From: Porphyromonas sp.
GTDB lineage: Bacteria > Bacteroidota > Bacteroidia > Bacteroidales > Porphyromonadaceae
Length of the DNA stretch: 64,000 nt
Assembly: GCA_022772085.1 (NCBI GenBank)
Contig: JALFBN010000010.1
Coordinates: 62,001-126,000, forward strand
Direction: 5' to 3'
Every line of letters starts with the position of its first letter. The first letter of the stretch is position 1. The position numbers and the translations under genes are program-made. Positions 1 to 64,000 of this stretch are shown here, piece after piece. Under the pieces are notes generated by a model. That model ran no database searches. It worked only from the letters and a program-made list of their open reading frames with translations, and was not told where the DNA came from.

Positions 1-2
1 GT

Positions 3-44
3 GACTGGCAGGATGCTCCCGAAACGTTTGAGGTTAATTTGTAG
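3..44 (+). CDS. possible 3' end of an upstream gene
   Basis: One frame is open from the window edge and encodes DWQDAPETFEVNL before a TAG stop at 42-44. The composition is protein-like, and the stop falls just before the dut promoter region, so this may be the C-terminus of an upstream + strand gene. Thirteen codons are too few to identify it, and chance is a real alternative. Confidence 0.25.
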   Translation, partial: DWQDAPETFEVNL

Positions 45-61
45 GAAAATAAGTACCTTCG
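27..61 (+). promoter_or_regulatory. probable Bacteroidetes-type promoter for dut operon
   Basis: TTTG at 27-30 and TACCTTCG at 54-61 resemble the -33 (TTTG) and -7 (TAnnTTTG) boxes used by the primary sigma factor of Bacteroidetes. The 23-base spacing is slightly long and the -7 box has one mismatch. It lies 66 bases before the dut ATG and would drive the dut-ribF run. Confidence 0.4.
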
Positions 62-127
62 CACAAGAGTATAAGCGAGAGAAGCGATGTTTGGCTTCTC
101 TATGTGCCCCATACTGAAAGTGTATCT

Positions 128-571
128 ATGGAGATAGCCATCATCAATAAATCGAATAACCCTTTGCCTCATTATGCAACTTCTCTTTCGGCAGGGATGG
201 ATATTTGCGCCTATCTTCCAGATCCAATTCGCTTAGCTCCCGGCGAGCGATGCTTAATCCCGACAGGGCTTTTCCTCGAATTACCTGAAGGGTATGAGGC
301 TCAAATCAGACCTCGTAGCGGTTGGGCTTTGAAGTCTGGCATTACCATCCTTAATTCCCCGGGGACAATAGATGCCGATTATCGGGGAGAAGTAGGCATT
401 ATCCTCATCAATATGGGGCAAGAAGCTGTTACTATTGCATCGGGTGATCGCATTGCACAGATGGTTATTGCTCGTTATGAATCTATTACATGGAGAGAGA
501 CCTCCTCGCTTTCGGATACCCAACGAGGTGCCGGCGGTTTTGGGCATACGGGAGTGAATCAACCCAAGTAA
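128..571 (+). CDS. dut: dUTP diphosphatase (dUTPase)
   Basis: This cytosolic trimeric enzyme hydrolyses dUTP to dUMP and pyrophosphate, keeping uracil out of DNA and supplying dTMP synthesis. All five dUTPase motifs are visible in order: [31 protein letters not shown] and the C-terminal [10 protein letters not shown], where the usual GST of the lid is GHT. The ATG at 128 gives 147 residues, the usual family length, beginning [14 protein letters not shown]. An in-frame GTG at 104 would add eight unlikely residues. It is the first gene of a five-gene co-directional run (TPR protein, DUF4292 lipoprotein, EnvC-like, ribF). Confidence 0.95.
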
Positions 572-579
572 CTAGTGCC

Positions 580-2346
580 ATGGATACCTTGTTTATGCGA
601 CGTTTGGGACTTCTGATTGCACTCTTCCTCCTTCCCTTTTTGTCAACTGCTCAGGAGGTTAGGTCTTCCCATACCCTGTCAGAACGACTTTTTGCCGAGG
701 GCACGATCGCTCTTCTTACCGAGAAGCCCTTGTTAGCTTACTACCAATTGATGGCTTCGTATCGCCTATCTCCATCGGGGGCCACAGCGTTTGCATTAGG
801 AAATCTCCTACGTTCCGTTTCTTCGGAGCAGGCTGCTGAGTGGTATCAAAAAGCTTTTGAGGCAGACCCTTCTCAGGATGAGTATGCGTTTCAATATGGA
901 TATGCCTTGGCTAATCAAGGGAATACTGATAAATTGGTGCACATGATTGATGAGCATATGAAGCTCTCTCCGAGTGATACGCGCAATCAACTTTTGGTTT
1001 TAGGTGTGCTCTTGGAGCAGCAGAAGTACGACCTCGTTTCCAAACGGTTGCCTTCTCTGTTGGAAAATGCCAAGGGAACTCCTTTTTATCCCAACGCCCT
1101 ACAAATGGCTCAGCAGGTGGCTTTTGATACTAACGATGTTGCCACTATGAGTCGTTATGTAGATGCAGCTCTAGAATATCATGGACAGTCTCTTAATGAT
1201 CTTGCCTCATTGCTACTCCAACTTAAGGATAATCTGAGTGCCGAAGTGGCCTATCAAGCCCTCCAAAAGGTGGAGCCGGCACAGCGCCGATCGAGTATTA
1301 TCAGTTATGTTGAAGGCTCCATCTTGTTGGCTCTTGAGCGTTACGATGAGATATTCCCGATATTGACACGTTTGGAAAAGTCGAGAGACTTAGAACCTGC
1401 GATTATCCAAGAAATGTTCCAAGACTTCCTCTCTAAGTTTTCGGATCGCCAGCTGGATCTCTCTCCTTTTCTTCCCATTTATCAGAATTTTGTTAAGCGA
1501 AATCCCCTTCAGTTTACCGCACAATTAAACCTTCAGAGTATCTATTATATGTTGGGGTTTCGCAAAGAGCGTCGGGCTCAGTTATTGCGTATGACAGAGC
1601 TTTTCCCTACCGGTCATCCCGAGTTGTGGCATGAGTTGTTGCAGGATAATTTGGTAGAAGGAGAGCATCAGGAGCTGTATGAGTTATTCCCCCGTGCTAT
1701 TAAGCAGTATCCCCAAGCAGGCAGTCTCTATTTGATTAAGAGTTTAGCTGAGGAGACTTCCGGCAATCTTGAGGCAGCCGAAAAGACTGTTTGGGAGGGT
1801 ATTGCCCAAGCGGATGCTGCCAATACTAATGAGCTAAGTGACTTATATGGGCAGGCTGGGGATCTCGCAAATGCTCTGAAGAAAATCGAAAAGGCGATAC
1901 TTGCATATGAACAAGCCATAACCCTTAACGATCGGAATGCTACGGCACTCAACAACTATGCCTACTTCCTTATAACGGAGATGAATCCTCCTCTTGTGGA
2001 TAAGGCCGTGGGATTAGCCTCTCGAGCTGTTGCGATAAAACCGAACGACTTCCGTCTCTTTGATACCTATGGACTTGCCCTTGCCGCTCAAAAAAACTAT
2101 GTGCAGGCGGAGATCTATATGCGTCAAGCCATAGAACTCGCCGAGTCGAGTTTGAAGGAGGATCCTACGAGCGTAACAGGAGAGTCCCTCGCCAATTATT
2201 ATCTACATTACGCAGGAGTTCAAGAGGATTTGGGTAATTTGCAAGTAAGTATCACTTATCTTACGAAGATGAAGCAGTGGATCAAAGAGCCTTGGGTGGA
2301 TGATTTGATCACTCGCCTAACCCTGCGCCTAAAACAACAGAAATAA
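580..2346 (+). CDS. secreted tetratricopeptide-repeat protein
   Basis: A protein of about 589 residues with a signal peptide (MRRLGLLIALFLLPFLSTAQ, starting at the second Met, 595) followed by TPR-like helical repeats along its whole length. Clear TPR units include AAEWYQKAFEADPSQDEYAF near the N-terminus and, near the C-terminus, a unit with KAILAYEQAITLNDRNATAL and one with QAEIYMRQAIELAES. It is probably a periplasmic or outer-membrane-associated scaffold, but no enzyme domain is seen and the partner is unknown. The start lies 8 bases after the dut stop. ATG 580 and ATG 595 are both possible; 595 gives the more compact signal peptide. The DUF4292 lipoprotein follows after 7 bases, so co-transcription is likely. 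Confidence 0.85.
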   Translation: MDTLFMRRLGLLIALFLLPFLSTAQEVRSSHTLSERLFAEGTIALLTEKPLLAYYQLMASYRLSPSGATAFALGNLLRSVSSEQAAEWYQKAFEADPSQDEYAFQYGYALANQGNTDKLVHMIDEHMKLSPSDTRNQLLVLGVLLEQQKYDLVSKRLPSLLENAKGTPFYPNALQMAQQVAFDTNDVATMSRYVDAALEYHGQSLNDLASLLLQLKDNLSAEVAYQALQKVEPAQRRSSIISYVEGSILLALERYDEIFPILTRLEKSRDLEPAIIQEMFQDFLSKFSDRQLDLSPFLPIYQNFVKRNPLQFTAQLNLQSIYYMLGFRKERRAQLLRMTELFPTGHPELWHELLQDNLVEGEHQELYELFPRAIKQYPQAGSLYLIKSLAEETSGNLEAAEKTVWEGIAQADAANTNELSDLYGQAGDLANALKKIEKAILAYEQAITLNDRNATALNNYAYFLITEMNPPLVDKAVGLASRAVAIKPNDFRLFDTYGLALAAQKNYVQAEIYMRQAIELAESSLKEDPTSVTGESLANYYLHYAGVQEDLGNLQVSITYLTKMKQWIKEPWVDDLITRLTLRLKQQK

Positions 2347-2353
2347 TCTTGAT

Positions 2354-3142
2354 ATGAAGCAGATGCGTTCGTTTTTTTCCCTTTTTCTCGGAATATTGAT
2401 TTTTTCTGCTTGCTCCGTACGTAAGCAACGAACAGCTGATGAGGGGGCACACGTGATAATGCCAAAAAGTGAGACGTTCGCCATGCCCATTGTGGCATCT
2501 TGGAAAATTAGCGCTGACCTTACAGCCCTCTATCAAGGATCCTCTATGTCGCTTAGTGCGGATGTGTCGTTAGTCGTTGGACAAGGGATTTACGCATCAT
2601 TACGACCCTTTGTCTTGTACGAGCTGGCCCGGGTTTACCTGCTACCGAATGAAGTAGTGGTTATTGATAAGCATAATGGTGCGTATGTACGGGTGACTTA
2701 TGAGCAACTGAATGCTTCTCTGCGTCATAAACTTCCGATTAGGCTATCCTATGCGATGTTAGAGGGGCTTTTGCTCGGCTATGTACCTCAAGATCTTCAG
2801 ATGGAGAAGGGATCAAGTACACAGCAGTACGTAGCTACATTACCTCAGAGTGCTATCCAATTGAATTACATGATGGGGAACAATCTTCGTCCTACACAGC
2901 TAGAAAGTGCTCCTGCACACGAGGGGTATGTACTACGAGCTTCGTATGGACAATACACTACTCCGGAGGAGGGAGCATTCCCCCGAAGTAGTTCATATCA
3001 ACTGTTTAGTGGAGGTAAAAAAGAGTTTTCAATAGAGGTTCAAGGTCGATCGTATGCACGAAGTGAGCGAGTTCGCCAGCAACTGGAGGTTGTTATCCCA
3101 TCAAGGTATAAAGCTATTTCGTTGGAGAATTTATTTCAGTAG
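2354..3142 (+). CDS. DUF4292 family lipoprotein
   Basis: A 262-residue lipoprotein: the N-terminus has a hydrophobic stretch ending in the lipobox IFSACS, so Cys20 should be lipidated and the protein anchored to a membrane facing the periplasm. The body has the alternating beta-strand pattern of the DUF4292 family, a LolA/LppX-like fold typical of Bacteroidetes (for example ADLTALYQGSSMSLSADVSL and SIEVQGRSYARSERVRQQLE). The biochemical role is not known. Its place between a TPR protein and an EnvC-like activator is the arrangement I associate with Bacteroidales and suggests an envelope-assembly function, which is inference. Confidence 0.8.
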   Translation: MKQMRSFFSLFLGILIFSACSVRKQRTADEGAHVIMPKSETFAMPIVASWKISADLTALYQGSSMSLSADVSLVVGQGIYASLRPFVLYELARVYLLPNEVVVIDKHNGAYVRVTYEQLNASLRHKLPIRLSYAMLEGLLLGYVPQDLQMEKGSSTQQYVATLPQSAIQLNYMMGNNLRPTQLESAPAHEGYVLRASYGQYTTPEEGAFPRSSSYQLFSGGKKEFSIEVQGRSYARSERVRQQLEVVIPSRYKAISLENLFQ

Positions 3143-3149
3143 AGAGTTT

Positions 3150-4454
3150 ATGCAGTATCGTTATATCGTTATTCTTCTTATGTTGTCCATGTTCCCTTAC
3201 TTGGGTATGGCACAACAAAAATCAAAAAAAGTACAGCGACTAGAACAGCAACGCAAGGAGGTCATCAAGGCCATTGAGAAGACCGAGGCGGAGCTTAATC
3301 GTGTCAAACAAGACAAAAATAAGAAGCAACAAGAGGCCTCTCTACTCAAGAAGAAAGTAGCTCAACGGCAAGAATTGGTTTTGGCATTGGATGCTGAGAT
3401 CAAGGGTTTGGACGGAGATATTGATTCGTTGGCACGGCAAGAAACCTCTTTGAAGTCCGAGGAAAATCTGAGGAAGGCTGCCTATGAGCGGTCCGTTTTA
3501 GCCCTGCAACGACGTAAAAATAGCACAGATCGAATGCTTTTTGTGCTCTCTGCCAAGGCTTTCGATGAGGCTATTCGTCGTATGAAGTTCGTGTCGCAGT
3601 ATGCCAATGCACATAAGCGGGCAGCAACAGCCCTGCGCGAGACTCGCATCGCCCTAGAGCACACTCGCCAATCTATTGAGGTTAATAGGCAGAGTAAGTC
3701 ACAGCTACTTGTTGAGCGTGAACGGGAGAAGGCTCAGCTTGAGAAAGAGCGTAAACAGCGAGCCGGGGAGGTGGTACAACTCCAAGGCCAGGAGAAAAAC
3801 TTGCAACAACAACGTGCAAAGCAACAGCAACAGGTCGCTGCTCTTAATCGTAAGATCGAGCAACAAATTGCAGCCGAAATCGCTGAGGCTGAGCGTAAAG
3901 CTCGTGAAGAAGAGGAGCGTCGTAAGCGTGCTGCTACGGGCAATAAAGAGGGAGGAACATCAACTGAAGTACCGGCTAAGGAGGAGCGTAAGGCGGCTAC
4001 GAAGGGGGGGTATCCGATGACTGCCGAAGAGCGACGCCTAGGTGGTAGCTTTGCTCAGAATAAAGGGAATCTACCTGCTCCCGTCAATAATAACTATCGT
4101 ATCGTGGGGACTTTTGGGGTACAGCAACACAACGAACTTAGTCGCATCCAAACCAATAATAACGGAATTGACTTAGAAGTGCCACAAGGTACTAGTGCCC
4201 GTGCCGTCTTTGAGGGTAAGGTGACCAGTGTCTTCGTGATAGAGGGTAATAAAGCTGCCATAATTATTCGTCATGGTAACTATCTGACCGTTTACTCCAA
4301 CATTACGGGAGTGACCGTTCGTAAGGGGCAGCAAGTTAAGGCACACCAAGTTTTGGGAAAAGTAGCCATTGATAGTTTTAGCAATAAGGCAATCTTGAAC
4401 TTCCAAGTATGGCATGAACGCACCAAACAGAATCCCCAAGCATGGATACGATAG
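3150..4454 (+). CDS. EnvC-like murein hydrolase activator (degenerate M23/LytM)
   Basis: A secreted coiled-coil protein with a C-terminal LytM (peptidase M23) domain, the layout of E. coli EnvC, which activates cell-wall amidases at the division septum. A signal peptide (MQYRYIVILLMLSMFPYLGMAQQ) is followed by a long charged coiled coil (about residues 25-270, many Lys/Glu/Gln) and the LytM domain (about 330-434). The zinc ligands of active M23 enzymes are missing: the HxGIDxxxPxG histidine is Asn (NNNGIDLEVPQG) and the final HxH is NFQ. It is therefore probably a regulator rather than a peptidase. The ATG at 3150 is chosen for the signal peptide; it lies 7 bases after the DUF4292 stop and the 3' end overlaps ribF by 13 bases. 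Confidence 0.87.
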   Translation: MQYRYIVILLMLSMFPYLGMAQQKSKKVQRLEQQRKEVIKAIEKTEAELNRVKQDKNKKQQEASLLKKKVAQRQELVLALDAEIKGLDGDIDSLARQETSLKSEENLRKAAYERSVLALQRRKNSTDRMLFVLSAKAFDEAIRRMKFVSQYANAHKRAATALRETRIALEHTRQSIEVNRQSKSQLLVEREREKAQLEKERKQRAGEVVQLQGQEKNLQQQRAKQQQQVAALNRKIEQQIAAEIAEAERKAREEEERRKRAATGNKEGGTSTEVPAKEERKAATKGGYPMTAEERRLGGSFAQNKGNLPAPVNNNYRIVGTFGVQQHNELSRIQTNNNGIDLEVPQGTSARAVFEGKVTSVFVIEGNKAAIIIRHGNYLTVYSNITGVTVRKGQQVKAHQVLGKVAIDSFSNKAILNFQVWHERTKQNPQAWIR

Positions 4455-5419
4455 TCTTTAGTCATACAGACCAAGGGGAGTTCTTTTGTACTTCTCCTCA
4501 ACGGCTTCCTTCGCAAATGGTGGCCACTATTGGAGTCTTTGATGGGGTACATGGAGGGCATCGCTACCTGATTGATCAACTAAAGGTGGAGGCTCGGAGA
4601 TTGGCATTGCCTGCGGCGGTTATCACATTTGATGTACCCCCGGTTTCAGTGGTTCGTCCCAATCATCCTTTTGAGAAGTTGAATAGCAATGCCGAGAGAG
4701 CCTATTTGCTTGCAAATGCAGGGGTTGATCTATTGATCCTTTTACCGTTTGATTTGCATTTAGCCTCCCTTACGGCTGAGGAATTTTTCGATCAGATTAT
4801 AACTAAAAGCCTACACGTTCATACACTTTTAATGGGGTATGATCATCATTTTGGAAGACCTCCTAAAAATGGAGCTTCCCGACCTGATTATACAGAGATC
4901 GGCAAGATGCATCGTGTACACGTGCTTCCACAAGCACCTCTGTTTGACGAAGAGGAAGGGTTGCCATATAGCTCCAGCCGTATTCGTAAATTGTTGCGTG
5001 CGGACAAGTTGCCTCTAGCCAATCGTCTTTTGGGGTATAACTATACTTTTATTGGGGAGGTTGTTGATGGTTTGAGAATCGGACGAACGTTGGGCTTTCC
5101 GACGGCAAATATCCGCCTTGACGATCCCCATAAATTGATTCCTCCCCTTGGCGTTTATGCCGTTTGGATCTATCTCGATACCCAGCGCTATGGAGGGATG
5201 CTTTATATAGGCAATCGTCCTACTATTGCTGAGGGGCTTGAGCGGACTATTGAAGTAAATCTCTTTGATTTTAAGGGAGATCTTTATAACAAATCCATTC
5301 GGGTAGAATTGGTGGCCCACACTCGTGGAGAGGCTCGATTTGAGTCATACGAAGCACTAGCCCGGGCATTACAGCAAGATGCCGAGGTGACTCGAAAGAT
5401 TTTAGCTACAGCCTTGTAA
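4442..5419 (+). CDS. ribF: bifunctional riboflavin kinase / FAD synthetase
   Basis: It converts riboflavin to FMN (C-terminal kinase domain) and FMN to FAD (N-terminal adenylyltransferase domain) in the cytosol. The N-terminal domain shows VATIGVFDGVHGGHRYLIDQ with the nucleotidyltransferase HxGH-like signature, plus YSSSRIRKLL. The C-terminal domain has GRTLGFPTANI, which carries the PTAN motif of flavokinases. At 325 residues it has the normal length. The start overlaps the EnvC-like gene by 13 bases, implying translational coupling. It is the last gene of the run. Confidence 0.95.
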   Translation: MDTIVFSHTDQGEFFCTSPQRLPSQMVATIGVFDGVHGGHRYLIDQLKVEARRLALPAAVITFDVPPVSVVRPNHPFEKLNSNAERAYLLANAGVDLLILLPFDLHLASLTAEEFFDQIITKSLHVHTLLMGYDHHFGRPPKNGASRPDYTEIGKMHRVHVLPQAPLFDEEEGLPYSSSRIRKLLRADKLPLANRLLGYNYTFIGEVVDGLRIGRTLGFPTANIRLDDPHKLIPPLGVYAVWIYLDTQRYGGMLYIGNRPTIAEGLERTIEVNLFDFKGDLYNKSIRVELVAHTRGEARFESYEALARALQQDAEVTRKILATAL

Positions 5420-5421
5420 TT

Positions 5422-5450
5422 TTTAGTTACACTTAAAAGTCGTACTTTTG
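5422..5450 (+). promoter_or_regulatory. promoter upstream of pheT
   Basis: TACTTTTG at 5443-5450 is a full match to the Bacteroidetes -7 consensus TAnnTTTG, with a weak TTAG-type -33 box about 18-20 bases before it. It leaves a leader of about 120 bases before the pheT ATG at 5577. The leader contains a short GC-rich hairpin-like stretch around GCCTCCGGATGAGGG, but no riboswitch or T-box was recognised. Confidence 0.6.
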
Positions 5451-5576
5451 CGGTCGAATCCTCCTTCTTCGAGTGCTATTTCGTTGGCCTCCGGATGAGG
5501 GTTCTTTGTGTACTGATGAGTTTTAATTTGCCATTAAGCCCCAGCAAGAGGCTATGTGGTATTAAGATACGGATAT

Positions 5577-8072
5577 ATGAATATCTCCTATAAGTGGCTC
5601 TGTGATTATCTGCCAGAGATAGCAGATTGGAATGCTCAAAAAGTAGCTGATGCTCTCACCTCTATTGGCTTAGAGACGGGGAGTGTGGAAAAAGTTGATA
5701 GCATTAGAGGTGGGCTTGAAGGTCTTGTCGTAGGACGTGTTGAGACCTGCGTTTTGCATCCCAATTCGGATCATTTGCATTGTACGACCGTGAATGTGGG
5801 TGCTGAAGAACCTCTTAAAATTGTCTGTGGAGCTCCCAATGTTGCAGAAGGACAGCATGTGATCGTTGCCACCATCGGTACGACGCTATATAATGGTGAT
5901 GAAAGTTTTGTGATCAAAAAGTCCAAGTTACGTGGAGAGGAGAGTTTCGGTATGATCTGTTCGGAGGTGGAGATCGGAGTCGGTACTGATGCCAGTGGTA
6001 TCATGGTGCTCCCTGATACGGCCGTCGTGGGTATGTCTGCCGCGCAGTACTTCGGACTAGAAAGCGACTATTGCCTGGAGGTTGATATTACTCCAAATCG
6101 CATTGATGCTACTTCTCACTTCGGGGTAGCTCGAGATCTAGCTGCCTATTTGACTCAACATGGTAGGCCTGCAGTTGCAAAACTGGTGCCCACGGAGCGA
6201 ATCGTTACAGGGCAAGAAAATAAAAACTCCATCGCTGTATCTATTGAAGTTGCTCCTGAGGAGTGTCCTCGATATCAAGGTGTGACCCTAGAGGGTTTGA
6301 TCAATGGAGAGAGTCCGAAGTGGCTGCGTGATCGTTTGGAGACCATTGGCGTCCGTTCCATCAATTTGCTCGTTGATATTTCAAACTTCGTATTGCATGA
6401 AGTGGGGCAACCCTTACACTTTTTTGATGCAGATAAGATCGCTGGGCAGCAGATTCGTGTTGAAAAATTGCCTGAAGGTACTCTCTTTACGACACTCGAC
6501 GGTGTGGAACGCAAACTCAATGGTCGAGAGTTGATGATCTGCGATGCTTCTCACAATCCTTTGTGTATGGCAGGGATCTTCGGTGGAGCCGGAAGTGGTG
6601 TGACCGAAGCGACAACTCGCATATTCATCGAGAGTGCGAACTTCAATAGTACCAGCGTGCGTAAGGCTGCTCGTAGCCATGCTCTCAATACGGATAGCTC
6701 TTTTAGATTTGAACGTGGACTTGATCCCGAGGCAACCTCTTACGCTTTGCGTCGTGCCGTCGCCCTATTGCAGGAACTTGCAGGAGGGCACGTTGTGGGT
6801 GAGGTAATTGATTGCCTCCAGATGCCTTTGGAGCATCCTATGTGTACTTTGCGTCGTGCAAAATTGTTCCAAACCATAGGAGCCACAATCTCTGATGAGG
6901 AGGTGGTGCGCATCCTCCGGTCTCTAGACATTTGCGTGAGTGAGGAGTGGCCCGATGGTTGGTTGCTTTCGCTGCCTGTATACCGTACCGATGTGCGTCG
7001 CGAAATTGACGTGATTGAAGAGGTTTTGCGTATCTATGGCTACAATGAGATTCCTCTCAAGGGATACATTCAAGCGAATCTAGCCACCCGAAGCAATGTA
7101 GACAAAGATTATAAAACCGAACTTCTCGTAAGTGAACAGCTCGTAGGAAGTGGCTACCAAGAGATTCTATCTAATTCCCTTACTGCTGAGAAGTATTATG
7201 CCGATCTAGGGACGTACCCTGTCGATCAGTTGGTGCATTTGCTTAATCCGTTGAGTCAGGAGTTAGGCGTCTTAAGGGAAACTTTGTTATTTGGAGGACT
7301 TGAAGCTGTTGCAAGAAATTTCAATAATCGTCAGCAGAGTTGTGCTTTCTTTGAATGGGGTAATTGCTACCGTCATAGGGGCGTGGAGCACGATAGAGAG
7401 TCTTTTTCTGCACCATTAGCCCCCTATTCGGAGCGAGCCATGCTTGGTTTGTGGCTGTCGGGTACTCGTGGTGGAGGTAACTGGCTTATGCCTAAAGAGC
7501 ACCCTCTTGATGTTTATCAGCTTAAAGCCGATGTGGAAAATATCTTGACTCGTTTGAATATTCCTCTATCTGGGTTGAATTTGGAATTGGGAAGCAATGA
7601 TATATTCTCCGATTATATCGCTTATCAGACACCGAAGAAGAATGGGAAAACACTGGTTTGGATGGGAGTACTTCGCACAGAGATCGTTCGCCGATTTGAT
7701 ATAGAAGTCCCTGTCTATTACGCTGAATTCGATAGATCCTTGCTGATGGATGCCGGACGTGAACATCCGCTCCTTGCTCAGGAGATTATAAAATATCCTG
7801 TTGTTAAGCGGGACTTTGCCCTACTGCTCAATAATGAGATTACTTTTGCTCAGGTAGAAGTTGTGGCTCGTCGGGCAGAGCAGAAGCTGTTACGTCGGGT
7901 CGAGCTCTTCGATGTGTATGCAGGCAAAAACTTACCAGCCGGCAAAAAAAGTTACGCTGTCAGCTTCTATTTGCAAGATGCCGATGCAACACTTACGGAT
8001 AAACAGATTGATAAATCCATGCAACGCATTCGTATGCTTTTAGAAAAAGAGCTGGGAGCCGAGCTGCGTTGA
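5577..8072 (+). CDS. pheT: phenylalanine--tRNA ligase beta subunit
   Basis: The beta subunit of the alpha2-beta2 phenylalanyl-tRNA synthetase; it binds tRNA and edits mischarged Tyr-tRNA. It has 831 residues, near the usual 800-830. Domains in order: an N-terminal tRNA-binding OB-fold (about 40-150, GRVETCVLHPNSDHLHCTTV), B3/4 editing domain (about 210-400), B5 domain (about 405-480), a catalytic-like core, and a C-terminal FDX-ACB anticodon-binding domain (about 735-830, FDVYAGKNLPAGKKSYAVS). The ATG at 5577 gives the canonical start MNISYKWLCDYLPE. The alpha subunit gene pheS is not in the window, which is common in Bacteroidetes. Confidence 0.96.
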   Translation: MNISYKWLCDYLPEIADWNAQKVADALTSIGLETGSVEKVDSIRGGLEGLVVGRVETCVLHPNSDHLHCTTVNVGAEEPLKIVCGAPNVAEGQHVIVATIGTTLYNGDESFVIKKSKLRGEESFGMICSEVEIGVGTDASGIMVLPDTAVVGMSAAQYFGLESDYCLEVDITPNRIDATSHFGVARDLAAYLTQHGRPAVAKLVPTERIVTGQENKNSIAVSIEVAPEECPRYQGVTLEGLINGESPKWLRDRLETIGVRSINLLVDISNFVLHEVGQPLHFFDADKIAGQQIRVEKLPEGTLFTTLDGVERKLNGRELMICDASHNPLCMAGIFGGAGSGVTEATTRIFIESANFNSTSVRKAARSHALNTDSSFRFERGLDPEATSYALRRAVALLQELAGGHVVGEVIDCLQMPLEHPMCTLRRAKLFQTIGATISDEEVVRILRSLDICVSEEWPDGWLLSLPVYRTDVRREIDVIEEVLRIYGYNEIPLKGYIQANLATRSNVDKDYKTELLVSEQLVGSGYQEILSNSLTAEKYYADLGTYPVDQLVHLLNPLSQELGVLRETLLFGGLEAVARNFNNRQQSCAFFEWGNCYRHRGVEHDRESFSAPLAPYSERAMLGLWLSGTRGGGNWLMPKEHPLDVYQLKADVENILTRLNIPLSGLNLELGSNDIFSDYIAYQTPKKNGKTLVWMGVLRTEIVRRFDIEVPVYYAEFDRSLLMDAGREHPLLAQEIIKYPVVKRDFALLLNNEITFAQVEVVARRAEQKLLRRVELFDVYAGKNLPAGKKSYAVSFYLQDADATLTDKQIDKSMQRIRMLLEKELGAELR

Positions 8073-8120
8073 GCTGTATTTCTTGGACAATAAATATTAC
8101 TAATCGCACAAATCATAGAT

Positions 8121-8843
8121 ATGGGAAGAGCATTTGAATATCGCAAAGCACGAAAGATGAAGCGTTGGGGCAATATGGCTCGCGTCTTTACAAAACTGGG
8201 GAAGGAGATCACCATGGCCGTAAAAAGCGGTGGACCGGATCCTGATACCAACCCTCGCCTCCGCGTTTTGATGCAGACGGCGAAAAAGGAAAATATGCCC
8301 AAGGAAAATGTAGAACGGGCTATAAAGAAAGCTACCGACAAGGACTTTACAGACTACAAAGAGATGAACTACGAAGGGTATGGGCCTGGTGGTATTGCTA
8401 TCTTCGTAGAGACGGCTACCGATAATACCACACGTACGGTTGCCAATGTGCGTAGTTATTTCAATAAGCATGGTGGTAGCCTTGGTACTACTGGTAGTTT
8501 GGAATTCCTTTTCGACCACAAATGTGTGTTTCATCTTGTGGCAAAAGAGGGTATTGATTTGGAAGAATTTGCTCTCGAACTTATTGATTATGGAGTAGAA
8601 GATGAGATCGAAGAGGAGGATGGCGAGTTGGTCGTTTATGGTGAATTTGCTCAAAATTCAGCCCTCCAAAGCTATTTAGAGGAGGCTGGTTTCGAGATCT
8701 CTTCTGTTGAATTTGTGCGCATCCCCAACGATTACAGAGATGTAACGCCCGAAGATGCAGAAAAGATCAATAAGTTAATAGAGAAGCTTGAAGAGGACGA
8801 GGATGTGCAAAACGTCTTTACCAATATGCGTGAATCCGAGTAA
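8121..8843 (+). CDS. YebC/PmpR family protein
   Basis: A 240-residue member of the YebC/TACO1 family, which was first treated as transcriptional regulators; members are now also linked to relief of ribosome stalling. The family start MGRAFEYRKARKMKRW is followed by the helical N-terminal region with MAVKSGGPDPDTNPRLR and the two alpha/beta domains (YEGYGPGGIAIFVETATDN). Length is normal. It starts 48 bases after pheT with no terminator seen between them, so read-through from pheT is possible. Confidence 0.92.
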   Translation: MGRAFEYRKARKMKRWGNMARVFTKLGKEITMAVKSGGPDPDTNPRLRVLMQTAKKENMPKENVERAIKKATDKDFTDYKEMNYEGYGPGGIAIFVETATDNTTRTVANVRSYFNKHGGSLGTTGSLEFLFDHKCVFHLVAKEGIDLEEFALELIDYGVEDEIEEEDGELVVYGEFAQNSALQSYLEEAGFEISSVEFVRIPNDYRDVTPEDAEKINKLIEKLEEDEDVQNVFTNMRESE

Positions 8844-8862
8844 TCATCCCACCTTTAGCTAG

Positions 8863-8935
8863 ATGCTCTAAGGGGAGCATTTCAAGTCTCCAATGGGGGA
8901 TTATTCCTGATGGACTTGGATTGCTCTCTTTTTTT
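8863..8935 (+). terminator. possible terminator after yebC-like gene
   Basis: Two small inverted repeats lie here: ATGCTC (8863-8868) with GAGCAT (8875-8880), then CAAGTC (8883-8888) with GACTTG (8913-8918), followed shortly by a T-run at about 8929-8935. The second is the better terminator candidate. Both stems are only 6 bp, so this is a weak call. Confidence 0.4.
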
Positions 8936-8947
8936 GACTCAAAGACT

Positions 8948-9946
8948 ATGAAACTTTTCAAGAACATATTTGGCAAATCAGCGCGACCCTTGCATGAGGA
9001 GGAGTCTCCCGAGAGAGGGGCTCGTGTAGAACAGGTGGAGCGGGATGCAGATACTCTCAAATTTGATGCACTCCGTGCAAGCAAAATGGGGCAGTATTCT
9101 TTTGCCCTTAAAGCTTTTGCGAAGGCTCTAGAGCTTCGTCCCGAGTTTGAAACACGTTATTACTTAGTCGAGACCTTGATGAAGATTGGAGCCGTTCATC
9201 AGGCATTGAGTCATTTGAACTTGCTTGTCGATGAGGTGCCTGAGCATGTATCTACACGCATCTACCGAGCACAAGCCTTTTATCGTGAAGAGCAATATGA
9301 TCGAGCTATTGAGGATCTTCAAAAGGCCCTTTCGTACACTGAAGATGAGAAGGAGATGGCTCTTTTACATCGTTTGCTCTCCGCTAATTACTCAGCTTTG
9401 GGAGAATGGCAAATGGCTATTTCGGAGGCTAACTTGGCCATTGAGGGGCACGACGAAGAACCCATAGCATCACTCTATAAAATGAAGTCTTTGGTCGCCT
9501 TACAGCGATGGGACGAAGCAATCTCTTTTTTATCCGAAGCTGTTCAAAATTTCCCTGAAGAGGAACGTTTCCATCTCTACGAAGCAGAAATCTTCATCGC
9601 TCGAGGTGATCTCGAAACGGCTGAAAGGGCCTATCATGTAGCCTTGGAAAAAGATCCATTTAACGAAGATGCTTGTTGTGGATTGGCTCGTATTGCAGAA
9701 CTTTCTTCGGACTTACCTCGGGCTATTGAGCTATTGCAAACTTCGCTTGAAGAGGGAATTGTTGGAAAAAATATCTTGGTACTGTTGATCCAACTCCTGG
9801 AAAAGACCGGTCTAAATGCCGATGTTGAATCCTATCGCAAGCAACTAGAGGAACTGAATAAAGTTGAGACGCAACAAAATAGCGACTTTGAGTACATTTT
9901 CGATAGCAGTGTTTACGGAGATATCTTTGGGAGTTTGGCCCGATGA
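8948..9946 (+). CDS. cytosolic TPR protein
   Basis: A 332-residue protein made of TPR units with no signal peptide (MKLFKNIFGKSARPLHEEES). Repeats are visible as AFAKALELRPEFETRYYLVE, AIEDLQKALSYTEDEKEMAL, AISEANLAIEGHDEEPIASL and AERAYHVALEKDPFNEDACC, roughly 34 residues apart. It is likely an adaptor; the partner is unknown. ATG 8948 is chosen over an upstream in-frame TTG. It ends in an ATGA overlap with the RNase HI gene, so the two are probably translated together. Confidence 0.85.
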   Translation: MKLFKNIFGKSARPLHEEESPERGARVEQVERDADTLKFDALRASKMGQYSFALKAFAKALELRPEFETRYYLVETLMKIGAVHQALSHLNLLVDEVPEHVSTRIYRAQAFYREEQYDRAIEDLQKALSYTEDEKEMALLHRLLSANYSALGEWQMAISEANLAIEGHDEEPIASLYKMKSLVALQRWDEAISFLSEAVQNFPEEERFHLYEAEIFIARGDLETAERAYHVALEKDPFNEDACCGLARIAELSSDLPRAIELLQTSLEEGIVGKNILVLLIQLLEKTGLNADVESYRKQLEELNKVETQQNSDFEYIFDSSVYGDIFGSLAR

Positions 9947-10560
9947 GCAAGAAGTTTTATGTTGTTTGGGTGGGTAAAACTCCCGGGGTTTATGACTCCT
10001 GGAGCGAGTGTAAAGAGCAAGTCGAGGGGGTCCCTGGGGCTAAATATAAATCCTTCCCCTCGGAGGTAGAGGCGCAGCGTGCTTATGCAGGGTCTCCTTT
10101 ATCCGCTTCTCTGCGACCGACATTGGAGGGGAATACCGTTGATGGTACCGCCCCTATTTTCCCTAGTATTGCTGTGGATGGAGCCTCTTCGGGTAATCCC
10201 GGGATGTGTGAATATCGGGGTGTCAATGCCAATTCACATGAAGTAATTTTCGCTTCTGAGAAGTTTTTTGGGACAAACAATATCGCAGAATTCCTTGCTA
10301 TAGTGCATGCCATGGCACTTTGTCGGCAGCAGTCGCTGACACTTCCCATATATAGCGATAGCAAAACGGCAATGGCTTGGGTACGCAATGGTAGATGCAA
10401 GACCACTCTAGAGGTGAGTGAGAAGAGTGCTTATGCTCTTGATTTGATTCGGAGGGCAGAGCAGTGGTTGGCTGCCAATCCTAGAGAAGTGCGCGTGCCT
10501 CTGCTCAAATGGAAAACAGAGCTTTGGGGTGAGATTCCTGCGGATTATGGACGAAAGTAA
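9943..10560 (+). CDS. rnhA: ribonuclease HI with N-terminal hybrid-binding (viroplasmin) domain
   Basis: It cleaves the RNA strand of RNA-DNA hybrids, removing primers and R-loops. Residues 1-48 (KFYVVWVGKTPGVYDSWSEC onward) form the small RNA-DNA hybrid-binding domain also found in eukaryotic RNase H1 and caulimovirus proteins. After a linker, the catalytic domain shows the acidic residues in AVDGASSGNPG, NNIAEFLAI and IYSDSKTAMAWV. Its start overlaps the upstream TPR gene by 4 bases, and its end overlaps the ATP-grasp-like gene by 14 bases. Confidence 0.93.
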   Translation: MSKKFYVVWVGKTPGVYDSWSECKEQVEGVPGAKYKSFPSEVEAQRAYAGSPLSASLRPTLEGNTVDGTAPIFPSIAVDGASSGNPGMCEYRGVNANSHEVIFASEKFFGTNNIAEFLAIVHAMALCRQQSLTLPIYSDSKTAMAWVRNGRCKTTLEVSEKSAYALDLIRRAEQWLAANPREVRVPLLKWKTELWGEIPADYGRK

Positions 10561-11746
10561 CCAAGTGTGGGGGCGATTATTTCTCTTTAATTGTGGAAAT
10601 GAGGCAGCTCTCATTCATCAAGATCGAGCCGGTTATACCCCTCGATCCGTGGTACGGCAAATGCGTCGGGATTTGGCTTACTTATCTGCATGGCTCTCGG
10701 ATTCGCCTGAGACAGATTTTGTTTATTTGCCATTAGATGCTCCAGAGGGCGAGGTTTCTTGCCCTTTTTTACTGCCCCGACCTCTCAGACTCTCTAGTAA
10801 AATCGAATCTTTACCTTCGCTCCATCTTGATTTGTGGGGGCCTGAACCGACACTTCGTCCCCTCTTTGAGCAACTTCGTACAGCCTATTCCGAGGTGTAT
10901 GTTTCTCCCTATTGGACACAGCCATTTCCTCTTTTTCTTTTTGATCGAAGTCTTTCACACGACTTTTTACAATGGATTAACTTTAATCCGGATCAGATAC
11001 CACGCCTCTGCCGTTCGGTGGAGGAGTTGGATACTGTTTGCAGGGGAGGCTTGCAAGGAGAGTGGTTGTCCAAATTGCCTTTTTCCTCTTCGGGGCGAGG
11101 TATTTTGCCCTATGAGTTTCCCTTATCTCCCCATCAGAGGGAAACATTGAAGCGTCAATTGTATAGAAATGGAATGATCTCGCTAGAGCCCCGTTTGGAT
11201 AAATTGGCGGACTGGGCCTCTGAATTCATGATCGAAGCGGATGGGAGTGTTCGCTTTGTTGGTTTGTCTCATTTTGAGACGGAGGGCTTTCGGTACCTAT
11301 ACAATAAGGTGTGTCAGCCGAGTTTGCTCTGGACAAAACTTGCCGAGGAAGTGGGAACGGATTATTTGCAAGAGGTTATTGATCGGCAACTTCAGTTTTT
11401 GTGCAATCGAATAGCACCTTACTATCGAGGGGCTGTTGGGGTGGATATGATTACATATAGAGAAGGGGAGAATATACGCCTACACCCTGCTATCGAGATC
11501 AATGTACGTACGACGATGGGATTTCTAGCACATCAGTTGTATGCCCGTGTGGGTGCTCCCAATCTTTTTTACCATTTTGAGATAAAATCTTTTTCGCATA
11601 AAGGGGATGCCAAGCAGTGGATACATGGGCTTGAGAAGGCGAATCCGTCCTGTTGGAATAAAGATAACCAACTCATATCAGGTACTTTAGTATTGCATCC
11701 CGTGGATGATCAGAGTTTGTTTGTCGCCGTGCTCTCTTGTCAGTGA
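10547..11746 (+). CDS. uncharacterised ATP-grasp-like protein
   Basis: A 399-residue cytosolic protein I cannot name. Two features suggest an ATP-grasp fold: KLPFSSSGRGILPY resembles the flexible glycine-rich phosphate loop, and the C-terminal third has GVDMITYREGENIRLHP followed by AIEINVRTTMG, close to the metal-binding E-x-N-x-R motif. ATP-grasp enzymes join a carboxylate to an amine or thiol through an acyl-phosphate; the substrate here is unknown. The N-terminal half (WGRLFLFNCGNEAALIHQDR) matches nothing I recognise. The ATG at 10547 lies inside rnhA, indicating coupling. Confidence 0.6.
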   Translation: MDESNQVWGRLFLFNCGNEAALIHQDRAGYTPRSVVRQMRRDLAYLSAWLSDSPETDFVYLPLDAPEGEVSCPFLLPRPLRLSSKIESLPSLHLDLWGPEPTLRPLFEQLRTAYSEVYVSPYWTQPFPLFLFDRSLSHDFLQWINFNPDQIPRLCRSVEELDTVCRGGLQGEWLSKLPFSSSGRGILPYEFPLSPHQRETLKRQLYRNGMISLEPRLDKLADWASEFMIEADGSVRFVGLSHFETEGFRYLYNKVCQPSLLWTKLAEEVGTDYLQEVIDRQLQFLCNRIAPYYRGAVGVDMITYREGENIRLHPAIEINVRTTMGFLAHQLYARVGAPNLFYHFEIKSFSHKGDAKQWIHGLEKANPSCWNKDNQLISGTLVLHPVDDQSLFVAVLSCQ

Positions 11747-11768
11747 TGGAAATAACCTATTTAATTGC

Positions 11769-11856
11769 TGGGCAGAAGTTTGAGGATTCTTGGGCAGAGA
11801 CTTTTTTGTCGTTGGGCAAAAATTTCTTCTTTCTTGGGCAATACTTTTCTAGGTTC
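11769..11856 (+). repeat. four-unit 22-bp direct repeat array
   Basis: TGGGCA occurs at 11769, 11791, 11813 and 11835, exactly 22 bases apart each time. Each unit continues with a purine-rich triplet and a T-rich stretch (units start TGGGCAGAAGTTTGAG, TGGGCAGAGACTTTTTTG, TGGGCAAAAATTTCTTC, TGGGCAATACTTTTC). The array fills the gap between the ATP-grasp-like gene and the ppiD-like promoter. Related units occur near 24,913 and 42,743. The spacing equals about two helical turns, so protein binding on one face is conceivable; that is inference. Confidence 0.75.
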
Positions 11857-11868
11857 GTATTTGTTTCT

Positions 11869-11876
11869 TACCTTTG
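11869..11876 (+). promoter_or_regulatory. -7 box of the ppiD-like gene
   Basis: TACCTTTG is a perfect TAnnTTTG box 49 bases before the ATG at 11925. No clear TTTG lies 19-21 bases upstream. The position is instead occupied by the last 22-bp repeat unit, so this promoter may depend on a factor binding the repeats. Confidence 0.6.
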
Positions 11877-11924
11877 TGAGCCGAATAGGTGGAAAATAAC
11901 GAAGAATAAAAATATAGTACATAT

Positions 11925-14069
11925 ATGGCTACATTACAGAAGATTCGTAACCGGGCCGGCCTCTTGATTGTTGTTATCGGGGTGGCTCTTCTTGCGTTTA
12001 TCATTGGAGATGGTCTTCGCTCCGGTGGTACGCTCTTCCAAATGAGTAACAACTATGCCCTCAAAATTGATGGCGAAAAGATCAAAGCAGAAGACTATCA
12101 CCAACGTTTGCAAGAGTTGCAGGAGGCTTCGGAGGCCAATGGCAATCATTTGTCCGATGAGCAGCGTATGCAGCTTAATAATCAACTTGCCGAGGAATAC
12201 ATTCAAAGTATTGCTTTGGAAAAAGAGGCTGATGCGCTTGGTATTGAGGTAACTCCCGAGGAGCTTCTCGCTCTTGTTTTGGGAGATGGCGTTGCTCCTG
12301 CTCCACAAGCACAGCAATTTATCTCTCAGATGGGGATTAATCCCAATGATCGCAATGCGGTACAATCATTTTTGGAACAAATTACAGACAACCAGATTGC
12401 TCAACTCCCTGCAGAGCAACAAGGTCAGCTGCGTATGATCAAGAATAGTTGGGATGCTCTCCTTCGTTCACTTCGTAACGAACGGATAAGCTCCAAGTTC
12501 AATGCGATCATGACTCGTAGTTATGCTATCAACAAGGTGGATGCGCAGTTCCTCTCTGAAACACCCTCTCGTGATGTGGCTGTGGTACGTACACCCAGCA
12601 CTCTCTTGACCGATACGACGGTGCGTGCTACCGATGAGGAGGTTCGCGCCTACTACGACAAGCATCCTCGAATGTTCGAGCAAAAATATCCTTTTACTCG
12701 TGTCGAGTATATCAATGTTGCAATCCGTCCCAGTGCTAAGGATTACGCCTCAGCACTCTCGTCTATGAACCAAACGCGTGCTAGTTTGCTCAGTGCCGTT
12801 GATGCTAAGACTGTGACTCGTAACCACTCAGAAGCCTTTGCTCCCGAGTTTTATATGTCTGCAAAGGAATTGCGTGATGCCAATTTCCCTTCTACTTTAG
12901 TTGAGTTTATCGAAGCTAATGAGGCTGGTGCTGTAAACACACCGGCTATCGAAAATGATAGCTATTCTCTTGTCAAGGTATTGGCTAAGAAATCAGCTCC
13001 CGAAGGTCTTCATGCTCGTATTATAGTTTTGGATTCGGTAGGAACAGCTAAGGCTGATAGCATCGTCGGTGCGATCAATGGTGGTGCTGCTTTTGCCGAT
13101 ATGGCTACTCGCTATTCGGTAGATCCTCAAACGAAGGCACAAGGTGGCTACATTATCTTCAAAAACCAGATGGGTATGGCAGATACGACGCTGACCGAAG
13201 CTATGGCAACCTCGCAGGGTCTGGATACCCTTTACAAGGCCTCGGTAGGTCAGGCTTTTGTCTCTACGCTGGGTACAACTAAGGTGGTACTTCAGGTCGC
13301 TAAGGCTCTGCCCGCAGTAGCAAAGTACAAGATTGCTTATATCAACCTTCCTATTACTTTCAGTGAAGAGACCTTCAGTGAAAAGTATTCTACAATCAAT
13401 AACATTCTCGCCAGCGACAAATCTTTTGACGAGATGGCTAAGGATGCTGAAGCTAAGGGCTTGGAAGTGGTACGTGATGCACGTGTAGAACCCTCTTCCA
13501 TGACGCTTGCCAATATTCCCTCTTCTCGCGAAGTGGTAAGTTGGCTCCTAAAGGCTAAACCCGGTGATGTTAATGAGAAGGTATTCCGTTGTGGTGATGC
13601 CAACTTGGTAGTAGCGACCGTTAAAGAGCAGGTTCCTGCCGGGTTGCAACCTCTAGACGATGTGAAGGAACAAATTCGTGACTATCTGACGATGGAGAAG
13701 CGTGGTGATAAGCTTGCGAGTGATCTTGCTGCTAAGAAAATTGCAGGACTCGAAGGTTATGTTGTGTCTATGCAGTCGACCGTAGATACCATAGCTAACG
13801 TAAGTCTCGTAGCTCGTGGTGCCGTGACTCCTATGCTTGCTGCCCATGCCATGACGACGGCTATTAACTCGGTTTCTAAGCCTTTCCGTTCGGGCACTGA
13901 GGTAATTGTTGTGAAGCCTCTCCGTGAGATCAAGACTCCGGTAGGCCAGTCGCAACAAGCACAACTCCAGCAACAACGTCGTGCTTTGGGTCAAGGTCTT
14001 GGCTATCGTGCCTTCCAACAGTTGATGCGCGATATGGAGATCGTAGACAACCGTGCAAAGTTCTTCTAA
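11925..14069 (+). CDS. PpiD-like membrane-anchored peptidyl-prolyl isomerase
   Basis: A 714-residue periplasmic foldase anchored by one N-terminal helix (about residues 12-29, GLLIVVIGVALLAFIIGDGL), the layout of PpiD, which helps newly exported proteins fold. A SurA/PpiD-type helical N-terminal region (about 45-210) is followed by a parvulin rotamase domain (about 360-460, with FADMATRYSVDPQTKAQGGY) and a second, more divergent rotamase-like domain (about 480-620). The C-terminus is Gln-rich. Codon choice is regular and the gene is probably well expressed. A strong hairpin terminator follows. Confidence 0.88.
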   Translation: MATLQKIRNRAGLLIVVIGVALLAFIIGDGLRSGGTLFQMSNNYALKIDGEKIKAEDYHQRLQELQEASEANGNHLSDEQRMQLNNQLAEEYIQSIALEKEADALGIEVTPEELLALVLGDGVAPAPQAQQFISQMGINPNDRNAVQSFLEQITDNQIAQLPAEQQGQLRMIKNSWDALLRSLRNERISSKFNAIMTRSYAINKVDAQFLSETPSRDVAVVRTPSTLLTDTTVRATDEEVRAYYDKHPRMFEQKYPFTRVEYINVAIRPSAKDYASALSSMNQTRASLLSAVDAKTVTRNHSEAFAPEFYMSAKELRDANFPSTLVEFIEANEAGAVNTPAIENDSYSLVKVLAKKSAPEGLHARIIVLDSVGTAKADSIVGAINGGAAFADMATRYSVDPQTKAQGGYIIFKNQMGMADTTLTEAMATSQGLDTLYKASVGQAFVSTLGTTKVVLQVAKALPAVAKYKIAYINLPITFSEETFSEKYSTINNILASDKSFDEMAKDAEAKGLEVVRDARVEPSSMTLANIPSSREVVSWLLKAKPGDVNEKVFRCGDANLVVATVKEQVPAGLQPLDDVKEQIRDYLTMEKRGDKLASDLAAKKIAGLEGYVVSMQSTVDTIANVSLVARGAVTPMLAAHAMTTAINSVSKPFRSGTEVIVVKPLREIKTPVGQSQQAQLQQQRRALGQGLGYRAFQQLMRDMEIVDNRAKFF

Positions 14070-14120
14070 AACTAAAGATCAATAACGGGATGTGAGACAC
14101 TAGTCTTTTTTCCCCTTTAA

Positions 14121-14183
14121 CGCTCCCTATGAGGCTTCCCTCTCTCGTTTGTTTGAAGAGGGTGCTTTATAGGGAGTGTTTTT
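14121..14183 (+). terminator. intrinsic terminator/attenuator before the phosphoesterase gene
   Basis: CGCTCCCTAT (14121-14130) pairs with ATAGGGAGTG (14169-14178); inside it CCCTCT (14138-14143) pairs with AGAGGG (14157-14162). A T-run follows at 14179-14183. The next start codon is at 14190, only 6 bases later, so the downstream gene must rely on read-through unless it has an unseen promoter. Confidence 0.75.
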
Positions 14184-14189
14184 ACTAAA

Positions 14190-14702
14190 ATGAAAAGAAT
14201 AGGAATACTCTCGGACACACATGGTTATTGGGACGAACGTTATGCACGCTACTTTGGGGGGTGTGATGCCATCTTCCATTGTGGTGATATAGGTTCGCCT
14301 TTGATTATTGAGCAACTCGCTACATTAGCCCCTGTTCATGCCGTACATGGCAATATTGATGGTGGTGAGATGCGTCAGTTATACCCGGAGACGCTATCCG
14401 TTGAGATCGAAAAGACACGTATCTCCCTTCTGCATATTGGAGGCTATCCGGGGCGATATACTTTAGCTGGAAAAGACCTTATTACGCGCACTCGTCCACA
14501 CCTATTTCTCTCGGGGCACAGTCATATCCTTAAGGTTATGCCTGACCCTAAAAACCAATTGTTACATATCAATCCTGGTGCTGCCGGGATACAGGGGTGG
14601 CAACCTGTGCGTACATTGGTTCGTCTTGTGGTTGATGGGATGCATTTTCGCGACTTAGAGGTTATCGAGCTTTCGGATTATCGCTCTAAAGGGACGGATT
14701 AA
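14190..14702 (+). CDS. YfcE/MJ0936-type metallophosphoesterase
   Basis: A 170-residue cytosolic phosphodiesterase of the calcineurin-like superfamily. The metal-binding motifs are present in order: SDTHGYWD, HCGDIG, VHGNID and SGHSHI. Family members hydrolyse model phosphodiesters; the natural substrate is unclear. The length is normal for the YfcE/MJ0936 subfamily. The start codon sits directly behind a terminator hairpin, which suggests low or conditional expression. Confidence 0.88.
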   Translation: MKRIGILSDTHGYWDERYARYFGGCDAIFHCGDIGSPLIIEQLATLAPVHAVHGNIDGGEMRQLYPETLSVEIEKTRISLLHIGGYPGRYTLAGKDLITRTRPHLFLSGHSHILKVMPDPKNQLLHINPGAAGIQGWQPVRTLVRLVVDGMHFRDLEVIELSDYRSKGTD

Positions 14703-14810
14703 ACCCTTCATTTTCAGAGCGATTTGTTTGCTTTGTTTTGTTGGAGCTTGTGTTGCCTTATCGGGTACTTATGCGGAAAGTAGTACCTTTACGCTCAGAA
14801 GTAATAGGAG

Positions 14811-15263
14811 ATGATGGAGAAAACAACACAACTGGGACTACTGACAGCGGAGCGATATCACGATATAAGTATGGGGCATCGAGTCGTGGGACACGAGCAT
14901 AAGTGTCGCCACCTGCATGGGCATAATTATCGGATTCATTTCCGTTGTTCAGCTCCGGAGCTTGACTCTTTGGGTAGGGTTATTGACTTTGGTGTGATCA
15001 AAGAGCGGCTTTGCCTTTGGCTCGAGGAGCAGTGGGATCATCGTATGATGCTGTGGCAGGAAGATCCTATTCTACCCCAATTGCAGGCGTTGGTAGCGGC
15101 AGATTTGGTTATTGTACCGTTTAATCCTACGGCAGAGTCGATGGCCCGCTATTTAGTTGAGGTTGTCGCTCCTCGAGAGTTGGAGGGTACGGGTGTTACT
15201 TTGGTGGCCTGTACCGTAGAGGAGACCTCTAAGTGTAGTGCCTCTTATCGTCTCATTCCATGA
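14811..15263 (+). CDS. queD: 6-carboxy-5,6,7,8-tetrahydropterin synthase (QueD)
   Basis: The first committed step of queuosine synthesis: it converts 7,8-dihydroneopterin triphosphate to 6-carboxytetrahydropterin. The zinc histidines are seen in SMGHRVVGHEHKCRHLHGHNY (one H early, then HLHGH), with the catalytic Cys in HKC, plus WDHRMML and the late VEETSKCSA glutamate region. At 150 residues it is slightly longer than the minimal family. Either of two adjacent ATGs (14811 or 14814) could start it. It shares an ATGA overlap with queE. Confidence 0.9.
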   Translation: MMEKTTQLGLLTAERYHDISMGHRVVGHEHKCRHLHGHNYRIHFRCSAPELDSLGRVIDFGVIKERLCLWLEEQWDHRMMLWQEDPILPQLQALVAADLVIVPFNPTAESMARYLVEVVAPRELEGTGVTLVACTVEETSKCSASYRLIP

Positions 15264-15871
15264 TACAAACAACGGTTCTACCGGTTAATGAGATCTTTTA
15301 CTCCCTTCAGGGTGAGGGTGGACAGATGGGGCTTCCCATGGTATTTATTCGTTTAGCGTATTGCAATTTGGATTGTCCCTACTGTGATACAGACTTTCAT
15401 ACTTACACCGAAAGGTCTTTGGAGGAGATCGCACAGGAGATTGCAATTTATCCAACCCATAATATCCTTTGGACGGGTGGCGAACCGACTTTACACCTAA
15501 CGGCAGATATAGTTGCCTATTTTCATCAACTGGGCTATCGACAAAGTATTGAAACCAATGGTACACGCCCTGTCCCCAAAGGGATGGATTATGTGACTTG
15601 TAGTGCTAAGCCTGAGGCGTTCGATCTCTTGTGGGAAAACTTTCCACAAGGGGTGGATGAGTGGCGTTTCCCTTTTGGGGTCAATAGCCCACAGCCACCG
15701 GATGTGAGGGCATTGCCCCCCGCTCGATTTTATGCACTCAGTCCTATTTATGCCCCCGGGGAAGCAATATCAGCACCGCCCCAAGCGTTAGAGGAGTGTA
15801 TTACGTACATCAAGCAACACCCTATATGGCGTCTCAGCATACAAATGCACAAACTAATAGGTATTCGTTAG
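15260..15871 (+). CDS. queE: 7-carboxy-7-deazaguanine synthase (QueE)
   Basis: A radical-SAM enzyme that turns 6-carboxytetrahydropterin, the QueD product, into 7-carboxy-7-deazaguanine on the way to queuosine in tRNA. The N-terminus NEIFYSLQGEGGQMGLPMVF and the cluster-binding CNLDCPYC (Cx3Cx2C) are typical, as is WTGGEPTLH. The 203-residue length fits. No queC is seen in the window. The 3' end overlaps the start of the porE-like gene by about 46 bases. Confidence 0.93.
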   Translation: MIQTTVLPVNEIFYSLQGEGGQMGLPMVFIRLAYCNLDCPYCDTDFHTYTERSLEEIAQEIAIYPTHNILWTGGEPTLHLTADIVAYFHQLGYRQSIETNGTRPVPKGMDYVTCSAKPEAFDLLWENFPQGVDEWRFPFGVNSPQPPDVRALPPARFYALSPIYAPGEAISAPPQALEECITYIKQHPIWRLSIQMHKLIGIR

Positions 15872-17904
15872 TTGTTATTCTTTCGTTCTTCATCCTCTCT
15901 TTGCTAGAGGGTGGTTGTATGGCTCGCAAGATTCGCGATGCAGAGTTTGCCCACAATGCGGGGCGGTATAGCGAAGCAGCGGAGTTGTATCGCACGCTTT
16001 ATCAAAAACAAAACCGAAAAGAGCGAGAGAAAAAAGCATTTTTTGCCTTCCGTGCCGCTGAGAATTATCGTCAGATGCGTTACATCCAACGGGCAAAATC
16101 ATTTTATGTTTCTGCTCGTACGTATCAATATCCTGATTCTATCGTTTCGTTACGTATTGCAGAGATGGATCTGCGTCTGGGGCATGTACGTGATGCTCTA
16201 AAGGGCTACGATGCTTTTTTAGAACTCTATCCTCAAGACTATTTTGCTCATATTGGACGAGAAAATTGTCTCAGGCGTGATACGCTTCGAACCAATCCCT
16301 TTCACTATCAAGTGCGTCCGGTTCGAGCTCTTAACTCCTCTCGTAGTGATTTCGGTGGGGCATTCCTCCCCGATGGGAGTGCCTTCTACTACTCTTCGGC
16401 TCGGAGCAAAAATCCCGAGATCGTCAATAGTACAATTACGGGAGAGAAGCCCAATGATCTTTTTTTTATACGTCAAGATGCTCAAGGACACTGGTCACGA
16501 CCTGATAGCGTTGCAGGAGGTGTGAATACTCCCCATGACGAGGGAATGCCTGCGATCTCTTCAGATGGCAATACTCTTTACTATACTTCAGCAGAGTCCA
16601 ATGATCTCTACGATCGCACGGCTAAGATCTATTCCTCATCCAAGAGCGGTGAAGGAGGTTGGAGTGCAGGGCGAGAAGTTGTTATTTGGACGGATTCTTT
16701 GCGTATGGCAGCACATCCCTCTTGGTCTTCATCGGGACAACGGCTCTATTTTGTAAGTGAGGGAGGCTATGGTGGTAAAGACATCTATTATATAGACAAA
16801 GAGGGCATAGGTAGTGCACTCCCGACCAATATAGGAGGGGAGATTAACACTCCAGGCAATGAAATAACTCCTTTTGCGGTGGGTGATAGTACACTCTACT
16901 TCGCCTCTGATGGGCACATCGGTTTGGGAGGATATGATCTATATCGAGCCGATTTGCTGCCTTCGGGATCTTGGCGATGCGTACATTTGGGAGCTCCGAT
17001 TAACTCCGAGAGTGACGATTACGCTCTGGTGTTATCACCTAAGCCTGACAGAAATAATACGAGTGAAGGCTATTTCTCCTCCTCTCGGCAGGATGCACTA
17101 GGTCATCCCCATCTGTGGAGTTTTTATCAACCAGCTATCAAGACGCAGTTAGAAGGAGTTGTTTCTGATCGTGATGGTAACCCTATATCGGGAGCAATTA
17201 TCCGTGTTGTCAGTGAGAGCAATCCCGAAGTTCCTCTGCTTGCCACCTCACGAACTGATGGCTATTATTCCTTGGATATAGAGGGAGGAACACGTTACGT
17301 GCTTCTTGTCGGGGCCTCCGGATTTTTACGATCCTACGCCTCATTTGTCACAGATCCTGCTACTGAAGATCTTTTCTATACCATAGACTTTCAATTGGCT
17401 TCTTCAGATCGTGTGGAGGTTTTCCACGATATATTCTACGATTTTGATCGTGCTGATCTCCTGCCCGAAAGCCAAAAGACTCTCGACGAGATTGTAAAGA
17501 TCTTGCAAGATAATCCCGATATTGTTGTGGAGCTGGCGGCTCATGCCGATCGCAAGGGGCCTGATGCTTATAATGTGGCTTTGAGCTTGCGTCGTGCAGA
17601 GTCCGTTGTTAATTATTTAGTCGAAAAGGGAATTGCAAAAGAGCGGCTCCTCTCCAAAGGATATGGTAAATCCCAACCGAGAATTGTTTCGTCTGGTTTG
17701 CATACACAATATCCCAACCTCCCTGAGGGAGCAATGCTTAGTGAGGAGTTTATTGAAACGCTGAGTGAAACGGATCAAGCTATTGCTGACTCCCTCAATC
17801 GTCGAACTGAATTCAAAGTACTCGATAAGGGTAAAACGGAGGAGAGTCTGCTATCCGAAGACCAAGAGCCACGAACGGATTGGGTAGCACCTTCGGCAGA
17901 ATAG
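15826..17904 (+). CDS. porE: PorE-like type IX secretion lipoprotein (TPR-propeller-CRD-OmpA)
   Basis: A lipoprotein of about 692 residues with the four-domain order described for PorE, a T9SS component that ties the machinery to peptidoglycan. It has a lipobox (LLEGGC); TPR-like helices to about residue 140; a PD40 beta-propeller (about 165-420, blades such as MPAISSDGNTLYYTSAES and ITPFAVGDSTLYFASDGH); a carboxypeptidase regulatory-like domain (about 445-525, EGVVSDRDGNPISGAIIRV); and an OmpA-type peptidoglycan-binding domain (about 535-690, HDIFYDFDRADLLPE, with LSLRRAESV). ATG 15826 gives a plausible lipoprotein signal and lies inside queE. The PorE name rests on architecture, not on a search. 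Confidence 0.8.
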   Translation: MASQHTNAQTNRYSLVVILSFFILSLLEGGCMARKIRDAEFAHNAGRYSEAAELYRTLYQKQNRKEREKKAFFAFRAAENYRQMRYIQRAKSFYVSARTYQYPDSIVSLRIAEMDLRLGHVRDALKGYDAFLELYPQDYFAHIGRENCLRRDTLRTNPFHYQVRPVRALNSSRSDFGGAFLPDGSAFYYSSARSKNPEIVNSTITGEKPNDLFFIRQDAQGHWSRPDSVAGGVNTPHDEGMPAISSDGNTLYYTSAESNDLYDRTAKIYSSSKSGEGGWSAGREVVIWTDSLRMAAHPSWSSSGQRLYFVSEGGYGGKDIYYIDKEGIGSALPTNIGGEINTPGNEITPFAVGDSTLYFASDGHIGLGGYDLYRADLLPSGSWRCVHLGAPINSESDDYALVLSPKPDRNNTSEGYFSSSRQDALGHPHLWSFYQPAIKTQLEGVVSDRDGNPISGAIIRVVSESNPEVPLLATSRTDGYYSLDIEGGTRYVLLVGASGFLRSYASFVTDPATEDLFYTIDFQLASSDRVEVFHDIFYDFDRADLLPESQKTLDEIVKILQDNPDIVVELAAHADRKGPDAYNVALSLRRAESVVNYLVEKGIAKERLLSKGYGKSQPRIVSSGLHTQYPNLPEGAMLSEEFIETLSETDQAIADSLNRRTEFKVLDKGKTEESLLSEDQEPRTDWVAPSAE

Positions 17905-17937
17905 TTTTCTAATAACACTTCAATTCATTTCAGAACA

Positions 17938-18504
17938 ATGATACAATACGAAGAATTAACTCTAGCCGATGTGTGGCTTTTGACTCCCCAAATTCACGGA
18001 GATGAACGAGGATCTTTTACGGAGGTACTTCGATATCCTGAGTTTTCCGAGAGGGTCTGTACACGTCCCTTTGTACAAGAAAACGAAGCTTTCTCTACAC
18101 GGGGAGTTTTGAGAGGTTTGCATTTGCAAAAGGGTGCGGATGCACAGGCCAAATTGGTGCGTTGCATAAAAGGAGCTATTGTGGATGTAATCGTCGATTT
18201 ACGTCATCAATCGCCCTCTCAGAGTTATGGACACTACCTGGCCGTGCGTTTGGATGATCAGAAGAAACAGCAGCTGTACGTTCCTCGTGGGTTTGCTCAT
18301 GGATATTTGGTTCTCAGTGAGGAGGCTATTGTTTCCTATAAAGTGGATAATGGTTACGCCCCTCAGTCGGAAGTGCATATCCACCCATTTGATCCGATAA
18401 TAGGCGTGAATTGGTCGCTTTATGGGATTGATCAAAAAGATTTTATCCTCTCCGAAAGAGATCTAAGGGGGATCTCGCTTTCCGACTATCACATCGAAGA
18501 TTGA
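17938..18504 (+). CDS. rfbC: dTDP-4-dehydrorhamnose 3,5-epimerase
   Basis: It epimerises dTDP-4-keto-6-deoxyglucose at C3 and C5 in dTDP-L-rhamnose synthesis for surface glycans. The RmlC cupin signature is clear: FVQENEAFSTRGVLRGLHLQ with the catalytic His, KLVRCIKGAIVDVIVDLR, and VPRGFAHGYLVLSEEA. Its 188 residues are the normal length. The other rhamnose genes (rfbA, B, D) are not here. It lies 33 bases after porE. Confidence 0.94.
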   Translation: MIQYEELTLADVWLLTPQIHGDERGSFTEVLRYPEFSERVCTRPFVQENEAFSTRGVLRGLHLQKGADAQAKLVRCIKGAIVDVIVDLRHQSPSQSYGHYLAVRLDDQKKQQLYVPRGFAHGYLVLSEEAIVSYKVDNGYAPQSEVHIHPFDPIIGVNWSLYGIDQKDFILSERDLRGISLSDYHIED

Positions 18505-18520
18505 GTTTGTCTCCGTTCGT

Positions 18521-19090
18521 ATGAAGATTTTCCAGTTTGTTTTTGATGAAGCGGAGCATCTGCTCTACTACTACTATAAAGGTGAGGCTTTGATCCGAAA
18601 GGGCTATCCTTTTTTTCTCCCTAAAGTGAATCCTCAGGAAGAATACGTCGCTTATCCCTCTTTGTTGGTGCGCATCGGTCGAACAGGACGGGAGGTAGCT
18701 GCGCGCTTTGCTCATCGTTATATCAATGGTATCGGGGTAGGAGTAGATCTTGTACACCTCAATAGATGGCATGACTTGCAGTCGGCAGGTTTGCCTTGGG
18801 AAGAAGCGGTTGCTTTTGAGTACGCTTCGGCCGGGAATCTTTATGATGAGGTGTTTGATGATGAAGGCCCTTTGCCTAATTATTCCGTAGAGGGAATGGG
18901 AATGTCATCGGTCATTACTGAATCCATGATGCGGCAAGCCGTTGAGCGGATGTCTCGTCTTAATATCATTCATGTAGGGGATATTCTGTCGATTCGCACA
19001 TTATCGACCTCTGCCATTCCCTTACAAGTGGAAAACAACTATATCATAAATCTTACTTCCGATCGCAACTATACCTTACGGGTGAAGTAG
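18521..19090 (+). CDS. fumarylacetoacetate-hydrolase-like protein
   Basis: A 189-residue protein with a reduced FAH fold (YPSLLVRIGRTGREVAARFA followed by GIGVGVDLVHLN). FAH-family enzymes cleave or isomerise oxo-acids using an acidic metal site; a DEVFDDE segment around residue 110 could supply acids, but the classic ExExE metal triad is not obvious. Bacteroidales homologues are often labelled 2-hydroxyhepta-2,4-diene-1,7-dioate isomerase; I would not assign that substrate. It lies 16 bases after rfbC and ends 9 bases from the convergent MBOAT gene. Confidence 0.65.
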   Translation: MKIFQFVFDEAEHLLYYYYKGEALIRKGYPFFLPKVNPQEEYVAYPSLLVRIGRTGREVAARFAHRYINGIGVGVDLVHLNRWHDLQSAGLPWEEAVAFEYASAGNLYDEVFDDEGPLPNYSVEGMGMSSVITESMMRQAVERMSRLNIIHVGDILSIRTLSTSAIPLQVENNYIINLTSDRNYTLRVK

Positions 19091-19099
19091 CCTTTGGAG

Positions 19100-20635
19100 T
19101 TAGAATTGGAAGTAGATAAAGGGTTGTACGTCTGCACTCTTGAATTGGAATACCAAGAAGATCAAAACCACCAAGAGGAGCATCTGTACGACAAATGGCG
19201 CACGTACTAACCAACGCTCCGAAGCCCTTCTCCACGTCTTCGGGAGATAGTGTAGTGTATAGCCTATAAGCATCAGTAGGAGTACCCAACGATACCCTAC
19301 GACGAAGTCCCACATGATCTCGGGATGAAACTGGTAAATGATTTGGTTTACGACCTCTTCTACGATGGCAATACTATCTGCACGGAAGAAGATCCAAGCA
19401 AAACATACGAAATGGAAGGTGATAATCCCTCCGAGGAGCTTCCCTGCAATATATCGTTTTTGCACTTTCCCTTTGCGATGAAATAGGGTGCCCCAAATCT
19501 TGTGTAGGGCAAGTGCCAAGCCATGCATCCCTCCCCAAAGGATAAATCGCAGATCAGCACCGTGCCACAATCCTCCGAGCAACATTGTTATAATCAGATT
19601 GATATAGGTACGTACCTTCCCCTTACGATTACCGCCCAAGGGAATGTAAAGGTAATCTTTGAGCCAAGTGGAGAGAGAGATGTGCCACCTGCGCCAAAAT
19701 TCGGTAATGTTGGTAGAGGTATAGGGCACATCGAAGTTTTTGTTGAAATGGAAGCCTAGGAATAGAGCGATACCGATCGCCATATCGGAATATCCTGAGA
19801 AGTCGCAATAGATCTGAAGTGCATATCCGTAAACAGCCATCAGGTTCTCCACGCCAGAGTAGAGCGTTGGAGCATCGAATACTCGATCTACGAAGTTGAG
19901 ACTGATATAGTCTGAAATAATTGCTTTTTTCAGCAACCCCAAGATAATTAGGAACAGCCCTCGCCCGAACTCTCCACGAGAGACCATGGGGCGACGATGG
20001 ATTTGAGGGATAAAGTCCTTGGCTCGTACGATGGGACCTGCTACCAGTTGAGGGAAAAATGAAACGTAGAAAGTATAGTCGATCCAGCGTTTGAGCGGTT
20101 TGACGTCTCCTCGATACACATCTATAATGTAGCTCATGGTTTGAAAGGTGTAGAAGGAGATCCCTACGGGTAGGAATATATCCCACGCCTCCCACTGGAG
20201 CGAAGAGACAGTTTCGTTACCTACTGCAATCCCCAGAGAACTAATCCCCTGTGTTATCAGGTCCGCTAAGAAGTTAAAGTATTTGAAGTAAGAGAGAATC
20301 CCTAAATTGATCAAAATACTCAAAGCGACCCATCGCTTGCGCATATTCTGATCGGTTACTTTACTCATCCGATGGGCTATGAGGAAATCGCTGGTAGTGG
20401 CAAATAAAAGGAGTAGTACGTAGATCCCGCTGCTCTTGTAGTAGAAAAAGAGAGAGAAGAGCACAACATAAATAATCCTTAAGGTTGTTGTTTTGCGAAG
20501 TAATCCGTATAGTGGTAAAAATCCGAGGAATAAAACGAAAAACAATCCACTTGAAAAGATCATGGGCGACTCCATGTGGTAGCGTAACAGGTCAGGTATT
20601 TTGCTCCAATCAAGCGAGTTTATATAGTCCATCAT
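19100..20635 (-). CDS. MBOAT family O-acyltransferase
   Basis: A 511-residue polytopic inner-membrane protein with many hydrophobic helices and the AlgI/DltB-type MBOAT core. The conserved region NITEFWRRWHISLSTWLKDY and the probable active-site His in LLGGLWHGADLRF, with a second in GGMHGLALALHK, are present. Such proteins move acetyl or other acyl groups across the membrane onto glycans or teichoic acids. Two SGNH-hydrolase-like genes lie upstream on the same strand and would supply the periplasmic transfer step. The substrate is unknown. Confidence 0.92.
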   Translation of the reverse strand: MMDYINSLDWSKIPDLLRYHMESPMIFSSGLFFVLFLGFLPLYGLLRKTTTLRIIYVVLFSLFFYYKSSGIYVLLLLFATTSDFLIAHRMSKVTDQNMRKRWVALSILINLGILSYFKYFNFLADLITQGISSLGIAVGNETVSSLQWEAWDIFLPVGISFYTFQTMSYIIDVYRGDVKPLKRWIDYTFYVSFFPQLVAGPIVRAKDFIPQIHRRPMVSRGEFGRGLFLIILGLLKKAIISDYISLNFVDRVFDAPTLYSGVENLMAVYGYALQIYCDFSGYSDMAIGIALFLGFHFNKNFDVPYTSTNITEFWRRWHISLSTWLKDYLYIPLGGNRKGKVRTYINLIITMLLGGLWHGADLRFILWGGMHGLALALHKIWGTLFHRKGKVQKRYIAGKLLGGIITFHFVCFAWIFFRADSIAIVEEVVNQIIYQFHPEIMWDFVVGYRWVLLLMLIGYTLHYLPKTWRRASERWLVRAPFVVQMLLLVVLIFLVFQFKSADVQPFIYFQF

Positions 20636-20682
20636 AGGTCAAATAAATCCAATAGGGTAGGGATCTGTGATTTTAATTGATA

Positions 20683-21855
20683 CTAGTGAGTTTCGATAAA
20701 GCCAAGTATCACTTGGCCTATGAGTCTCCCTTGGTGGGTGTAACCATTAGGGGTAAAGTGGATGCCATCGTAGGCGTAGTAATCGCCCTCTTCGCGTCGA
20801 ATTGAGGCTCCCTCTTCGCACCCAAGAGCTTCATAGAGGTCAAAGAATGCAAGTTGCTCCCGATGGGCGATATTACGTAGCAGGTAGGCAACAACTTCCA
20901 CTTGGTCATTGTACAAGCGGTTGCGCCTAAAGCTGGGTGGAGGTGTGGTCAAAAGGATTTTTGCTTTGGGGTTTTGCCTACGAAGTAGGCGTAGGGTGTA
21001 CATTACTTGCCGATGAAATACTTCTTGACTGACGCTGCGGGCTTGTGCCTCATTTGTACCGAGTGATAGGACGATCCAATCGGGGTGCAACCATTTGGTT
21101 TGCTGTATAAATCCCTCATGGGCAAATGTGGCATACATCGCTCCATTATACCCTATGGCGTGGTACTGAACTGTCTCTTTTTGGTTGGATAGTAGGAATC
21201 CTCCATAGGAAGCTCCCTCCGTAGGCATTTCCTCATTACGCAAATAAACGCGTGTTTGAGGAGATGAAAAGGTCAGTGTGTCCGCTACAAAATTTCCGAC
21301 AATTTGACTTCCCTTGGAGAGGAAGGCATACCCTATGGTAGAGACGAGAGACGGGGTTTGAGGAGTACGAAAGAGGATCACCCGGTCAAATGGTCGGCCC
21401 TTGCTACTTAGGGTAAAGGTATAGGGGCGATTATCTTTTCTTGATAAGATCATACCTGATACCCCTACAAGGGTTGGTTGTTTGGCGAATTGAAGCTTTT
21501 GGGCAATCCATGTCACCGACGATTCGATGCGGATATTGCGAGGACCGTTGGTGCGTGACAACTCGTAGGGGACAGTAAGTCCCATGGAGCTATTAGGGTA
21601 TCGTTGGTTGAGTAGATCTCTAATGGCTTGAGGGAGCACTCCTGCCTGGAGGTGACTATCCCCTAGATGGAGGATGGATATATGCTTTGGTTGATTGCGG
21701 TGCATCATAGCGACCAATTGAGCCGTCTTCTGTTCATCAATTTTTATTTGTGGCACCTGAGCTTGGCCGCATAGCAAGGAGGCTAGCAGGATGATAGCCA
21801 CGAGGATGAAGTATTTGTTCCATCGGTCAAGGAGGAGTCGGGGCAAACCTTTCAT
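20683..21855 (-). CDS. SGNH/GDSL-type hydrolase or acetyltransferase, periplasmic
   Basis: A 390-residue protein with an N-terminal signal anchor (KYFILVAIILLASLLCGQAQ) and an SGNH esterase fold: block I ILHLGDSHLQAG, block III LSLGTNEAQ, and the C-terminal catalytic pair in YDGIHFTPNGY. A SGNH protein beside a MBOAT transporter usually works as an acyl transferase or esterase on an envelope glycan. It overlaps the second SGNH gene by 4 bases and precedes the MBOAT gene by 47 bases, making a three-gene unit. Confidence 0.85.
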   Translation of the reverse strand: MKGLPRLLLDRWNKYFILVAIILLASLLCGQAQVPQIKIDEQKTAQLVAMMHRNQPKHISILHLGDSHLQAGVLPQAIRDLLNQRYPNSSMGLTVPYELSRTNGPRNIRIESSVTWIAQKLQFAKQPTLVGVSGMILSRKDNRPYTFTLSSKGRPFDRVILFRTPQTPSLVSTIGYAFLSKGSQIVGNFVADTLTFSSPQTRVYLRNEEMPTEGASYGGFLLSNQKETVQYHAIGYNGAMYATFAHEGFIQQTKWLHPDWIVLSLGTNEAQARSVSQEVFHRQVMYTLRLLRRQNPKAKILLTTPPPSFRRNRLYNDQVEVVAYLLRNIAHREQLAFFDLYEALGCEEGASIRREEGDYYAYDGIHFTPNGYTHQGRLIGQVILGFIETH

Positions 21856-23321
21856 GGGTTAAGGCGTTGATAGTATTGCTCCTCGAAGAGGAAACTGTTG
21901 AAGAATACTTCTGCCAGTCTTTTTCCGCCTTTGAAACTCATGTGTGTATAGTCCTTTGCTGCCAAACCCCCTTGGGTATAGCGCACCATAGCATCCTCTC
22001 CACCCATGGCTTGAAAGGTGTCCCAAAAAACGACTCCTGTGTCGTGAGCAAGCTGTCGCTGAGCTTTGCGTAGTGCATATATGGCAGGCATGGTGTGCAT
22101 GGCTCCATCTCTTTTTTTAGCTCTGTCGGAGACTCCCATGATCACAATATCGGCACGAGGATAGAGTTTTTGGAGGTGTTCTATCACCTTTTTCATCTGC
22201 TTGGTATAGCCGGAGTAGTCTTTCGTTTTGGGCGATGCTACGTTAAGCCCGTATTGCAGTACAATCATATTGTAGGGACGAAGGCCTGCAAATTCACTGC
22301 CTAGCGAACTTTCGATTTGTGCCAGGTGTATCCCTGAGCTTCCTCTATGGGAGTAATTATCTACGATGACACCGCCGGAGCTTCTTCCCTTGTCGAGTGC
22401 TAATCCGTAGAACTTCGCTCCCGATAGGTTGGTAAATGAGAGTGTGACATCTCCGCGGATTTGCTCGATTGGATAGGATCTGAGGCGAGAGGAGGGAGGG
22501 AGAGTTACTCTTTTTATAGTATCGCTGTCAGAGACTTCAACCTGTACCTCTTGGCTTGCCGTGTAGTATAGGATGGCACAATTCCATGGCGTGTATCCCT
22601 TGGCCACTTGGTAATGTAGGGTGGCATTATTGCCTTCACTTGTATAGTAGTGTCCTGTGAGAGGGTACTGGTCGCTCGTTTGTCGGACAATAAAGTGATC
22701 TTTCCATCCACTAAAGGTGTGACTTACTCCCTGCCTATATCCCGCCACCTCACTGGTAAAGGGCATCCATCCTGGGCCTCCGCCACCGTACCTCTTTTGC
22801 AATAGGCGACGCACATCCAGGGTGAAAATATCAGCTTCGATAAAAGAGTCTCCCATAAAGGCAATGCGCAAAGGATTTTGAGTTGCCTTGCGGGAGGCTA
22901 GAGCTTTGTAGGTATTGAGTAGACCCAAATGCGAGCTGCTGAAGTCCTCAAAATAGACTTTAGGTTGCGTATTCTCGGCTGTTTGATTTTTTGCTGCTTC
23001 GGTCGGATCTTCTGTGGATTGCTCCTCAGGGGATGGGCGGGTGACGGCATCCGCGCGCCTAAGATCTTCGTAAAGTGCATCTCGTTTGGCGATCTCTTCC
23101 TTTTCTGTATCGGTAGAATTGGAGACTGATTGCCCTCTAATGGGATTGAGGTTATCATCTGTAAGAGTTTCGTCTTCGCTCGGTCGCAATTCGGATAGTA
23201 GGTCCACTTTTTGCAAGGGGATACCCAAAACTTCCTCAGGAAGCCAGTAGAGTAATAAGGTTATTCCGGCACATGAGAGTAGCATCCCCCATAGATACCA
23301 AGTGTAGTTTCGTCTTTTCAT
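21852..23321 (-). CDS. SGNH-like envelope protein
   Basis: A 489-residue membrane-anchored protein: one N-terminal helix (about residues 8-26), an acidic low-complexity linker (about 40-120) and a SGNH-type domain (RIAFMGDSFIEADIFTLDVR, QYGLNVASPK, and DYTHMSFKGGK near the C-terminus). A beta-sandwich-like insert lies at about 200-320 (HYQVAKGYTPWNCAILYYTA), resembling a carbohydrate-binding insert. The sequence differs strongly from the neighbouring SGNH protein, so the two probably have distinct roles in one acylation pathway. It is the first gene of the unit, and nhaA lies upstream. Confidence 0.8.
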   Translation of the reverse strand: MKRRNYTWYLWGMLLSCAGITLLLYWLPEEVLGIPLQKVDLLSELRPSEDETLTDDNLNPIRGQSVSNSTDTEKEEIAKRDALYEDLRRADAVTRPSPEEQSTEDPTEAAKNQTAENTQPKVYFEDFSSSHLGLLNTYKALASRKATQNPLRIAFMGDSFIEADIFTLDVRRLLQKRYGGGGPGWMPFTSEVAGYRQGVSHTFSGWKDHFIVRQTSDQYPLTGHYYTSEGNNATLHYQVAKGYTPWNCAILYYTASQEVQVEVSDSDTIKRVTLPPSSRLRSYPIEQIRGDVTLSFTNLSGAKFYGLALDKGRSSGGVIVDNYSHRGSSGIHLAQIESSLGSEFAGLRPYNMIVLQYGLNVASPKTKDYSGYTKQMKKVIEHLQKLYPRADIVIMGVSDRAKKRDGAMHTMPAIYALRKAQRQLAHDTGVVFWDTFQAMGGEDAMVRYTQGGLAAKDYTHMSFKGGKRLAEVFFNSFLFEEQYYQRLNP

Positions 23322-23340
23322 AGTGTGATAAAGAGGCTTT

Positions 23341-24723
23341 TTATGCCTGTTTTTTGTCGCCGGCTTGCTCCCTTTGAAGGGTCTTTTTGAGGAGGAAATA
23401 GCCTACAATCCCCGAAAGCATACTCCCCGATAGGATGCCGATCTTGGCATCATTGAGGAGATTCGCCACTTCGGGTTGTGCATAAGAGAGGGAGGAGATA
23501 AATAGAGCCACTGTAAAACCAATCCCGCCAAGGAAAGAGAGAGCCAACACATTCTTGGTAGTCATACCTTCAGGTAAGGTACTTTTGGTAAGCTTCGAGA
23601 AGAGTAGAGAGAAAAGGAATATCCCCAGTGGCTTACCCACAAAAAGTCCCAGCATGATTGCGAAGGGAACCTCAAGGAGGGCGGAGAAGGAGATATTGCC
23701 AAATGTTACTCCTGCGTTGACAAAGGCAAATAGGGGCAATACCATATAGTGTACTATCGGAGTGATCTGTTGCTCCATACGCTGCACCGGGCTTACGGCT
23801 GCACGTACATCACGGGACATGGATTGTACTACAGCGATCTGTTGATGGGGGAGAAGTATGCTTTTACCTTTTGTCTTGTGTTCGCTCTCAGGGAGTAGTC
23901 GGAGCATCGAACGCACACGATCTGCCATTTGTAATGTATTAAGCCCGGGGCGAGCAGGTACTAAGAATGCGACTAAAACACCCGCGATCGTAGTATGAAT
24001 ACCCGATTTTAGGAAGAAGGTCCATACAACAAAGGCTCCAATGTAGTAAACAAGCAGATTGCGTACACCGATTCGACCCAAGAGGTAGATCCCGAGCAGG
24101 CACAGCGAAGCCCAAAGAAGCATCAAGAGGTTGAGGTGAGTACTGTAAAAAATAGCAATAACTAAGATTCCTCCGATATCATCGGCAACGGCCAAGGAGG
24201 CCAAAAAGGCCTTTAGCGATGTGGGCACGCGTTTGCCGAGAAGGGAGAGTACCGCTAGGGCAAATGCAATGTCCGTAGCCATGGGGATCGCCATCCCATC
24301 ACGAGCCGGAGCCTCGTGGCATACGAGAAAGAAAAGCAGAACCGGTATAACCATGCCCCCGACAGCTCCCACTACGGGGAAGATCGCTCGCTTTAGTGTG
24401 GATAATTCACCGACCAGTCCCTCTTGCTTGATCTCCAATCCGACTTGAAGGAAAAAGAGTACCATCAGTACATCGTTGGTAAAAGTCAATAGGTTCATGG
24501 TTTCTCCGTGGTGGGAAAAAATATTGACTTCTCCAATTTGTATCATGACAGGGAATTGGAGTACTTGGTGGTATAAACCGCTAAGGGGAGGAATGTTTGC
24601 CACGAAAACAGCAACTACTGCAGCCAGAAAAAGGAGTGCCGAGGAGTCTACTCTTCTGCGGTAGAGGCGTTGTAGTGGCTTGATGAGTTGTTCTCTTTTC
24701 ATTATACTATTGTCACTTATCAT
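23341..24723 (-). CDS. nhaA: Na+/H+ antiporter NhaA
   Basis: A 460-residue inner-membrane antiporter that exports Na+ in exchange for protons, serving pH and salt balance. The twin aspartates of the ion site are in LAVADDIGGILVIAIFY, and the early helices (FTNDVLMVLFFLQVGLEIKQ) are typical. It is longer than E. coli NhaA (388) because of a hydrophilic loop around residues 255-315. The start may be ATG 24723 or ATG 24702 (MKREQLIKPL). A minus-strand -7 box lies about 50 bases upstream. Confidence 0.94.
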   Translation of the reverse strand: MISDNSIMKREQLIKPLQRLYRRRVDSSALLFLAAVVAVFVANIPPLSGLYHQVLQFPVMIQIGEVNIFSHHGETMNLLTFTNDVLMVLFFLQVGLEIKQEGLVGELSTLKRAIFPVVGAVGGMVIPVLLFFLVCHEAPARDGMAIPMATDIAFALAVLSLLGKRVPTSLKAFLASLAVADDIGGILVIAIFYSTHLNLLMLLWASLCLLGIYLLGRIGVRNLLVYYIGAFVVWTFFLKSGIHTTIAGVLVAFLVPARPGLNTLQMADRVRSMLRLLPESEHKTKGKSILLPHQQIAVVQSMSRDVRAAVSPVQRMEQQITPIVHYMVLPLFAFVNAGVTFGNISFSALLEVPFAIMLGLFVGKPLGIFLFSLLFSKLTKSTLPEGMTTKNVLALSFLGGIGFTVALFISSLSYAQPEVANLLNDAKIGILSGSMLSGIVGYFLLKKTLQREQAGDKKQA

Positions 24724-24772
24724 GCAGGGAATAAATAATCATTCCGATATCCCATGACAGCGCAAAGATAGT

Positions 24773-24780
24773 ATTTTCCG
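24773..24780 (-). promoter_or_regulatory. -7 box for nhaA
   Basis: Read on the minus strand this is TATCTTTG, a perfect TAnnTTTG, 50-70 bases before the candidate nhaA starts. No convincing TTG -33 box is seen upstream of it. Confidence 0.5.
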
Positions 24781-24888
24781 CCTTTAGATAAGCAGATTTT
24801 CGCCCACAGAATCATTCCTCAGGAGCCTATTTGATCTTGTTTGAAAGCATGTGATCTGAATCTCCTTTCAGTGGAGATTGAGTCCTTT

Positions 24889-25002
24889 TGACAGAATACT
24901 CATTAAAAATACAGGGCAAAAATTTTTTATTTCCTGCTCAGAAAATTGCAAACTACAGCCCTAGACTTTTTTGTTTTACGCAGGGTAATTTATTTTCCCT
25001 CC
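24889..25002 (+). repeat. degenerate 22-bp repeats in the nhaA/TonB divergent intergenic region
   Basis: AGGGCAAAAATTTTTT (24913), TGCTCAGAAAATT (24935) and AGCCCTAGACTTTTTT (24957) are spaced by 22 bases and resemble units of the array at 11,769 (compare TGGGCAAAAATTTCTT and GAGACTTTTTTG). A fourth looser unit follows near 24,980 (CAGGGTAATTTATTTT). They lie between divergently read nhaA and the TonB-dependent receptor. No gene is seen in the 361-base gap. Confidence 0.5.
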
Positions 25003-25070
25003 AAGAGGAGCAAATAATCTTTGGTTGACAATGCCCTAAAAAGATGCCCTTAAGACCTATAAGAATTCGC

Positions 25071-25078
25071 TATCTTTG
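25071..25078 (+). promoter_or_regulatory. -7 box adjoining the TonB receptor start codon
   Basis: TATCTTTG is a perfect -7 box that ends only 6 bases before the ATG at 25085. If used, transcription would begin at or next to the start codon and give a leaderless mRNA. No good -33 TTG is seen 19-21 bases upstream, so a chance match is possible. Confidence 0.45.
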
Positions 25079-25084
25079 TGGTCT

Positions 25085-27529
25085 ATGAACAAGTTGATAC
25101 GTCGTACTATTGGAGGGCTGCTCCTCTGCCTCTCCATAACCCTAGCTTGGTCTCAGCAAAAGATTAGGGTGTATGGCTATGTCATAGATCGAGAGGAAAA
25201 GCCCATAGAGCTAGCATCAATCAAGGTCGTAGGGCAGGCAATAGGCACCCTAACCAACCTCAAGGGTGCATACAGTCTGAACCTCCCTGCCACCAAAGAT
25301 TCCATCACTCTCGAATACAGTTGCATGGGTTACCGATCCGTCATCAAAACTTTCCCAAAAGGCATTTCGCAAGATCTCAGACTTAATGTTACCTTGCCCG
25401 AATCCTCCAACGAACTTGCCTCGGTTACAGTCGTTGCTCCTACCAAAAAACTACAAAACATGACCCCCATCGCGGCCGAAAATATCCGTGTATCGGTCGG
25501 ACCGGCCTCAGGTGTAGAATCCCTTGTAGGTACCTATGCTGGCGTAACACAGAACAATGAACTCAGTGCACAATACTCTGTCCGTGGGGGGAATTATGAC
25601 GAGAATATGGTCTATGTCAATGGCATAGAGATACAACGCCCCCTCCTTGTACGCACGGCACAGCAGGAGGGCCTTAGCTTTGTACATCCTGAGATGACCC
25701 AGTCGGTGAACTTCTCCGCAGGGGGGTACTCCGCAGAGTATGGCGACAAAATGTCTTCTGTCCTTGATATTCGCTACAAAACGCCAAAGGATTTTGAGGG
25801 ATCGGTAGAGGTCGGGCTGCAGAGTGATCAAGTTTATCTAGGCTCTCGCCATGGAGGTTTTAGCCAAATTACGGGGATTCGCTTCAAAGATGGACGTACC
25901 TTACTCGGCTCCATGGATACCAAAGGAGAATATGAACCGCTCTACCTTGATATGCAGAGCTACATAACACAACGCCTGAATGATCGATGGACTTTGAGTT
26001 TCCTTGGCAATATCTCCCTAACCCATTATAGTTTTACCCCTCAAACCCGAGAAACCAGCTTCGGGACGCTCTCTGACATCAAGAAGCTCAAAGTCTATTT
26101 TGACGGAAAAGAGAGAGATCGATTCCACTCTTACTTCGGGGCTCTTAGTGCAACTTACATCCCCTCTTCGACGCAACGGCATACCTTGAGCCTACATCTA
26201 TACGACAGCAGAGAGGAGGAGACCTACGATATCGAAGGGGCTTACTTCCTTGACAATGCTCAAGAGGGCAAAGAGGGTCAAGCCCAAGCCACCGACCAAC
26301 TGAATGCTTTAGCGACGGGAACCAATATGGAGCATGCCCGCAACAGATTGCGATATACATTGGTAACGCTCTCTTATAATACGCTTTTTCATCTCTCCTC
26401 GCAACACCTGATCAAGGGAGGTTTGAATGCCCGACTCGAAGAGGTAAACGACTACATCAGCGAATGGACACGGAGAGACTCTGCAGGTTACAATACACCG
26501 CATTACAGCGATCGTATTGAAATGCTACACAACCTCTACTCCCAAAACAGGCTTAAAAGCTATCGTATATCCGCCTACTTGATGGATCAAATGAACTTCC
26601 AGCTCCCCAAAGGACGACTATCCCTATACCCGGGGATCCGTGTCTCTTATTGGGGATTCAATCGGGAAGTAATCGTAAGTCCTCGATTGGTTGCCGCCTT
26701 CTCACCCGAGAAGCAATCCGCGCTGACCTTCCGCTTTGCGACAGGACTTTACTACCAAGCGCCCTTTTATAAGGAGATCCGAAATACAGTAAAAGACGAG
26801 CAAGGGAATAACATTGTAGAGCTAAATCAACAAATTCGCTCCCAAGGCTCTCTACACCTCCTCCTCGGGGGGGACTACAACTTCAAGTTCGACGATAGGA
26901 ACTTCCGCTTGACAACGGAACTCTACTACAAGTACCTGTACCACCTCAATCCTTACCGCGTAGACAACGTAAAGGTGCGCTATCTCGGGAATAATATCGG
27001 ATCTGGATATGTTGCCGGGCTTGATTTGAAACTTTTTGGGCAATTTGTTCCTGACGTGGATTCTTGGGTTACTGCTTCCATCTTGACGAGCAAACAACAT
27101 ATTCCCGGAGTAGGCGATATGCCCCTACCCAATGCTCCTCGGTACAACCTATCGCTATTTTTCCAAGATTACTTCCCGGGATACAAACGCATTCGAATGA
27201 GCCTTCGAGGGGCTCTCTCGGGGGGATTGCCCCAATTCCGCCCCACGGCAGAGTTTCTCCCCCCGGCATTCATCGGCTCACCTTATAAGCGTGTAGATAT
27301 TGGTCTCACCTATCGACTATTCGATAAAAACCTCAATACAACTCAAAATAAAAAGGCGTTTTGGAAGTATTTTTCTGCCATAGATCTTAGCTTGGAGTGC
27401 TTCAACCTCTTGGACAATGCCAATGTAAGCGGTTTTTATTGGGTTACAGATGCCTTTCACCAACAGTTTGCCGTACCCAACTACCTCACACGCAGACAAC
27501 TCAATATCCGTTTGCGTGTCGATTTCTAA
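25085..27529 (+). CDS. TonB-dependent outer-membrane receptor with carboxypeptidase-like N-domain
   Basis: An 814-residue outer-membrane transporter. Signal peptide (MNKLIRRTIGGLLLCLSITL...WSQQ), then a carboxypeptidase-D regulatory-like domain (about 25-105, VYGYVIDREEKPIELASIKV), a plug domain (about 120-235, QYSVRGGNYDENMVYVNGIE and FSAGGYSAEYGDKMSSVLDI) and a large beta-barrel ending in ...LNIRLRVDF with the terminal aromatic. Substrate unknown. No SusD partner is adjacent, so it is probably not a SusCD glycan system. hflX follows after 18 bases. Confidence 0.9.
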   Translation: MNKLIRRTIGGLLLCLSITLAWSQQKIRVYGYVIDREEKPIELASIKVVGQAIGTLTNLKGAYSLNLPATKDSITLEYSCMGYRSVIKTFPKGISQDLRLNVTLPESSNELASVTVVAPTKKLQNMTPIAAENIRVSVGPASGVESLVGTYAGVTQNNELSAQYSVRGGNYDENMVYVNGIEIQRPLLVRTAQQEGLSFVHPEMTQSVNFSAGGYSAEYGDKMSSVLDIRYKTPKDFEGSVEVGLQSDQVYLGSRHGGFSQITGIRFKDGRTLLGSMDTKGEYEPLYLDMQSYITQRLNDRWTLSFLGNISLTHYSFTPQTRETSFGTLSDIKKLKVYFDGKERDRFHSYFGALSATYIPSSTQRHTLSLHLYDSREEETYDIEGAYFLDNAQEGKEGQAQATDQLNALATGTNMEHARNRLRYTLVTLSYNTLFHLSSQHLIKGGLNARLEEVNDYISEWTRRDSAGYNTPHYSDRIEMLHNLYSQNRLKSYRISAYLMDQMNFQLPKGRLSLYPGIRVSYWGFNREVIVSPRLVAAFSPEKQSALTFRFATGLYYQAPFYKEIRNTVKDEQGNNIVELNQQIRSQGSLHLLLGGDYNFKFDDRNFRLTTELYYKYLYHLNPYRVDNVKVRYLGNNIGSGYVAGLDLKLFGQFVPDVDSWVTASILTSKQHIPGVGDMPLPNAPRYNLSLFFQDYFPGYKRIRMSLRGALSGGLPQFRPTAEFLPPAFIGSPYKRVDIGLTYRLFDKNLNTTQNKKAFWKYFSAIDLSLECFNLLDNANVSGFYWVTDAFHQQFAVPNYLTRRQLNIRLRVDF

Positions 27530-27547
27530 CAATCTACAAGTCCCTAA

Positions 27548-28783
27548 ATGAAAGAATTCATCTTAACGGAATCTGCAACAGAACGGGCCGTCCTCATCGG
27601 ACTAATCACGCCTAAAGTAACGGAGAGGCAGGTCAAAGACTACCTAGACGAACTCGCATTTCTCTCCACTACTGCTGGCATAGAACCTGTAAAAAACTTC
27701 GTTCAACGGCTCAACATGCCCAATACAGCCACCTTTGTAGGCAAAGGGAAACTGGAAGAAATTGCTACCTATATCCAAGAAAATGAAATAGGAATCGCTA
27801 TTTTTGATGATGAACTCAGTCCCAAGCAACTCCGTTGCATCGAAACAGCTTTGCGGGTGCGTATTCTTGATCGGACAAGCCTGATCCTCGACATCTTTGC
27901 AACTCGGGCTCAAACAGCTCATGCCAAAACGCAGGTAGAACTGGCACAATACCGATATATGCTCCCCCGACTGACCCGACTATGGACCCATCTTGAACGC
28001 CAACGAGGAGGTGTCGGTATGCGTGGTCCCGGAGAAACCCAACTCGAAACGGACAAGCGAATCATTCTCGACAAAATAAGCCGTCTCAAGGAAGAACTTG
28101 TGCAGATAGATAAACAGAAAAGTGTACAACGTAAGAATCGGGGAAAAATGGTGCGTGTAGCCCTTGTGGGGTATACTAACGTCGGGAAATCAACCCTCAT
28201 GAATGTCCTGGCCAAAAGTGAGGTATTTGCCGAGAATAAGCTCTTTGCAACTCTGGATACCACGGTGCGAAAGGTAATTCTACACAATCTGCCTTTTCTC
28301 ATGAGCGATACGGTCGGCTTCATCCGTAAGTTACCTACTGAACTCATCGAAAGTTTCAAGAGCACTCTAGATGAGGTACGTGAGGCAGATCTTCTATTGC
28401 ACATAGTAGATATATCCCATCCCGATTTTGAATCCCAAATTGCTGTGGTGGAGTCAACTTTACGAGATATACTTGGAGCAGAGGACAAGCCCACAATCTT
28501 AATATTTAACAAGATCGATGCCTTTTCCTACATCCCTAAAGACGAAGACGATCTCTCACCCAAAGAGCGAGAAAACTACAGTAGAGAGGAGTTGGAACGG
28601 TCGTGGATCTCCAAACTAGGGCGTAACTGCCTATTCATTTCGGCACAAACAGGCGATGGTATAGAGGCTCTCAGAGCCCTTTTGTACGATAAAGTTCGAG
28701 AGATTCATACCAAACGTTATCCCTACAATGACTTCCTTTTTCAGGATTACGATAATATACTGACAGACGATTTCCCCATCTAA
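27548..28783 (+). CDS. hflX: ribosome-associated GTPase HflX
   Basis: A 411-residue GTPase that binds the 50S subunit and splits or rescues stalled ribosomes under stress. The N-terminal HflX domain (about 1-195, TRLWTHLERQRGGVGMRGPG with the glycine-rich GETQLETD element) precedes the G domain: G1 GYTNVGKS at 208-215, G3 DTVG at 254-257 and G4 NKID at 321-324. Length is typical. It is probably read with the TonB receptor gene and ends before a bidirectional terminator. Confidence 0.95.
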   Translation: MKEFILTESATERAVLIGLITPKVTERQVKDYLDELAFLSTTAGIEPVKNFVQRLNMPNTATFVGKGKLEEIATYIQENEIGIAIFDDELSPKQLRCIETALRVRILDRTSLILDIFATRAQTAHAKTQVELAQYRYMLPRLTRLWTHLERQRGGVGMRGPGETQLETDKRIILDKISRLKEELVQIDKQKSVQRKNRGKMVRVALVGYTNVGKSTLMNVLAKSEVFAENKLFATLDTTVRKVILHNLPFLMSDTVGFIRKLPTELIESFKSTLDEVREADLLLHIVDISHPDFESQIAVVESTLRDILGAEDKPTILIFNKIDAFSYIPKDEDDLSPKERENYSREELERSWISKLGRNCLFISAQTGDGIEALRALLYDKVREIHTKRYPYNDFLFQDYDNILTDDFPI

Positions 28784-28875
28784 TATCCCTCTCGTAAAGA
28801 CAAAAAATCCACCTCAGCCAATGGTATCTCATAAGTTTGGGCTAAGGCGAAAAAAACTTCTCGGATAAAAATGAC

Positions 28876-28922
28876 ACTACCCCAGCGGTGCCCCTCATTG
28901 AGTCTCCGCTAGGGTAGTTTTC
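28876..28922. terminator. bidirectional terminator between hflX and the beta-barrel gene
   Basis: ACTACCCCAGCGG (28876-28888) pairs with CCGCTAGGGTAGT (28906-28918), a near-perfect 12-13 bp stem with one mismatch. TTTTCTT follows on the + strand, and the minus strand reads GTCATTTTT after the stem. It serves the convergent pair hflX (+) and the OMP gene (-). The rest of the 197-base gap shows no gene. Confidence 0.85.
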
Positions 28923-28980
28923 TTAATTTCATTCAGCGCATACCATCAGTACATACGATGGTAAGCTAACTTCTCTACTT

Positions 28981-29574
28981 CTAAAATTCTAATTCTAAAC
29001 CAATCTCTAACTCTTCGGGAGCAAAGCGCACACCGAATCCTTTGGTACCGATCTCTGGCTCTTCTCCCATGATAAAACGATCGCGATAGCCCAAAAATCC
29101 TAGGCGTAGGCAGAGACATAGACCTTCGGTAAGATCAATACAGGCTCCTGGGCGTACCCCAAGCTCCCAACCATATTGAGGGCTCTTCACATTACTTCCT
29201 GGCATAGGCTTACTGATTACAGCATTCCATCCAAAGCACCCATCCAAATACAAATTAAATGGTAAGCGGTGGAGGTAGTAGTAGCGCACAAAGGGTGTTA
29301 CGGAAAAGGCTCTTGTATCATCCTCGAACTCATAAGCCAAAAAGGCTCCTACTCCCCAAGTATCATTGAAAAGGTATCCAGCTTCCGGACGAATGGAGAA
29401 GGTACTTGCCTTTTCGGAGGTGTTATACCAATAGTTTAGGCTACCCCCAATGAAAAATCGTCCATTATGATCATGCTCATGCGGCTCTGTGTTGGGAAAA
29501 TTGGCCTGCTGTGCTTCCAACATCCAAAGGGAAGCCAAAAGTCCTACGACGAGGAGAGAAAAACGTTTTAGCAT
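28981..29574 (-). CDS. small outer-membrane beta-barrel protein
   Basis: A 197-residue protein with a signal peptide (MLKRFSLLVVGLLASLWMLE...AQQ) and alternating beta-strands (GRFFIGGSLNYWYNTSEKAS, AFSVTPFVRYYYLHRLPFNL) ending ELEIGLELEF with a terminal Phe, as in 8-stranded OMPs. Function unknown. Start 29574 is chosen over an upstream in-frame Met because it begins the signal peptide. It lies 30 bases after the epimerase-like gene and is probably co-transcribed with it. Confidence 0.8.
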   Translation of the reverse strand: MLKRFSLLVVGLLASLWMLEAQQANFPNTEPHEHDHNGRFFIGGSLNYWYNTSEKASTFSIRPEAGYLFNDTWGVGAFLAYEFEDDTRAFSVTPFVRYYYLHRLPFNLYLDGCFGWNAVISKPMPGSNVKSPQYGWELGVRPGACIDLTEGLCLCLRLGFLGYRDRFIMGEEPEIGTKGFGVRFAPEELEIGLELEF

Positions 29575-29604
29575 ATCTGTGGTTATATTAAAAGTGGTAC
29601 ACAA

Positions 29605-30627
29605 TCAAAAATAGTACTTTAGTTTGTTGGGATCATTCTGCTTGAAAGCTTTGTAGGGCTCACTTTTAGAGAGGAGATTTTTTTTCTGCAAATTGCCGAA
29701 TAATTTCGTAGCTAGTTTGTCGGTTAATGAGCGATTTTTTCGTAGCTCTTCAAAGAATTCCTCTAGGGAATACTTGCGGAAGTGTATTATTTCTTCCAAG
29801 GCATCTCCATCGGCGAAGTATCCACCATGACGATTGTAGGTCGCAAAGGTGCGATCAGGAAAGTCCATTTCTCCCCATCCGATGGCAGTAAATAATGAAG
29901 ATAAAAAATTGGAATAAACCGTTTGACAGCTCTTACCACCCCCAACATTGTACACTTTATTCCAAATTGCAGATCTATGCTGAAAGCTTTCGATCAAAGC
30001 ATAGGCTAAATCTTCGGCATATATGAACTCTAGATGAGACTCCAAAGGCATCAAAAAGAGGTCTCCATCAACCTCCTCCATATCTGTTCCCATAACAATC
30101 CCTGGCCGGAAGATCGTCCACTCCAGGCTGCTATCCTGAACAAATTTTTCAGCCTGAATGCGGGTCATAGCAGAGAAGTTGCCAATTGATGGAGCCAAAA
30201 AGTCACTTATACGGATCATTGGAGCGGTCAGTCTATCGCCATAAACCTCAATTGAAGAGAGCATCACAAGGTAGGCCTTAGGCGAGTAATGCTCCAAATT
30301 CTCAATAAGGAATCGAGTGCCAAGGGCATTAACTTCTTCAGCTAAGACATATCGTTTGCAGGCTGTACGAGAAGAAAGGAATCCACAATGAATAACAAAA
30401 TCTTGATTTTTTGCTACCTCTATGGTATCCACAGGCTGAGCCAAATTTCCATACACGATATTCAGTTCATCACGCAGGGGCTCTAGCAAAGTCTGAGATC
30501 GACTCTTTTTGACGTCAAACACCGTAATCTTAAACTCCTCCTTACGTGTCAACAATTGTTTTAACACGTAGCGACCAACTTCGGTACTGGGACCCACAAG
30601 TAGTACGTTTATCTTATCGTTCATCAT
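29605..30627 (-). CDS. NAD(P)-dependent epimerase/dehydratase-like protein
   Basis: A 340-residue extended SDR-like protein. A Rossmann start is visible (KINVLLVGPSTEVGRYVLKQ) though the usual GxxGxxG is altered to GPSTEVG. The strand with VMLSSIEVYGD has the Ser region, but at the YxxxK position the sequence is MTRIQAEK, keeping Lys and lacking Tyr. It therefore may bind a dinucleotide without classical epimerase chemistry. The C-terminal 60 residues are basic and of unknown role. Substrate unknown. Confidence 0.7.
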   Translation of the reverse strand: MMNDKINVLLVGPSTEVGRYVLKQLLTRKEEFKITVFDVKKSRSQTLLEPLRDELNIVYGNLAQPVDTIEVAKNQDFVIHCGFLSSRTACKRYVLAEEVNALGTRFLIENLEHYSPKAYLVMLSSIEVYGDRLTAPMIRISDFLAPSIGNFSAMTRIQAEKFVQDSSLEWTIFRPGIVMGTDMEEVDGDLFLMPLESHLEFIYAEDLAYALIESFQHRSAIWNKVYNVGGGKSCQTVYSNFLSSLFTAIGWGEMDFPDRTFATYNRHGGYFADGDALEEIIHFRKYSLEEFFEELRKNRSLTDKLATKLFGNLQKKNLLSKSEPYKAFKQNDPNKLKYYF

Positions 30628-30651
30628 GATGTTGCACTAGTTATTTTGTCC

Positions 30652-30659
30652 CAAATATA
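30652..30659 (-). promoter_or_regulatory. -7 box for the epimerase-like gene
   Basis: The minus strand reads TATATTTG, a perfect TAnnTTTG, 24 bases before the ATG at 30627, with a weak TTCG about 20 bases further upstream. It lies in the 59-base gap after the histidine phosphatase gene, so the two are separately promoted. Confidence 0.5.
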
Positions 30660-30686
30660 CGAAATAATTGACATCTTGCCGAATGA

Positions 30687-31220
30687 TCAGTACTCTACAA
30701 GGGTGTGTGATGCAAATTCAGGAAGAGAAGCAAAGGCTTTATCAATAGTAAACTCTCCAATTATAGATCGAATGCAGTTAATCACGCCCCCATGACAGAA
30801 TAGAAGAATATGCTGAAACCCTGCTGCTTTCTTCTCATCAAGGAAGGCCCTGACGCGGTCCATCTGATCATTTAGAGACTCTCCATTGGGCGTGCGATGC
30901 TCTATATAATAGGAAAAGAAATCGGGGATATTGGAGGTTGTCAGGATCTCATTCCAAGGTTTCCCCTCCCAATCTCCAAAGTTCAGTTCCTTGAGACGAT
31001 CATCTTGCACAGCATCAGGATAGCCACAGTAGATGGCTAATTTGACCGCTCTACGCAAAGGACTCGTAAAGATGCCATCAGGATGCAACTCGGCAATGCT
31101 CCGAAGAGCTCCCTCGGCCTCCTTCTCAAAGGTGGGATTTACATCCACATCAAGAGCACCGTAGCAGGTATAATTGCCATCCAATTGCACCGACGTGTGA
31201 CGTATTAGACTTACTTTCAT
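30687..31220 (-). CDS. histidine phosphatase family protein (CobC-like)
   Basis: A 177-residue phosphatase of the phosphoglycerate-mutase-like superfamily: the phosphohistidine motif LIRHTSV near the N-terminus, SPLRRAVKLA, the acid region KELNFGDWEGKPWNEI and the second His in FCHGGVI. Size and LNFGDWEG fit alpha-ribazole phosphatase (CobC) of cobamide assembly, but the family is promiscuous. A CobD-like protein occurs far away at 61.8 kb. Confidence 0.75.
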   Translation of the reverse strand: MKVSLIRHTSVQLDGNYTCYGALDVDVNPTFEKEAEGALRSIAELHPDGIFTSPLRRAVKLAIYCGYPDAVQDDRLKELNFGDWEGKPWNEILTTSNIPDFFSYYIEHRTPNGESLNDQMDRVRAFLDEKKAAGFQHILLFCHGGVINCIRSIIGEFTIDKAFASLPEFASHTLVEY

Positions 31221-31254
31221 TGCATTGTTCGCATTTTAGAGGAACGTTTAACTA

Positions 31255-31761
31255 CTAGGAGAAACGTTTTTTGCCCTCACCATAGCCCTTTCCGCTTCGT
31301 TTTTTTGTATCAGTGGAGCGGAAAGCCTCTCGACCTCCTCGGAATGAGGGTTGGTCATCTTCTCGATCCTTTCGAAATTTGGCAGGGCGACCACCCACTG
31401 ATTTGGGCTTTCCCATGGGAGAGAAAAGGTTGCTTTTGGCAGACTTATTGCCTCCTTGTCCCTTGGAACGCGAGCGGAAACGAGGTTCATCGTTGTCATC
31501 TGCGTCAATGTATTGATGCCCTATGCGTACCGAGGTTTGCTCCGCAATCCGTTGCTTCTGCTCAGCTGCCATATCTCGGAGTAGCTCTTTTACAGGAAGC
31601 TCTTCTCCATCCAACTCCACGATATCGTCCTCAGAGACCGTATCGGTTAGCTCTGCTCTATCGCCATTGATCCAAACATGTCCTTGCTCTATAAGGGCTT
31701 CGACTTCTCTGCGAGAGCCCAAGCCCGTATCGCTTAGGAATTTATTGATTCTCACATTCAT
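31255..31761 (-). CDS. S4-domain RNA-binding protein lacking a catalytic domain
   Basis: A 168-residue protein. Residues 1-55 (RINKFLSDTGLGSRREVEAL, then HVWINGDRAELTDTV) are an S4 RNA-binding domain of the kind that opens RluB/RluF-type pseudouridine synthases. Instead of the catalytic domain there follows a basic, Ser/Gly/Lys/Arg-rich low-complexity tail (about 85-168). No remnant of the synthase domain is seen downstream. It may act as an rRNA-binding factor. It overlaps the glycosyltransferase gene by 20 bases. Confidence 0.8.
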   Translation of the reverse strand: MNVRINKFLSDTGLGSRREVEALIEQGHVWINGDRAELTDTVSEDDIVELDGEELPVKELLRDMAAEQKQRIAEQTSVRIGHQYIDADDNDEPRFRSRSKGQGGNKSAKSNLFSPMGKPKSVGGRPAKFRKDREDDQPSFRGGREAFRSTDTKKRSGKGYGEGKKRFS

Positions 31762-32659
31762 GGGAAACAGTCTGTTTGCTTGTAATTGATTGTATTTGAT
31801 GAATTATAGAAAGTAACATTCGATGATCTGCTTTCAGTGCAGGTAATGGTATCGTAGGGGTTCCCATCAACTGGGCTAAATGGGCAGAAGAGTTGTCTGC
31901 ACAAACAAGGCATTTTAGGGTAGAGAGCCGAGCTAGCTCACGAGCAAAAGACACCTTTGATATGATTTTAACCTCCCGAGGAAATGGATTTTGAAGAACG
32001 TTTAGTTGCGACAATGCAGTATCGTTGTTGAAGCCAAACAGATACAATGTAGCCTTGGGAAACTGTTCTTGCAGAACAGAAATCAGTTGATTGATCTCCT
32101 CTAAATCCGCAAGGTCAAACTCCTGCTTTTGCAATGGAGCGATACCTATGGCAAAGGAATCCGTTTTTATATCGAGATAAGAGACCCGAGGAAATGGGGC
32201 AAATGGCTCTTCTACGACAAGTCCTGCTCGAAGAAATGTTTTTTCGAAGAGTCGTAACATTGTAGGCACATCCGGCATAGCGATACGCTCTTGACTTCTT
32301 TTTACCTCAGGAGTTTTCTCGATACGCAAGCAACGAGGATTGTATCCGAAAGATCGAAGTCGTCTCACAAGGAACCCACTGCGCCAACTACGTTGTAAAT
32401 CAATCACTGCATCAAAGCGATCATATTTTAGTTTGCGAGCAAGTGAAAGGAGCCCGAGAATAGACCTATCAGTATGTCTAATATCAATTGCCATAGCCTC
32501 AAGGTTGTGAGGAGGACGTACTAAAATGCCCGTAATAGAAGGTTTCATGAGGTACGTAAAACGGTGCTCCGGATAGCGATTGGCCAGTGCATAAATAAGT
32601 CGAAGGCTGAGAGCAATATCCCCAAGAGAAGAGGTACGAATGATCAAGTAATGTGCCAT
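31742..32659 (-). CDS. glycosyltransferase family 9 (heptosyltransferase-like)
   Basis: A 305-residue enzyme of the ADP-heptose:LPS heptosyltransferase family, expected to add a sugar to the LPS core at the inner face of the inner membrane. Typical features: the opening LIIRTSSLGDIALSLRLIYA, DAVIDLQRSWRSGFLVRRL, and the C-terminal sugar-nucleotide region LVCADNSSAHLAQLMGTPTI. Slightly short for the family. The donor sugar is not inferable. Confidence 0.87.
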   Translation of the reverse strand: MAHYLIIRTSSLGDIALSLRLIYALANRYPEHRFTYLMKPSITGILVRPPHNLEAMAIDIRHTDRSILGLLSLARKLKYDRFDAVIDLQRSWRSGFLVRRLRSFGYNPRCLRIEKTPEVKRSQERIAMPDVPTMLRLFEKTFLRAGLVVEEPFAPFPRVSYLDIKTDSFAIGIAPLQKQEFDLADLEEINQLISVLQEQFPKATLYLFGFNNDTALSQLNVLQNPFPREVKIISKVSFARELARLSTLKCLVCADNSSAHLAQLMGTPTIPLPALKADHRMLLSIIHQIQSITSKQTVSHECENQ

Positions 32660-32856
32660 GAGTTCTTATGAAAGCGTAATCTAAACTTCATTTCTAGCAC
32701 AAGAGGTATACCTAAAAGGCTAAACCAAGGGCAATCCATGCGCCCGAATCAAAACGTACCATACCCCGATCTCACTAATACTTCGGAAATAATCACTCCT
32801 ATACAAGGCAAGAAACGATATGTTTCCCTCTTCATATATTTTGAGACTAAGCAAGA

Positions 32857-32881
32857 CTAAAGAGGGAATGCCCCTCTTTAG
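32857..32881 (-). terminator. hairpin terminator after folD
   Basis: CTAAAGAGGG (32857-32866) pairs with CCTCTTTAG (32873-32881), extended by flanking partial complementarity (CTAAGCAA/TTGCTAAG). It lies 12 bases beyond the folD stop on the minus strand. The T-run on that strand is poor. The remaining 175 bases up to the glycosyltransferase start show no gene. Confidence 0.6.
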
Positions 32882-32892
32882 CGATTGCTAAG

Positions 32893-33789
32893 CTAATCAA
32901 ACTTGATCTCTTTTTTTGCAGCTTTGAGTGTATTCATCATGAGCGAAACGATCGTCATCGGACCGACCCCCCCGGGCACCGGAGTTATGTACGAACAAAG
33001 TGGAGCGACTTCGTCAAATTTCACATCACCCATAAGAGTAAATCCGCTCTTCTTCGTTGCATCGGGCACTCGGGTAGTACCTACATCGACGAGTACTGCT
33101 CCTTTCTTAACCATATCGGCAGTAACGAACTCTGGACTCCCGAGAGCTGCAACAATGATGTCGGCAGAGAGACACATCTCTTTGATATTGGGAGTACGGC
33201 TGTGACACACTGTAACAGTGCAATCTCCAGGGTACCCCTTTTGCATCAAGAGCTGAGCGATGGGCTTCCCTACAATGTTGCTACGTCCAAGTACAACGCA
33301 GTGCTTTCCTTTGGTGGGGATTTCATAACGACGAAGTAGCTCGACGATCCCTTGTGGAGTTGCTGAAATAAAGCAGGGCAAGCCGATGCTGAGACGTCCC
33401 ACGTTAATGGGATGGAATCCGTCTACATCTTTACGATAGTCGACACGCTCAATCACTTTTTGCTCGTCTATGTGTTTGGGCAAGGGCAATTGAATGATAA
33501 AACCATCCACTTCAGGGTCATTATTGAGGCGGTCGATCTCTTGCAAGAGTCTTTCTTCAGTGACATCGGCATCAAAGCGTACGAGTGAAGAGGCAAATCC
33601 TACCTCCTCACAGCTTTTTACTTTAGAGGCGACATAGGTTTCGCTACCTCCGTCATGTCCTACGAGGATTGCAGAAAGATGAGGACGACGACCCGTAGAA
33701 GCAACCATATCTACTACTTCACGGGCTATTTCTTGTTTAATTTCGGTCGATATTTTGCGACCATCCAGTATTTGATAGGTAGGTTCCAT
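32893..33789 (-). CDS. folD: methylenetetrahydrofolate dehydrogenase / cyclohydrolase
   Basis: A bifunctional cytosolic enzyme interconverting 5,10-methylene-, methenyl- and 10-formyl-THF for purine and formyl-Met-tRNA synthesis. Signatures: the catalytic Lys in [29 protein letters not shown], the NADP site [18 protein letters not shown] and the C-terminal [11 protein letters not shown]. 298 residues is normal. The aminomethyltransferase gcvT at 59.9 kb feeds the same one-carbon pool. Confidence 0.96.
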
Positions 33790-33805
33790 AGTTTGTGTTT
33801 TGAAT

Positions 33806-35134
33806 TTATTTGCGACGCATACGAGCCATCTGTTTGGGGGTACTTCCCATGGACTGTACAGTTTTCATCATTTTACGAGCTTGGTCGAACTGAGTGATTA
33901 GGCGATTCACTTCCTGCACGGAGGTACCACTACCCTTGGCGATACGTTTCCGTCGTTGCCCATTAAGAAGACTTGGATGTGCACGTTCCTCGGGAGTCAT
34001 TGAATAGATAATAGCTTCGATCCCCTTGAATGCATCATCGTCTATATCTACATCTTTTATCGCCTTTCCCACACCGGGGATCATAGCTACCAAATCCTTG
34101 AGGTTACCCATCTTCTTAATCTGATGAATCTGCTTCAGGAAGTCATTAAAGTCAAACTGATCCTTGGCGATACGTTGCTCTAGGCGACGTGCCTCCTGCT
34201 CATCGTATTGCTGTTGGGCGCGTTCTACAAGAGAAACAATGTCTCCCATTCCGAGGATTCGGTCTGCCATACGTTCGGGATGAAATACATCCAAGGCTTC
34301 CATCCCTTCACCTGTACCGACAAATTTGATAGGCTTAGTCACAACAGTACGAATCGAAAGGGCTGCACCACCACGGGTATCTCCGTCCAACTTGGTTAGC
34401 ACCACTCCGTCAAAGTTGAGTCGGTCGTTAAATTCCTTTGCCGTATTTACGGCATCTTGCCCCGTCATGGAGTCTACGACAAAGAGCACTTCGTCGGGAG
34501 TAATGGCAGTCTTGATCGCTGCGATCTCCTGCATCATCTCTTCATCTACAGCCAAGCGACCAGCGGTATCAACGATCACGACATCGTACCCAGCCTCACG
34601 GGCATGAGCCACTCCGTGGAGAGCTATTTCTACGGGTTTCTTGTTGTCCTCTTCTGCGTATACAGGGATTGAAAGCTGCTCCCCGAGTACCTTTAGCTGA
34701 TCAATAGCTGCAGGACGATAGACGTCGCAGGCCACCAGCAAAGGGTTCTTTCCGCGTTGCTTCTTCAGCAGGTTTGCGAGCTTTCCTGAAAACGTTGTCT
34801 TTCCAGACCCCTGTAAGCCCGACATGAGTACTACTGACGGGTTGCCCCCTAGCCGAAGCTCTACGGCCTCACCACCCATAAGTCGAGCCAATTCGTCATG
34901 GACGATTTTGACCATCATTTCGCCGGGTCGTACGGCAGTGAGCACGTTACGCCCTAGAGCAGTCTCTTTGACCGTATCGGTAAACTTCTTTGCTACATTA
35001 TAATTAACATCGGCATCCAATAACGCACGACGCACATCTTTGAGCGTTTCGGCTACGTTAATCTCGGTGATGCGACCTTCACCTTTGAGGCTTTTGAAGG
35101 ATCTCTCTAAGCGTTCGCTGAGATTTTCAAACAT
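33806..35134 (-). CDS. ffh: signal recognition particle protein Ffh
   Basis: The SRP54 GTPase that binds signal sequences and targets membrane proteins to SecYEG with FtsY and the SRP RNA. N domain (1-90), G domain with [27 protein letters not shown] and [13 protein letters not shown], then a Met-rich M domain with [18 protein letters not shown] and a C-terminal KQMARMRRK. 442 residues is normal. 16 bases separate it from folD. Confidence 0.97.
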
Positions 35135-35167
35135 ATATCAGGAGTATTGTTAATGATCTTATTGGGT

Positions 35168-35530
35168 TTATCGGGAGCTTTGCTCCAATTGGTTCGTTGT
35201 AGAATTTGGGAATGCAATACGAGGACGAAATGAACGAGCCTCATTCTCATCCATCATAGCATACGCCATTATGATAACGATGTCTCCGGGTTGGGCTAGT
35301 CGGGCTGCAGCTCCATTAAGGCAAATCACGCCACTATCGGCAGGACCTTCGATCACATAGGTCTCGAAGCGTTCTCCGTTATTATTGTTAACCACCTGCA
35401 CCCGCTCTCCAGGCAATATATCCACTGCCTGCATCAGAGTTTTATCTATGGTAATACTGCCTACATAGTTGAGGTTCGCTTCGGTTACTCGCACACAGTG
35501 GAGTTTTGCCTTGAGCATTTGCAGTAACAT
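35168..35530 (-). CDS. panD: aspartate 1-decarboxylase (PanD)
   Basis: It makes beta-alanine from aspartate for pantothenate and CoA. The proenzyme self-cleaves at Gly-Ser to form a pyruvoyl group; the site is visible as [11 protein letters not shown]. Other signatures are [15 protein letters not shown] and [20 protein letters not shown]. 120 residues is typical, and the family start places Met at 35530. It lies 33 bases after ffh. Confidence 0.95.
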
Positions 35531-35636
35531 AGGGTATTATTCTCTTTTTATCTTGTACTTTCTTAATCTATTCGTCGTAGCGTAGTTTCGTTTCCTTGAA
35601 GCAAGGCTCAATTGACTCTACTATTCTTCTGATAAC

Positions 35637-36287
35637 TTAACGTAAGTCAACAAGTTCACTATTAGGATACGAAGTTTGCTTCTGAATGAACATCTGACTC
35701 GATGGCTTATAATCTTCGAGCGAAGCGATACTCATCACAAGACGCATACCGTCTGCAAAGATACCTACAATCTGCGAAGGAGCATTCGTCTTGTGTAAAA
35801 AAGAGACCTCGAATTTCAAAATGTTATTCATCTTCTTTTTCGGAGTAAAGGCCACAATACGGGCAGTTTTGCTCCCCGCAAGCTCCTGAACGCGATAGAC
35901 AGAGGGAGAAGAGGAAAAGAATACAAAGGGATTGAGCATAGCCAAATCTTCAGTCGAAGGATTCATAATGGTAAAAGTACGCTCATCCGCATCGTAGTAA
36001 CTAAATACCCGTCCATCATAATTGGCATCAATGGGTGAGTAACGAAGACGAAACTTCTTTCCCAACGTGTATAGTGTGCCTTGGGTACTTTGGATTTGGG
36101 TCCCCTTAGCATCAAAAAGCTGACTCGAAAAGGAGACCTTTGCGCCCTTTTCAAGACGTTGAGCCGTAGAAGAGACGAGACTTTGGAGTGCTAGTTTTCC
36201 CGTCTGAGCCGAAGCTATCGATAGCGCAAGACATACGCCGATACATAGGAGGAGCGTACGCAATGTGTATGAACGGATTATTTTCAT
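35637..36287 (-). CDS. LolA-like periplasmic lipoprotein carrier
   Basis: A 216-residue secreted protein: signal peptide (LRTLLLCIGVCLALSIASAQ) and a LolA-type half-barrel (KVSFSSQLFDAKGTQIQSTQ, GTLYTLGKKFRLRYSPIDAN, YDADERTFTIMNPSTEDLAM). LolA ferries lipoproteins from the inner to the outer membrane. Bacteroidetes LolA proteins are divergent, so this is a family-level call. The ATG overlaps the ftsK stop by 4 bases, so the two are translationally coupled. Confidence 0.8.
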   Translation of the reverse strand: MKIIRSYTLRTLLLCIGVCLALSIASAQTGKLALQSLVSSTAQRLEKGAKVSFSSQLFDAKGTQIQSTQGTLYTLGKKFRLRYSPIDANYDGRVFSYYDADERTFTIMNPSTEDLAMLNPFVFFSSSPSVYRVQELAGSKTARIVAFTPKKKMNNILKFEVSFLHKTNAPSQIVGIFADGMRLVMSIASLEDYKPSSQMFIQKQTSYPNSELVDLR

Positions 36288-38827
36288 CCGAGATTTTCTA
36301 AAAGATTACGAAGAGTATTGAGGTCCGAGATCAAAACTTCTCGGGGTTTGCTTCCGTGTTGTGCCGAGACGATCCCTGCCGCCTCGAGTTGATCCATAAT
36401 ACGACCTGCACGATTGAATCCGATTTCATATTGGCGCTGAATCTTGGATGCGGACCCCTGTTGATTTTCGACAACCATAATGGCCACCTGTTCGAAGAGC
36501 GGATCTCGCTTGTCAAGGGAGATCGCTTTAGGCTCGTCCCCCTCCTCCACGGGAGCTTCAGGGAGTTCATAAGGCTCAGCATACCCCGGCTGAGTTGCTA
36601 TTTCATCAACAATCTGTTGCGTCTCTGAAGTATCCACGAGGGCACACTGCAGACGCAAGGTGTCTTTTCCTTGATAAAAAAGCATATCTCCTCGACCAAT
36701 AAGATGATTAGCCCCGGGAGCGTCCAAGATTGTCTTAGAATCGACTGCCGAGAATACTTTAAAGGCAATACGCGCCGGGAAGTTGGCCTTTATCGTACCT
36801 GTAATAATATCCGTTGTGGGGCGTTGGGTTGCAAGCACCATGTGAATACCAGCGGCACGAGCTTTTTGGGCAATACGAGTAATGGGACGCTCAACCTCTT
36901 TGCCCGAAGTCATGATCAGATCGGCAAATTCATCGACGATTAGTACAATATAAGGTAGGCGTTCATGGCCATCTTGCTGGAGCAATTCCCCCCTATCGCA
37001 AAGGCTATTGTACTCAGCAATATTGCGCACACGGGCCTCTGAAAGCAATTTATAACGATTGTCCATCTCGATGCAGAGCGAATTGAGAGTGGGTACCACC
37101 TTAGCCATATCGGTAATGATGCAATTCTTTTCATCAGGTAGCTTGGCTAGATAGTGGCGATCGAGGGCTTCGTAGATTGAAAATTCGAGCATCTTGGGGT
37201 CAATCATCACGAACTTAAGCTCCGATGGATGCTTGCTGTATAGAAGCGAAGTGATCATTACGTTAAGACCCACACTCTTACCCTGCCCTGTGGCCCCCGC
37301 AATAAGGAGGTGGGGCATCTTGGCAAGGTCAAACATAAAGACCTCATTGGTAATTGTTTTGCCGATGGCTACGGGTAAGTGCATTTGGTTCTCGGCAAAC
37401 TTGCGCGACGCCAAGAGGGAGTAAAGAGCTACCGTCTGAGGATTACGGTTGGGTACCTCGATCCCGATCGTACCCTTACCGGGGATCGGTGCAATGATGC
37501 GGATCCCGCCCTCACTCTTAAGCCCCAGGGCAATATCGTCTTCCAGACTCCGTATTCGGGAGATCTTAATCCCTGCATCGGGTTCTATCTCGTATAGAGT
37601 CACCGTAGGACCTACGGTAGCTTTTGTAGGCCGAGCCTTGATCTTAAAACTGTCAAGAATATCGATGATCTGATGTTCATTTTCGGAAATCTCCTCCGTG
37701 TCGGGCATCGTTGTATCCTTATCGTAACGAATTAGCAAGTCCAGATCAGGGAATCGGTATCCGGGAAGATCTCTCGTGGCATCTTGTCTCGAATGTCTCT
37801 CGTAGAGCGCATCGCCATTCCCAACTTCATCGCCTTGGGCTACCTCGATGGTCATTCCTGAACTGAGTGTCGTCGGGAGGTCGTGAGGTATCGAAGATTG
37901 CTCTTCTTTGGGTAAAAGGTCTGAATCTGTCTCCTCACCCATTGGAGCATCTGAAGAAAGAACCTCCACAGACTCGCTGTCAAGAGTCTGCTCATCATTG
38001 GCACCATCCTTAGGTAAAATCTCCTCATTCCCCTCGTTGGAAAGTTCTGGAGTATCTTTGGGATCAATGCCGTTAAGAGGGTCTTTATCTTTATTGGGTT
38101 TGGAGGGGCGTATGGTCATCGTACGCACCTTACCAACAAGGCTCGATTGACACAAAACGCACACTATAATAAAAGTGACAACCAATATACTGATCAGCCC
38201 AACACTACCTAGGTTAGTTTCTATGGTAGAGACCATCTGATCGCCCGATGCACCACCCAAGGCAAAGGGTAATTGCAACTCCAATGCCCAATCCATAGTT
38301 GCACAAAAGAGTGAAACCCACAAGGCACTAGAGGCAGAAAAAAGGAAACTTTTTAATGGAGAAATCCAAGACCGTCCGAGCACAATACGAACGGATAGGC
38401 TAAAGAAAAAGAAGGGGAGCAAAAGACTTCCCAATCCAAGAAATCCATCAATTAACGCATCTGCAATGCGAGCACCAAAGATCCCTGTGCAATTGCGTAT
38501 TCGATCCACTTCATCAACCTCTTCCAGTGCCTCTGCAGCCATCTGCACACTGCGCAAGATACTTTGATCGCTCTTGATCGTAAAGAAGTAGTGTACCATG
38601 GCTACCGATACGAAGAGGGCAGCCAAAAATAGAAGTATCCCTATGATAAAATCGATGCTGCTACGCGGCACTGAAATACTCTTGACGTCCTCCACAAACC
38701 CTTGACGCTTACGAGAGAACCAAGAGTTAGAAGAACTCTTTTTGTAGGATTCCTTTTGACCACGAGTGACGCGGGGGGATCTGCGCCCCGATGATGCTTT
38801 ATGCTGTTTCTTATTTTGCGGATTCAT
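36284..38827 (-). CDS. ftsK: DNA translocase FtsK
   Basis: A septal DNA pump that clears chromosome termini and activates XerCD at dif. It has 847 residues: a basic N-terminus, about four membrane helices (residues 55-230), an acidic linker (about 240-370), and the RecA-like motor with Walker A GATGQGKS (about 511-518) and Walker B VLIVDEFADL (about 628-637). The C-terminal winged-helix gamma domain (SKIQRQYEIGFNRAGRIMDQ) reads KOPS. ATG 38827 (MNPQNKKQHK) lies 8 bases after a perfect promoter -7 box. Confidence 0.96.
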   Translation of the reverse strand: MNPQNKKQHKASSGRRSPRVTRGQKESYKKSSSNSWFSRKRQGFVEDVKSISVPRSSIDFIIGILLFLAALFVSVAMVHYFFTIKSDQSILRSVQMAAEALEEVDEVDRIRNCTGIFGARIADALIDGFLGLGSLLLPFFFFSLSVRIVLGRSWISPLKSFLFSASSALWVSLFCATMDWALELQLPFALGGASGDQMVSTIETNLGSVGLISILVVTFIIVCVLCQSSLVGKVRTMTIRPSKPNKDKDPLNGIDPKDTPELSNEGNEEILPKDGANDEQTLDSESVEVLSSDAPMGEETDSDLLPKEEQSSIPHDLPTTLSSGMTIEVAQGDEVGNGDALYERHSRQDATRDLPGYRFPDLDLLIRYDKDTTMPDTEEISENEHQIIDILDSFKIKARPTKATVGPTVTLYEIEPDAGIKISRIRSLEDDIALGLKSEGGIRIIAPIPGKGTIGIEVPNRNPQTVALYSLLASRKFAENQMHLPVAIGKTITNEVFMFDLAKMPHLLIAGATGQGKSVGLNVMITSLLYSKHPSELKFVMIDPKMLEFSIYEALDRHYLAKLPDEKNCIITDMAKVVPTLNSLCIEMDNRYKLLSEARVRNIAEYNSLCDRGELLQQDGHERLPYIVLIVDEFADLIMTSGKEVERPITRIAQKARAAGIHMVLATQRPTTDIITGTIKANFPARIAFKVFSAVDSKTILDAPGANHLIGRGDMLFYQGKDTLRLQCALVDTSETQQIVDEIATQPGYAEPYELPEAPVEEGDEPKAISLDKRDPLFEQVAIMVVENQQGSASKIQRQYEIGFNRAGRIMDQLEAAGIVSAQHGSKPREVLISDLNTLRNLLENLG

Positions 38828-38834
38828 ACATGCG

Positions 38835-38865
38835 CAAAGGTACAATTAAGTGTGCTATCTACCAA
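38835..38865 (-). promoter_or_regulatory. consensus promoter for ftsK, near-leaderless
   Basis: On the minus strand TTG (38865-38863), a 20-base spacer and TACCTTTG (38842-38835) match the Bacteroidetes -33/-7 consensus well. The -7 box ends 7 bases before the ftsK ATG at 38827, so the expected transcript has essentially no 5' leader. Confidence 0.7.
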
Positions 38866-39287
38866 GCAACACCCATAATAAAGGAATGGATAAAAGACCT
38901 CTAATTCAGTAGCCACATACCATTACGGAAGGATCAACCGGCAAGGGAATAGCAAACCTCCATAAGGAGTACTTTATAGATCTTCGAACAAAAGCCCTCC
39001 ACGCCACAATGTTGCTCAGGGGGAAATTGTAGGAATGAATCCTTCTGTCTCCTTTTCTCAAAATTGGCATAGTCCGAAAATCACGTTTAGCATCAGTTGG
39101 CTTTGGGGAAATAAAGACTTCAAGACTACTAATTTTCTATGTCGCATTCACCATAAATCCTGATTATAAATAGAGGTACGGCGAGGTATGAGTATGCAGT
39201 CCTACAACAAAGTGTATATTTGCAAAGAAGTAATATTTGATTCATAAGATGCAAAGTTTTACATAAAAAAGAGGACAAAGAGATCAC
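38866..39287. other. intergenic region between ftsK and the MuiA-family gene
   Basis: About 420 bases between divergent genes. A + strand -7 box TATATTTG at 39215-39222 lies 65 bases before the ATG at 39288, without a clear -33. No ORF with coding character, tRNA or repeat was recognised in the rest. Confidence 0.5.
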
Positions 39288-41243
39288 ATGAAAAAGCAAA
39301 CATCGTTCACAAATCCCAAGCCATGCAGACTGCATCTAGGCTCATTGCTCTTGGCATGCGTAATTGGGCTATCGGGTCAGGCACTCGCCTCTCCCACACT
39401 AATTCCTTTAAACGTCCATGGAGAAAGCGGAACTGAAATCCAAGTTACTCCTCCCATTCGCCACGTAACCGTTTTCTTGAGAGGTGCCGAAGTGGTGCGA
39501 GAAGGAGATATATCCATACCACAAGGCTCCTCTGAAGTCGTCATCAAAGGTCTATCTCCCTATGCTGATCCCAAGAGCATTCAGGTAAAATTGGGCAATA
39601 AAGATCTTACCATTCTCTCTATCAATCACCAATACGATAATATTGGCGAGCACAAACAGAGCGAGGGCATGGCTCTATGGAGAGAGAGACTAGAGAGCAT
39701 TGAAGAACAAATTGCCCGAGTGAACAATAAAATTGCCGTAGTGCATGATGAATTAAAATTCCTCGAAGAGAACCGCTCTCTAAAGGGTACGAACAATGGC
39801 ATTAGCCTTGCTAACCTAAAGAGCATCAACGAGTATTACAGAGAGCAGGGGCTTCAACTTCGAGAAAGAAAACTTGGTCTTGAGAAGGAACTCAAGCAAC
39901 TGAACGAGAAAAAAGAGAGTATTAGTAAAGAAATAGACCAGCAGGGTGAACTCGACAAAAAGCCTATGGGCGAGGTACACCTCCTCATTAGTGCAAAGAG
40001 AGCAGTCTCTTGCTCGATAGAGCTTAGTTATTACGTCGATAACGCAGGTTGGATCCCCTCTTACGATATTCGCTCTTCAGGAGTAGGCAATCCATTGGAG
40101 CTCTCTTACAAAGCCACAATTCATCAATCAACTCGTGAGGATTGGAACAAAGTGCATCTGCGTATCAGTTCTCTCGATCCCAAGATCTCCAATACCCCTC
40201 CCACACAACAGATCTATTATCTTAATTACAATACCCGTCCACCTCGTTACTCTCAGGAGCGGGGAGACCAAGCCACGGGTATCGTTGTTAGTAATGATGA
40301 TGGCGAACCTCTTGTTGCCGCAACGGTGCGCATTGTAGGGACCAACATTGCTACCATGACAGATATCAACGGCCGTTACGGCATCACAATTCCACCCTCG
40401 GGAGGTAGTTTGGAGATTTCTTTTATTGGCTATCAAACCAAGATAATACCCCTGAACAGTGGATTTGCTACAGTCTATTTAGAGCCTGATGATGCTGCGT
40501 TAAATGAAGTTGTTGTTTCCGGTTATGCAGCTCCGATGAGAGAGGAAGGCAAAGGGAGTGCCCTACGAAGAAAAGCATCTGCACGTGACGCTTCTGAACG
40601 AAATACAACAATCAGTGTAGAACAAGACGAACGGCAGACCGCCGTTGAATTTGACATCCAAACAGCCTATTCGATTTCATCAAACAACAAACCTCTTGTT
40701 TTAGAGGTACAGAGACACTCTATGCCAGCCTCTTACGAGTACGTCTGTGTACCCAAAGCCGATCCCGATGCCTTCCTCTTGGCCCATGTATCGGGATGGG
40801 AACGCTACAAACTCCTATCAGGTGAGGCCAATATCTTTTATGAAAACAGTTTCGTCGGTAAGACAATCCTCGATACACGAGAACTTCGTGAGACACTACG
40901 TGTTTCCCTCGGACGCGACAAAGGCATCCAAGTTGCACGTGAGAAAGCCGAAGATTCGAGTAATAGCGGATTCCTTAGCAGTAAGAGCGAAGATGTGCGT
41001 TCGTGGATCACAACCATTCGCAATAATAAGTCTCGTCCCATTGAGATCACATTATTCGATCAAGTACCCGTGTCAACGAACAACGAAATTACCGTCAAAG
41101 TTGAGAATCTCTCTAACGGGGAATTTAACAAAGCTAGCGGAGAGGTGAAGTGGAAAATGACCCTTCAGCCTTCAGAGCGCAAGCAAGTGAATCTCAAATA
41201 CATCGTCAAAAGCCCTAAAGAGAAAAATCTACAAATAGAATAG
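39288..41243 (+). CDS. MuiA-family (DUF4140/DUF4139) protein with inserted carboxypeptidase-like domain
   Basis: A 651-residue secreted protein. Signal peptide to about residue 35, a DUF4140-type N-domain (about 55-115, RHVTVFLRGAEVVREGDISI), a coiled coil (about 125-225), then the DUF4139 domain (VSCSIELSYYVDNAGWIPSY and the C-terminal beta-rich part ITLFDQVPVSTNNEITVKVE). Inside DUF4139, residues about 330-415 are a carboxypeptidase regulatory-like unit (GIVVSNDDGEPLVAATVRIV) ending LNEVVVSGY, the signature that normally leads into a SusC plug. The mucoidy inhibitor name is historical; the function is unknown. Confidence 0.85.
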   Translation: MKKQTSFTNPKPCRLHLGSLLLACVIGLSGQALASPTLIPLNVHGESGTEIQVTPPIRHVTVFLRGAEVVREGDISIPQGSSEVVIKGLSPYADPKSIQVKLGNKDLTILSINHQYDNIGEHKQSEGMALWRERLESIEEQIARVNNKIAVVHDELKFLEENRSLKGTNNGISLANLKSINEYYREQGLQLRERKLGLEKELKQLNEKKESISKEIDQQGELDKKPMGEVHLLISAKRAVSCSIELSYYVDNAGWIPSYDIRSSGVGNPLELSYKATIHQSTREDWNKVHLRISSLDPKISNTPPTQQIYYLNYNTRPPRYSQERGDQATGIVVSNDDGEPLVAATVRIVGTNIATMTDINGRYGITIPPSGGSLEISFIGYQTKIIPLNSGFATVYLEPDDAALNEVVVSGYAAPMREEGKGSALRRKASARDASERNTTISVEQDERQTAVEFDIQTAYSISSNNKPLVLEVQRHSMPASYEYVCVPKADPDAFLLAHVSGWERYKLLSGEANIFYENSFVGKTILDTRELRETLRVSLGRDKGIQVAREKAEDSSNSGFLSSKSEDVRSWITTIRNNKSRPIEITLFDQVPVSTNNEITVKVENLSNGEFNKASGEVKWKMTLQPSERKQVNLKYIVKSPKEKNLQIE

Positions 41244-41258
41244 TTTAGGCAAAATAGT

Positions 41259-41325
41259 GGAGCGAGAAGTCTTTATCCCCAAGCATACATAAGCATAAAA
41301 GAGGGAGGCTTCTCGCTCCTTTCTG
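41259..41325 (+). terminator. terminator after the MuiA-family gene
   Basis: GGAGCGAGAAG (41259-41269) pairs perfectly with CTTCTCGCTCC (41309-41319), an 11-bp stem with a 39-base loop, followed by TTTCTGT. It lies 15 bases after the stop. The next 210 bases, up to the convergent glycosyltransferase stop, hold a small ATCACAG/CTGTGAT inverted repeat and no gene. Confidence 0.7.
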
Positions 41326-41537
41326 TCCCTATATGGGAGTTATTTCCCTAGGAAGAACAAACTTTACTCCTCCCTCCATTAGGTAGCAATCACAGTGGTG
41401 AGAGTATGAATGAAATGTCCGTTTCTCTCCTTCTATTGCTGTGATGCAACGGCTTCCAATAGGAAAGCGATTACCAAAAATTAGTCCGAGATACGCACCC
41501 CTCTCGGAGAAATCCCACCCTGAGAAAGAGCCTATCT

Positions 41538-42557
41538 TTATTTTAGGGCATATCGAGCAATAAAGGTACGAATTCGCTCCCGAGATGCCTTTGTTTTTTT
41601 ATTGTAAGCACTCTCTAAAATGCCTTGACGTTCTACCTCTTGTAGTTGCTGTGCAATCGTTGTGCGGAGTGTTTCGTCCTGAACGTCTTTGAGGTGACGT
41701 GCGATGCATCCTTCGAGTACGGGCCACATACAGTTGCGTTGCCACTGCGCACGTTGATAGTCGGTAGCCTGCTCTTCGTACCGAGCACAGATGTATAATA
41801 ATCCCTTAATCCAATCTGTTATTTTATGCGCTCTCTTGGTTGCCATCACTATAGAACTCACATTAGGGTAGTAGTAGTAAAAAGGCATTTGAGTAATGGT
41901 CGTGCGGGGAGCGCGGAGCATCAGTTCACATGTCCAAGGGAAATCTTCAAAGACAATTCCCTTGATAAAAGGAAGATCTGCAATCAGTGTTCGACGCATG
42001 AGGAATCGCCATACGTAGAGGTGCTTGATAGGCATTTTGATAGACGAGTGCGAACGCTCGGTGAAGTGGGCAAAGACATCATCTGTCGTCACCTGTTCCA
42101 TCGCCTCTAGTTTGTATCTTCTGTAATAACTTTGAGGCCACTTGGTATCCACATCAAAACCCAATTTTCGCTTTATGATGGTTCCTACACGATAATAGGG
42201 TTCTTTGTACCAAGTTACGAGGTCGCTCCCATTCTGCTGAGCCAACGCAAGACTAAATTCCAGTGTTTGAGGGTGGATAAAGTCGTCCGAATCAAGGAAT
42301 ACCACATACTCTCCACAGGCATATGCCATCCCTGCATTACGAGCATCAGATGGACCTCCATACTCTTTATCGATGACTTTGATACGGGTATCTCGAGCTT
42401 CATACTCAGCAAGAATTGCACGACTACCATCGGGGCTTCCGTCATTAACGCAAATCGCTTCCCAATCGGTATAGGTTTGATCAAGTACGCTATCAAGACA
42501 ACGAGCAATGAAACGCTCAACGTTATATACAGGGATAATTACAGATACTGTGGGCAT
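41538..42557 (-). CDS. glycosyltransferase family 2
   Basis: A 339-residue GT-A fold enzyme: VSVIIPVYNVERFIARCLDS, the nucleotide-sugar region CVNDGSPDGS, DARNAGMAYACGEYVVFLDS and the DxD-type SDDF. It should transfer a sugar onto a lipid-linked or surface glycan at the cytosolic face. The start MPTVSVIIPV at 42557 is preferred, since the upstream extension would overlap the promoter. Monocistronic in context. Confidence 0.88.
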   Translation of the reverse strand: MPTVSVIIPVYNVERFIARCLDSVLDQTYTDWEAICVNDGSPDGSRAILAEYEARDTRIKVIDKEYGGPSDARNAGMAYACGEYVVFLDSDDFIHPQTLEFSLALAQQNGSDLVTWYKEPYYRVGTIIKRKLGFDVDTKWPQSYYRRYKLEAMEQVTTDDVFAHFTERSHSSIKMPIKHLYVWRFLMRRTLIADLPFIKGIVFEDFPWTCELMLRAPRTTITQMPFYYYYPNVSSIVMATKRAHKITDWIKGLLYICARYEEQATDYQRAQWQRNCMWPVLEGCIARHLKDVQDETLRTTIAQQLQEVERQGILESAYNKKTKASRERIRTFIARYALK

Positions 42558-42582
42558 ACCGGAGCTTAAAATAAATTCCCTG

Positions 42583-42590
42583 CAAAGGTA
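42583..42590 (-). promoter_or_regulatory. -7 box for the family 2 glycosyltransferase
   Basis: The minus strand reads TACCTTTG, a perfect -7 box, 25 bases before the ATG at 42557. This position argues against the longer upstream start at 42605. No clear TTG -33 box is seen. Confidence 0.55.
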
Positions 42591-42742
42591 GTAATTCATT
42601 GCCATTCCGATCTCGCATTCATCGCCTCTACGAAAAAAACAATTTTGAGAAACACGCTCTATAAGATAGCTTCTTATCCTCTGTCGATCACCATTAGATC
42701 ATCGAAAGCAAAGTAAGGGAGAAGAAAAAAAGTCTTGCCCGG

Positions 42743-42835
42743 CAGTTCTGAAAATAAAGGGCAACAGCTCCAAAATTGCTGGGCAGTGTTTTGAGGTCTG
42801 TTCACGAGGCAATTTTTCCTATATCAAGAACGATA
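42743..42835 (+). repeat. GGGCA-type repeats between glycosyltransferase and LRR gene
   Basis: GGCA occurs at 42743, 42762, 42784 and 42810 (steps of 19, 22 and 26), each followed by an A- or T-rich run. The unit TGGGCAGTGTTTTGAGG (42782 onward) closely matches TGGGCAGAAGTTTGAGG at 11,769. This looks like a decayed copy of the same repeat. The 389-base gap holds this array, the glycosyltransferase promoter and a hairpin at 42,880, and no gene. Confidence 0.5.
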
Positions 42836-42879
42836 AAACGAAAAAAGACTGCTTGCATTTCTGAATAGAACGACCTCCA

Positions 42880-42909
42880 GTCCCTTTGTAGTTGCTACTG
42901 CAAAGGGAC
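42880..42909 (-). terminator. hairpin downstream of the LRR gene
   Basis: GTCCCTTTG (42880-42888) pairs perfectly with CAAAGGGAC (42901-42909), a 9-bp stem with a 12-base loop, 37 bases after the LRR stop on the minus strand. There is no strong T-run, so it is either a weak terminator or a 3'-end stabilising hairpin. Confidence 0.5.
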
Positions 42910-42946
42910 CGGTTCATACAAGATTATGCTACACAGCCTTGTTTAG

Positions 42947-45079
42947 TCAGAGGAGTACTTTTCGAACGTCTCCCCCGGGTGTAGCCAATAAGATGATTGA
43001 TGGATATTGCGTTTTGTTGAGATGGTCTGAAGGAATTGTTGTATTACCGAGATAGTTGCCCTCTATGGAGTATATTCGACAAGAATATGGGGCAAGAATG
43101 ATAATACCTGTATCACTTTTCTGAATCTGTACTTCATCATAGAGACGCTCCTTTGAAACCTCGGGTATGGCTAATATGGCCTCTTTTCCGTCCAGCACCT
43201 TCCATCCTTTCTTTGTCGCAATAGTTATGTCTGCGGGGGTTAGTCTATTACCTTCAGGGATTTCATCATCTTTGGATTGAAATACTTTGATCGTGCCATC
43301 ATTATTTGCTCTTGTGGGAAGGCTCTCGAACAGATCTTTCAGAGCCTCTTCGGATAGATTGTTTTTGTAAATGATGATCCAGAAAAGTTGCGAATTTCCT
43401 TTTACATTAAGTTCCGTAAGGTGATTATATCCGAGTGATATATCTTCTAGTTTAGGGCAATGAGATAGATCTATGGAGGTTAATTCGTTGCCTAATAGGG
43501 ATAGTGATACGAGTTCTTGATTAGCTTCCAGAGATATGGATTTTAGTTGATTGTTCGCTATGTTCAGATCTTTCAAGTGGGGGAGAGCCACAAGTTCTAT
43601 TTGCTTGAAAGCGTTATCTTGGAGGTACAGCTCCTCGATCTTAGGAGTTTTGGATAAATCAATATGAGTCAATTCATTAGAGAAACAGTGAAGAACTTTA
43701 AGTTCGGGTACATCTTTGAGAATCAGCTCCGTGATTTCATTGTTCGTACACAGTAAACGTGTTACATCTTTTCCGGATATGGTTACTTGATTACCAATGA
43801 CTTGTCCATTGATTACAGTTCCCCTCTCGGATACAGCTGTCTTCATCCATTTACCATCTCCCCAGTTAATGTAAACCTCTTCGGATGGAGCTCCAATGGT
43901 TAGAGATAGTTCATTGCTCTTTGTTTTTAGCGCTATGTTCTCTGTATAGTTACCAGCCAGCTCTTCTCCTTCATAGGGAATATAGTCAGACCCTCCTCCA
44001 TAGTAGCAGGTATTCCAATTTTTTAGGTTAGCGGCTGTTACATCACTCTTCAGACACAAATTCCCATCTTGAGGTCTTGTTTCAGCAGTTGCATGTACTA
44101 CAAGGTTACCACTAGAGTATTCATTCTTTTTATCCGGGAGATTCTTGACTAATTGTATCATCTTCTCCCCTCTGATTTTATTGTTGAAGAAAACGACAGC
44201 TGTCAATTTAGAACCGGCTGTAAAAGCAATCTCCGTGATCTGATTGTTGTAACAGTAGATTCCTTCCAGTTCCGGAACATGCCCTATCATTAAGCTTTGC
44301 AATTCATTATCGTGACATGTAAGGATGCGTAGTTTAGGACTTTCTTCTCTAAAAGTTAGTGTATTGAGTTTGTTATTATTGCACAAAACGGATTCAAGCT
44401 CCTCACAAGAAGAGAGATCTAGTCGTGCAATTTCGTTTTGATTACACTCTAACTTTTGTAGCTTAGGACATTTGTTCAGATCAAGAGTTTCTAAGTTGTT
44501 TGAATAGCAACTAAGGAGTTCCAGTGATGGATTATCAGATAAATTCAAGTTAGAAATCGTGTTATTGTAACACTGTACAACCCTTAAGGCAGGGGCTTTA
44601 GAGAGATCCAATGCTGTAAGTTTATTATTGTTGCACCAAAGCGTATGTAGCTTGGGGCAATGTGCTAAATCTATCGAGGTCAGTCCGTTTCCCAAGCAGT
44701 AAAGTTCCGTGAGTTCAGGGCAATTTGTGAGAGAGAGGGTTTGAATGCCCATACTATTGCATCGCAAGAAAGTAATATCACCTCGTATGGTGAGTGTCTG
44801 TGAAGTCAGTGTATACTCCACCGATGGGAATCCTCCAATTTTAGGAGGCTCCTGCACCCCCTCTATGGTTATATCCCCCTTGGCCTGAATGCCCAGGCGT
44901 ATCTTATCCCCCACATTCTTCGTTGTTGTTAGAGTCAGGCTACCGGAACCCACAGCAGGAGGTGTTTGGGCAAAAAGCCTGTATCCGCTTAGATTTAGAC
45001 TGACGATAACCACAATAAAAGTGCCGAATAGTACTTTCGTGAACATTGCGCCCGTTACTTGTGTAATCTTTGTTCTCAT
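42947..45079 (-). CDS. secreted leucine-rich-repeat protein with T9SS-like C-terminal domain
   Basis: A 710-residue exported protein. After a signal peptide (MFTKVLFGTFIVVIVSLNLS...AQT from the internal Met; ATG 45079 or 45046) come two blocks, each a short beta-domain followed by about 21-residue LRRs of the form LxxLxCxxNxLxxLDLSxCP (LTELYCLGNGLTSIDLAHCP, KLQKLECNQNEIARLDLSSC). The C-terminal 75 residues (YSCRIYSIEGNYLGNTTIPS and a final GGDVRKVLL) resemble a type A T9SS sorting domain, so it is probably secreted and attached to the surface. A likely adhesin or host-interaction protein, by inference. Confidence 0.8.
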   Translation of the reverse strand: MRTKITQVTGAMFTKVLFGTFIVVIVSLNLSGYRLFAQTPPAVGSGSLTLTTTKNVGDKIRLGIQAKGDITIEGVQEPPKIGGFPSVEYTLTSQTLTIRGDITFLRCNSMGIQTLSLTNCPELTELYCLGNGLTSIDLAHCPKLHTLWCNNNKLTALDLSKAPALRVVQCYNNTISNLNLSDNPSLELLSCYSNNLETLDLNKCPKLQKLECNQNEIARLDLSSCEELESVLCNNNKLNTLTFREESPKLRILTCHDNELQSLMIGHVPELEGIYCYNNQITEIAFTAGSKLTAVVFFNNKIRGEKMIQLVKNLPDKKNEYSSGNLVVHATAETRPQDGNLCLKSDVTAANLKNWNTCYYGGGSDYIPYEGEELAGNYTENIALKTKSNELSLTIGAPSEEVYINWGDGKWMKTAVSERGTVINGQVIGNQVTISGKDVTRLLCTNNEITELILKDVPELKVLHCFSNELTHIDLSKTPKIEELYLQDNAFKQIELVALPHLKDLNIANNQLKSISLEANQELVSLSLLGNELTSIDLSHCPKLEDISLGYNHLTELNVKGNSQLFWIIIYKNNLSEEALKDLFESLPTRANNDGTIKVFQSKDDEIPEGNRLTPADITIATKKGWKVLDGKEAILAIPEVSKERLYDEVQIQKSDTGIIILAPYSCRIYSIEGNYLGNTTIPSDHLNKTQYPSIILLATPGGDVRKVLL

Positions 45080-45388
45080 TTTTTTTTTGCGTTGTTTAGT
45101 CTTGTATAAATCAATATCATATCCTCTCTTTGAGCGAAAGTTAGTGATAAAAAGTGATTCATAACAGATTCTTTCTGTGAAACAGAGTGTGTATTATACG
45201 CTTCAGAGATATTGCCATTATTTTAGCTACTTTCCTTCTTAGAGGATACTCCAGTTTTATTTGATCTCAACTCACACAATCTCTAATCGGCTCAAAATAT
45301 CTACCTTTGTGGGAGATGTAGCGTGAAGTGTGTGCTCTCTGTGAGGGGGACACTTGTAAAACGCATAGGTGCATAAATTATATAGCAT
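45080..45388. other. divergent intergenic region, with promoter for the DUF4494 gene
   Basis: 309 bases. A perfect + strand -7 box TACCTTTG lies at 45302-45309, about 80 bases before the ATG at 45389, with no clear -33. On the minus strand a looser TAACTTTCG near 45,137 may serve the LRR gene. No ORF, RNA gene or repeat was recognised in the remainder. Confidence 0.45.
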
Positions 45389-45826
45389 ATGAATAATTGG
45401 TACGAATGTTCCGTTCGTTATGAAAAATTGGCCGATACAGGGCTTTCTAAGAAATCATCAGAGAGCTATTTGGTTGATGCCATGTCTGTTACAGAGGCAG
45501 AGGCTCGTTTGACTGAAGAGATTACGCCCTTTTCGTCCACGGGAGAGATCGTTATCAGCACTATAAAAAGAGCCAAAATTGCTGAGTTGTTCCTCAATGA
45601 CAAAGAGGAGGATGACAAATATTACCGTTGCAAGGTACTTTTTATTGTATTGGACGAAAAGAATGGAGTGGAAAAGAAGACTCCCGTTACGATGATCGTT
45701 AAGTCCGATTCGCTGGCTCATGCTGTGGCAGTGATTGAAGAGGAGATGTCTCATACAACCAATGACTATGCCATAGCCTCTGTTGTAGAAACCAATATAG
45801 TGGATGTCTTTACACTAAAGTACTGA
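45389..45826 (+). CDS. DUF4494 domain protein
   Basis: A 145-residue cytosolic protein of the Bacteroidetes DUF4494 family (NNWYECSVRYEKLADTGLSK, then SYLVDAMSVTEAEARLTEEI). It looks like two related alpha/beta halves: WYECSVRYE and YYRCKVLFI open them, and VTEAEARLTEEI and LAHAVAVIEEEM occupy the same place in each. The function is unknown. It lies 23 bases before the yggS-like gene, which suggests co-transcription. Confidence 0.85.
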   Translation: MNNWYECSVRYEKLADTGLSKKSSESYLVDAMSVTEAEARLTEEITPFSSTGEIVISTIKRAKIAELFLNDKEEDDKYYRCKVLFIVLDEKNGVEKKTPVTMIVKSDSLAHAVAVIEEEMSHTTNDYAIASVVETNIVDVFTLKY

Positions 45827-45849
45827 TTGGGGGCGAGAGGATTGTACGT

Positions 45850-46533
45850 ATGTCAACAATTCAAGAGAGACTGGATCATATCCGTCGGCAGATTCCAGAT
45901 GGAGTTACGTTGGTAGTGGTGTCTAAGTATCACTCTGTGGAGGAAATTCAGCAGGCTTATGATGCGGGAGTCCGTGATTTTGGAGAAAATCGGGTGCAGG
46001 AGTTGGTCAGCAAAGTGGATCAACTCCCCAAGGATATCCGTTGGCATCTGATTGGCTCCCTGCAACGAAATAAGGTAAAGTATATTGCTCCTTTTGTTAC
46101 GTCGATCCAAAGTGTCGATTCCCTTGCTTTGTACCAAGAGGTAGAGCGTCGGGCTACTCAACAAAATAGAGAGATTGACTGTTTGATAGAGGTATTTGTC
46201 GCACAGGAGGAGACCAAGAGTGGGCTCCCTTATGACGAGGTAGAGGCTTTCTTCGCTATGTTACGAGAGATGCAAGCTCAAGGAGGAAGTCTCATCCGGT
46301 TAAGAGGTCTCATGGGTATGGCTACGCATACGGATTGCCGAGAGACAGTGCGTGCCGAGTTCGCTAAGCTTCGTACCCTATTCCAACGTCTTAAGGAGGG
46401 CGTGATGCACGATGTTGAGTACTTCGATACGCTCTCCATGGGAATGAGTGAAGACTGGTCGCTTGCCGTGGAAGAGGGGAGTACGATGATCCGTGTGGGT
46501 ACAGCCATTATGGGGCCTCGATCTTATACCTAA
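45850..46533 (+). CDS. YggS/PLPBP family pyridoxal-phosphate homeostasis protein
   Basis: A 227-residue PLP-binding TIM-barrel protein that buffers pyridoxal phosphate and affects amino-acid balance; it has no established catalytic activity. Family marks are VVVSKYHSVEEIQQAYDAGV with the PLP lysine, FGENRVQELVSK, WHLIGSLQRNKVKYI and LSMGMSEDWSLAVEEGSTMI. Length is normal. Confidence 0.93.
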   Translation: MSTIQERLDHIRRQIPDGVTLVVVSKYHSVEEIQQAYDAGVRDFGENRVQELVSKVDQLPKDIRWHLIGSLQRNKVKYIAPFVTSIQSVDSLALYQEVERRATQQNREIDCLIEVFVAQEETKSGLPYDEVEAFFAMLREMQAQGGSLIRLRGLMGMATHTDCRETVRAEFAKLRTLFQRLKEGVMHDVEYFDTLSMGMSEDWSLAVEEGSTMIRVGTAIMGPRSYT

Positions 46534-46585
46534 GGGTTGAGTAACTAATTCAGGTGAATGTAAAGTAAAAGAAAGAGACGAAGAT

Positions 46586-47563
46586 ATGTTGGATTTAACT
46601 TCAAACTATGCAGGAATTGCCCTGCGCAACCCTATTGTGGTAGCTAGTTCTGGATTGACGAATAGTGTCCAGAAAATCGAAAAGTTGGCAGCTGCCGGAG
46701 CCGGAGCCGTTGTCTTGAAATCGCTTTTTGAAGAGCAGATTGATGCTCTCTCTCATTCGATGACAACCGATTCTGATTATCCCGAAGCTGCTGATTACAT
46801 TTCGGGCTATGTCAAAGCTAATGAAATAGAAAAATATCTTGACTTTGTTCGCGAAGTAAAGAAGCGTGTTAATATCCCCGTTATAGCGAGTGTGAACTGT
46901 TACAAAGCTGGAGACTGGACTAGCTATGCACAGCAGATCGCGAGCACAGGTGTTGATGCTTTGGAGGTAAATATTATGCGCCTCGAGGGTAAGGTAACAG
47001 CTGATGCAACTCAGTTGGTTAATGATTACGTTGCTATCGTAAAGGGGGTTGTGGCTTCTGTGAAGATCCCTGTTCAAGTAAAATTGGCGAAAACATTCTC
47101 TTGCATTCCTGCTCTTGTAGATAAACTCCGTCTTGTGGGAGCTGCAGGTGTTACGCTTTTCAATCGTTCATATCAAATGGATATTGATATTGAAAATGAG
47201 CGTATGTCCGGGGGAGAGGTGTTCACTTCTGCTGCAGATATCTCAGATACACTTCGCTACACGGGGCTTATTGCAGGTCAGATTGCCGGCTTTCCTATTT
47301 CGGCCTCTACGGGGATCCATTCTGCCGAGGGTGTTATCAAGGCTATCATGGCAGGAGCCTCTTCGGTGCAAATGTGTTCTGCTATTTATAAGCATGGTGC
47401 ACCATACATTCAAAGGGTCTTGGAGGATCTCAATGCGTGGATGGAGCGTAAGCAATATAAGGCCGTAAGTGAGTTTCGTGGTAAACTTAAGGCTGATCAG
47501 AGTGCCGATGCAACGCAATACACGCGTATGCAGTTCATGAAATATTTTATGGCTCACGAGTAA
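46586..47563 (+). CDS. dihydroorotate dehydrogenase-like flavoprotein
   Basis: A 325-residue FMN TIM-barrel of the DHOD superfamily (LDLTSNYAGIALRNPIVVAS, VIASVNCYKAGDW, VQVKLAKTFSCIPALVDKLR, SASTGIHSAEGVIKAIMAGA). It differs from true PyrD and belongs to the group usually labelled dihydroorotate dehydrogenase-like; the substrate is unclear and could be another dihydropyrimidine. It starts 52 bases after the yggS-like gene. Confidence 0.82.
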   Translation: MLDLTSNYAGIALRNPIVVASSGLTNSVQKIEKLAAAGAGAVVLKSLFEEQIDALSHSMTTDSDYPEAADYISGYVKANEIEKYLDFVREVKKRVNIPVIASVNCYKAGDWTSYAQQIASTGVDALEVNIMRLEGKVTADATQLVNDYVAIVKGVVASVKIPVQVKLAKTFSCIPALVDKLRLVGAAGVTLFNRSYQMDIDIENERMSGGEVFTSAADISDTLRYTGLIAGQIAGFPISASTGIHSAEGVIKAIMAGASSVQMCSAIYKHGAPYIQRVLEDLNAWMERKQYKAVSEFRGKLKADQSADATQYTRMQFMKYFMAHE

Positions 47564-47648
47564 TTCATTACTCCGTTAGAGTACGAAAAGAGAGGGGAGA
47601 GGGTATTTTTATGGGAATGAGATTTTTCTCTCCCGGCTCTTATCCCGT

Positions 47649-47676
47649 GGGGGAGGCGAGTATCCCCCTCCCTTTT
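47649..47676 (+). terminator. terminator after the DHOD-like gene
   Basis: GGGAGG (47651-47656) pairs with CCTCCC (47667-47672) and TTTT follows. An additional GGGGAGAG/CTCTCCC pairing lies just upstream (about 47,596-47,634). Together they probably end the DUF4494-yggS-DHOD run. Confidence 0.55.
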
Positions 47677-47728
47677 ATCAAAGAGGATATTGTTGTTCCT
47701 CCAAAATAAAGATCTCAAAGAGAAGCGT

Positions 47729-48700
47729 ATGAACAAACACTATTTTTGCCGGCTTGTCCTATTAGGGGCATTTTCTTCAGCCGTGCTAACCTCTTTTGCC
47801 GGTTGTCAGAGTAGTCAAAAACAAAAGACTTCTGGGGAGAAAACGACTACCTCTGTTGTTGATTCGATGGAGATAGCCCCTGCTTTCCCCTCCCCAAAGA
47901 TCCCAATGACAATTCAAAATGTGGATGATCGTGCGATCTATTTTGTAGATCACTTTTGGGATGAATGTAACTTTGATGATCCTAATTTGTTGAAGCGTAC
48001 TGCTTCACTAGAGCAGTCTGTAGCTAACTTTTTGGGTATTGCTTGTCGCTTGCCTGTTGATCAAGTAAAGGCTGCTTTCATCCGTCCGCTGGAGGCTTCA
48101 CAAGGGGAGCTGTTTGCGTTCTTTATTGATACATATGAGAAGTATCTTTTTGAACCCAATTCTCCTTTTTTTAACGAGGAATACTATTTCCCTATCGTAG
48201 AGTGGATTGCCCATTCCCCCAAGGCCTCTCTTGCTCAAATGGAGCGGGCTAAGTATCGCTTGCAGATCATGGGGCGTAATCGGGTAGGGCATCCTGCGGA
48301 GCAATTTACCTTTACACAACCATCCGGAGAGGTCGGTAGACTCAGCGACATGCGTGGGAAGAAGACAATGTTATTCTTTTACACTCCTGGGTGTCATAAT
48401 TGCGCTCAGGTTCTAGCAGAGCTACAAGAAGATTCATTTTTTCAAAGCCTGATTGAGGCGAAGCAAATAAATGTTCTGTTTGTAGATGCAGAGACGGATG
48501 TGGACGAGTGGATGCGTACAATTGAAGAACTTCCTCCCTTTGGTGTGAAGGGATTTAATAGTGATGGTCGGGTGGTTAATGTACCGCTTTACGATCTCAA
48601 AGCAAGTCCTACGATCTATCTATTAGATGCCAAAGGAGTCGTCCTCCTCAAAGATGCTAACTTGGATCAGATTCGCAAGTCCTTGGCTCTTTCTGAATAG
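47729..48700 (+). CDS. DUF5106 / thioredoxin-like lipoprotein
   Basis: A 323-residue probable lipoprotein (signal with lipobox LTSFAGC). Residues about 60-180 match the DUF5106 pattern (IQNVDDRAIYFVDHFWDECN). Residues about 190-323 form a TlpA-like thioredoxin domain with the redox pair CHNC in FYTPGCHNCAQVLAEL and the cis-Pro segment KASPTIYLLD. It is expected in the periplasm as a thiol-disulfide oxidoreductase. ATG 47729 begins the signal peptide. Promoter boxes for the next genes follow it. Confidence 0.82.
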   Translation: MNKHYFCRLVLLGAFSSAVLTSFAGCQSSQKQKTSGEKTTTSVVDSMEIAPAFPSPKIPMTIQNVDDRAIYFVDHFWDECNFDDPNLLKRTASLEQSVANFLGIACRLPVDQVKAAFIRPLEASQGELFAFFIDTYEKYLFEPNSPFFNEEYYFPIVEWIAHSPKASLAQMERAKYRLQIMGRNRVGHPAEQFTFTQPSGEVGRLSDMRGKKTMLFFYTPGCHNCAQVLAELQEDSFFQSLIEAKQINVLFVDAETDVDEWMRTIEELPPFGVKGFNSDGRVVNVPLYDLKASPTIYLLDAKGVVLLKDANLDQIRKSLALSE

Positions 48701-48739
48701 GAGTTACCCTAGGCAATGCTATTATTGATGAGAATATAG

Positions 48740-48747
48740 TACCTTTG
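48740..48747 (+). promoter_or_regulatory. upstream -7 box of the OmpA pair
   Basis: TACCTTTG is a perfect -7 box 186 bases before the first OmpA gene. No TTG lies at the right distance, so this may be a secondary promoter. A better one follows at 48,836. Confidence 0.35.
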
Positions 48748-48835
48748 CCCTAGGAATAGCGATTCTAACCCATTGCAGACGGAAAAGATTAGTTCGCAGA
48801 TAGCCTCTAGAGAGTACGGATGTATTCGGCCTTTA

Positions 48836-48865
48836 TTGTCTATATCGAATTTAACCTTACCTTTG
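48836..48865 (+). promoter_or_regulatory. consensus promoter of the OmpA pair
   Basis: TTG (48836-48838), a 19-base spacer and TACCTTTG (48858-48865) match the Bacteroidetes consensus. The leader to the ATG at 48933 is about 60 bases and AT-rich, fitting strong expression of an abundant outer-membrane protein. Confidence 0.75.
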
Positions 48866-48932
48866 CGCAACTTATAAGAATATTTGTTGATAGAAGAACT
48901 AAGAAAACGCTAACAATTTGAATAGTAAAATT

Positions 48933-50150
48933 ATGAAGGTAAAGTACTTATTGCTCTCTCTTATGGGAGCTATGGCACTCTCAGCTAGTGCCCAGACTAC
49001 GGCACCAGAAGATCAAAACCAGCTTCCTGCTCGCAAGACAGCTTTTGATCGTTCTGCGGGTCATTGGTTTATCACCTTGCAGGGCGGTGTTAGTGCACAA
49101 TTTCTAGAGGGAAATCAGGCACAGGATTTCGTGAAGCGTCTTCACGTTATGCCAACACTCTCCATTGGTAAGTGGCATAACCCCTATTTTGCAACTCGTT
49201 TGCAACTTATGGCAGGTCCTACGCCTACGTATTATAAGACGGCTGCTAATGATGTTGTCACGCTTAATACTGCGATGGCTGGTGCTCATTTCGATTTTAT
49301 GTTTGATGTAGTGAACTACTACTCAAAGTACAATGCTAAGCGCGTGTTCCACCTCATTCCTTTCGCTGGGGTTGGTTACAACTTTAAGTACTATAATGAC
49401 TTCAAAGACTTCGGTAGCTACTTCTCTACGAGTCAGCCCTATCGTCACTCTTTGGCTGCTAACATTGGTGCTCAGATGTCTTTCCGTTTAGGTAAGCGTG
49501 TGGACTTCGTTCTCGAGGCTCAAGCTGTGTACAATAACCTCAATATCGTTAAGAAGGACTTTGACTACAAGGATGCTAGTGCAGCCTATATGCCAAAGGG
49601 TGCTAATCCTGATGGATACCCTTACAATGGTCTTCTCGGTGTAGTTACTGCCGGTCTTAACTTCAACCTTGGTAAGGTAGAGTGGGAGGTTATTACCCCT
49701 ATGGATATGGATCTTATCAACGATCTTAATGGTCAAATCAACAGTCTTCGCGCAGAAAATGCAGAACTCGCTAAGCGTCCTGTTTCTTGCCCCGAATGCC
49801 CTGAAGTAGTTGCTCCCGAAACTAAGGTCGTAGCCGGTCTCAGCGAAAAGGCTCTTACTTTCAAGTTTGACTCTGACAAGCTTACCCCCAACCAAGAAAT
49901 CGTTCTTTACGAAATTGCCAAGTTTGTAAAGGATAACAACCAAGCTATCTCTGTAATTGGTTACGCTGATGTCACGGGTAATGCAGACTACAACCTCGCA
50001 CTCTCTGAACGTCGTGCTAAGGCTGTTGCTGAAATTCTTATGTCTGAGTATGGTGTTCCTTCTGACAAGATCAATGTAGAATGGCAGGGTGAAACTGAGC
50101 AGTTCGATACTCGTGCTTGGAACCGCGTAGTTATCGTTCGCTCTAAGTAA
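48933..50150 (+). CDS. OmpA-like outer-membrane protein 1 (Pgm7/Pgm6-type)
   Basis: A 405-residue outer-membrane protein: signal peptide (MKVKYLLLSLMGAMALSASA), N-terminal beta-barrel (about 25-260), a short helical linker with LRAENAELAKRPVSCPECPE, and an OmpA-type peptidoglycan-binding domain (FKFDSDKLTPNQEIVLYEIA, YADVTGNADYNLALSERRAK). In Porphyromonas gingivalis such paired proteins form disulfide-linked trimers that stabilise the envelope; the CPEC cysteines here could do the same. The second gene follows after 35 bases. Confidence 0.88.
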   Translation: MKVKYLLLSLMGAMALSASAQTTAPEDQNQLPARKTAFDRSAGHWFITLQGGVSAQFLEGNQAQDFVKRLHVMPTLSIGKWHNPYFATRLQLMAGPTPTYYKTAANDVVTLNTAMAGAHFDFMFDVVNYYSKYNAKRVFHLIPFAGVGYNFKYYNDFKDFGSYFSTSQPYRHSLAANIGAQMSFRLGKRVDFVLEAQAVYNNLNIVKKDFDYKDASAAYMPKGANPDGYPYNGLLGVVTAGLNFNLGKVEWEVITPMDMDLINDLNGQINSLRAENAELAKRPVSCPECPEVVAPETKVVAGLSEKALTFKFDSDKLTPNQEIVLYEIAKFVKDNNQAISVIGYADVTGNADYNLALSERRAKAVAEILMSEYGVPSDKINVEWQGETEQFDTRAWNRVVIVRSK

Positions 50151-50185
50151 TAGAAACACTAACCATAAAAATAGAAGATTTAGAT

Positions 50186-51385
50186 ATGAAAGCTAAAGTA
50201 TTAATGCTCGCCCTTATGGGTAGCTTCGCACTTTCTTTTGGTGCTCAAGCTCAGCAGGAAGTAGCAACTCCCAATACATCCGGTCACAAGACGATTTTTA
50301 ATCGCGACAAAGGTTGTGATCATTGGTTCCTTGAAGTGCAAGGTGGTGTAGGTCTCCTTCCTTTCGGAGAAGCTAACAACAAGGCTGCTCTCATGGATCG
50401 TATTTACCCCGTTGTCCAACTTGGTGTAGGTAAGTGGTATGAACCCTGGTTCGCTACTCGTGTACAAGTCGAGGGATGGAATATGAAGGGTTTTGCTCTT
50501 GATGCAGCCGGTGCTAATCATGCTTATAATAACCTTTTCGGTGCTGCTCACATGGACTTTATGTTCGACGTGGTTAATTACTTTGCTAAATACAACGCTA
50601 AGCGTGTGTTCCACTTCGTGCCTTACGTAGGTCTTGGTGCTGGTTATAAGCATCACTCCACTGTTGGTGCTGGTTTCACAGATCCCTTCACAGGTAAGGC
50701 TGTTGATGGTGCAACAAAGAATGACTTCGGAGGCGTTGTTGATGCTGGTGTTATCTTCAAGTTCCGTCTAGGTCGTCGTGTAGATCTTAACCTCGAAGCT
50801 CAAATGTTGGCAACGAAGACTAACATGATTGGTACTTCTTGGAAGAGTCAAGGTGCTGATATCATGGCTTTTGCTACTGCGGGTCTTGGGTTCAACTTGG
50901 GTAAACCTGAATGGGATGTTCTCATTCCTATGGATTGGGCTCTCGTTAATGATCTCAATGGTCAAATCAATAACCTTCGTGCAGAAAATGCAGAACTCGC
51001 TAAGCGTCCTGCTTCTTGCCCCGAGTGCCCCGAACCTACCGTAGATGGTGGTGAGGTAGTTAAGACTGTTGTAAACAACGTTGTTTACTTCCGCCTCGGT
51101 AGTGCTAAGGTTGATCAAAACCAGTATATCAACATCTACAATACAGCTAAGTATGCTCTCGAAAATAATAGCAAGATCTATGTGGTAGGTTATGCTGACG
51201 AAGCTACTGGTTCTGCAGACTTCAATATGGCCCTCTCTGAACGTCGTGCTAAGGCTGTTGCTAAGATTCTTGCTGAAAAGTATGGTGTTGCTGAAGATAT
51301 GATTGAAGTTGACTTCAAGGGTTCTACCGTACAGCCCTACGAAACCAACGAGTGGAATCGTATCGTTATCATGACTGCTGAATAA
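50186..51385 (+). CDS. OmpA-like outer-membrane protein 2 (Pgm6/Pgm7-type)
   Basis: A 399-residue paralogue of the preceding gene with the same order: signal peptide (MKAKVLMLALMGSFALSFGA), beta-barrel, linker NLRAENAELAKRPASCPECP and OmpA domain (YFRLGSAKVDQNQYINIYNT, ADFNMALSERRAKAVAKILA). The linker and the LSERRAKAV segment are nearly identical to gene 1 even at the DNA level, while the barrels diverge. It is probably co-transcribed with gene 1 and assembles with it in the outer membrane. Confidence 0.88.
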   Translation: MKAKVLMLALMGSFALSFGAQAQQEVATPNTSGHKTIFNRDKGCDHWFLEVQGGVGLLPFGEANNKAALMDRIYPVVQLGVGKWYEPWFATRVQVEGWNMKGFALDAAGANHAYNNLFGAAHMDFMFDVVNYFAKYNAKRVFHFVPYVGLGAGYKHHSTVGAGFTDPFTGKAVDGATKNDFGGVVDAGVIFKFRLGRRVDLNLEAQMLATKTNMIGTSWKSQGADIMAFATAGLGFNLGKPEWDVLIPMDWALVNDLNGQINNLRAENAELAKRPASCPECPEPTVDGGEVVKTVVNNVVYFRLGSAKVDQNQYINIYNTAKYALENNSKIYVVGYADEATGSADFNMALSERRAKAVAKILAEKYGVAEDMIEVDFKGSTVQPYETNEWNRIVIMTAE

Positions 51386-51426
51386 TTAGTAGATCGAGAA
51401 TAAGACTCTGAAAGAGTCAATCCTTT

Positions 51427-51463
51427 AGGGAGATGTCTGATATGGGCATCTCCCTTTCTTTTT
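51427..51463 (+). terminator. strong terminator of the OmpA operon
   Basis: AGGGAGATG (51427-51435) pairs perfectly with CATCTCCCT (51447-51455) and is followed by TTCTTTTTAAT. A small GACTCT/AGAGTC hairpin lies just before it (51404-51418). Confidence 0.85.
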
Positions 51464-51851
51464 AATCTTGGTAGGGAATACTGACCATATCTTGTCCATG
51501 AAAATAAGGGAATCCTTGTTTCCCTAGAAATCAAATAGACAGTCTCTTGCTGGAAACTCAACGGAAGATGATCTCCGTAATGTTTGATAGATTTTGTTGT
51601 GACTAGATCTCTGATGATCTCTTTGATGTAGCAAGATCAGCGAAATGAGCAAAAAGTTCTATCTTTGCAACGAGTAAAAAGAAGAAAGAATGCCTAAAAT
51701 ATAAGAGATAAAAGGGCCGATTCTTTTTTCGATTGATAAATGGGGATGATTGATAATGGTGCTCTGATACTATCCTAGAGTAGAGTGAGTAAGGGAATCC
51801 ATTAGATCATTCCAGTTTCATGTTGGAGAATAATTTAAATAGGCAATCATT
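51464..51851 (+). other. intergenic region and promoter before the GTPase cluster
   Basis: A 388-base non-coding stretch. A perfect -7 box TATCTTTG at 51660-51667, with no convincing -33, would give the cluster a leader of about 180 bases. A GGGAA/TTCCC inverted repeat lies near 51,515. No small ORF or RNA gene was recognised. Confidence 0.45.
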
Positions 51852-52916
51852 ATGAATTCACAAGCCCTACTAAGGCTCTTCTCGCTGATCGCTTTTGTCG
51901 CATTTGCATCAGTTAGTTGTTGGGCTACAGCTGAGTCTTTACATCTACTATTACCCAATTGGCCATCCATTCTTTGCTGGATTGTTACCATTGGTTTTTA
52001 CGTAGTTGCCTCTTATGGAACGAAGCTGGTCGTCGATAGTTTAAATCAATCTGTATATGTTGAAAAGCGCGGTGTAAAACTCGTTGGAGGATTTTTACTT
52101 GCCTTGTTCTTTTGGATTGTTTGTAGTTTCCCGACCAATACACATACATTTTTTTACCGTAGTGCCATTGTGGATGTAGTTGTGGACGATATTGCTACTA
52201 CCCGTACCTATTTGCAAAATCTAGCCAGTGATGCCAAGGGTGAAGAGACGGTCAAGAAAACCCAAGATAGCATTGGCGCAATTGTAAATGCTCAACTCAT
52301 TGCTTTGGAAGGGGAGATTGATAATTTGGCGAACCCCGGTTTTGGAGATCGTGCCAAGGAACATCTTTCCAAAATAGCCCAAACACTGCAGGTTGCTCAG
52401 ATCCCGATGTTGTCCCATACGGGTACAAATTCCAAACAGATCAAGAGTTTGAAAGATCAATATCGGAAGACAATCACCGAAATGTTGGAGAAACGTAAGG
52501 AGGAGGTTGCTCGTCAGATGACTAATGTACAGGTGGTAAAATACAAACCTGAAGCTGAAGAGCGTTTGCAGGGGTTGGAGCAGATGGCTGCTAAAATCAC
52601 TGATATGGCTAATGCTAAAGAGGTAAATGAAGACTTGATCAACCAAGCCGATATGGAACTAAAGAAGTCCTATGCTACAATCAAGAATTACCAACAATTC
52701 GTTGAACTAAAAACTGTCGATCAAGAGGTATACCTCTCTGAGCGTCCTGTAACCAAGACCTCTCGTATGTTGAGTGTATTTGATGTTTGGAAGGATTTCT
52801 TGGAAGGCAAGTACGCAGGTCGAGGGATTATCTTTTGGGTGATACTCTCTCTACTTGTGGATATTGCTGCGTTTATTTTCTTTGATCTTGCATTCAAGCG
52901 TCGGGAACAACTTTAA
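51852..52916 (+). CDS. uncharacterised four-helix membrane protein with large helical domain (cluster gene A)
   Basis: Not recognised. 354 residues. Three N-terminal membrane helices (about 7-27, 37-57, 78-95), then about 225 mostly helical residues (105-320, Lys/Glu/Gln-rich), then a fourth helix (about 325-346, IIFWVILSLLVDIAAFIFFD) and a basic tail KRREQL. By the positive-inside rule the C-terminus is cytosolic and the long helical domain periplasmic. It is the first of four closely spaced genes, 12 bases before the GTPase gene, so a shared membrane complex is likely. It could be a sensor or anchor; no enzyme motif is seen. Confidence 0.8.
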   Translation: MNSQALLRLFSLIAFVAFASVSCWATAESLHLLLPNWPSILCWIVTIGFYVVASYGTKLVVDSLNQSVYVEKRGVKLVGGFLLALFFWIVCSFPTNTHTFFYRSAIVDVVVDDIATTRTYLQNLASDAKGEETVKKTQDSIGAIVNAQLIALEGEIDNLANPGFGDRAKEHLSKIAQTLQVAQIPMLSHTGTNSKQIKSLKDQYRKTITEMLEKRKEEVARQMTNVQVVKYKPEAEERLQGLEQMAAKITDMANAKEVNEDLINQADMELKKSYATIKNYQQFVELKTVDQEVYLSERPVTKTSRMLSVFDVWKDFLEGKYAGRGIIFWVILSLLVDIAAFIFFDLAFKRREQL

Positions 52917-52928
52917 ATCTTACTTTTT

Positions 52929-53867
52929 ATGGCTAATATCAATTTTGACAATAATGATGAGTTGATCTCCCAAATCCCTGCAATGGAAAATCACGTGGAG
53001 GCAAAACCGATGGACGTCTCCGGTTTTTTGCAGAAGGAAGACCCTCGTGATATAGGACTTAATGAGGTAGAATTGAATGATCCGAACAAGATCAATGTGA
53101 CCATCGCAGATACATCCGCACCTCTCTTGATGCTTTTTGGCCCCCCCTCTTGCGGTAAGACGATGACACTGATTCGCTTAACACGTTTCTTGCAAAAGTC
53201 GGGATACACGGTTGCTCCAATTCCTAGTTTTCGTCCTAGCTACGATAAAAATTATCGAGAATTGTGCGAAAACTTCAATGCGATGATCAATAGTTCGGAT
53301 GCTGCCAAGGCTACGAGCAATGTGAGCTTTATGCTTGTAGAGGTATTGAAGGAGGGGCGTCGGGTTTGTCAGATACTGGAGGCTCCCGGAGAATATTACT
53401 TTAATCCTGATTTACCCAAAGCTGATTTTCCTGCCTATTTCAATAAGATCATCAATATGACGAATCGTAAGATTTGGCTCTTTTTCCTCGAACCGATTTG
53501 GCGAGAAGATGTGGATCGTCGCAATTATGTGACACGTATTGAAATGGTAAAGAGTCGGAGTCGTGCACACGATAAGGCGATTTTCGTTTTTAATAAGATT
53601 GATAAGACAAACTATGTGATCGCTCCTGGTCAAGTACATAAGCAACAAGCCCTCAAGCAGGTGAGCTTTCTTTATCCCAATCTTTTCGTGCCTTTCCGCA
53701 ACACTAATCCTATAACCTCTTTTATCAGACCCTATAATTTTGATTTCGCTGTTATGCACACGGGGGACTATGTCTCTGCTGCAGATGGTACCTTGACCTT
53801 TCAAGAGGGACCTGAGGAGTATGTGTCGGAATTGTGGCATATCGTTCGTCGTCATATTAGAGGTTGA
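52929..53867 (+). CDS. uncharacterised P-loop GTPase (cluster gene B)
   Basis: A 312-residue cytosolic protein. The P-loop GPPSCGKT is at 71-78, a candidate switch II EAPGEYYF at 151-158 (Glu in place of the usual Asp of DxxG) and the guanine-specificity motif NKID at 222-225 (preceded by KAIFVF). These point to a Ras-like/TRAFAC GTPase, though not one of the known housekeeping families. About 65 N-terminal residues are acidic and probably disordered. The C-terminus (EYVSELWHIVRRHIRG) is helical. It sits between membrane protein A and two single-pass proteins. Confidence 0.82.
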   Translation: MANINFDNNDELISQIPAMENHVEAKPMDVSGFLQKEDPRDIGLNEVELNDPNKINVTIADTSAPLLMLFGPPSCGKTMTLIRLTRFLQKSGYTVAPIPSFRPSYDKNYRELCENFNAMINSSDAAKATSNVSFMLVEVLKEGRRVCQILEAPGEYYFNPDLPKADFPAYFNKIINMTNRKIWLFFLEPIWREDVDRRNYVTRIEMVKSRSRAHDKAIFVFNKIDKTNYVIAPGQVHKQQALKQVSFLYPNLFVPFRNTNPITSFIRPYNFDFAVMHTGDYVSAADGTLTFQEGPEEYVSELWHIVRRHIRG

Positions 53868-53878
53868 TTGATACGATT

Positions 53879-55090
53879 ATGCAGTTCGAAATCTTTTTAC
53901 ATGGCACTCCACAAGGCCAGCAAATCTTGGGTAAGTCGTCGGATGCATTTGCTCGTTTCGCTTCGACTTTTTATACGGTAGATACGGCTGATATCACGGA
54001 AAAGTTACGCATGGATCAGCTTGTGACAAGTCGAGGATCCGTGCTAATTTATTCTCTTGTTTGGGCTCGGCAGATTGTGGGCGATGATGGGCGAGAAGGG
54101 GGCTATGTGGCACTCTCTCTGCAACTGGATCTCATGGCTCGCAGTACATATCAAATCTATAATTTACTGAAGGCGTTGTTTCTAACTAAAGTCTTGGGGC
54201 GTATTGTCCGCGTAAAAGAGGGGGATAAAATTCAATTTGCTACATCCAAACTAACCTCTTTTGGAGTGGATTATATTGCGGAGTTAGAGGGATTCGTTGG
54301 GGCATATATTCGAGATAATATCGGAGCCTCGGGCTTTGCTCCCATACCTCAAGTGGGGCAATCGGGAAAAGTGCATTCGGGGGGTGTTCGTAAAGTAAAT
54401 CGATTCGATTTTTCAGAGAATCTCCTATTACAGACACTTGCCAATGGCGATACCTTGGACGTTTCAGATGAATATCCCTCTCAGCTGACAGAGCAAAAGA
54501 TCAGGGACTTGAGTCGTCAGCTTGAGGAAACTAAACGATCCTATTCAATGCAACTTGCTGAATTACAAGAGCAACATAGGGAGACTTTAACAGCATGGAA
54601 GCAACAATGGAACGCTAAGTTAGAGCAATCTTCAGAGCAGTTACAGCAACAAGCCCAAAAGAGTAAGGTGCAATTGGATCAACTTGCAATGGAACGGAAT
54701 CAGTTGCGTACGGAGTTGGAGCATTTGCAGATACGGGTAAAAACGGCAGACTTACAGAGTTCGCTACTCAAGCAGGAATCTAGTTTAAAGGCTTTGGCAG
54801 AGTCGATTTTTCAACTTTTTGGTTTGTCAAAAGGAGGACTCTCCCCTTCTCAAGAAGACTCTTCAACGTCCGACAAAGTGTTGATTTCGCACCGCTCTTG
54901 GTTCCCTATTATACATCTTATACTCACCCTTATATGTGCTTTGTTGCTCACAGTGGTTTTGATCTTTTTTCGTTCTGATAAGGGGGATAATACGCCTCCC
55001 ATTGTCACTATTCAACATGATACGGTCTACATAGAGAGTCCAAGGGTCGATTCTACAGCTCTTGAAGTACCAGGAATATCCAAATATTGA
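53879..55090 (+). CDS. uncharacterised GTPase-cluster protein with coiled coil and C-terminal anchor (cluster gene C)
   Basis: A 403-residue protein: globular N-terminal domain (1-195, FEIFLHGTPQGQQILGKSSD, then GGYVALSLQLD), a coiled coil (about 201-305, rich in Gln/Glu/Lys), one membrane helix (341-364, FPIIHLILTLICALLLTVVL) and a short tail of about 39 residues. The N-domain should be cytosolic. Its opening is faintly like GAP1-N domains of bacterial GTPase-associated conflict systems, an impression not tested. ATG 53879 follows the GTPase stop by 11 bases. Its N-domain resembles that of gene D. Confidence 0.75.
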   Translation: MQFEIFLHGTPQGQQILGKSSDAFARFASTFYTVDTADITEKLRMDQLVTSRGSVLIYSLVWARQIVGDDGREGGYVALSLQLDLMARSTYQIYNLLKALFLTKVLGRIVRVKEGDKIQFATSKLTSFGVDYIAELEGFVGAYIRDNIGASGFAPIPQVGQSGKVHSGGVRKVNRFDFSENLLLQTLANGDTLDVSDEYPSQLTEQKIRDLSRQLEETKRSYSMQLAELQEQHRETLTAWKQQWNAKLEQSSEQLQQQAQKSKVQLDQLAMERNQLRTELEHLQIRVKTADLQSSLLKQESSLKALAESIFQLFGLSKGGLSPSQEDSSTSDKVLISHRSWFPIIHLILTLICALLLTVVLIFFRSDKGDNTPPIVTIQHDTVYIESPRVDSTALEVPGISKY

Positions 55091-55094
55091 GTTA

Positions 55095-55133
55095 TAGATA
55101 GAGAGGTTACTTTAACTCCTCTATCTATTTTTT
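55095..55133 (+). terminator. terminator-like hairpin between cluster genes C and D
   Basis: TAGATAGAGAGG (55095-55106) pairs with CCTCTATCTA (55118-55127) with a two-base bulge, followed by TTTTTT (55128-55133). The ATG of gene D is at 55140. It looks like an intrinsic terminator inside the operon and could set the ratio of D to A-C. Confidence 0.7.
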
Positions 55134-55139
55134 AGCCTG

Positions 55140-56426
55140 ATGAATACTACCATTTATCTATTTTCGTCGACGTTGTCCTATGAGCAATATCCCAATGATT
55201 CGACCTCTCGACTGTTTCAGGGGCTTTTGTCTCGAGCAGAGGCTCCTGAGCAACTCTTGATTCATCGGGAGGGTGATCTCGTTTATTACGTTTATATTCG
55301 AGCGTTGGGGGAAGAGCCTAAAGGCTTTTGGGGGGTCTCTTTTATCCTCAATGGAGAACATCTTATAGGGGCTTTTGAGAAATTGATGAAGTTTTGTGAG
55401 CAACAATTACGCTATGTGGCTCTTCAGGGAGATTTGCTTCAGCTGGATGATTATGGGAACATCCGGCGAACTAATAGCACTTTTCATGATCAATTGCCAT
55501 TTATCGAATCCTTGGTGCATAAGATCCGTAAACAGTTCTCGGGGCTCGATTTGCCACTCGCACTTCTTCCTCCCACCAATTATGGTATAGATCGACGGAG
55601 CTTTAGTCGATTATCTGTTTCGGAACAGGATGTGGATATTTTAAGGGCTGTTGAGAGTCATGCTATTGTTGCATTGCTGCAAGCAAAAGACTATGAAGAT
55701 CCGCTTCTCAGACGTTATGGAGAGCAACTTAGGTGTTTGGCGATAGAACGGGACGACTTAAAGAAGAGATGCGAAGAGCTACAATCGTCCTATTGTGCCC
55801 TCAATCGACAAAAAAAACAGTACAAAAAAGTAATGTTTCTCTCCCTCCTAACTGCTTTCATTTTGTGTCTTAGTTCTGTTGGTTTTTTTGTCTTTAGATA
55901 TCATTTACGTTCGCTCCGGCAGGATGCTTTGGAGCAGTCTTCTCAAAATAAAAAACTCACGGCACAAAACGAACGTTTGGAACAGAGCAATCAGGAGTTG
56001 TCGTCATCCTACGCACAGGAGCAGCGCAAGCATGAAGAGGCTCGTTCGTTACTTGATGGATTGACCCAAGGAATGCCTCTTGTTGTTCGGGGGATAGAGG
56101 TGGCTATGACGAGTCAAACCTCGGAAGTTCCAACCTCTTTCAGTAGCAAGGCTCATTTGGATCGTTACCTTTGGGTTGCTATTGAGTATAAAGAGATAGA
56201 GGAAGCTTTGGTTGATTTACAGGTCGAGGTGTATCGCAGAGAGGATAACATCCGGGTGGCCTCCATCCCACTAAGTGTACAGACACTGATGCTTGGCGAG
56301 GGGAGTCGTAAGGTTGTAACTCCGGCTATTTCGGGAGATTGGATCGAGGGTGAATACGAGATAGAGGTACGTAGTGGGGAAGTGGTACTCTCTTCCAAGC
56401 GTGTTTATATAGATTCCTATCGATAA
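55140..56426 (+). CDS. uncharacterised GTPase-cluster protein with single membrane helix and periplasmic domain (cluster gene D)
   Basis: A 428-residue protein. N-terminal domain (1-190) with the same pattern as gene C (HREGDLVYYVYIRAL, GFWGVSFIL, YVALQGDLLQLDDYGNI), a short coiled coil (about 195-228), a membrane helix (230-253, VMFLSLLTAFILCLSSVGFF), a second coiled coil (about 256-307) and a C-terminal beta-rich domain (about 312-428, LWVAIEYKEIEEALVDLQVE). The C-terminal part should be periplasmic, so D bridges the GTPase side and the envelope. Function unknown. Confidence 0.75.
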   Translation: MNTTIYLFSSTLSYEQYPNDSTSRLFQGLLSRAEAPEQLLIHREGDLVYYVYIRALGEEPKGFWGVSFILNGEHLIGAFEKLMKFCEQQLRYVALQGDLLQLDDYGNIRRTNSTFHDQLPFIESLVHKIRKQFSGLDLPLALLPPTNYGIDRRSFSRLSVSEQDVDILRAVESHAIVALLQAKDYEDPLLRRYGEQLRCLAIERDDLKKRCEELQSSYCALNRQKKQYKKVMFLSLLTAFILCLSSVGFFVFRYHLRSLRQDALEQSSQNKKLTAQNERLEQSNQELSSSYAQEQRKHEEARSLLDGLTQGMPLVVRGIEVAMTSQTSEVPTSFSSKAHLDRYLWVAIEYKEIEEALVDLQVEVYRREDNIRVASIPLSVQTLMLGEGSRKVVTPAISGDWIEGEYEIEVRSGEVVLSSKRVYIDSYR

Positions 56427-56596
56427 ATATGCTATGATTTCTCTTTTTTTACTTCTATGGCAATAGAGGCCCTTTGACCAAATTCTTAACCTGTTTTGGG
56501 AAAGACTATCTCCGAATTATCCTACCTTGTCTTGCTGGATTTATTGATCCACAGAAAACTCCAAAGCTTTTTCATAATTACTAGAGTATATATAGA

Positions 56597-56676
56597 AATC
56601 CCCTGCTTTTGTCCCCCCAGTAATTGCATCAGTAAGATGTTACCGGAGGTAGATTAAAAAACAAAAGGAGGGGATT
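56597..56676. repeat. 16-bp inverted repeat between cluster gene D and gltX
   Basis: AATCCCCTGCTTTTGT (56597-56612) and ACAAAAGGAGGGGATT (56661-56676) are complementary at 15 of 16 positions around a 48-base loop. It lies between convergent genes, so a bidirectional terminator is the simplest reading, but it lacks flanking T-runs and could be a small inverted-repeat element. The 335-base gap holds no gene. Confidence 0.6.
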
Positions 56677-56761
56677 ATTATCTTTAGGCTGGAGATGAAA
56701 AGTATTTTAGGGGGAGTCCATGACGGAAATAGATTCCCGACAAAACTTTTTCTCTTCTTCT

Positions 56762-58282
56762 TTATCCGAGGACTTCAATAGCTCGCTTAATGCGACGAAT
56801 ACTCTCCTCTAAACCGAGTAGGTAAATAATTTCATTGATATGAGGACCTTTAGGAGCACCAACGAGAGCTAAACGCAAGGCATTCATCACCCCTCCCATA
56901 TTGTATTCGTTGCTTTGAATAAAGTTATTGAGAGCCTCTCCAAGAGTATTGCAGTCCCATTTAGATTGCTCTTGTAGGAGCGCGATTACCTCGCGCATTT
57001 GCGTGGGTGATTCGGATTTCCACCGTTTTTTTGCAGTTTTCTCATCGTAAGCCTCAGGAGCTATGAAAAAGAATGAAGTTTCGTCCCACAGCTGAGGAAT
57101 GAGCTGTACACGATCCCTTACGACCTGCAAGATCGCCTCTAGATTAGATGGAATTGCCACACCCTGTTGCTCCAAAATGGGGATAAATAGTTCTTTGATT
57201 AGGGTTAAGGGAGCCTCTTGTAAGTAACGATGATTGAACCATTTTCCCTTCTCGAAGTCAAATTTAGCCCCTGACTTACTACATTTGTCGAGTGTAAATG
57301 CTTCGATGAGCTCCTCTCGTGTCATGACCTCTCGGTTATCACCGGGATTCCATCCTAGAAGAGCCAGGAAATTCACAACCGCTTCGGGCAAATAACCACT
57401 CTCGCGGTAACCCATAGAGATTGCTCCACTCTGAGGATCGATCCACTCCAGGGGAAATACAGGGAATCCCAAGCGATCCCCATCTCGCTTGCTCAATTTG
57501 CCATTCCCCTCGGGCTTGAGCAGGAGTGCCAAATGGGCAAAAACGGGCATTGTATCCTCCCAACCCAATGCACGATAGAGCAATTTGTGCAAGGGGGCAC
57601 TAGGCAACCACTCCTCTCCTCGTATCACATGGGTAATCCCCATTAAGTGATCATCTACGATATTAGCTAGGTGGTAAGTGGGAAGGTCATCGCTACTTTT
57701 GTAAAGTACCTTATCGTCAATAATAGAAGAATTGATACGCACTTCTCCACGGATTAGGTCCTCTACCACAACCTCTTCGTTGGGTTCAATCTTGATACGC
57801 ACCACGTAGGGTACACCAGCGACTTCTAGTGCAGTAATCTCCTCAGCAGAGAGGGACAGATCGTTTTTCATCGAACCTCGAGTGGTCGCATCATACTGAA
57901 AGTTAGGAATAGCCTCACGCGCAGCTTCCAACTCCTCCGCTGTATCATATGCTTTGTAGGCCTTACCCTCACGGAGCAATTGCTCTACATAGATCCGATA
58001 GATGTCACGGCGTTCACTCTGTCGGTAGGGACCGTGATCACCACCGATACCAACACCTTCATCGATCTCTATACCAAGCCATTGGAGCGACTCTAGGATA
58101 TACGCTTCGGCTCCCGGTACAAAACGTTTGCTATCCGTATCCTCAATACGGAGGAGCATATCACCACCAAAATGACGAGCAAAAAGATAGTTGTAGAGAG
58201 CTGTACGTACCCCACCAATATGAAGAGGACCCGTAGGACTTGGAGCAAACCGCACGCGTGGCTTTTGAGGTAATGAAGTCAT
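56762..58282 (-). CDS. gltX: glutamate--tRNA ligase
   Basis: A class I aminoacyl-tRNA synthetase charging tRNA-Glu. The HIGH motif is in [20 protein letters not shown] and the KMSKS-type motif is [11 protein letters not shown]. The C-terminal anticodon-binding helices follow. 506 residues is the usual length. The 260 bases upstream contain its promoter and no gene. Confidence 0.96.
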
Positions 58283-58323
58283 ATCTAAGTATTGCTTTAA
58301 TTTTTCTATGTCTAATGTCCTGA

Positions 58324-58331
58324 CAAAAGTA
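58324..58331 (-). promoter_or_regulatory. -7 box for gltX
   Basis: The minus strand reads TACTTTTG, a perfect TAnnTTTG, 42 bases before the gltX ATG at 58282. A good -33 was not found. The surrounding 58283-58542 gap has no ORF; it contains TATATATAGAAATC, a 14-base string also present near 56,588. Confidence 0.5.
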
Positions 58332-58542
58332 GCTATTTGTCGGAAAATAGTAGGTTCTTACAGAGATGCTACTTGTCCTAGAGTCTCGTGAAGAGAGGGA
58401 TATATATAGAAATCGGTAAAAGCCCTTTCCTGTGGGAACTCCTTGGCAACAGACAATTCATCTTCTTGTCTTCTGGTTCTAAATCTACAAGACAGAAGAG
58501 ATCAATCCGATAGACGGAAAATAAAAACTATTGGAGTATTTC

Positions 58543-59286
58543 TTATTTCAGGAGTAGCGTTTGTCTGTTTGGATCATAGAGGGGAAGTATAGGATAGCGA
58601 TCCTCTTCTAAACAGATGGGAATCGTTGGGAGATAACCTAAGCGTTCAAGCCGTTGATAATGCTCCAGTTGTACAATAAAATCTTGTAGGTGATCCTTAT
58701 AAGCCAGATAGGAGAGGTGTGCGATTAGCAGTGCATCATTCGCACCCTTTATGGTGACACCTCGTTCAAGGAAGCGATGGAGCAATATACCTGCAAATAG
58801 GCAATCTTCACCCGCTAATTGTCCTTCCCATCCGGCAGCCACGACCAGTACCTGCTCAAATTGACCCTCTTTCGTATAGCCAATAATACGAGAGATATTA
58901 CCAAATGATCCTATGGCGATGTATTGAGCTCCTGCTTCGCGTGCAAGATGTAATGCCCGAGTGCCGTTTGTCGTTGTGAGTACAACCTTCTTATCTTTTA
59001 CGAGGGCTGTTGTATATTCTTCGGGATCATTACCCAGTTGAGCACCCTCTACACGTACGGCATTGCGCTCCGCTGCTACTAGATAATCAGGATCTACTCG
59101 ATAATGAAGGCTCTCCTCTACAGTTGCTACGGGGCGAACTTCTATCGCTCCGTGGTATAGGGCTGAAAGGATGGTGGCAGATGCTCGAAAAACATCTGTG
59201 ATCACTACGAGTGTCCGATTCCAACGGGATGGAGCATAGTTCTTGATAAGATCAGGAGAGGGACATAGGTGTAGTGTTGGATTCAT
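58543..59286 (-). CDS. 2-phosphosulfolactate phosphatase family protein (ComB)
   Basis: A 247-residue Mg2+-dependent phosphatase of the ComB family, known in coenzyme M synthesis and widespread in bacteria with unclear substrates. Family marks: VVITDVFRASATILSALYHG, AERNAVRVEGAQLGNDPEEY, LTTTNGTRALHLAREAGA and GWEGQLAGEDCLFAGILLHR. No other coenzyme M or sulfolactate gene is nearby, so the substrate is open. Confidence 0.85.
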   Translation of the reverse strand: MNPTLHLCPSPDLIKNYAPSRWNRTLVVITDVFRASATILSALYHGAIEVRPVATVEESLHYRVDPDYLVAAERNAVRVEGAQLGNDPEEYTTALVKDKKVVLTTTNGTRALHLAREAGAQYIAIGSFGNISRIIGYTKEGQFEQVLVVAAGWEGQLAGEDCLFAGILLHRFLERGVTIKGANDALLIAHLSYLAYKDHLQDFIVQLEHYQRLERLGYLPTIPICLEEDRYPILPLYDPNRQTLLLK

Positions 59287-59289
59287 CTC

Positions 59290-59778
59290 TTAGTTTTTTT
59301 TGGTGGGCGTGATGTTTTCGGAGGATATTGTGCCTTGATCTTCATTGGTATGCTCCCCGTCTTCGGGATAGATGCGTTCGAATAACTCCGTTATTTCAAT
59401 TACAAAGTCTCTCCCTTCGACTAACTTAAGATAGTCTGTTCCTCCTGGTTTTGTCAATTTTACCTCTTTCGTGTGGGGGAGATAGGTTACTTCCACAATG
59501 TCGGTGAATTTGCAGACGATATGCGGTTTACGCCCGTAGTCATTACCGGCATAGAGTAAATACGACTTGGCATCTATGTAGTAAAAGGTGTCGCGACGGA
59601 GGTGTAGAGCAATCCCAATAGGGATGAGCAATGTGGGAGCTATGAGCGTCCACCAAGGGGCTGTAGTGCTGTGTGAAATAACAGCGATAAAAGCTATAAC
59701 ACCAAGAGTGTAGAGTATTGCTACAAAGTATGCCGTCTTGTAGCTACGTAGACTGTGGCGTAGATAGTACTTTTTCAT
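59290..59778 (-). CDS. small membrane protein with PH-like domain
   Basis: A 162-residue protein with two membrane helices (about 12-35 and 42-60) followed by a beta-rich region (about 62-145, FYYIDAKSYLLYAGNDYGRK, IVEVTYLPHTKEVKLTKPGG) resembling bacterial PH-domain proteins, then a polar tail. Function unknown. ATG 59778 (MKKYYLRHSL) lies 8 bases after a terminator of gcvT; an in-frame ATG at 59805 lies inside that hairpin. It ends 3 bases before comB. Confidence 0.65.
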   Translation of the reverse strand: MKKYYLRHSLRSYKTAYFVAILYTLGVIAFIAVISHSTTAPWWTLIAPTLLIPIGIALHLRRDTFYYIDAKSYLLYAGNDYGRKPHIVCKFTDIVEVTYLPHTKEVKLTKPGGTDYLKLVEGRDFVIEITELFERIYPEDGEHTNEDQGTISSENITPTKKN

Positions 59779-59786
59779 ATAAATCA

Positions 59787-59825
59787 AGAAAAGAGGGTCT
59801 CCCACCTTAAAATGAGAAGACCCTC
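59787..59825 (-). terminator. terminator/attenuator between gcvT and the PH-like gene
   Basis: On the minus strand GAGGGTCTTCTC (59825-59814) pairs with GGGAGACCCTC (about 59803-59793) and is followed by TTTTCTT. The gcvT stop is 28 bases upstream and the next ATG only 8 bases downstream, so expression of the PH-like gene and comB would depend on read-through. Confidence 0.7.
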
Positions 59826-59852
59826 AATTATATGCATTACAACTAAGCTCGA

Positions 59853-60941
59853 TTATTGACGGAAAGGTGCTTTTACAACTTCAGCTTTGAGTTGGCGACC
59901 ACGTACAACAATCGCAATAGGCGTACCCACCTTGGCATATTCCTTGGCTACGTAACCCATACCGATACCCTTTTTGAGCCATGGAGACATGGTACCGGAG
60001 GTGACCTCACCAATGATTTCGCCTGCTTCGTTGGCAATTTCATAGTGTTGACGAGGTACCCCCTTGTCCTTGAGTTCAAAACTCACGAGCTTACGGGTCA
60101 AACCTCCGGCCTTTTGCTCTTCAAGGAGCTTGCGTCCGATGAGATCTTCTTTACCCTCTACCAATTTAGTAATCCAGCCAAGACCTGCTTCAATAGGTGA
60201 GTGTGTATCATCAATATCATGGCCGTAGAGGCAGAAGCACATTTCAAGACGAAGGGTGTCACGGCAGCCCAAGCCTGCAGGCATGATACCCTCCGGCTTA
60301 CCTGCTTCAAAGAGAGCTTTCCAAATTTTGTCTGCATACTCGGGATAGAAATAGAGCTCAAAGCCACCGGCTCCCGTGTATCCGGTTGCGGAGATAATCA
60401 CATTGGGACAACCTGCAAATTCACCTACCTTGAAGGTATAGTAGGTGATTTCGGACAGGTTGACATTGGTAAGGCGTTGCATCACTTCGGTTGCCTTCGG
60501 CCCTTGCACAGCAAGTTGAGCAATGTTGTCAGAGGCGTTTTCAAGCTCTGCCCCCATGGTATTATGTTTTTGGCACCAAGCCCAGTCCTTTTCTACGTTG
60601 GCGGCATTGGGTACCATCATATATTTTTCTTCTTCATATCGATAGAGGAGGAAGTCATCTACGATACCGCCCTCTTCCGTCGGGAAACAGCAGTATTGTA
60701 CTTGCCCAACGGCCAACTTGGACGCATCGTTGCTGGATACTTTTTGAAGGAATGCCAGTGCGTTAGGTCCCTTTACCCAAAACTCGCCCATGTGCGAAAC
60801 GTCAAATACACCTACATTGTTCACAACATTGAGGTGCTCTTCAATGATACCGGTGTACTCAATAGGCATATTGTAGCCTGCGAACTCGGCCATCTTAGCG
60901 CCAAGCTCAATGTGAGTGTTGGTAAATGGAGTTGTCTTCAT
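59853..60941 (-). CDS. gcvT: aminomethyltransferase (glycine cleavage T protein)
   Basis: It transfers the aminomethyl carbon from the H protein to tetrahydrofolate, releasing ammonia. Features: [56 protein letters not shown] and the folate-site C-terminal domain ([39 protein letters not shown]). 362 residues is normal. Other gcv genes are not in the window. Confidence 0.96.
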
Positions 60942-60981
60942 ATTCGTATAAATGTATCTAATCAGTATTGTTACTCTAGGA

Positions 60982-60989
60982 CAAAGGTA
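60982..60989 (-). promoter_or_regulatory. -7 box for gcvT
   Basis: The minus strand reads TACCTTTG, a perfect -7 box, 41 bases before the gcvT ATG at 60941. No TTG lies at the expected distance upstream. Confidence 0.5.
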
Positions 60990-61018
60990 GCTAATCCGAT
61001 GGGATTAAGGGGTACGAT

Positions 61019-61765
61019 TTAGCGATAAAGATGAGCAAGAATGGCTGGAGAGGAGAGCTCGCCTATGGGAGCATAGTGTAGTTTGATATAATCTAGTAGG
61101 TAGGTTAAGGTGCGTTTACGCTCTTCTCGTGTAAATCGGAAGAGATGCATATTATTGTAATTGATTCGTCGGATCTTCGTGAGCGCACCGACCTCCTTGG
61201 GGGAGAGACTGTATCCGTTGTGAGGATTGTAGGGAACAAAAGCTACTTCTTTGAGGTTGAACCATCCCTTAGGCTCTTCGTCCAATAAATGTGTAGGAAA
61301 TATACCCAAAGGATCGAGCAATCCTAAAAAGAAGGCAATATGGAAGTTGGCACAGCTGTTTTTTGTTTCCTCCAATTGGGCAATCCCATGACTGATATAG
61401 CGGTACACTTCGGGATCTGCAGGGGCATTGCGTAAGATGTGGTAGAGAGCCTCAGCTAGAAAAAATGCGATATGAACTTTGTGAGGTTCATAGAGAAGTA
61501 GGTTTAAGTTGAGTTTGTGATATTCGGCTTGCTCAATCTGTTGCAAACTTCTTTGGGGGCGATGCTCAGCTGTAATTGCTAGTTCTGCCAATGGATTCAT
61601 CATGCGTTGCAGCAGATATTTGCCCGATCGCCTACTCCTCCCCCTCGGCGCGTGAGGAATACGATAAGCTATCACCCCCTCCTCTTCCGTTAGGAGGTGG
61701 GCAATAGCAAATTGATCGTTATAGGCTCGGGTAGTCAGTACGATAGCCCGTGTTGCAAGCAGCAT
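61019..61765 (-). CDS. recO: DNA repair protein RecO
   Basis: A 248-residue mediator that loads RecA on SSB-coated DNA with RecR. N-terminal OB-fold (TRAIVLTTRAYNDQFAIAHL), then a helical domain (VHIAFFLAEALYHILRN, AFFLGLLDPLGIFPTHLL). The zinc cysteines of some RecO proteins are not evident. Length is normal. gcvT is downstream and the CobD-like gene 35 bases upstream. Confidence 0.88.
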   Translation of the reverse strand: MLLATRAIVLTTRAYNDQFAIAHLLTEEEGVIAYRIPHAPRGRSRRSGKYLLQRMMNPLAELAITAEHRPQRSLQQIEQAEYHKLNLNLLLYEPHKVHIAFFLAEALYHILRNAPADPEVYRYISHGIAQLEETKNSCANFHIAFFLGLLDPLGIFPTHLLDEEPKGWFNLKEVAFVPYNPHNGYSLSPKEVGALTKIRRINYNNMHLFRFTREERKRTLTYLLDYIKLHYAPIGELSSPAILAHLYR

Positions 61766-61800
61766 ACTTTTCTAGTTCTCTTCCCCTCCGTGTGCCGTGC

Positions 61801-62832
61801 TTATTGTTGTTGCAACCAAGTACTGATACCCGCAACGAGTTTGTTGTTACTGGCTTCGTCTCGAGATGTAATACGTGCATAGCTTTCGTCTAGACCTGCA
61901 AAGTTACTTGCATCTCGGATCAGGATGTTGTGCTCATTAGCCAAATACTCTTTGAGCTCTCTGGCAGTACCTTTTTTGAGGCGAATGAGGAAGAATGTAG
62001 TCTCACTTGGTAGTACCTCAAGTCCATCCAACTGATGCAACTTGCTCATAAGCTCTTGGGTTGAACGCAACCATGAACGTATGGGGAGTGTAAATTGAGC
62101 AGGGTGAATTAAGATATATTTGGCTGCCTCCAAAGCAATCGTATTAACTGACCAAGGAATTACGAGACGTCGCATCCGGTGCGTATGTTGCTCGGTTGCC
62201 ACGATGTAGCCGATACGTAGTCCCGGAATCCCATAGGCATGGCTAAAGCTCCAAAAAGAGATTACGTTGGGGTGTTGTTTGCTATCGTTAGGTTTGATCT
62301 TATTGGTTGTGGTGTAGTTGGCATAGCTCTGATCCAATACAAATAAAACAGCGGGATACCTCTCAATCGTTTGCATCAGCTCGGCATACGATAGGATGCG
62401 CCCGTCAGGATTATTGGGTGAGGCTATGTAGCAGATATCAACTTCTTCCAGGGGCCACTCAGAAATGGGTGTATTACCTGCGATGAGGCGCACATCCGAT
62501 TGATACAGACGAGAGGCATCTTCATACTCGGCAAAAGCGGGCGATGGGATAAGTACACGCTTCCCCGCAAAGGCCTCTGCAATCAGATAAATGGCTTGTG
62601 TGGGACCATTGGTTACGATGATGCAGTCCTCTTTGAGCCCATGGCGTCGGGCAATCATTTTCCTAAGGGTTGCTGCATCGGGTTCGGGATACTGGCGCAT
62701 ACAATCAGCCAACGAACGAGACAAATGTTCTCCGAGTAGCGTGTGATCAGCTCCGTGCCAAACGGTATTACTAAAATTGAGGCAAGGTGTCGTGCCTGTG
62801 GTCAGGCGTTCATCTCCGTGTCCGTTAATCAT
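61801..62832 (-). CDS. CobD-like class I/II aminotransferase fold, PLP lysine replaced
   Basis: A 343-residue fold-type I PLP protein resembling threonine-phosphate decarboxylase CobD and histidinol-phosphate aminotransferase: NGHGDE start, TNGPTQAIYLIAEAF, SPAFAEYEDA, YIASPNNPDGRI, VLDQSYANY and GLRIGYIVA. At the Schiff-base site the family has SF(S/T)K before the GIPGLRIGY segment; here it is SFSHAYGIPGLRIG, His at residue 198 (codon 62241-62239). The Asp and Tyr PLP contacts remain. It may be inactive, use another nucleophile, or be a non-catalytic binder. Confidence 0.82.
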   Translation of the reverse strand: MINGHGDERLTTGTTPCLNFSNTVWHGADHTLLGEHLSRSLADCMRQYPEPDAATLRKMIARRHGLKEDCIIVTNGPTQAIYLIAEAFAGKRVLIPSPAFAEYEDASRLYQSDVRLIAGNTPISEWPLEEVDICYIASPNNPDGRILSYAELMQTIERYPAVLFVLDQSYANYTTTNKIKPNDSKQHPNVISFWSFSHAYGIPGLRIGYIVATEQHTHRMRRLVIPWSVNTIALEAAKYILIHPAQFTLPIRSWLRSTQELMSKLHQLDGLEVLPSETTFFLIRLKKGTARELKEYLANEHNILIRDASNFAGLDESYARITSRDEASNNKLVAGISTWLQQQ

Positions 62833-62879
62833 TTTTTTTCTTCAGTCTCTCTCTAGTATGTAATATTTAGAAGTAGCGT

Positions 62880-64000
62880 TTACTTGTATTGTGAGTCAAT
62901 AGCATCTATGGCCGCCTCCATGAGTTTAGGGCGTACTTGCAGTGTATTGAGTTTTTTATTCATGCGAGAAGGATAGGTCCTGTTGGATAAGAATACATAA
63001 ACCAGCTCTCTAGAGGGATCGATCCATACTGCACAACCTGTAAACCCCGTGTGTCCATAGGTATTCACAGAGGCATTCGAGGGAATTTGCCCATAGCCCG
63101 AACGATTATGGTCAAACCCTAGTGCACGTTTATTCCCTCTACCCAAAGTGTTTATAAAAAGTCGCACAATCCGGTCGGGTAGAATCCGCTTCCCCTTAAA
63201 TGTTCCTTGGCATCGGATCATCTCTGCTACTTGAGCTAGGTCGCTTGCTGTGGCAAAAATACCTGCATTACCGGCAATACCTCCGAGTACGGCAGCAGAC
63301 TCGTCGTCAACCGTTCCGCGCACCAATCCCCGAAGAGGGCAGGCCGCCTGAGTTGGAGCGATGTCTCTCATATTCACTCCATGCTCCAACGGATTGTAGG
63401 TGTAGCTCTTGAGATGCATCGGTTGAACTATAAGTTGTCTTAATAACTCATTTAGAGGTTGCTTGCTAACTCGCTCTGCGATCATTCCCAACAGGATAAA
63501 ACTGACATCCGAATAGGTATAAGAGCCAATACTTCGTAGGGGACTTTGGGCTATCTGTTGTAGAACAGACTCTCGAAATGTCTTGTTAATGAAGGAGCGA
63601 CCAAAGTGTAATGAAAAGTTAGAATCCTCGTGATCTTGCACCAGTTCTTTGCGCCATCTAAAGTTCGGATCGACCCATACATTTTCATCTATTTGAGTCC
63701 ATTGGGGTTGATAGCGGTAGGAAAAATAAGATCCGTTAGAGAGGCTTGATGGCTCCATGAGTGCCAAATAAAAGTTGATCGTAGGGATCAATCCCGCTTG
63801 GTGTAGTAGAAGGTCTTTGATATTGATGGCTCCAACTGGAGTGTTGGCTAATTCTGGCAGGTGTGTATCTACTCTTTCGGATAGCTTCAGTTTTTTCTTG
63901 GCAACCAAATCCATGATGATTGGGGTCGTGCCAAAGGCCTTGGTCACAGAGGCGATGTCAAATAGCGTCTTTTCTGTCACACGAGGGGAATTTGTCGATC
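62880..64000 (-). CDS. serine hydrolase (class C beta-lactamase family), 5' end beyond the window
   Basis: The frame is open through the right window edge, so the N-terminus is missing; at least 373 residues are present. The beta-lactamase/DD-peptidase fold shows the nucleophile motif SVTK (in FDIASVTKAFG), the YxN-type YSD (in SYTYSDVSFILLG) and HTG (in YGHTGFTGC) in place of KTG. In Bacteroidales such domains often sit at the C-terminus of family 3 glycoside hydrolases, and the lead-in SPRVTEKTLF fits such a fusion, but that part is not visible. Confidence 0.8.
   Translation of the reverse strand, partial: STNSPRVTEKTLFDIASVTKAFGTTPIIMDLVAKKKLKLSERVDTHLPELANTPVGAINIKDLLLHQAGLIPTINFYLALMEPSSLSNGSYFSYRYQPQWTQIDENVWVDPNFRWRKELVQDHEDSNFSLHFGRSFINKTFRESVLQQIAQSPLRSIGSYTYSDVSFILLGMIAERVSKQPLNELLRQLIVQPMHLKSYTYNPLEHGVNMRDIAPTQAACPLRGLVRGTVDDESAAVLGGIAGNAGIFATASDLAQVAEMIRCQGTFKGKRILPDRIVRLFINTLGRGNKRALGFDHNRSGYGQIPSNASVNTYGHTGFTGCAVWIDPSRELVYVFLSNRTYPSRMNKKLNTLQVRPKLMEAAIDAIDSQYK

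What the first reader, a model, noticed from the sequence alone, without database searches (positions are those of the whole stretch)
51852..56426. Four-gene membrane/GTPase cluster, candidate undescribed system
Seen: four same-strand genes with gaps of 12, 11 and 49 bases encode a four-helix protein with a long helical domain, a P-loop GTPase (GPPSCGKT, EAPG, NKID) and two single-pass coiled-coil proteins. None matches a family I can name. Known: GTPase modules linked to membrane and coiled-coil partners occur in bacterial trafficking, polarity and conflict systems. Inference: the GTPase docks on C and D at the inner membrane, and the periplasmic parts of A and D sense or act on the envelope.
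Basis: partly seen in the sequence, partly recalled or inferred. Interest (0 to 1): 0.82.

Follow-up and report, generated by a model that had tools for sequence, protein, structure and literature searches.

The report
Mobile membrane GTPase operon, undescribed
Some gut- and mouth-type bacteria carry an undescribed, sporadically distributed set of four or five genes that appears to build a molecular switch across the cell membrane: a GTP-binding protein, two related membrane-anchored partners, a four-helix membrane protein and, often, a protein-cutting lipoprotein.

Summary
The four genes are real and co-linear at the stated places (gaps 12, 11, 49 bases; C starts at ATG 53879). The order A-B-C-D on one strand recurs in all 11 genomes or elements in which B was confirmed (one split over two contigs). 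Eight of the 11 carry a fifth gene between C and D, a retropepsin-like aspartic-protease lipoprotein, which this genome lacks. C and D are paralogues: their N-terminal ~190 residues are homologous (hhalign E 5e-12). A confident AlphaFold model of that domain (pLDDT 88) has the secondary-structure order of longin domains, known GTPase platforms. B has G1-G4 motifs of a TRAFAC-type GTPase in 10 of 10. Strong matches of A and of B fall in the same 4 of 393 Bacteroidales genomes. The operon is absent beside the same OmpA pair in 5 of 5 Porphyromonas relatives examined, and looks like cargo of a mobilizable element in one viral-collection contig. No Pfam or NCBIfam cut-off is reached by A-D, and no PADLOC model matches well. 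Nearest published idea: GTPase-centred conflict systems (DO-GTPase/GAP1), but membership is not shown. Best reading: a transmembrane GTPase switch of an accessory, probably conflict-type system, output unknown. Fold comparison was unavailable.

The parts
51852..52916 (+). Gene A: four-TM protein; ~220-residue helical part between TM3 and TM4, predicted extracytoplasmic
   Evidence: no Pfam/NCBIfam cut-off reached, no PADLOC match
52152..52811 (+). Helical extracytoplasmic part of A (residues 101-320), placement inferred
   Evidence: hydropathy
52929..53867 (+). Gene B: soluble P-loop GTPase, TRAFAC-type element order
53139..53162 (+). G1 / Walker A, GPPSCGKT (residues 71-78 of B)
   Evidence: P-loop in 10 of 10 full B proteins
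53376..53393 (+). G3, LEAPGE (residues 150-155 of B)
   Evidence: QILE[A/S]PGE in 10 of 10
53592..53603 (+). G4, NKID (residues 222-225 of B)
   Evidence: NK[I/V/A]D in 10 of 10
53879..55090 (+). Gene C: N-domain, coiled coil, one TM (residues 344-362), short extracytoplasmic tail
53879..54478 (+). N-domain of C (residues 1-200), longin-like order of elements in the AlphaFold model
55140..56426 (+). Gene D: N-domain, short coil, one TM (residues 233-251), coiled coil and extracytoplasmic part
55140..55709 (+). N-domain of D (residues 1-190), homologous to that of C
   Evidence: E 5e-12, 185 columns; with controls
51427..51455 (+). Terminator-like hairpin after the OmpA pair: A-D are probably their own transcription unit
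   Evidence: pattern match only; 6 found in the region against 4.7 expected
51660..51667 (+). TATCTTTG, a match to the Bacteroidota -7 promoter element TAnnTTTG (motif recalled)
   Evidence: 30 such words on the + strand of 64 kb, so weak

Best explanation
A-D encode a GTPase switch assembled at and across the inner membrane. Shown by computation: B is a P-loop GTPase; C and D are paralogous single-pass membrane proteins whose N-domains share ancestry; A is a four-TM protein that accompanied B in every confirmed case; the operon is accessory and, in one contig, lies among mobility genes. Inferred: the N-domains of C and D are cytosolic and form a (hetero)dimeric longin-type platform that binds B and controls its GTP cycle, as roadblock/longin dimers do elsewhere. 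A signal met by the extracytoplasmic parts of C, D and A, in most relatives perhaps set or ended by the protease lipoprotein, is passed through the TM and coiled-coil segments to B; B-GTP then changes the state of A, the most conserved membrane part and the likeliest output (a pore or membrane-remodelling element). Sporadic spread, mobile cargo and fast divergence of C and D make a conflict role (against phage, conjugative element or rival) likelier than housekeeping.
For: Order A-B-C-D in 11 of 11 confirmed B loci. The same four genomes hold strong matches of A and B, 4 of 393. C/D N-domain homology E 5e-12, 6e-13 with 11 sequences each; reversed control E 0.18, 60 column shuffles reach at most score 18.9 against 86.3; other controls E 0.29 and 0.51. 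AlphaFold of C's N-domain, pLDDT 87.7, pTM 0.86, order b-b-a-b-b-b-a then a further helix. Longin/roadblock dimers often bind small GTPases (PMC10933270, passages read). B: all four G motifs in 10 of 10; profile matches to 12 housekeeping-type GTPases (E 9e-8) and 20 DO-GTPases (E 2e-8). D positive before its TM in 9 of 11. Protease in 8 of 11: DTG/DSG in all eight and a cysteine closing the N-terminal hydrophobic stretch; PF13975 above its cut-off in both of two scanned. Accessory: 3 of 60 relatives besides this genome have B; OmpA pair kept without the operon in 5 of 5 examined; L037 has MobC-like, integrase and partial HsdS genes beside it. dN of C and D 0.47 and 0.48 against 0.10 and 0.14 for A and B.
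Against: No complex was modelled and no fold search was possible, so 'longin-like' rests on element order; a PAS/profilin-type fold is not excluded. No PDB sequence hit for the N-domain (best E 2.2). No effector domain was recognised in A-D. Neighbours differ between loci; of ten neighbour proteins scanned with PADLOC four had no match, and no enrichment test was made. B was not found in the phage or plasmid records at E 1e-5. Fast evolution of C and D has other possible causes. The operon's G+C is close to that of the window (0.433 against 0.455), so recent import here is not shown.
Confidence: 0.45

Rival explanations
1. Divergent third branch of the published GTPase-centred conflict systems: B is a DO-GTPase and the C/D N-domain is a diverged GAP1-N.
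For: B's G3 word EAPGE-aromatic resembles DAPGEWF, present in 6 of 10 DO-GTPase2 sequences compared. The C profile against GAP1-N1 aligns co-linearly over 78 columns, E 0.067, score reached by 1 of 60 column shuffles; the C+D profile over 44 columns, E 0.053, reached by 0 of 60. The GTPase gene lies just upstream of its partner, as typical in Kaur et al..
Against: GAP1-N1 match not significant: with a longer GAP1 profile E 0.11 (C), 0.44 (D), 0.11 (C+D); D alone E 0.27, its reversed control 0.29. B against DO2 alone E 8e-5, DO1 alone 5e-4, a 7-sequence housekeeping profile 4e-4; against 20 DO-GTPases 1.6e-8 and against 12 housekeeping-type GTPases 8.7e-8, with 7-sequence subsamples overlapping. 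No Pfam hit to these families; no second GTPase and no GASH hit in the operon.
Confidence: 0.25
2. A housekeeping-like envelope or trafficking module: B, C and D recruit or position envelope machinery (as MglA/MglB do for polarity), with A as a structural partner and the protease for turnover.
For: Longin/roadblock proteins are known mainly from membrane traffic and polarity. D has an FtsL-like TM/coiled coil, NCBIfam E 6e-7 but below cut-off.
Against: Present in only 4 of 61 related genomes including this one and strongly in 4 of 393 of the order: not core. Mobile context in L037.
Confidence: 0.2
3. A function of mobile elements themselves, such as exclusion of a competing element or help in transfer, riding on integrative elements.
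For: L037: cargo beside MobC-like, integrase and HsdS genes.
Against: I recognised no mobility gene by eye next to the window and P. endodontalis copies in the stretches read; B not found in 72,556 plasmid records.
Confidence: 0.12
4. The N-domain of C and D is a PAS- or profilin-type domain that senses a small ligand; B is regulated otherwise.
For: The same strand order can occur in PAS-type folds (recalled); no fold search was possible.
Against: [quoted passage not shown]
Confidence: 0.15

Closest known systems
DO-GTPase / GAP1 (N1, N2) GTPase-centred conflict systems (Kaur et al. 2020, PMC7159879; passages read)
   Same: A TRAFAC-type GTPase with a glutamate-containing G3 region, next to a gene for a dedicated partner; membrane and variable extracytoplasmic domains in the N2 type; sporadic
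   Different: One GTPase, no GASH or GAP1 hit in Pfam, no recognised effector; GAP1-N relation only suggestive; adds a four-TM protein and often a retropepsin-like lipoprotein
MglA/MglB and longin/roadblock GTPase platforms (PMC10933270; passages read)
   Same: GTPase with a companion of longin/roadblock-like element order
   Different: Here two paralogous companions are membrane-anchored through coiled coil and TM; B is larger with an unusual G3; no sequence match found
Longin SNAREs, e.g. the VAMP7 type (recalled)
   Same: N-terminal longin-like domain, coiled coil, C-terminal anchor
   Different: Bacterial, extracytoplasmic domain after the TM, no SNARE motif sought or identified; resemblance of layout only
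Retropepsin-like bacterial proteases (ApRick protease, PDB 5c9b)
   Same: Fifth gene of the relatives: PF13975/PF13650 match, D-T/S-G-C/A motif, PDB E 0.017
   Different: A lipoprotein within a GTPase operon; absent from this window

Membership tests
DO-GTPase/GAP1 conflict system | GTPase matches PF19993 or PF19975 | tested here: not met
   Neither model is among the hits with E up to 1 for the window's B or up to 0.1 for B. luti's B; no PF19993 match at E 0.001 in the own genome
DO-GTPase/GAP1 conflict system | B nearer to DO-GTPases than to other GTPases | tested here: inconclusive
   hhalign E 1.6e-8 (20 DO) against 8.7e-8 (12 housekeeping-type); subsamples overlap
DO-GTPase/GAP1 conflict system | GAP1-N domain in the partner | tested here: inconclusive
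   No Pfam hit to GAP1-N1 or N2 for the window's C and D nor among the families listed for six C proteins; profile E 0.05-0.44 against GAP1-N1; GAP1-N2 compared by Pfam only
DO-GTPase/GAP1 conflict system | GASH protein (N1 type) and paired GTPases | tested here: not met
   No GASH hit and no second GTPase in the operon
Longin/roadblock GTPase platform | Secondary-structure order b-b-a-b-b-b-a without N-terminal helix (longin form) | tested here: met
   Element order in a model of pLDDT 88
Longin/roadblock GTPase platform | Five strands in one antiparallel sheet in longin order | not testable with these tools
   No coordinates given and fold search switched off
Longin/roadblock GTPase platform | Sequence match to a known longin/roadblock protein | tested here: not met
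   No such hit up to E 10 in the PDB nor among Pfam hits of C and D; longins diverge beyond such tests (recalled)
Longin/roadblock GTPase platform | Dimer that binds the GTPase | not testable with these tools
   No complex prediction offered
TRAFAC GTPase | G1-G4 motifs | tested here: met
   10 of 10 full B proteins; G3 has Glu in place of the usual first Asp
TRAFAC GTPase | Antiparallel strand before the Walker-B strand | tested here: inconclusive
   Two consecutive strands E136-141 and E144-151 in a model of pLDDT 75.7; direction not read
Known anti-phage system | PADLOC model for A-D | tested here: not met
   Only weak P-loop or coiled-coil matches, best E 0.0038

The most novel reading that the evidence does not exclude
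A new kind of bacterial transmembrane signalling device: a mobile operon in which two paralogous longin-like, coiled-coil, membrane-anchored proteins (SNARE-like in layout) hold a TRAFAC GTPase at the inner membrane, linked to a periplasmic retropepsin and a four-TM output, working as an immune or inter-element conflict system.
Probability: 0.3. Interest if true: 0.82.

Novelty: new variant of a known kind. Interest (0 to 1): 0.6.

Why it matters
Roadblock proteins are described as sporadic in bacteria (PMC10933270, passage read). A membrane-anchored longin-like pair encoded in one operon with its GTPase would give a compact genetic handle on how such switches work and evolve, and a candidate for an unrecognised conflict system in Bacteroidales, an order rich in gut and oral residents. 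Paralogy of C and D, the always-present A, the optional protease and the empty neighbouring sites make direct tests easy to design.

Tried and rejected
DO-GTPase membership looked strong at first (B against DO1+DO2 E 1.6e-8), but 12 housekeeping-type GTPases from the same genome gave E 8.7e-8, so I dropped the specific claim. Those 12 are from 17 MMR_HSR1 hits; five were left out (L063 picked up a wrong frame, L071, L074 and L075 gave no usable P-loop, L077 looks like an ATPase). In single-sequence comparisons these controls and DO-GTPases also overlap. The DO set is 10 DO2 and 10 DO1 proteins from L038 and nine of twelve plasmid stretches; L041, L044 and L047 had no annotation and were not used. 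GAP1-N1 homology (nine sequences) stays suggestive only. GAP1-N2: one Bacteroidota match in 296 genomes, too few for a profile. A tree of B was unresolved (1 of 7 inner branches supported), so I make no transfer claim from it. A pattern scan of viral contigs with A found nothing, although L037 holds an A gene, so that scan is insensitive. The C-D similarity is invisible to pairwise BLAST (E 0.76). Weak order- and phylum-level hits of B (E 9e-6 to 1e-3: 4 of 393 and 3 of 296) cover only part of the profile; I did not inspect them and do not count them. The weak hit of A in G004 (E 1.8e-4) is likewise not counted. Rz-spanin and FtsL matches of D fall on the TM/coiled coil and are weak or below cut-off.

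Paper searches for a description of this operon (one search returned none) listed none whose title or abstract start names it; two searches were for background. Beyond listings I read only passages of PMC7159879 and PMC10933270; most subscription papers and preprints are not held.
Full report
Setting. The window lies in a 2.06-Mb genome (G000) whose B protein is 81% identical to one in a Porphyromonas genome (G007); that contig has the length of the P. endodontalis ATCC 35406 contig that holds L005, so I take them as one genome. A-D follow a thioredoxin-like gene and two OmpA-type genes (named by eye), behind a terminator-like hairpin, and precede a gene that looks like gltX on the other strand.

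Observation. A-D reach no cut-off in Pfam or NCBIfam, have only weak PADLOC matches and no strong PHROG match.

Relatives. B was confirmed in 11 genomes or elements: the window, P. endodontalis (L005), Bacteroides luti (L006), two Bacteroidaceae/Bacteroides metagenome bins (L007; L008+L009), two further genomes of the window's genus, G006 and G002 (L010, L011), three further genomes of the order (L023-L025) and one IMG/VR contig (L037). In all 11, A, B, C and D lie in this order on one strand; in the L008/L009 bin the contig break falls inside B, and its A reads as a shortened frame. In the other 10 loci the gaps run from a 25-base overlap to 49 bases. Eight of the 11 have a further gene between C and D (in L037 also one more small gene): a protein of 172-197 residues with a cysteine closing its N-terminal hydrophobic stretch and a DTG/DSG motif. 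Two were scanned and matched PF13975 and PF13650 above cut-off; the nearest solved structure by sequence is the retropepsin-like ApRick protease, E 0.017. The window, L005 and L010 lack it between C and D, and profile A10 finds no copy at E 0.001 in those three genomes, one of which (G006) is 87% complete.

Distribution. B: 4 of 61 relatives, own genome included. In 393 genomes of the order 8 reach E 0.001, but only 4 strongly. In 296 of the phylum 4 reach it, only the own genome strongly. A: 5 of 393, four strongly, and these are the same four genomes as for B. No B in 72,556 plasmid or 50,697 phage records at E 1e-5.

Accessory nature. Of 16 genomes of the genus searched for the thioredoxin-like flank gene, I fetched five of those without B, chosen for strong flank matches (G003, G005, G009, G022, G025). 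All five keep that gene and the two OmpA genes in order, no ORF of 100 residues or more in the 10-11.5 kb stretches matches A-D, and none of the five has B anywhere. L037 has the operon among MobC-like (PF19514), phage-integrase, partial HsdS and helicase genes. In G307 it neighbours a HEC-01-type AAA/DUF4276 pair (PADLOC E 7e-131 and 2e-74); about 3 kb from the operon in G186 lies a Fic protein matching PDC-S04; in L009 an ATPase matching PDC-S27 is next to D. Of the ten neighbour proteins scanned with PADLOC, four had no match. This is a hint, not an enrichment test.

B. P-loop, a threonine before strand 2, QILE[A/S]PGE and NK[I/V/A]D are in 10 of 10 full B proteins. The model (pLDDT 75.7, residues 1-41 below 50) has the element order of a small GTPase. 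Profile comparison supports a GTPase domain over 142-183 columns but does not choose between DO-GTPases and housekeeping-type GTPases.

C and D. hhalign aligns C 1-198 with D 1-190 at E 5e-12. With 11 sequences each it gives score 86.3, against 15.3 for the reversed profile and at most 18.9 in 60 column shuffles. The AlphaFold model of the window's C N-domain, made with 12 C and D sequences, has mean pLDDT 87.7 and pTM 0.86. Its elements are E3-9 E15-17 H22-33 E41-50 E53-62 E77-83 H90-105, a small hairpin, H130-148, and a final strand-helix-strand. That is the longin order: five strands, one helix between strands 2 and 3, helices after strand 5, no N-terminal helix (compare PMC10933270, passages). 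After the N-domain come a coiled coil, a TM and an extracytoplasmic part that varies: short in the window's C, BACON domains in G307's D, almost nothing after the TM in G002's D.

A. Four TM segments in the window's protein; invariant residues include the run PTNTHT at the end of TM3 in 9 of 9 aligned. The helical part between TM3 and TM4 has no usable match.

Evolution. Against P. endodontalis dN is 0.10 (A), 0.14 (B), 0.47 (C), 0.48 (D), and 0.10 for the neighbouring OmpA2. dS is 2.1 for B and C and not computable for A and D, so ratios are unsafe. A and B are constrained while C and D move fast, as expected for partners of a variable input.

Mechanism. Shown: co-occurrence, gene order, GTPase motifs, C/D paralogy, topology by hydropathy, accessory spread. 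Inferred in steps: (1) C and D present paired longin-like domains in the cytosol; (2) B binds them and its GTP cycle is set there; (3) extracytoplasmic parts of C, D and A receive the input, with the protease trimming it where present; (4) A is the output. Step 1 is likely, 2 plausible, 3 and 4 guesses. A conflict role is favoured over housekeeping by the sporadic distribution and the one mobile context.

Known or new. The nearest published systems are the DO-GTPase/GAP1 conflict systems (PMC7159879, passages read). Shared: a TRAFAC-type GTPase with a dedicated partner, and membrane links. Not met: GASH, paired GTPases, Pfam models. Undecided: GAP1-N homology. I therefore file it as a new variant of the broad kind 'GTPase-centred accessory system', not as a member of the DO-GTPase family.

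Noticed in passing
G146:C3:22208-22615: A second retropepsin-like protease match inside a 742-residue open frame, outside the operon.
   Followed up: no
L037:8853-10865: C of the mobile-element copy carries cysteine pairs resembling zinc ribbons between N-domain and TM (DZR_2 E 0.009, below cut-off), and an extra small gene precedes the protease.
   Followed up: partly
L024:2836-4658: Two further same-strand genes follow D in G186: one with a hydrophobic N-terminus and a BACON-domain protein; they may extend the system.
   Followed up: partly
L025:1241-3087: A HEC-01-type AAA + DUF4276 pair lies directly downstream of the operon in G307.
   Followed up: partly
L038:3497-9685: GASH / DO-GTPase2 / DO-GTPase1 / GAP1-N1 genes with a phosphorylase-type domain on the GAP1 protein, in a genome of the same class, used as yardstick.
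   Followed up: partly
window 48918-51385: Tandem OmpA-type genes after a thioredoxin-like gene, a block conserved in all five relatives examined.
   Followed up: partly
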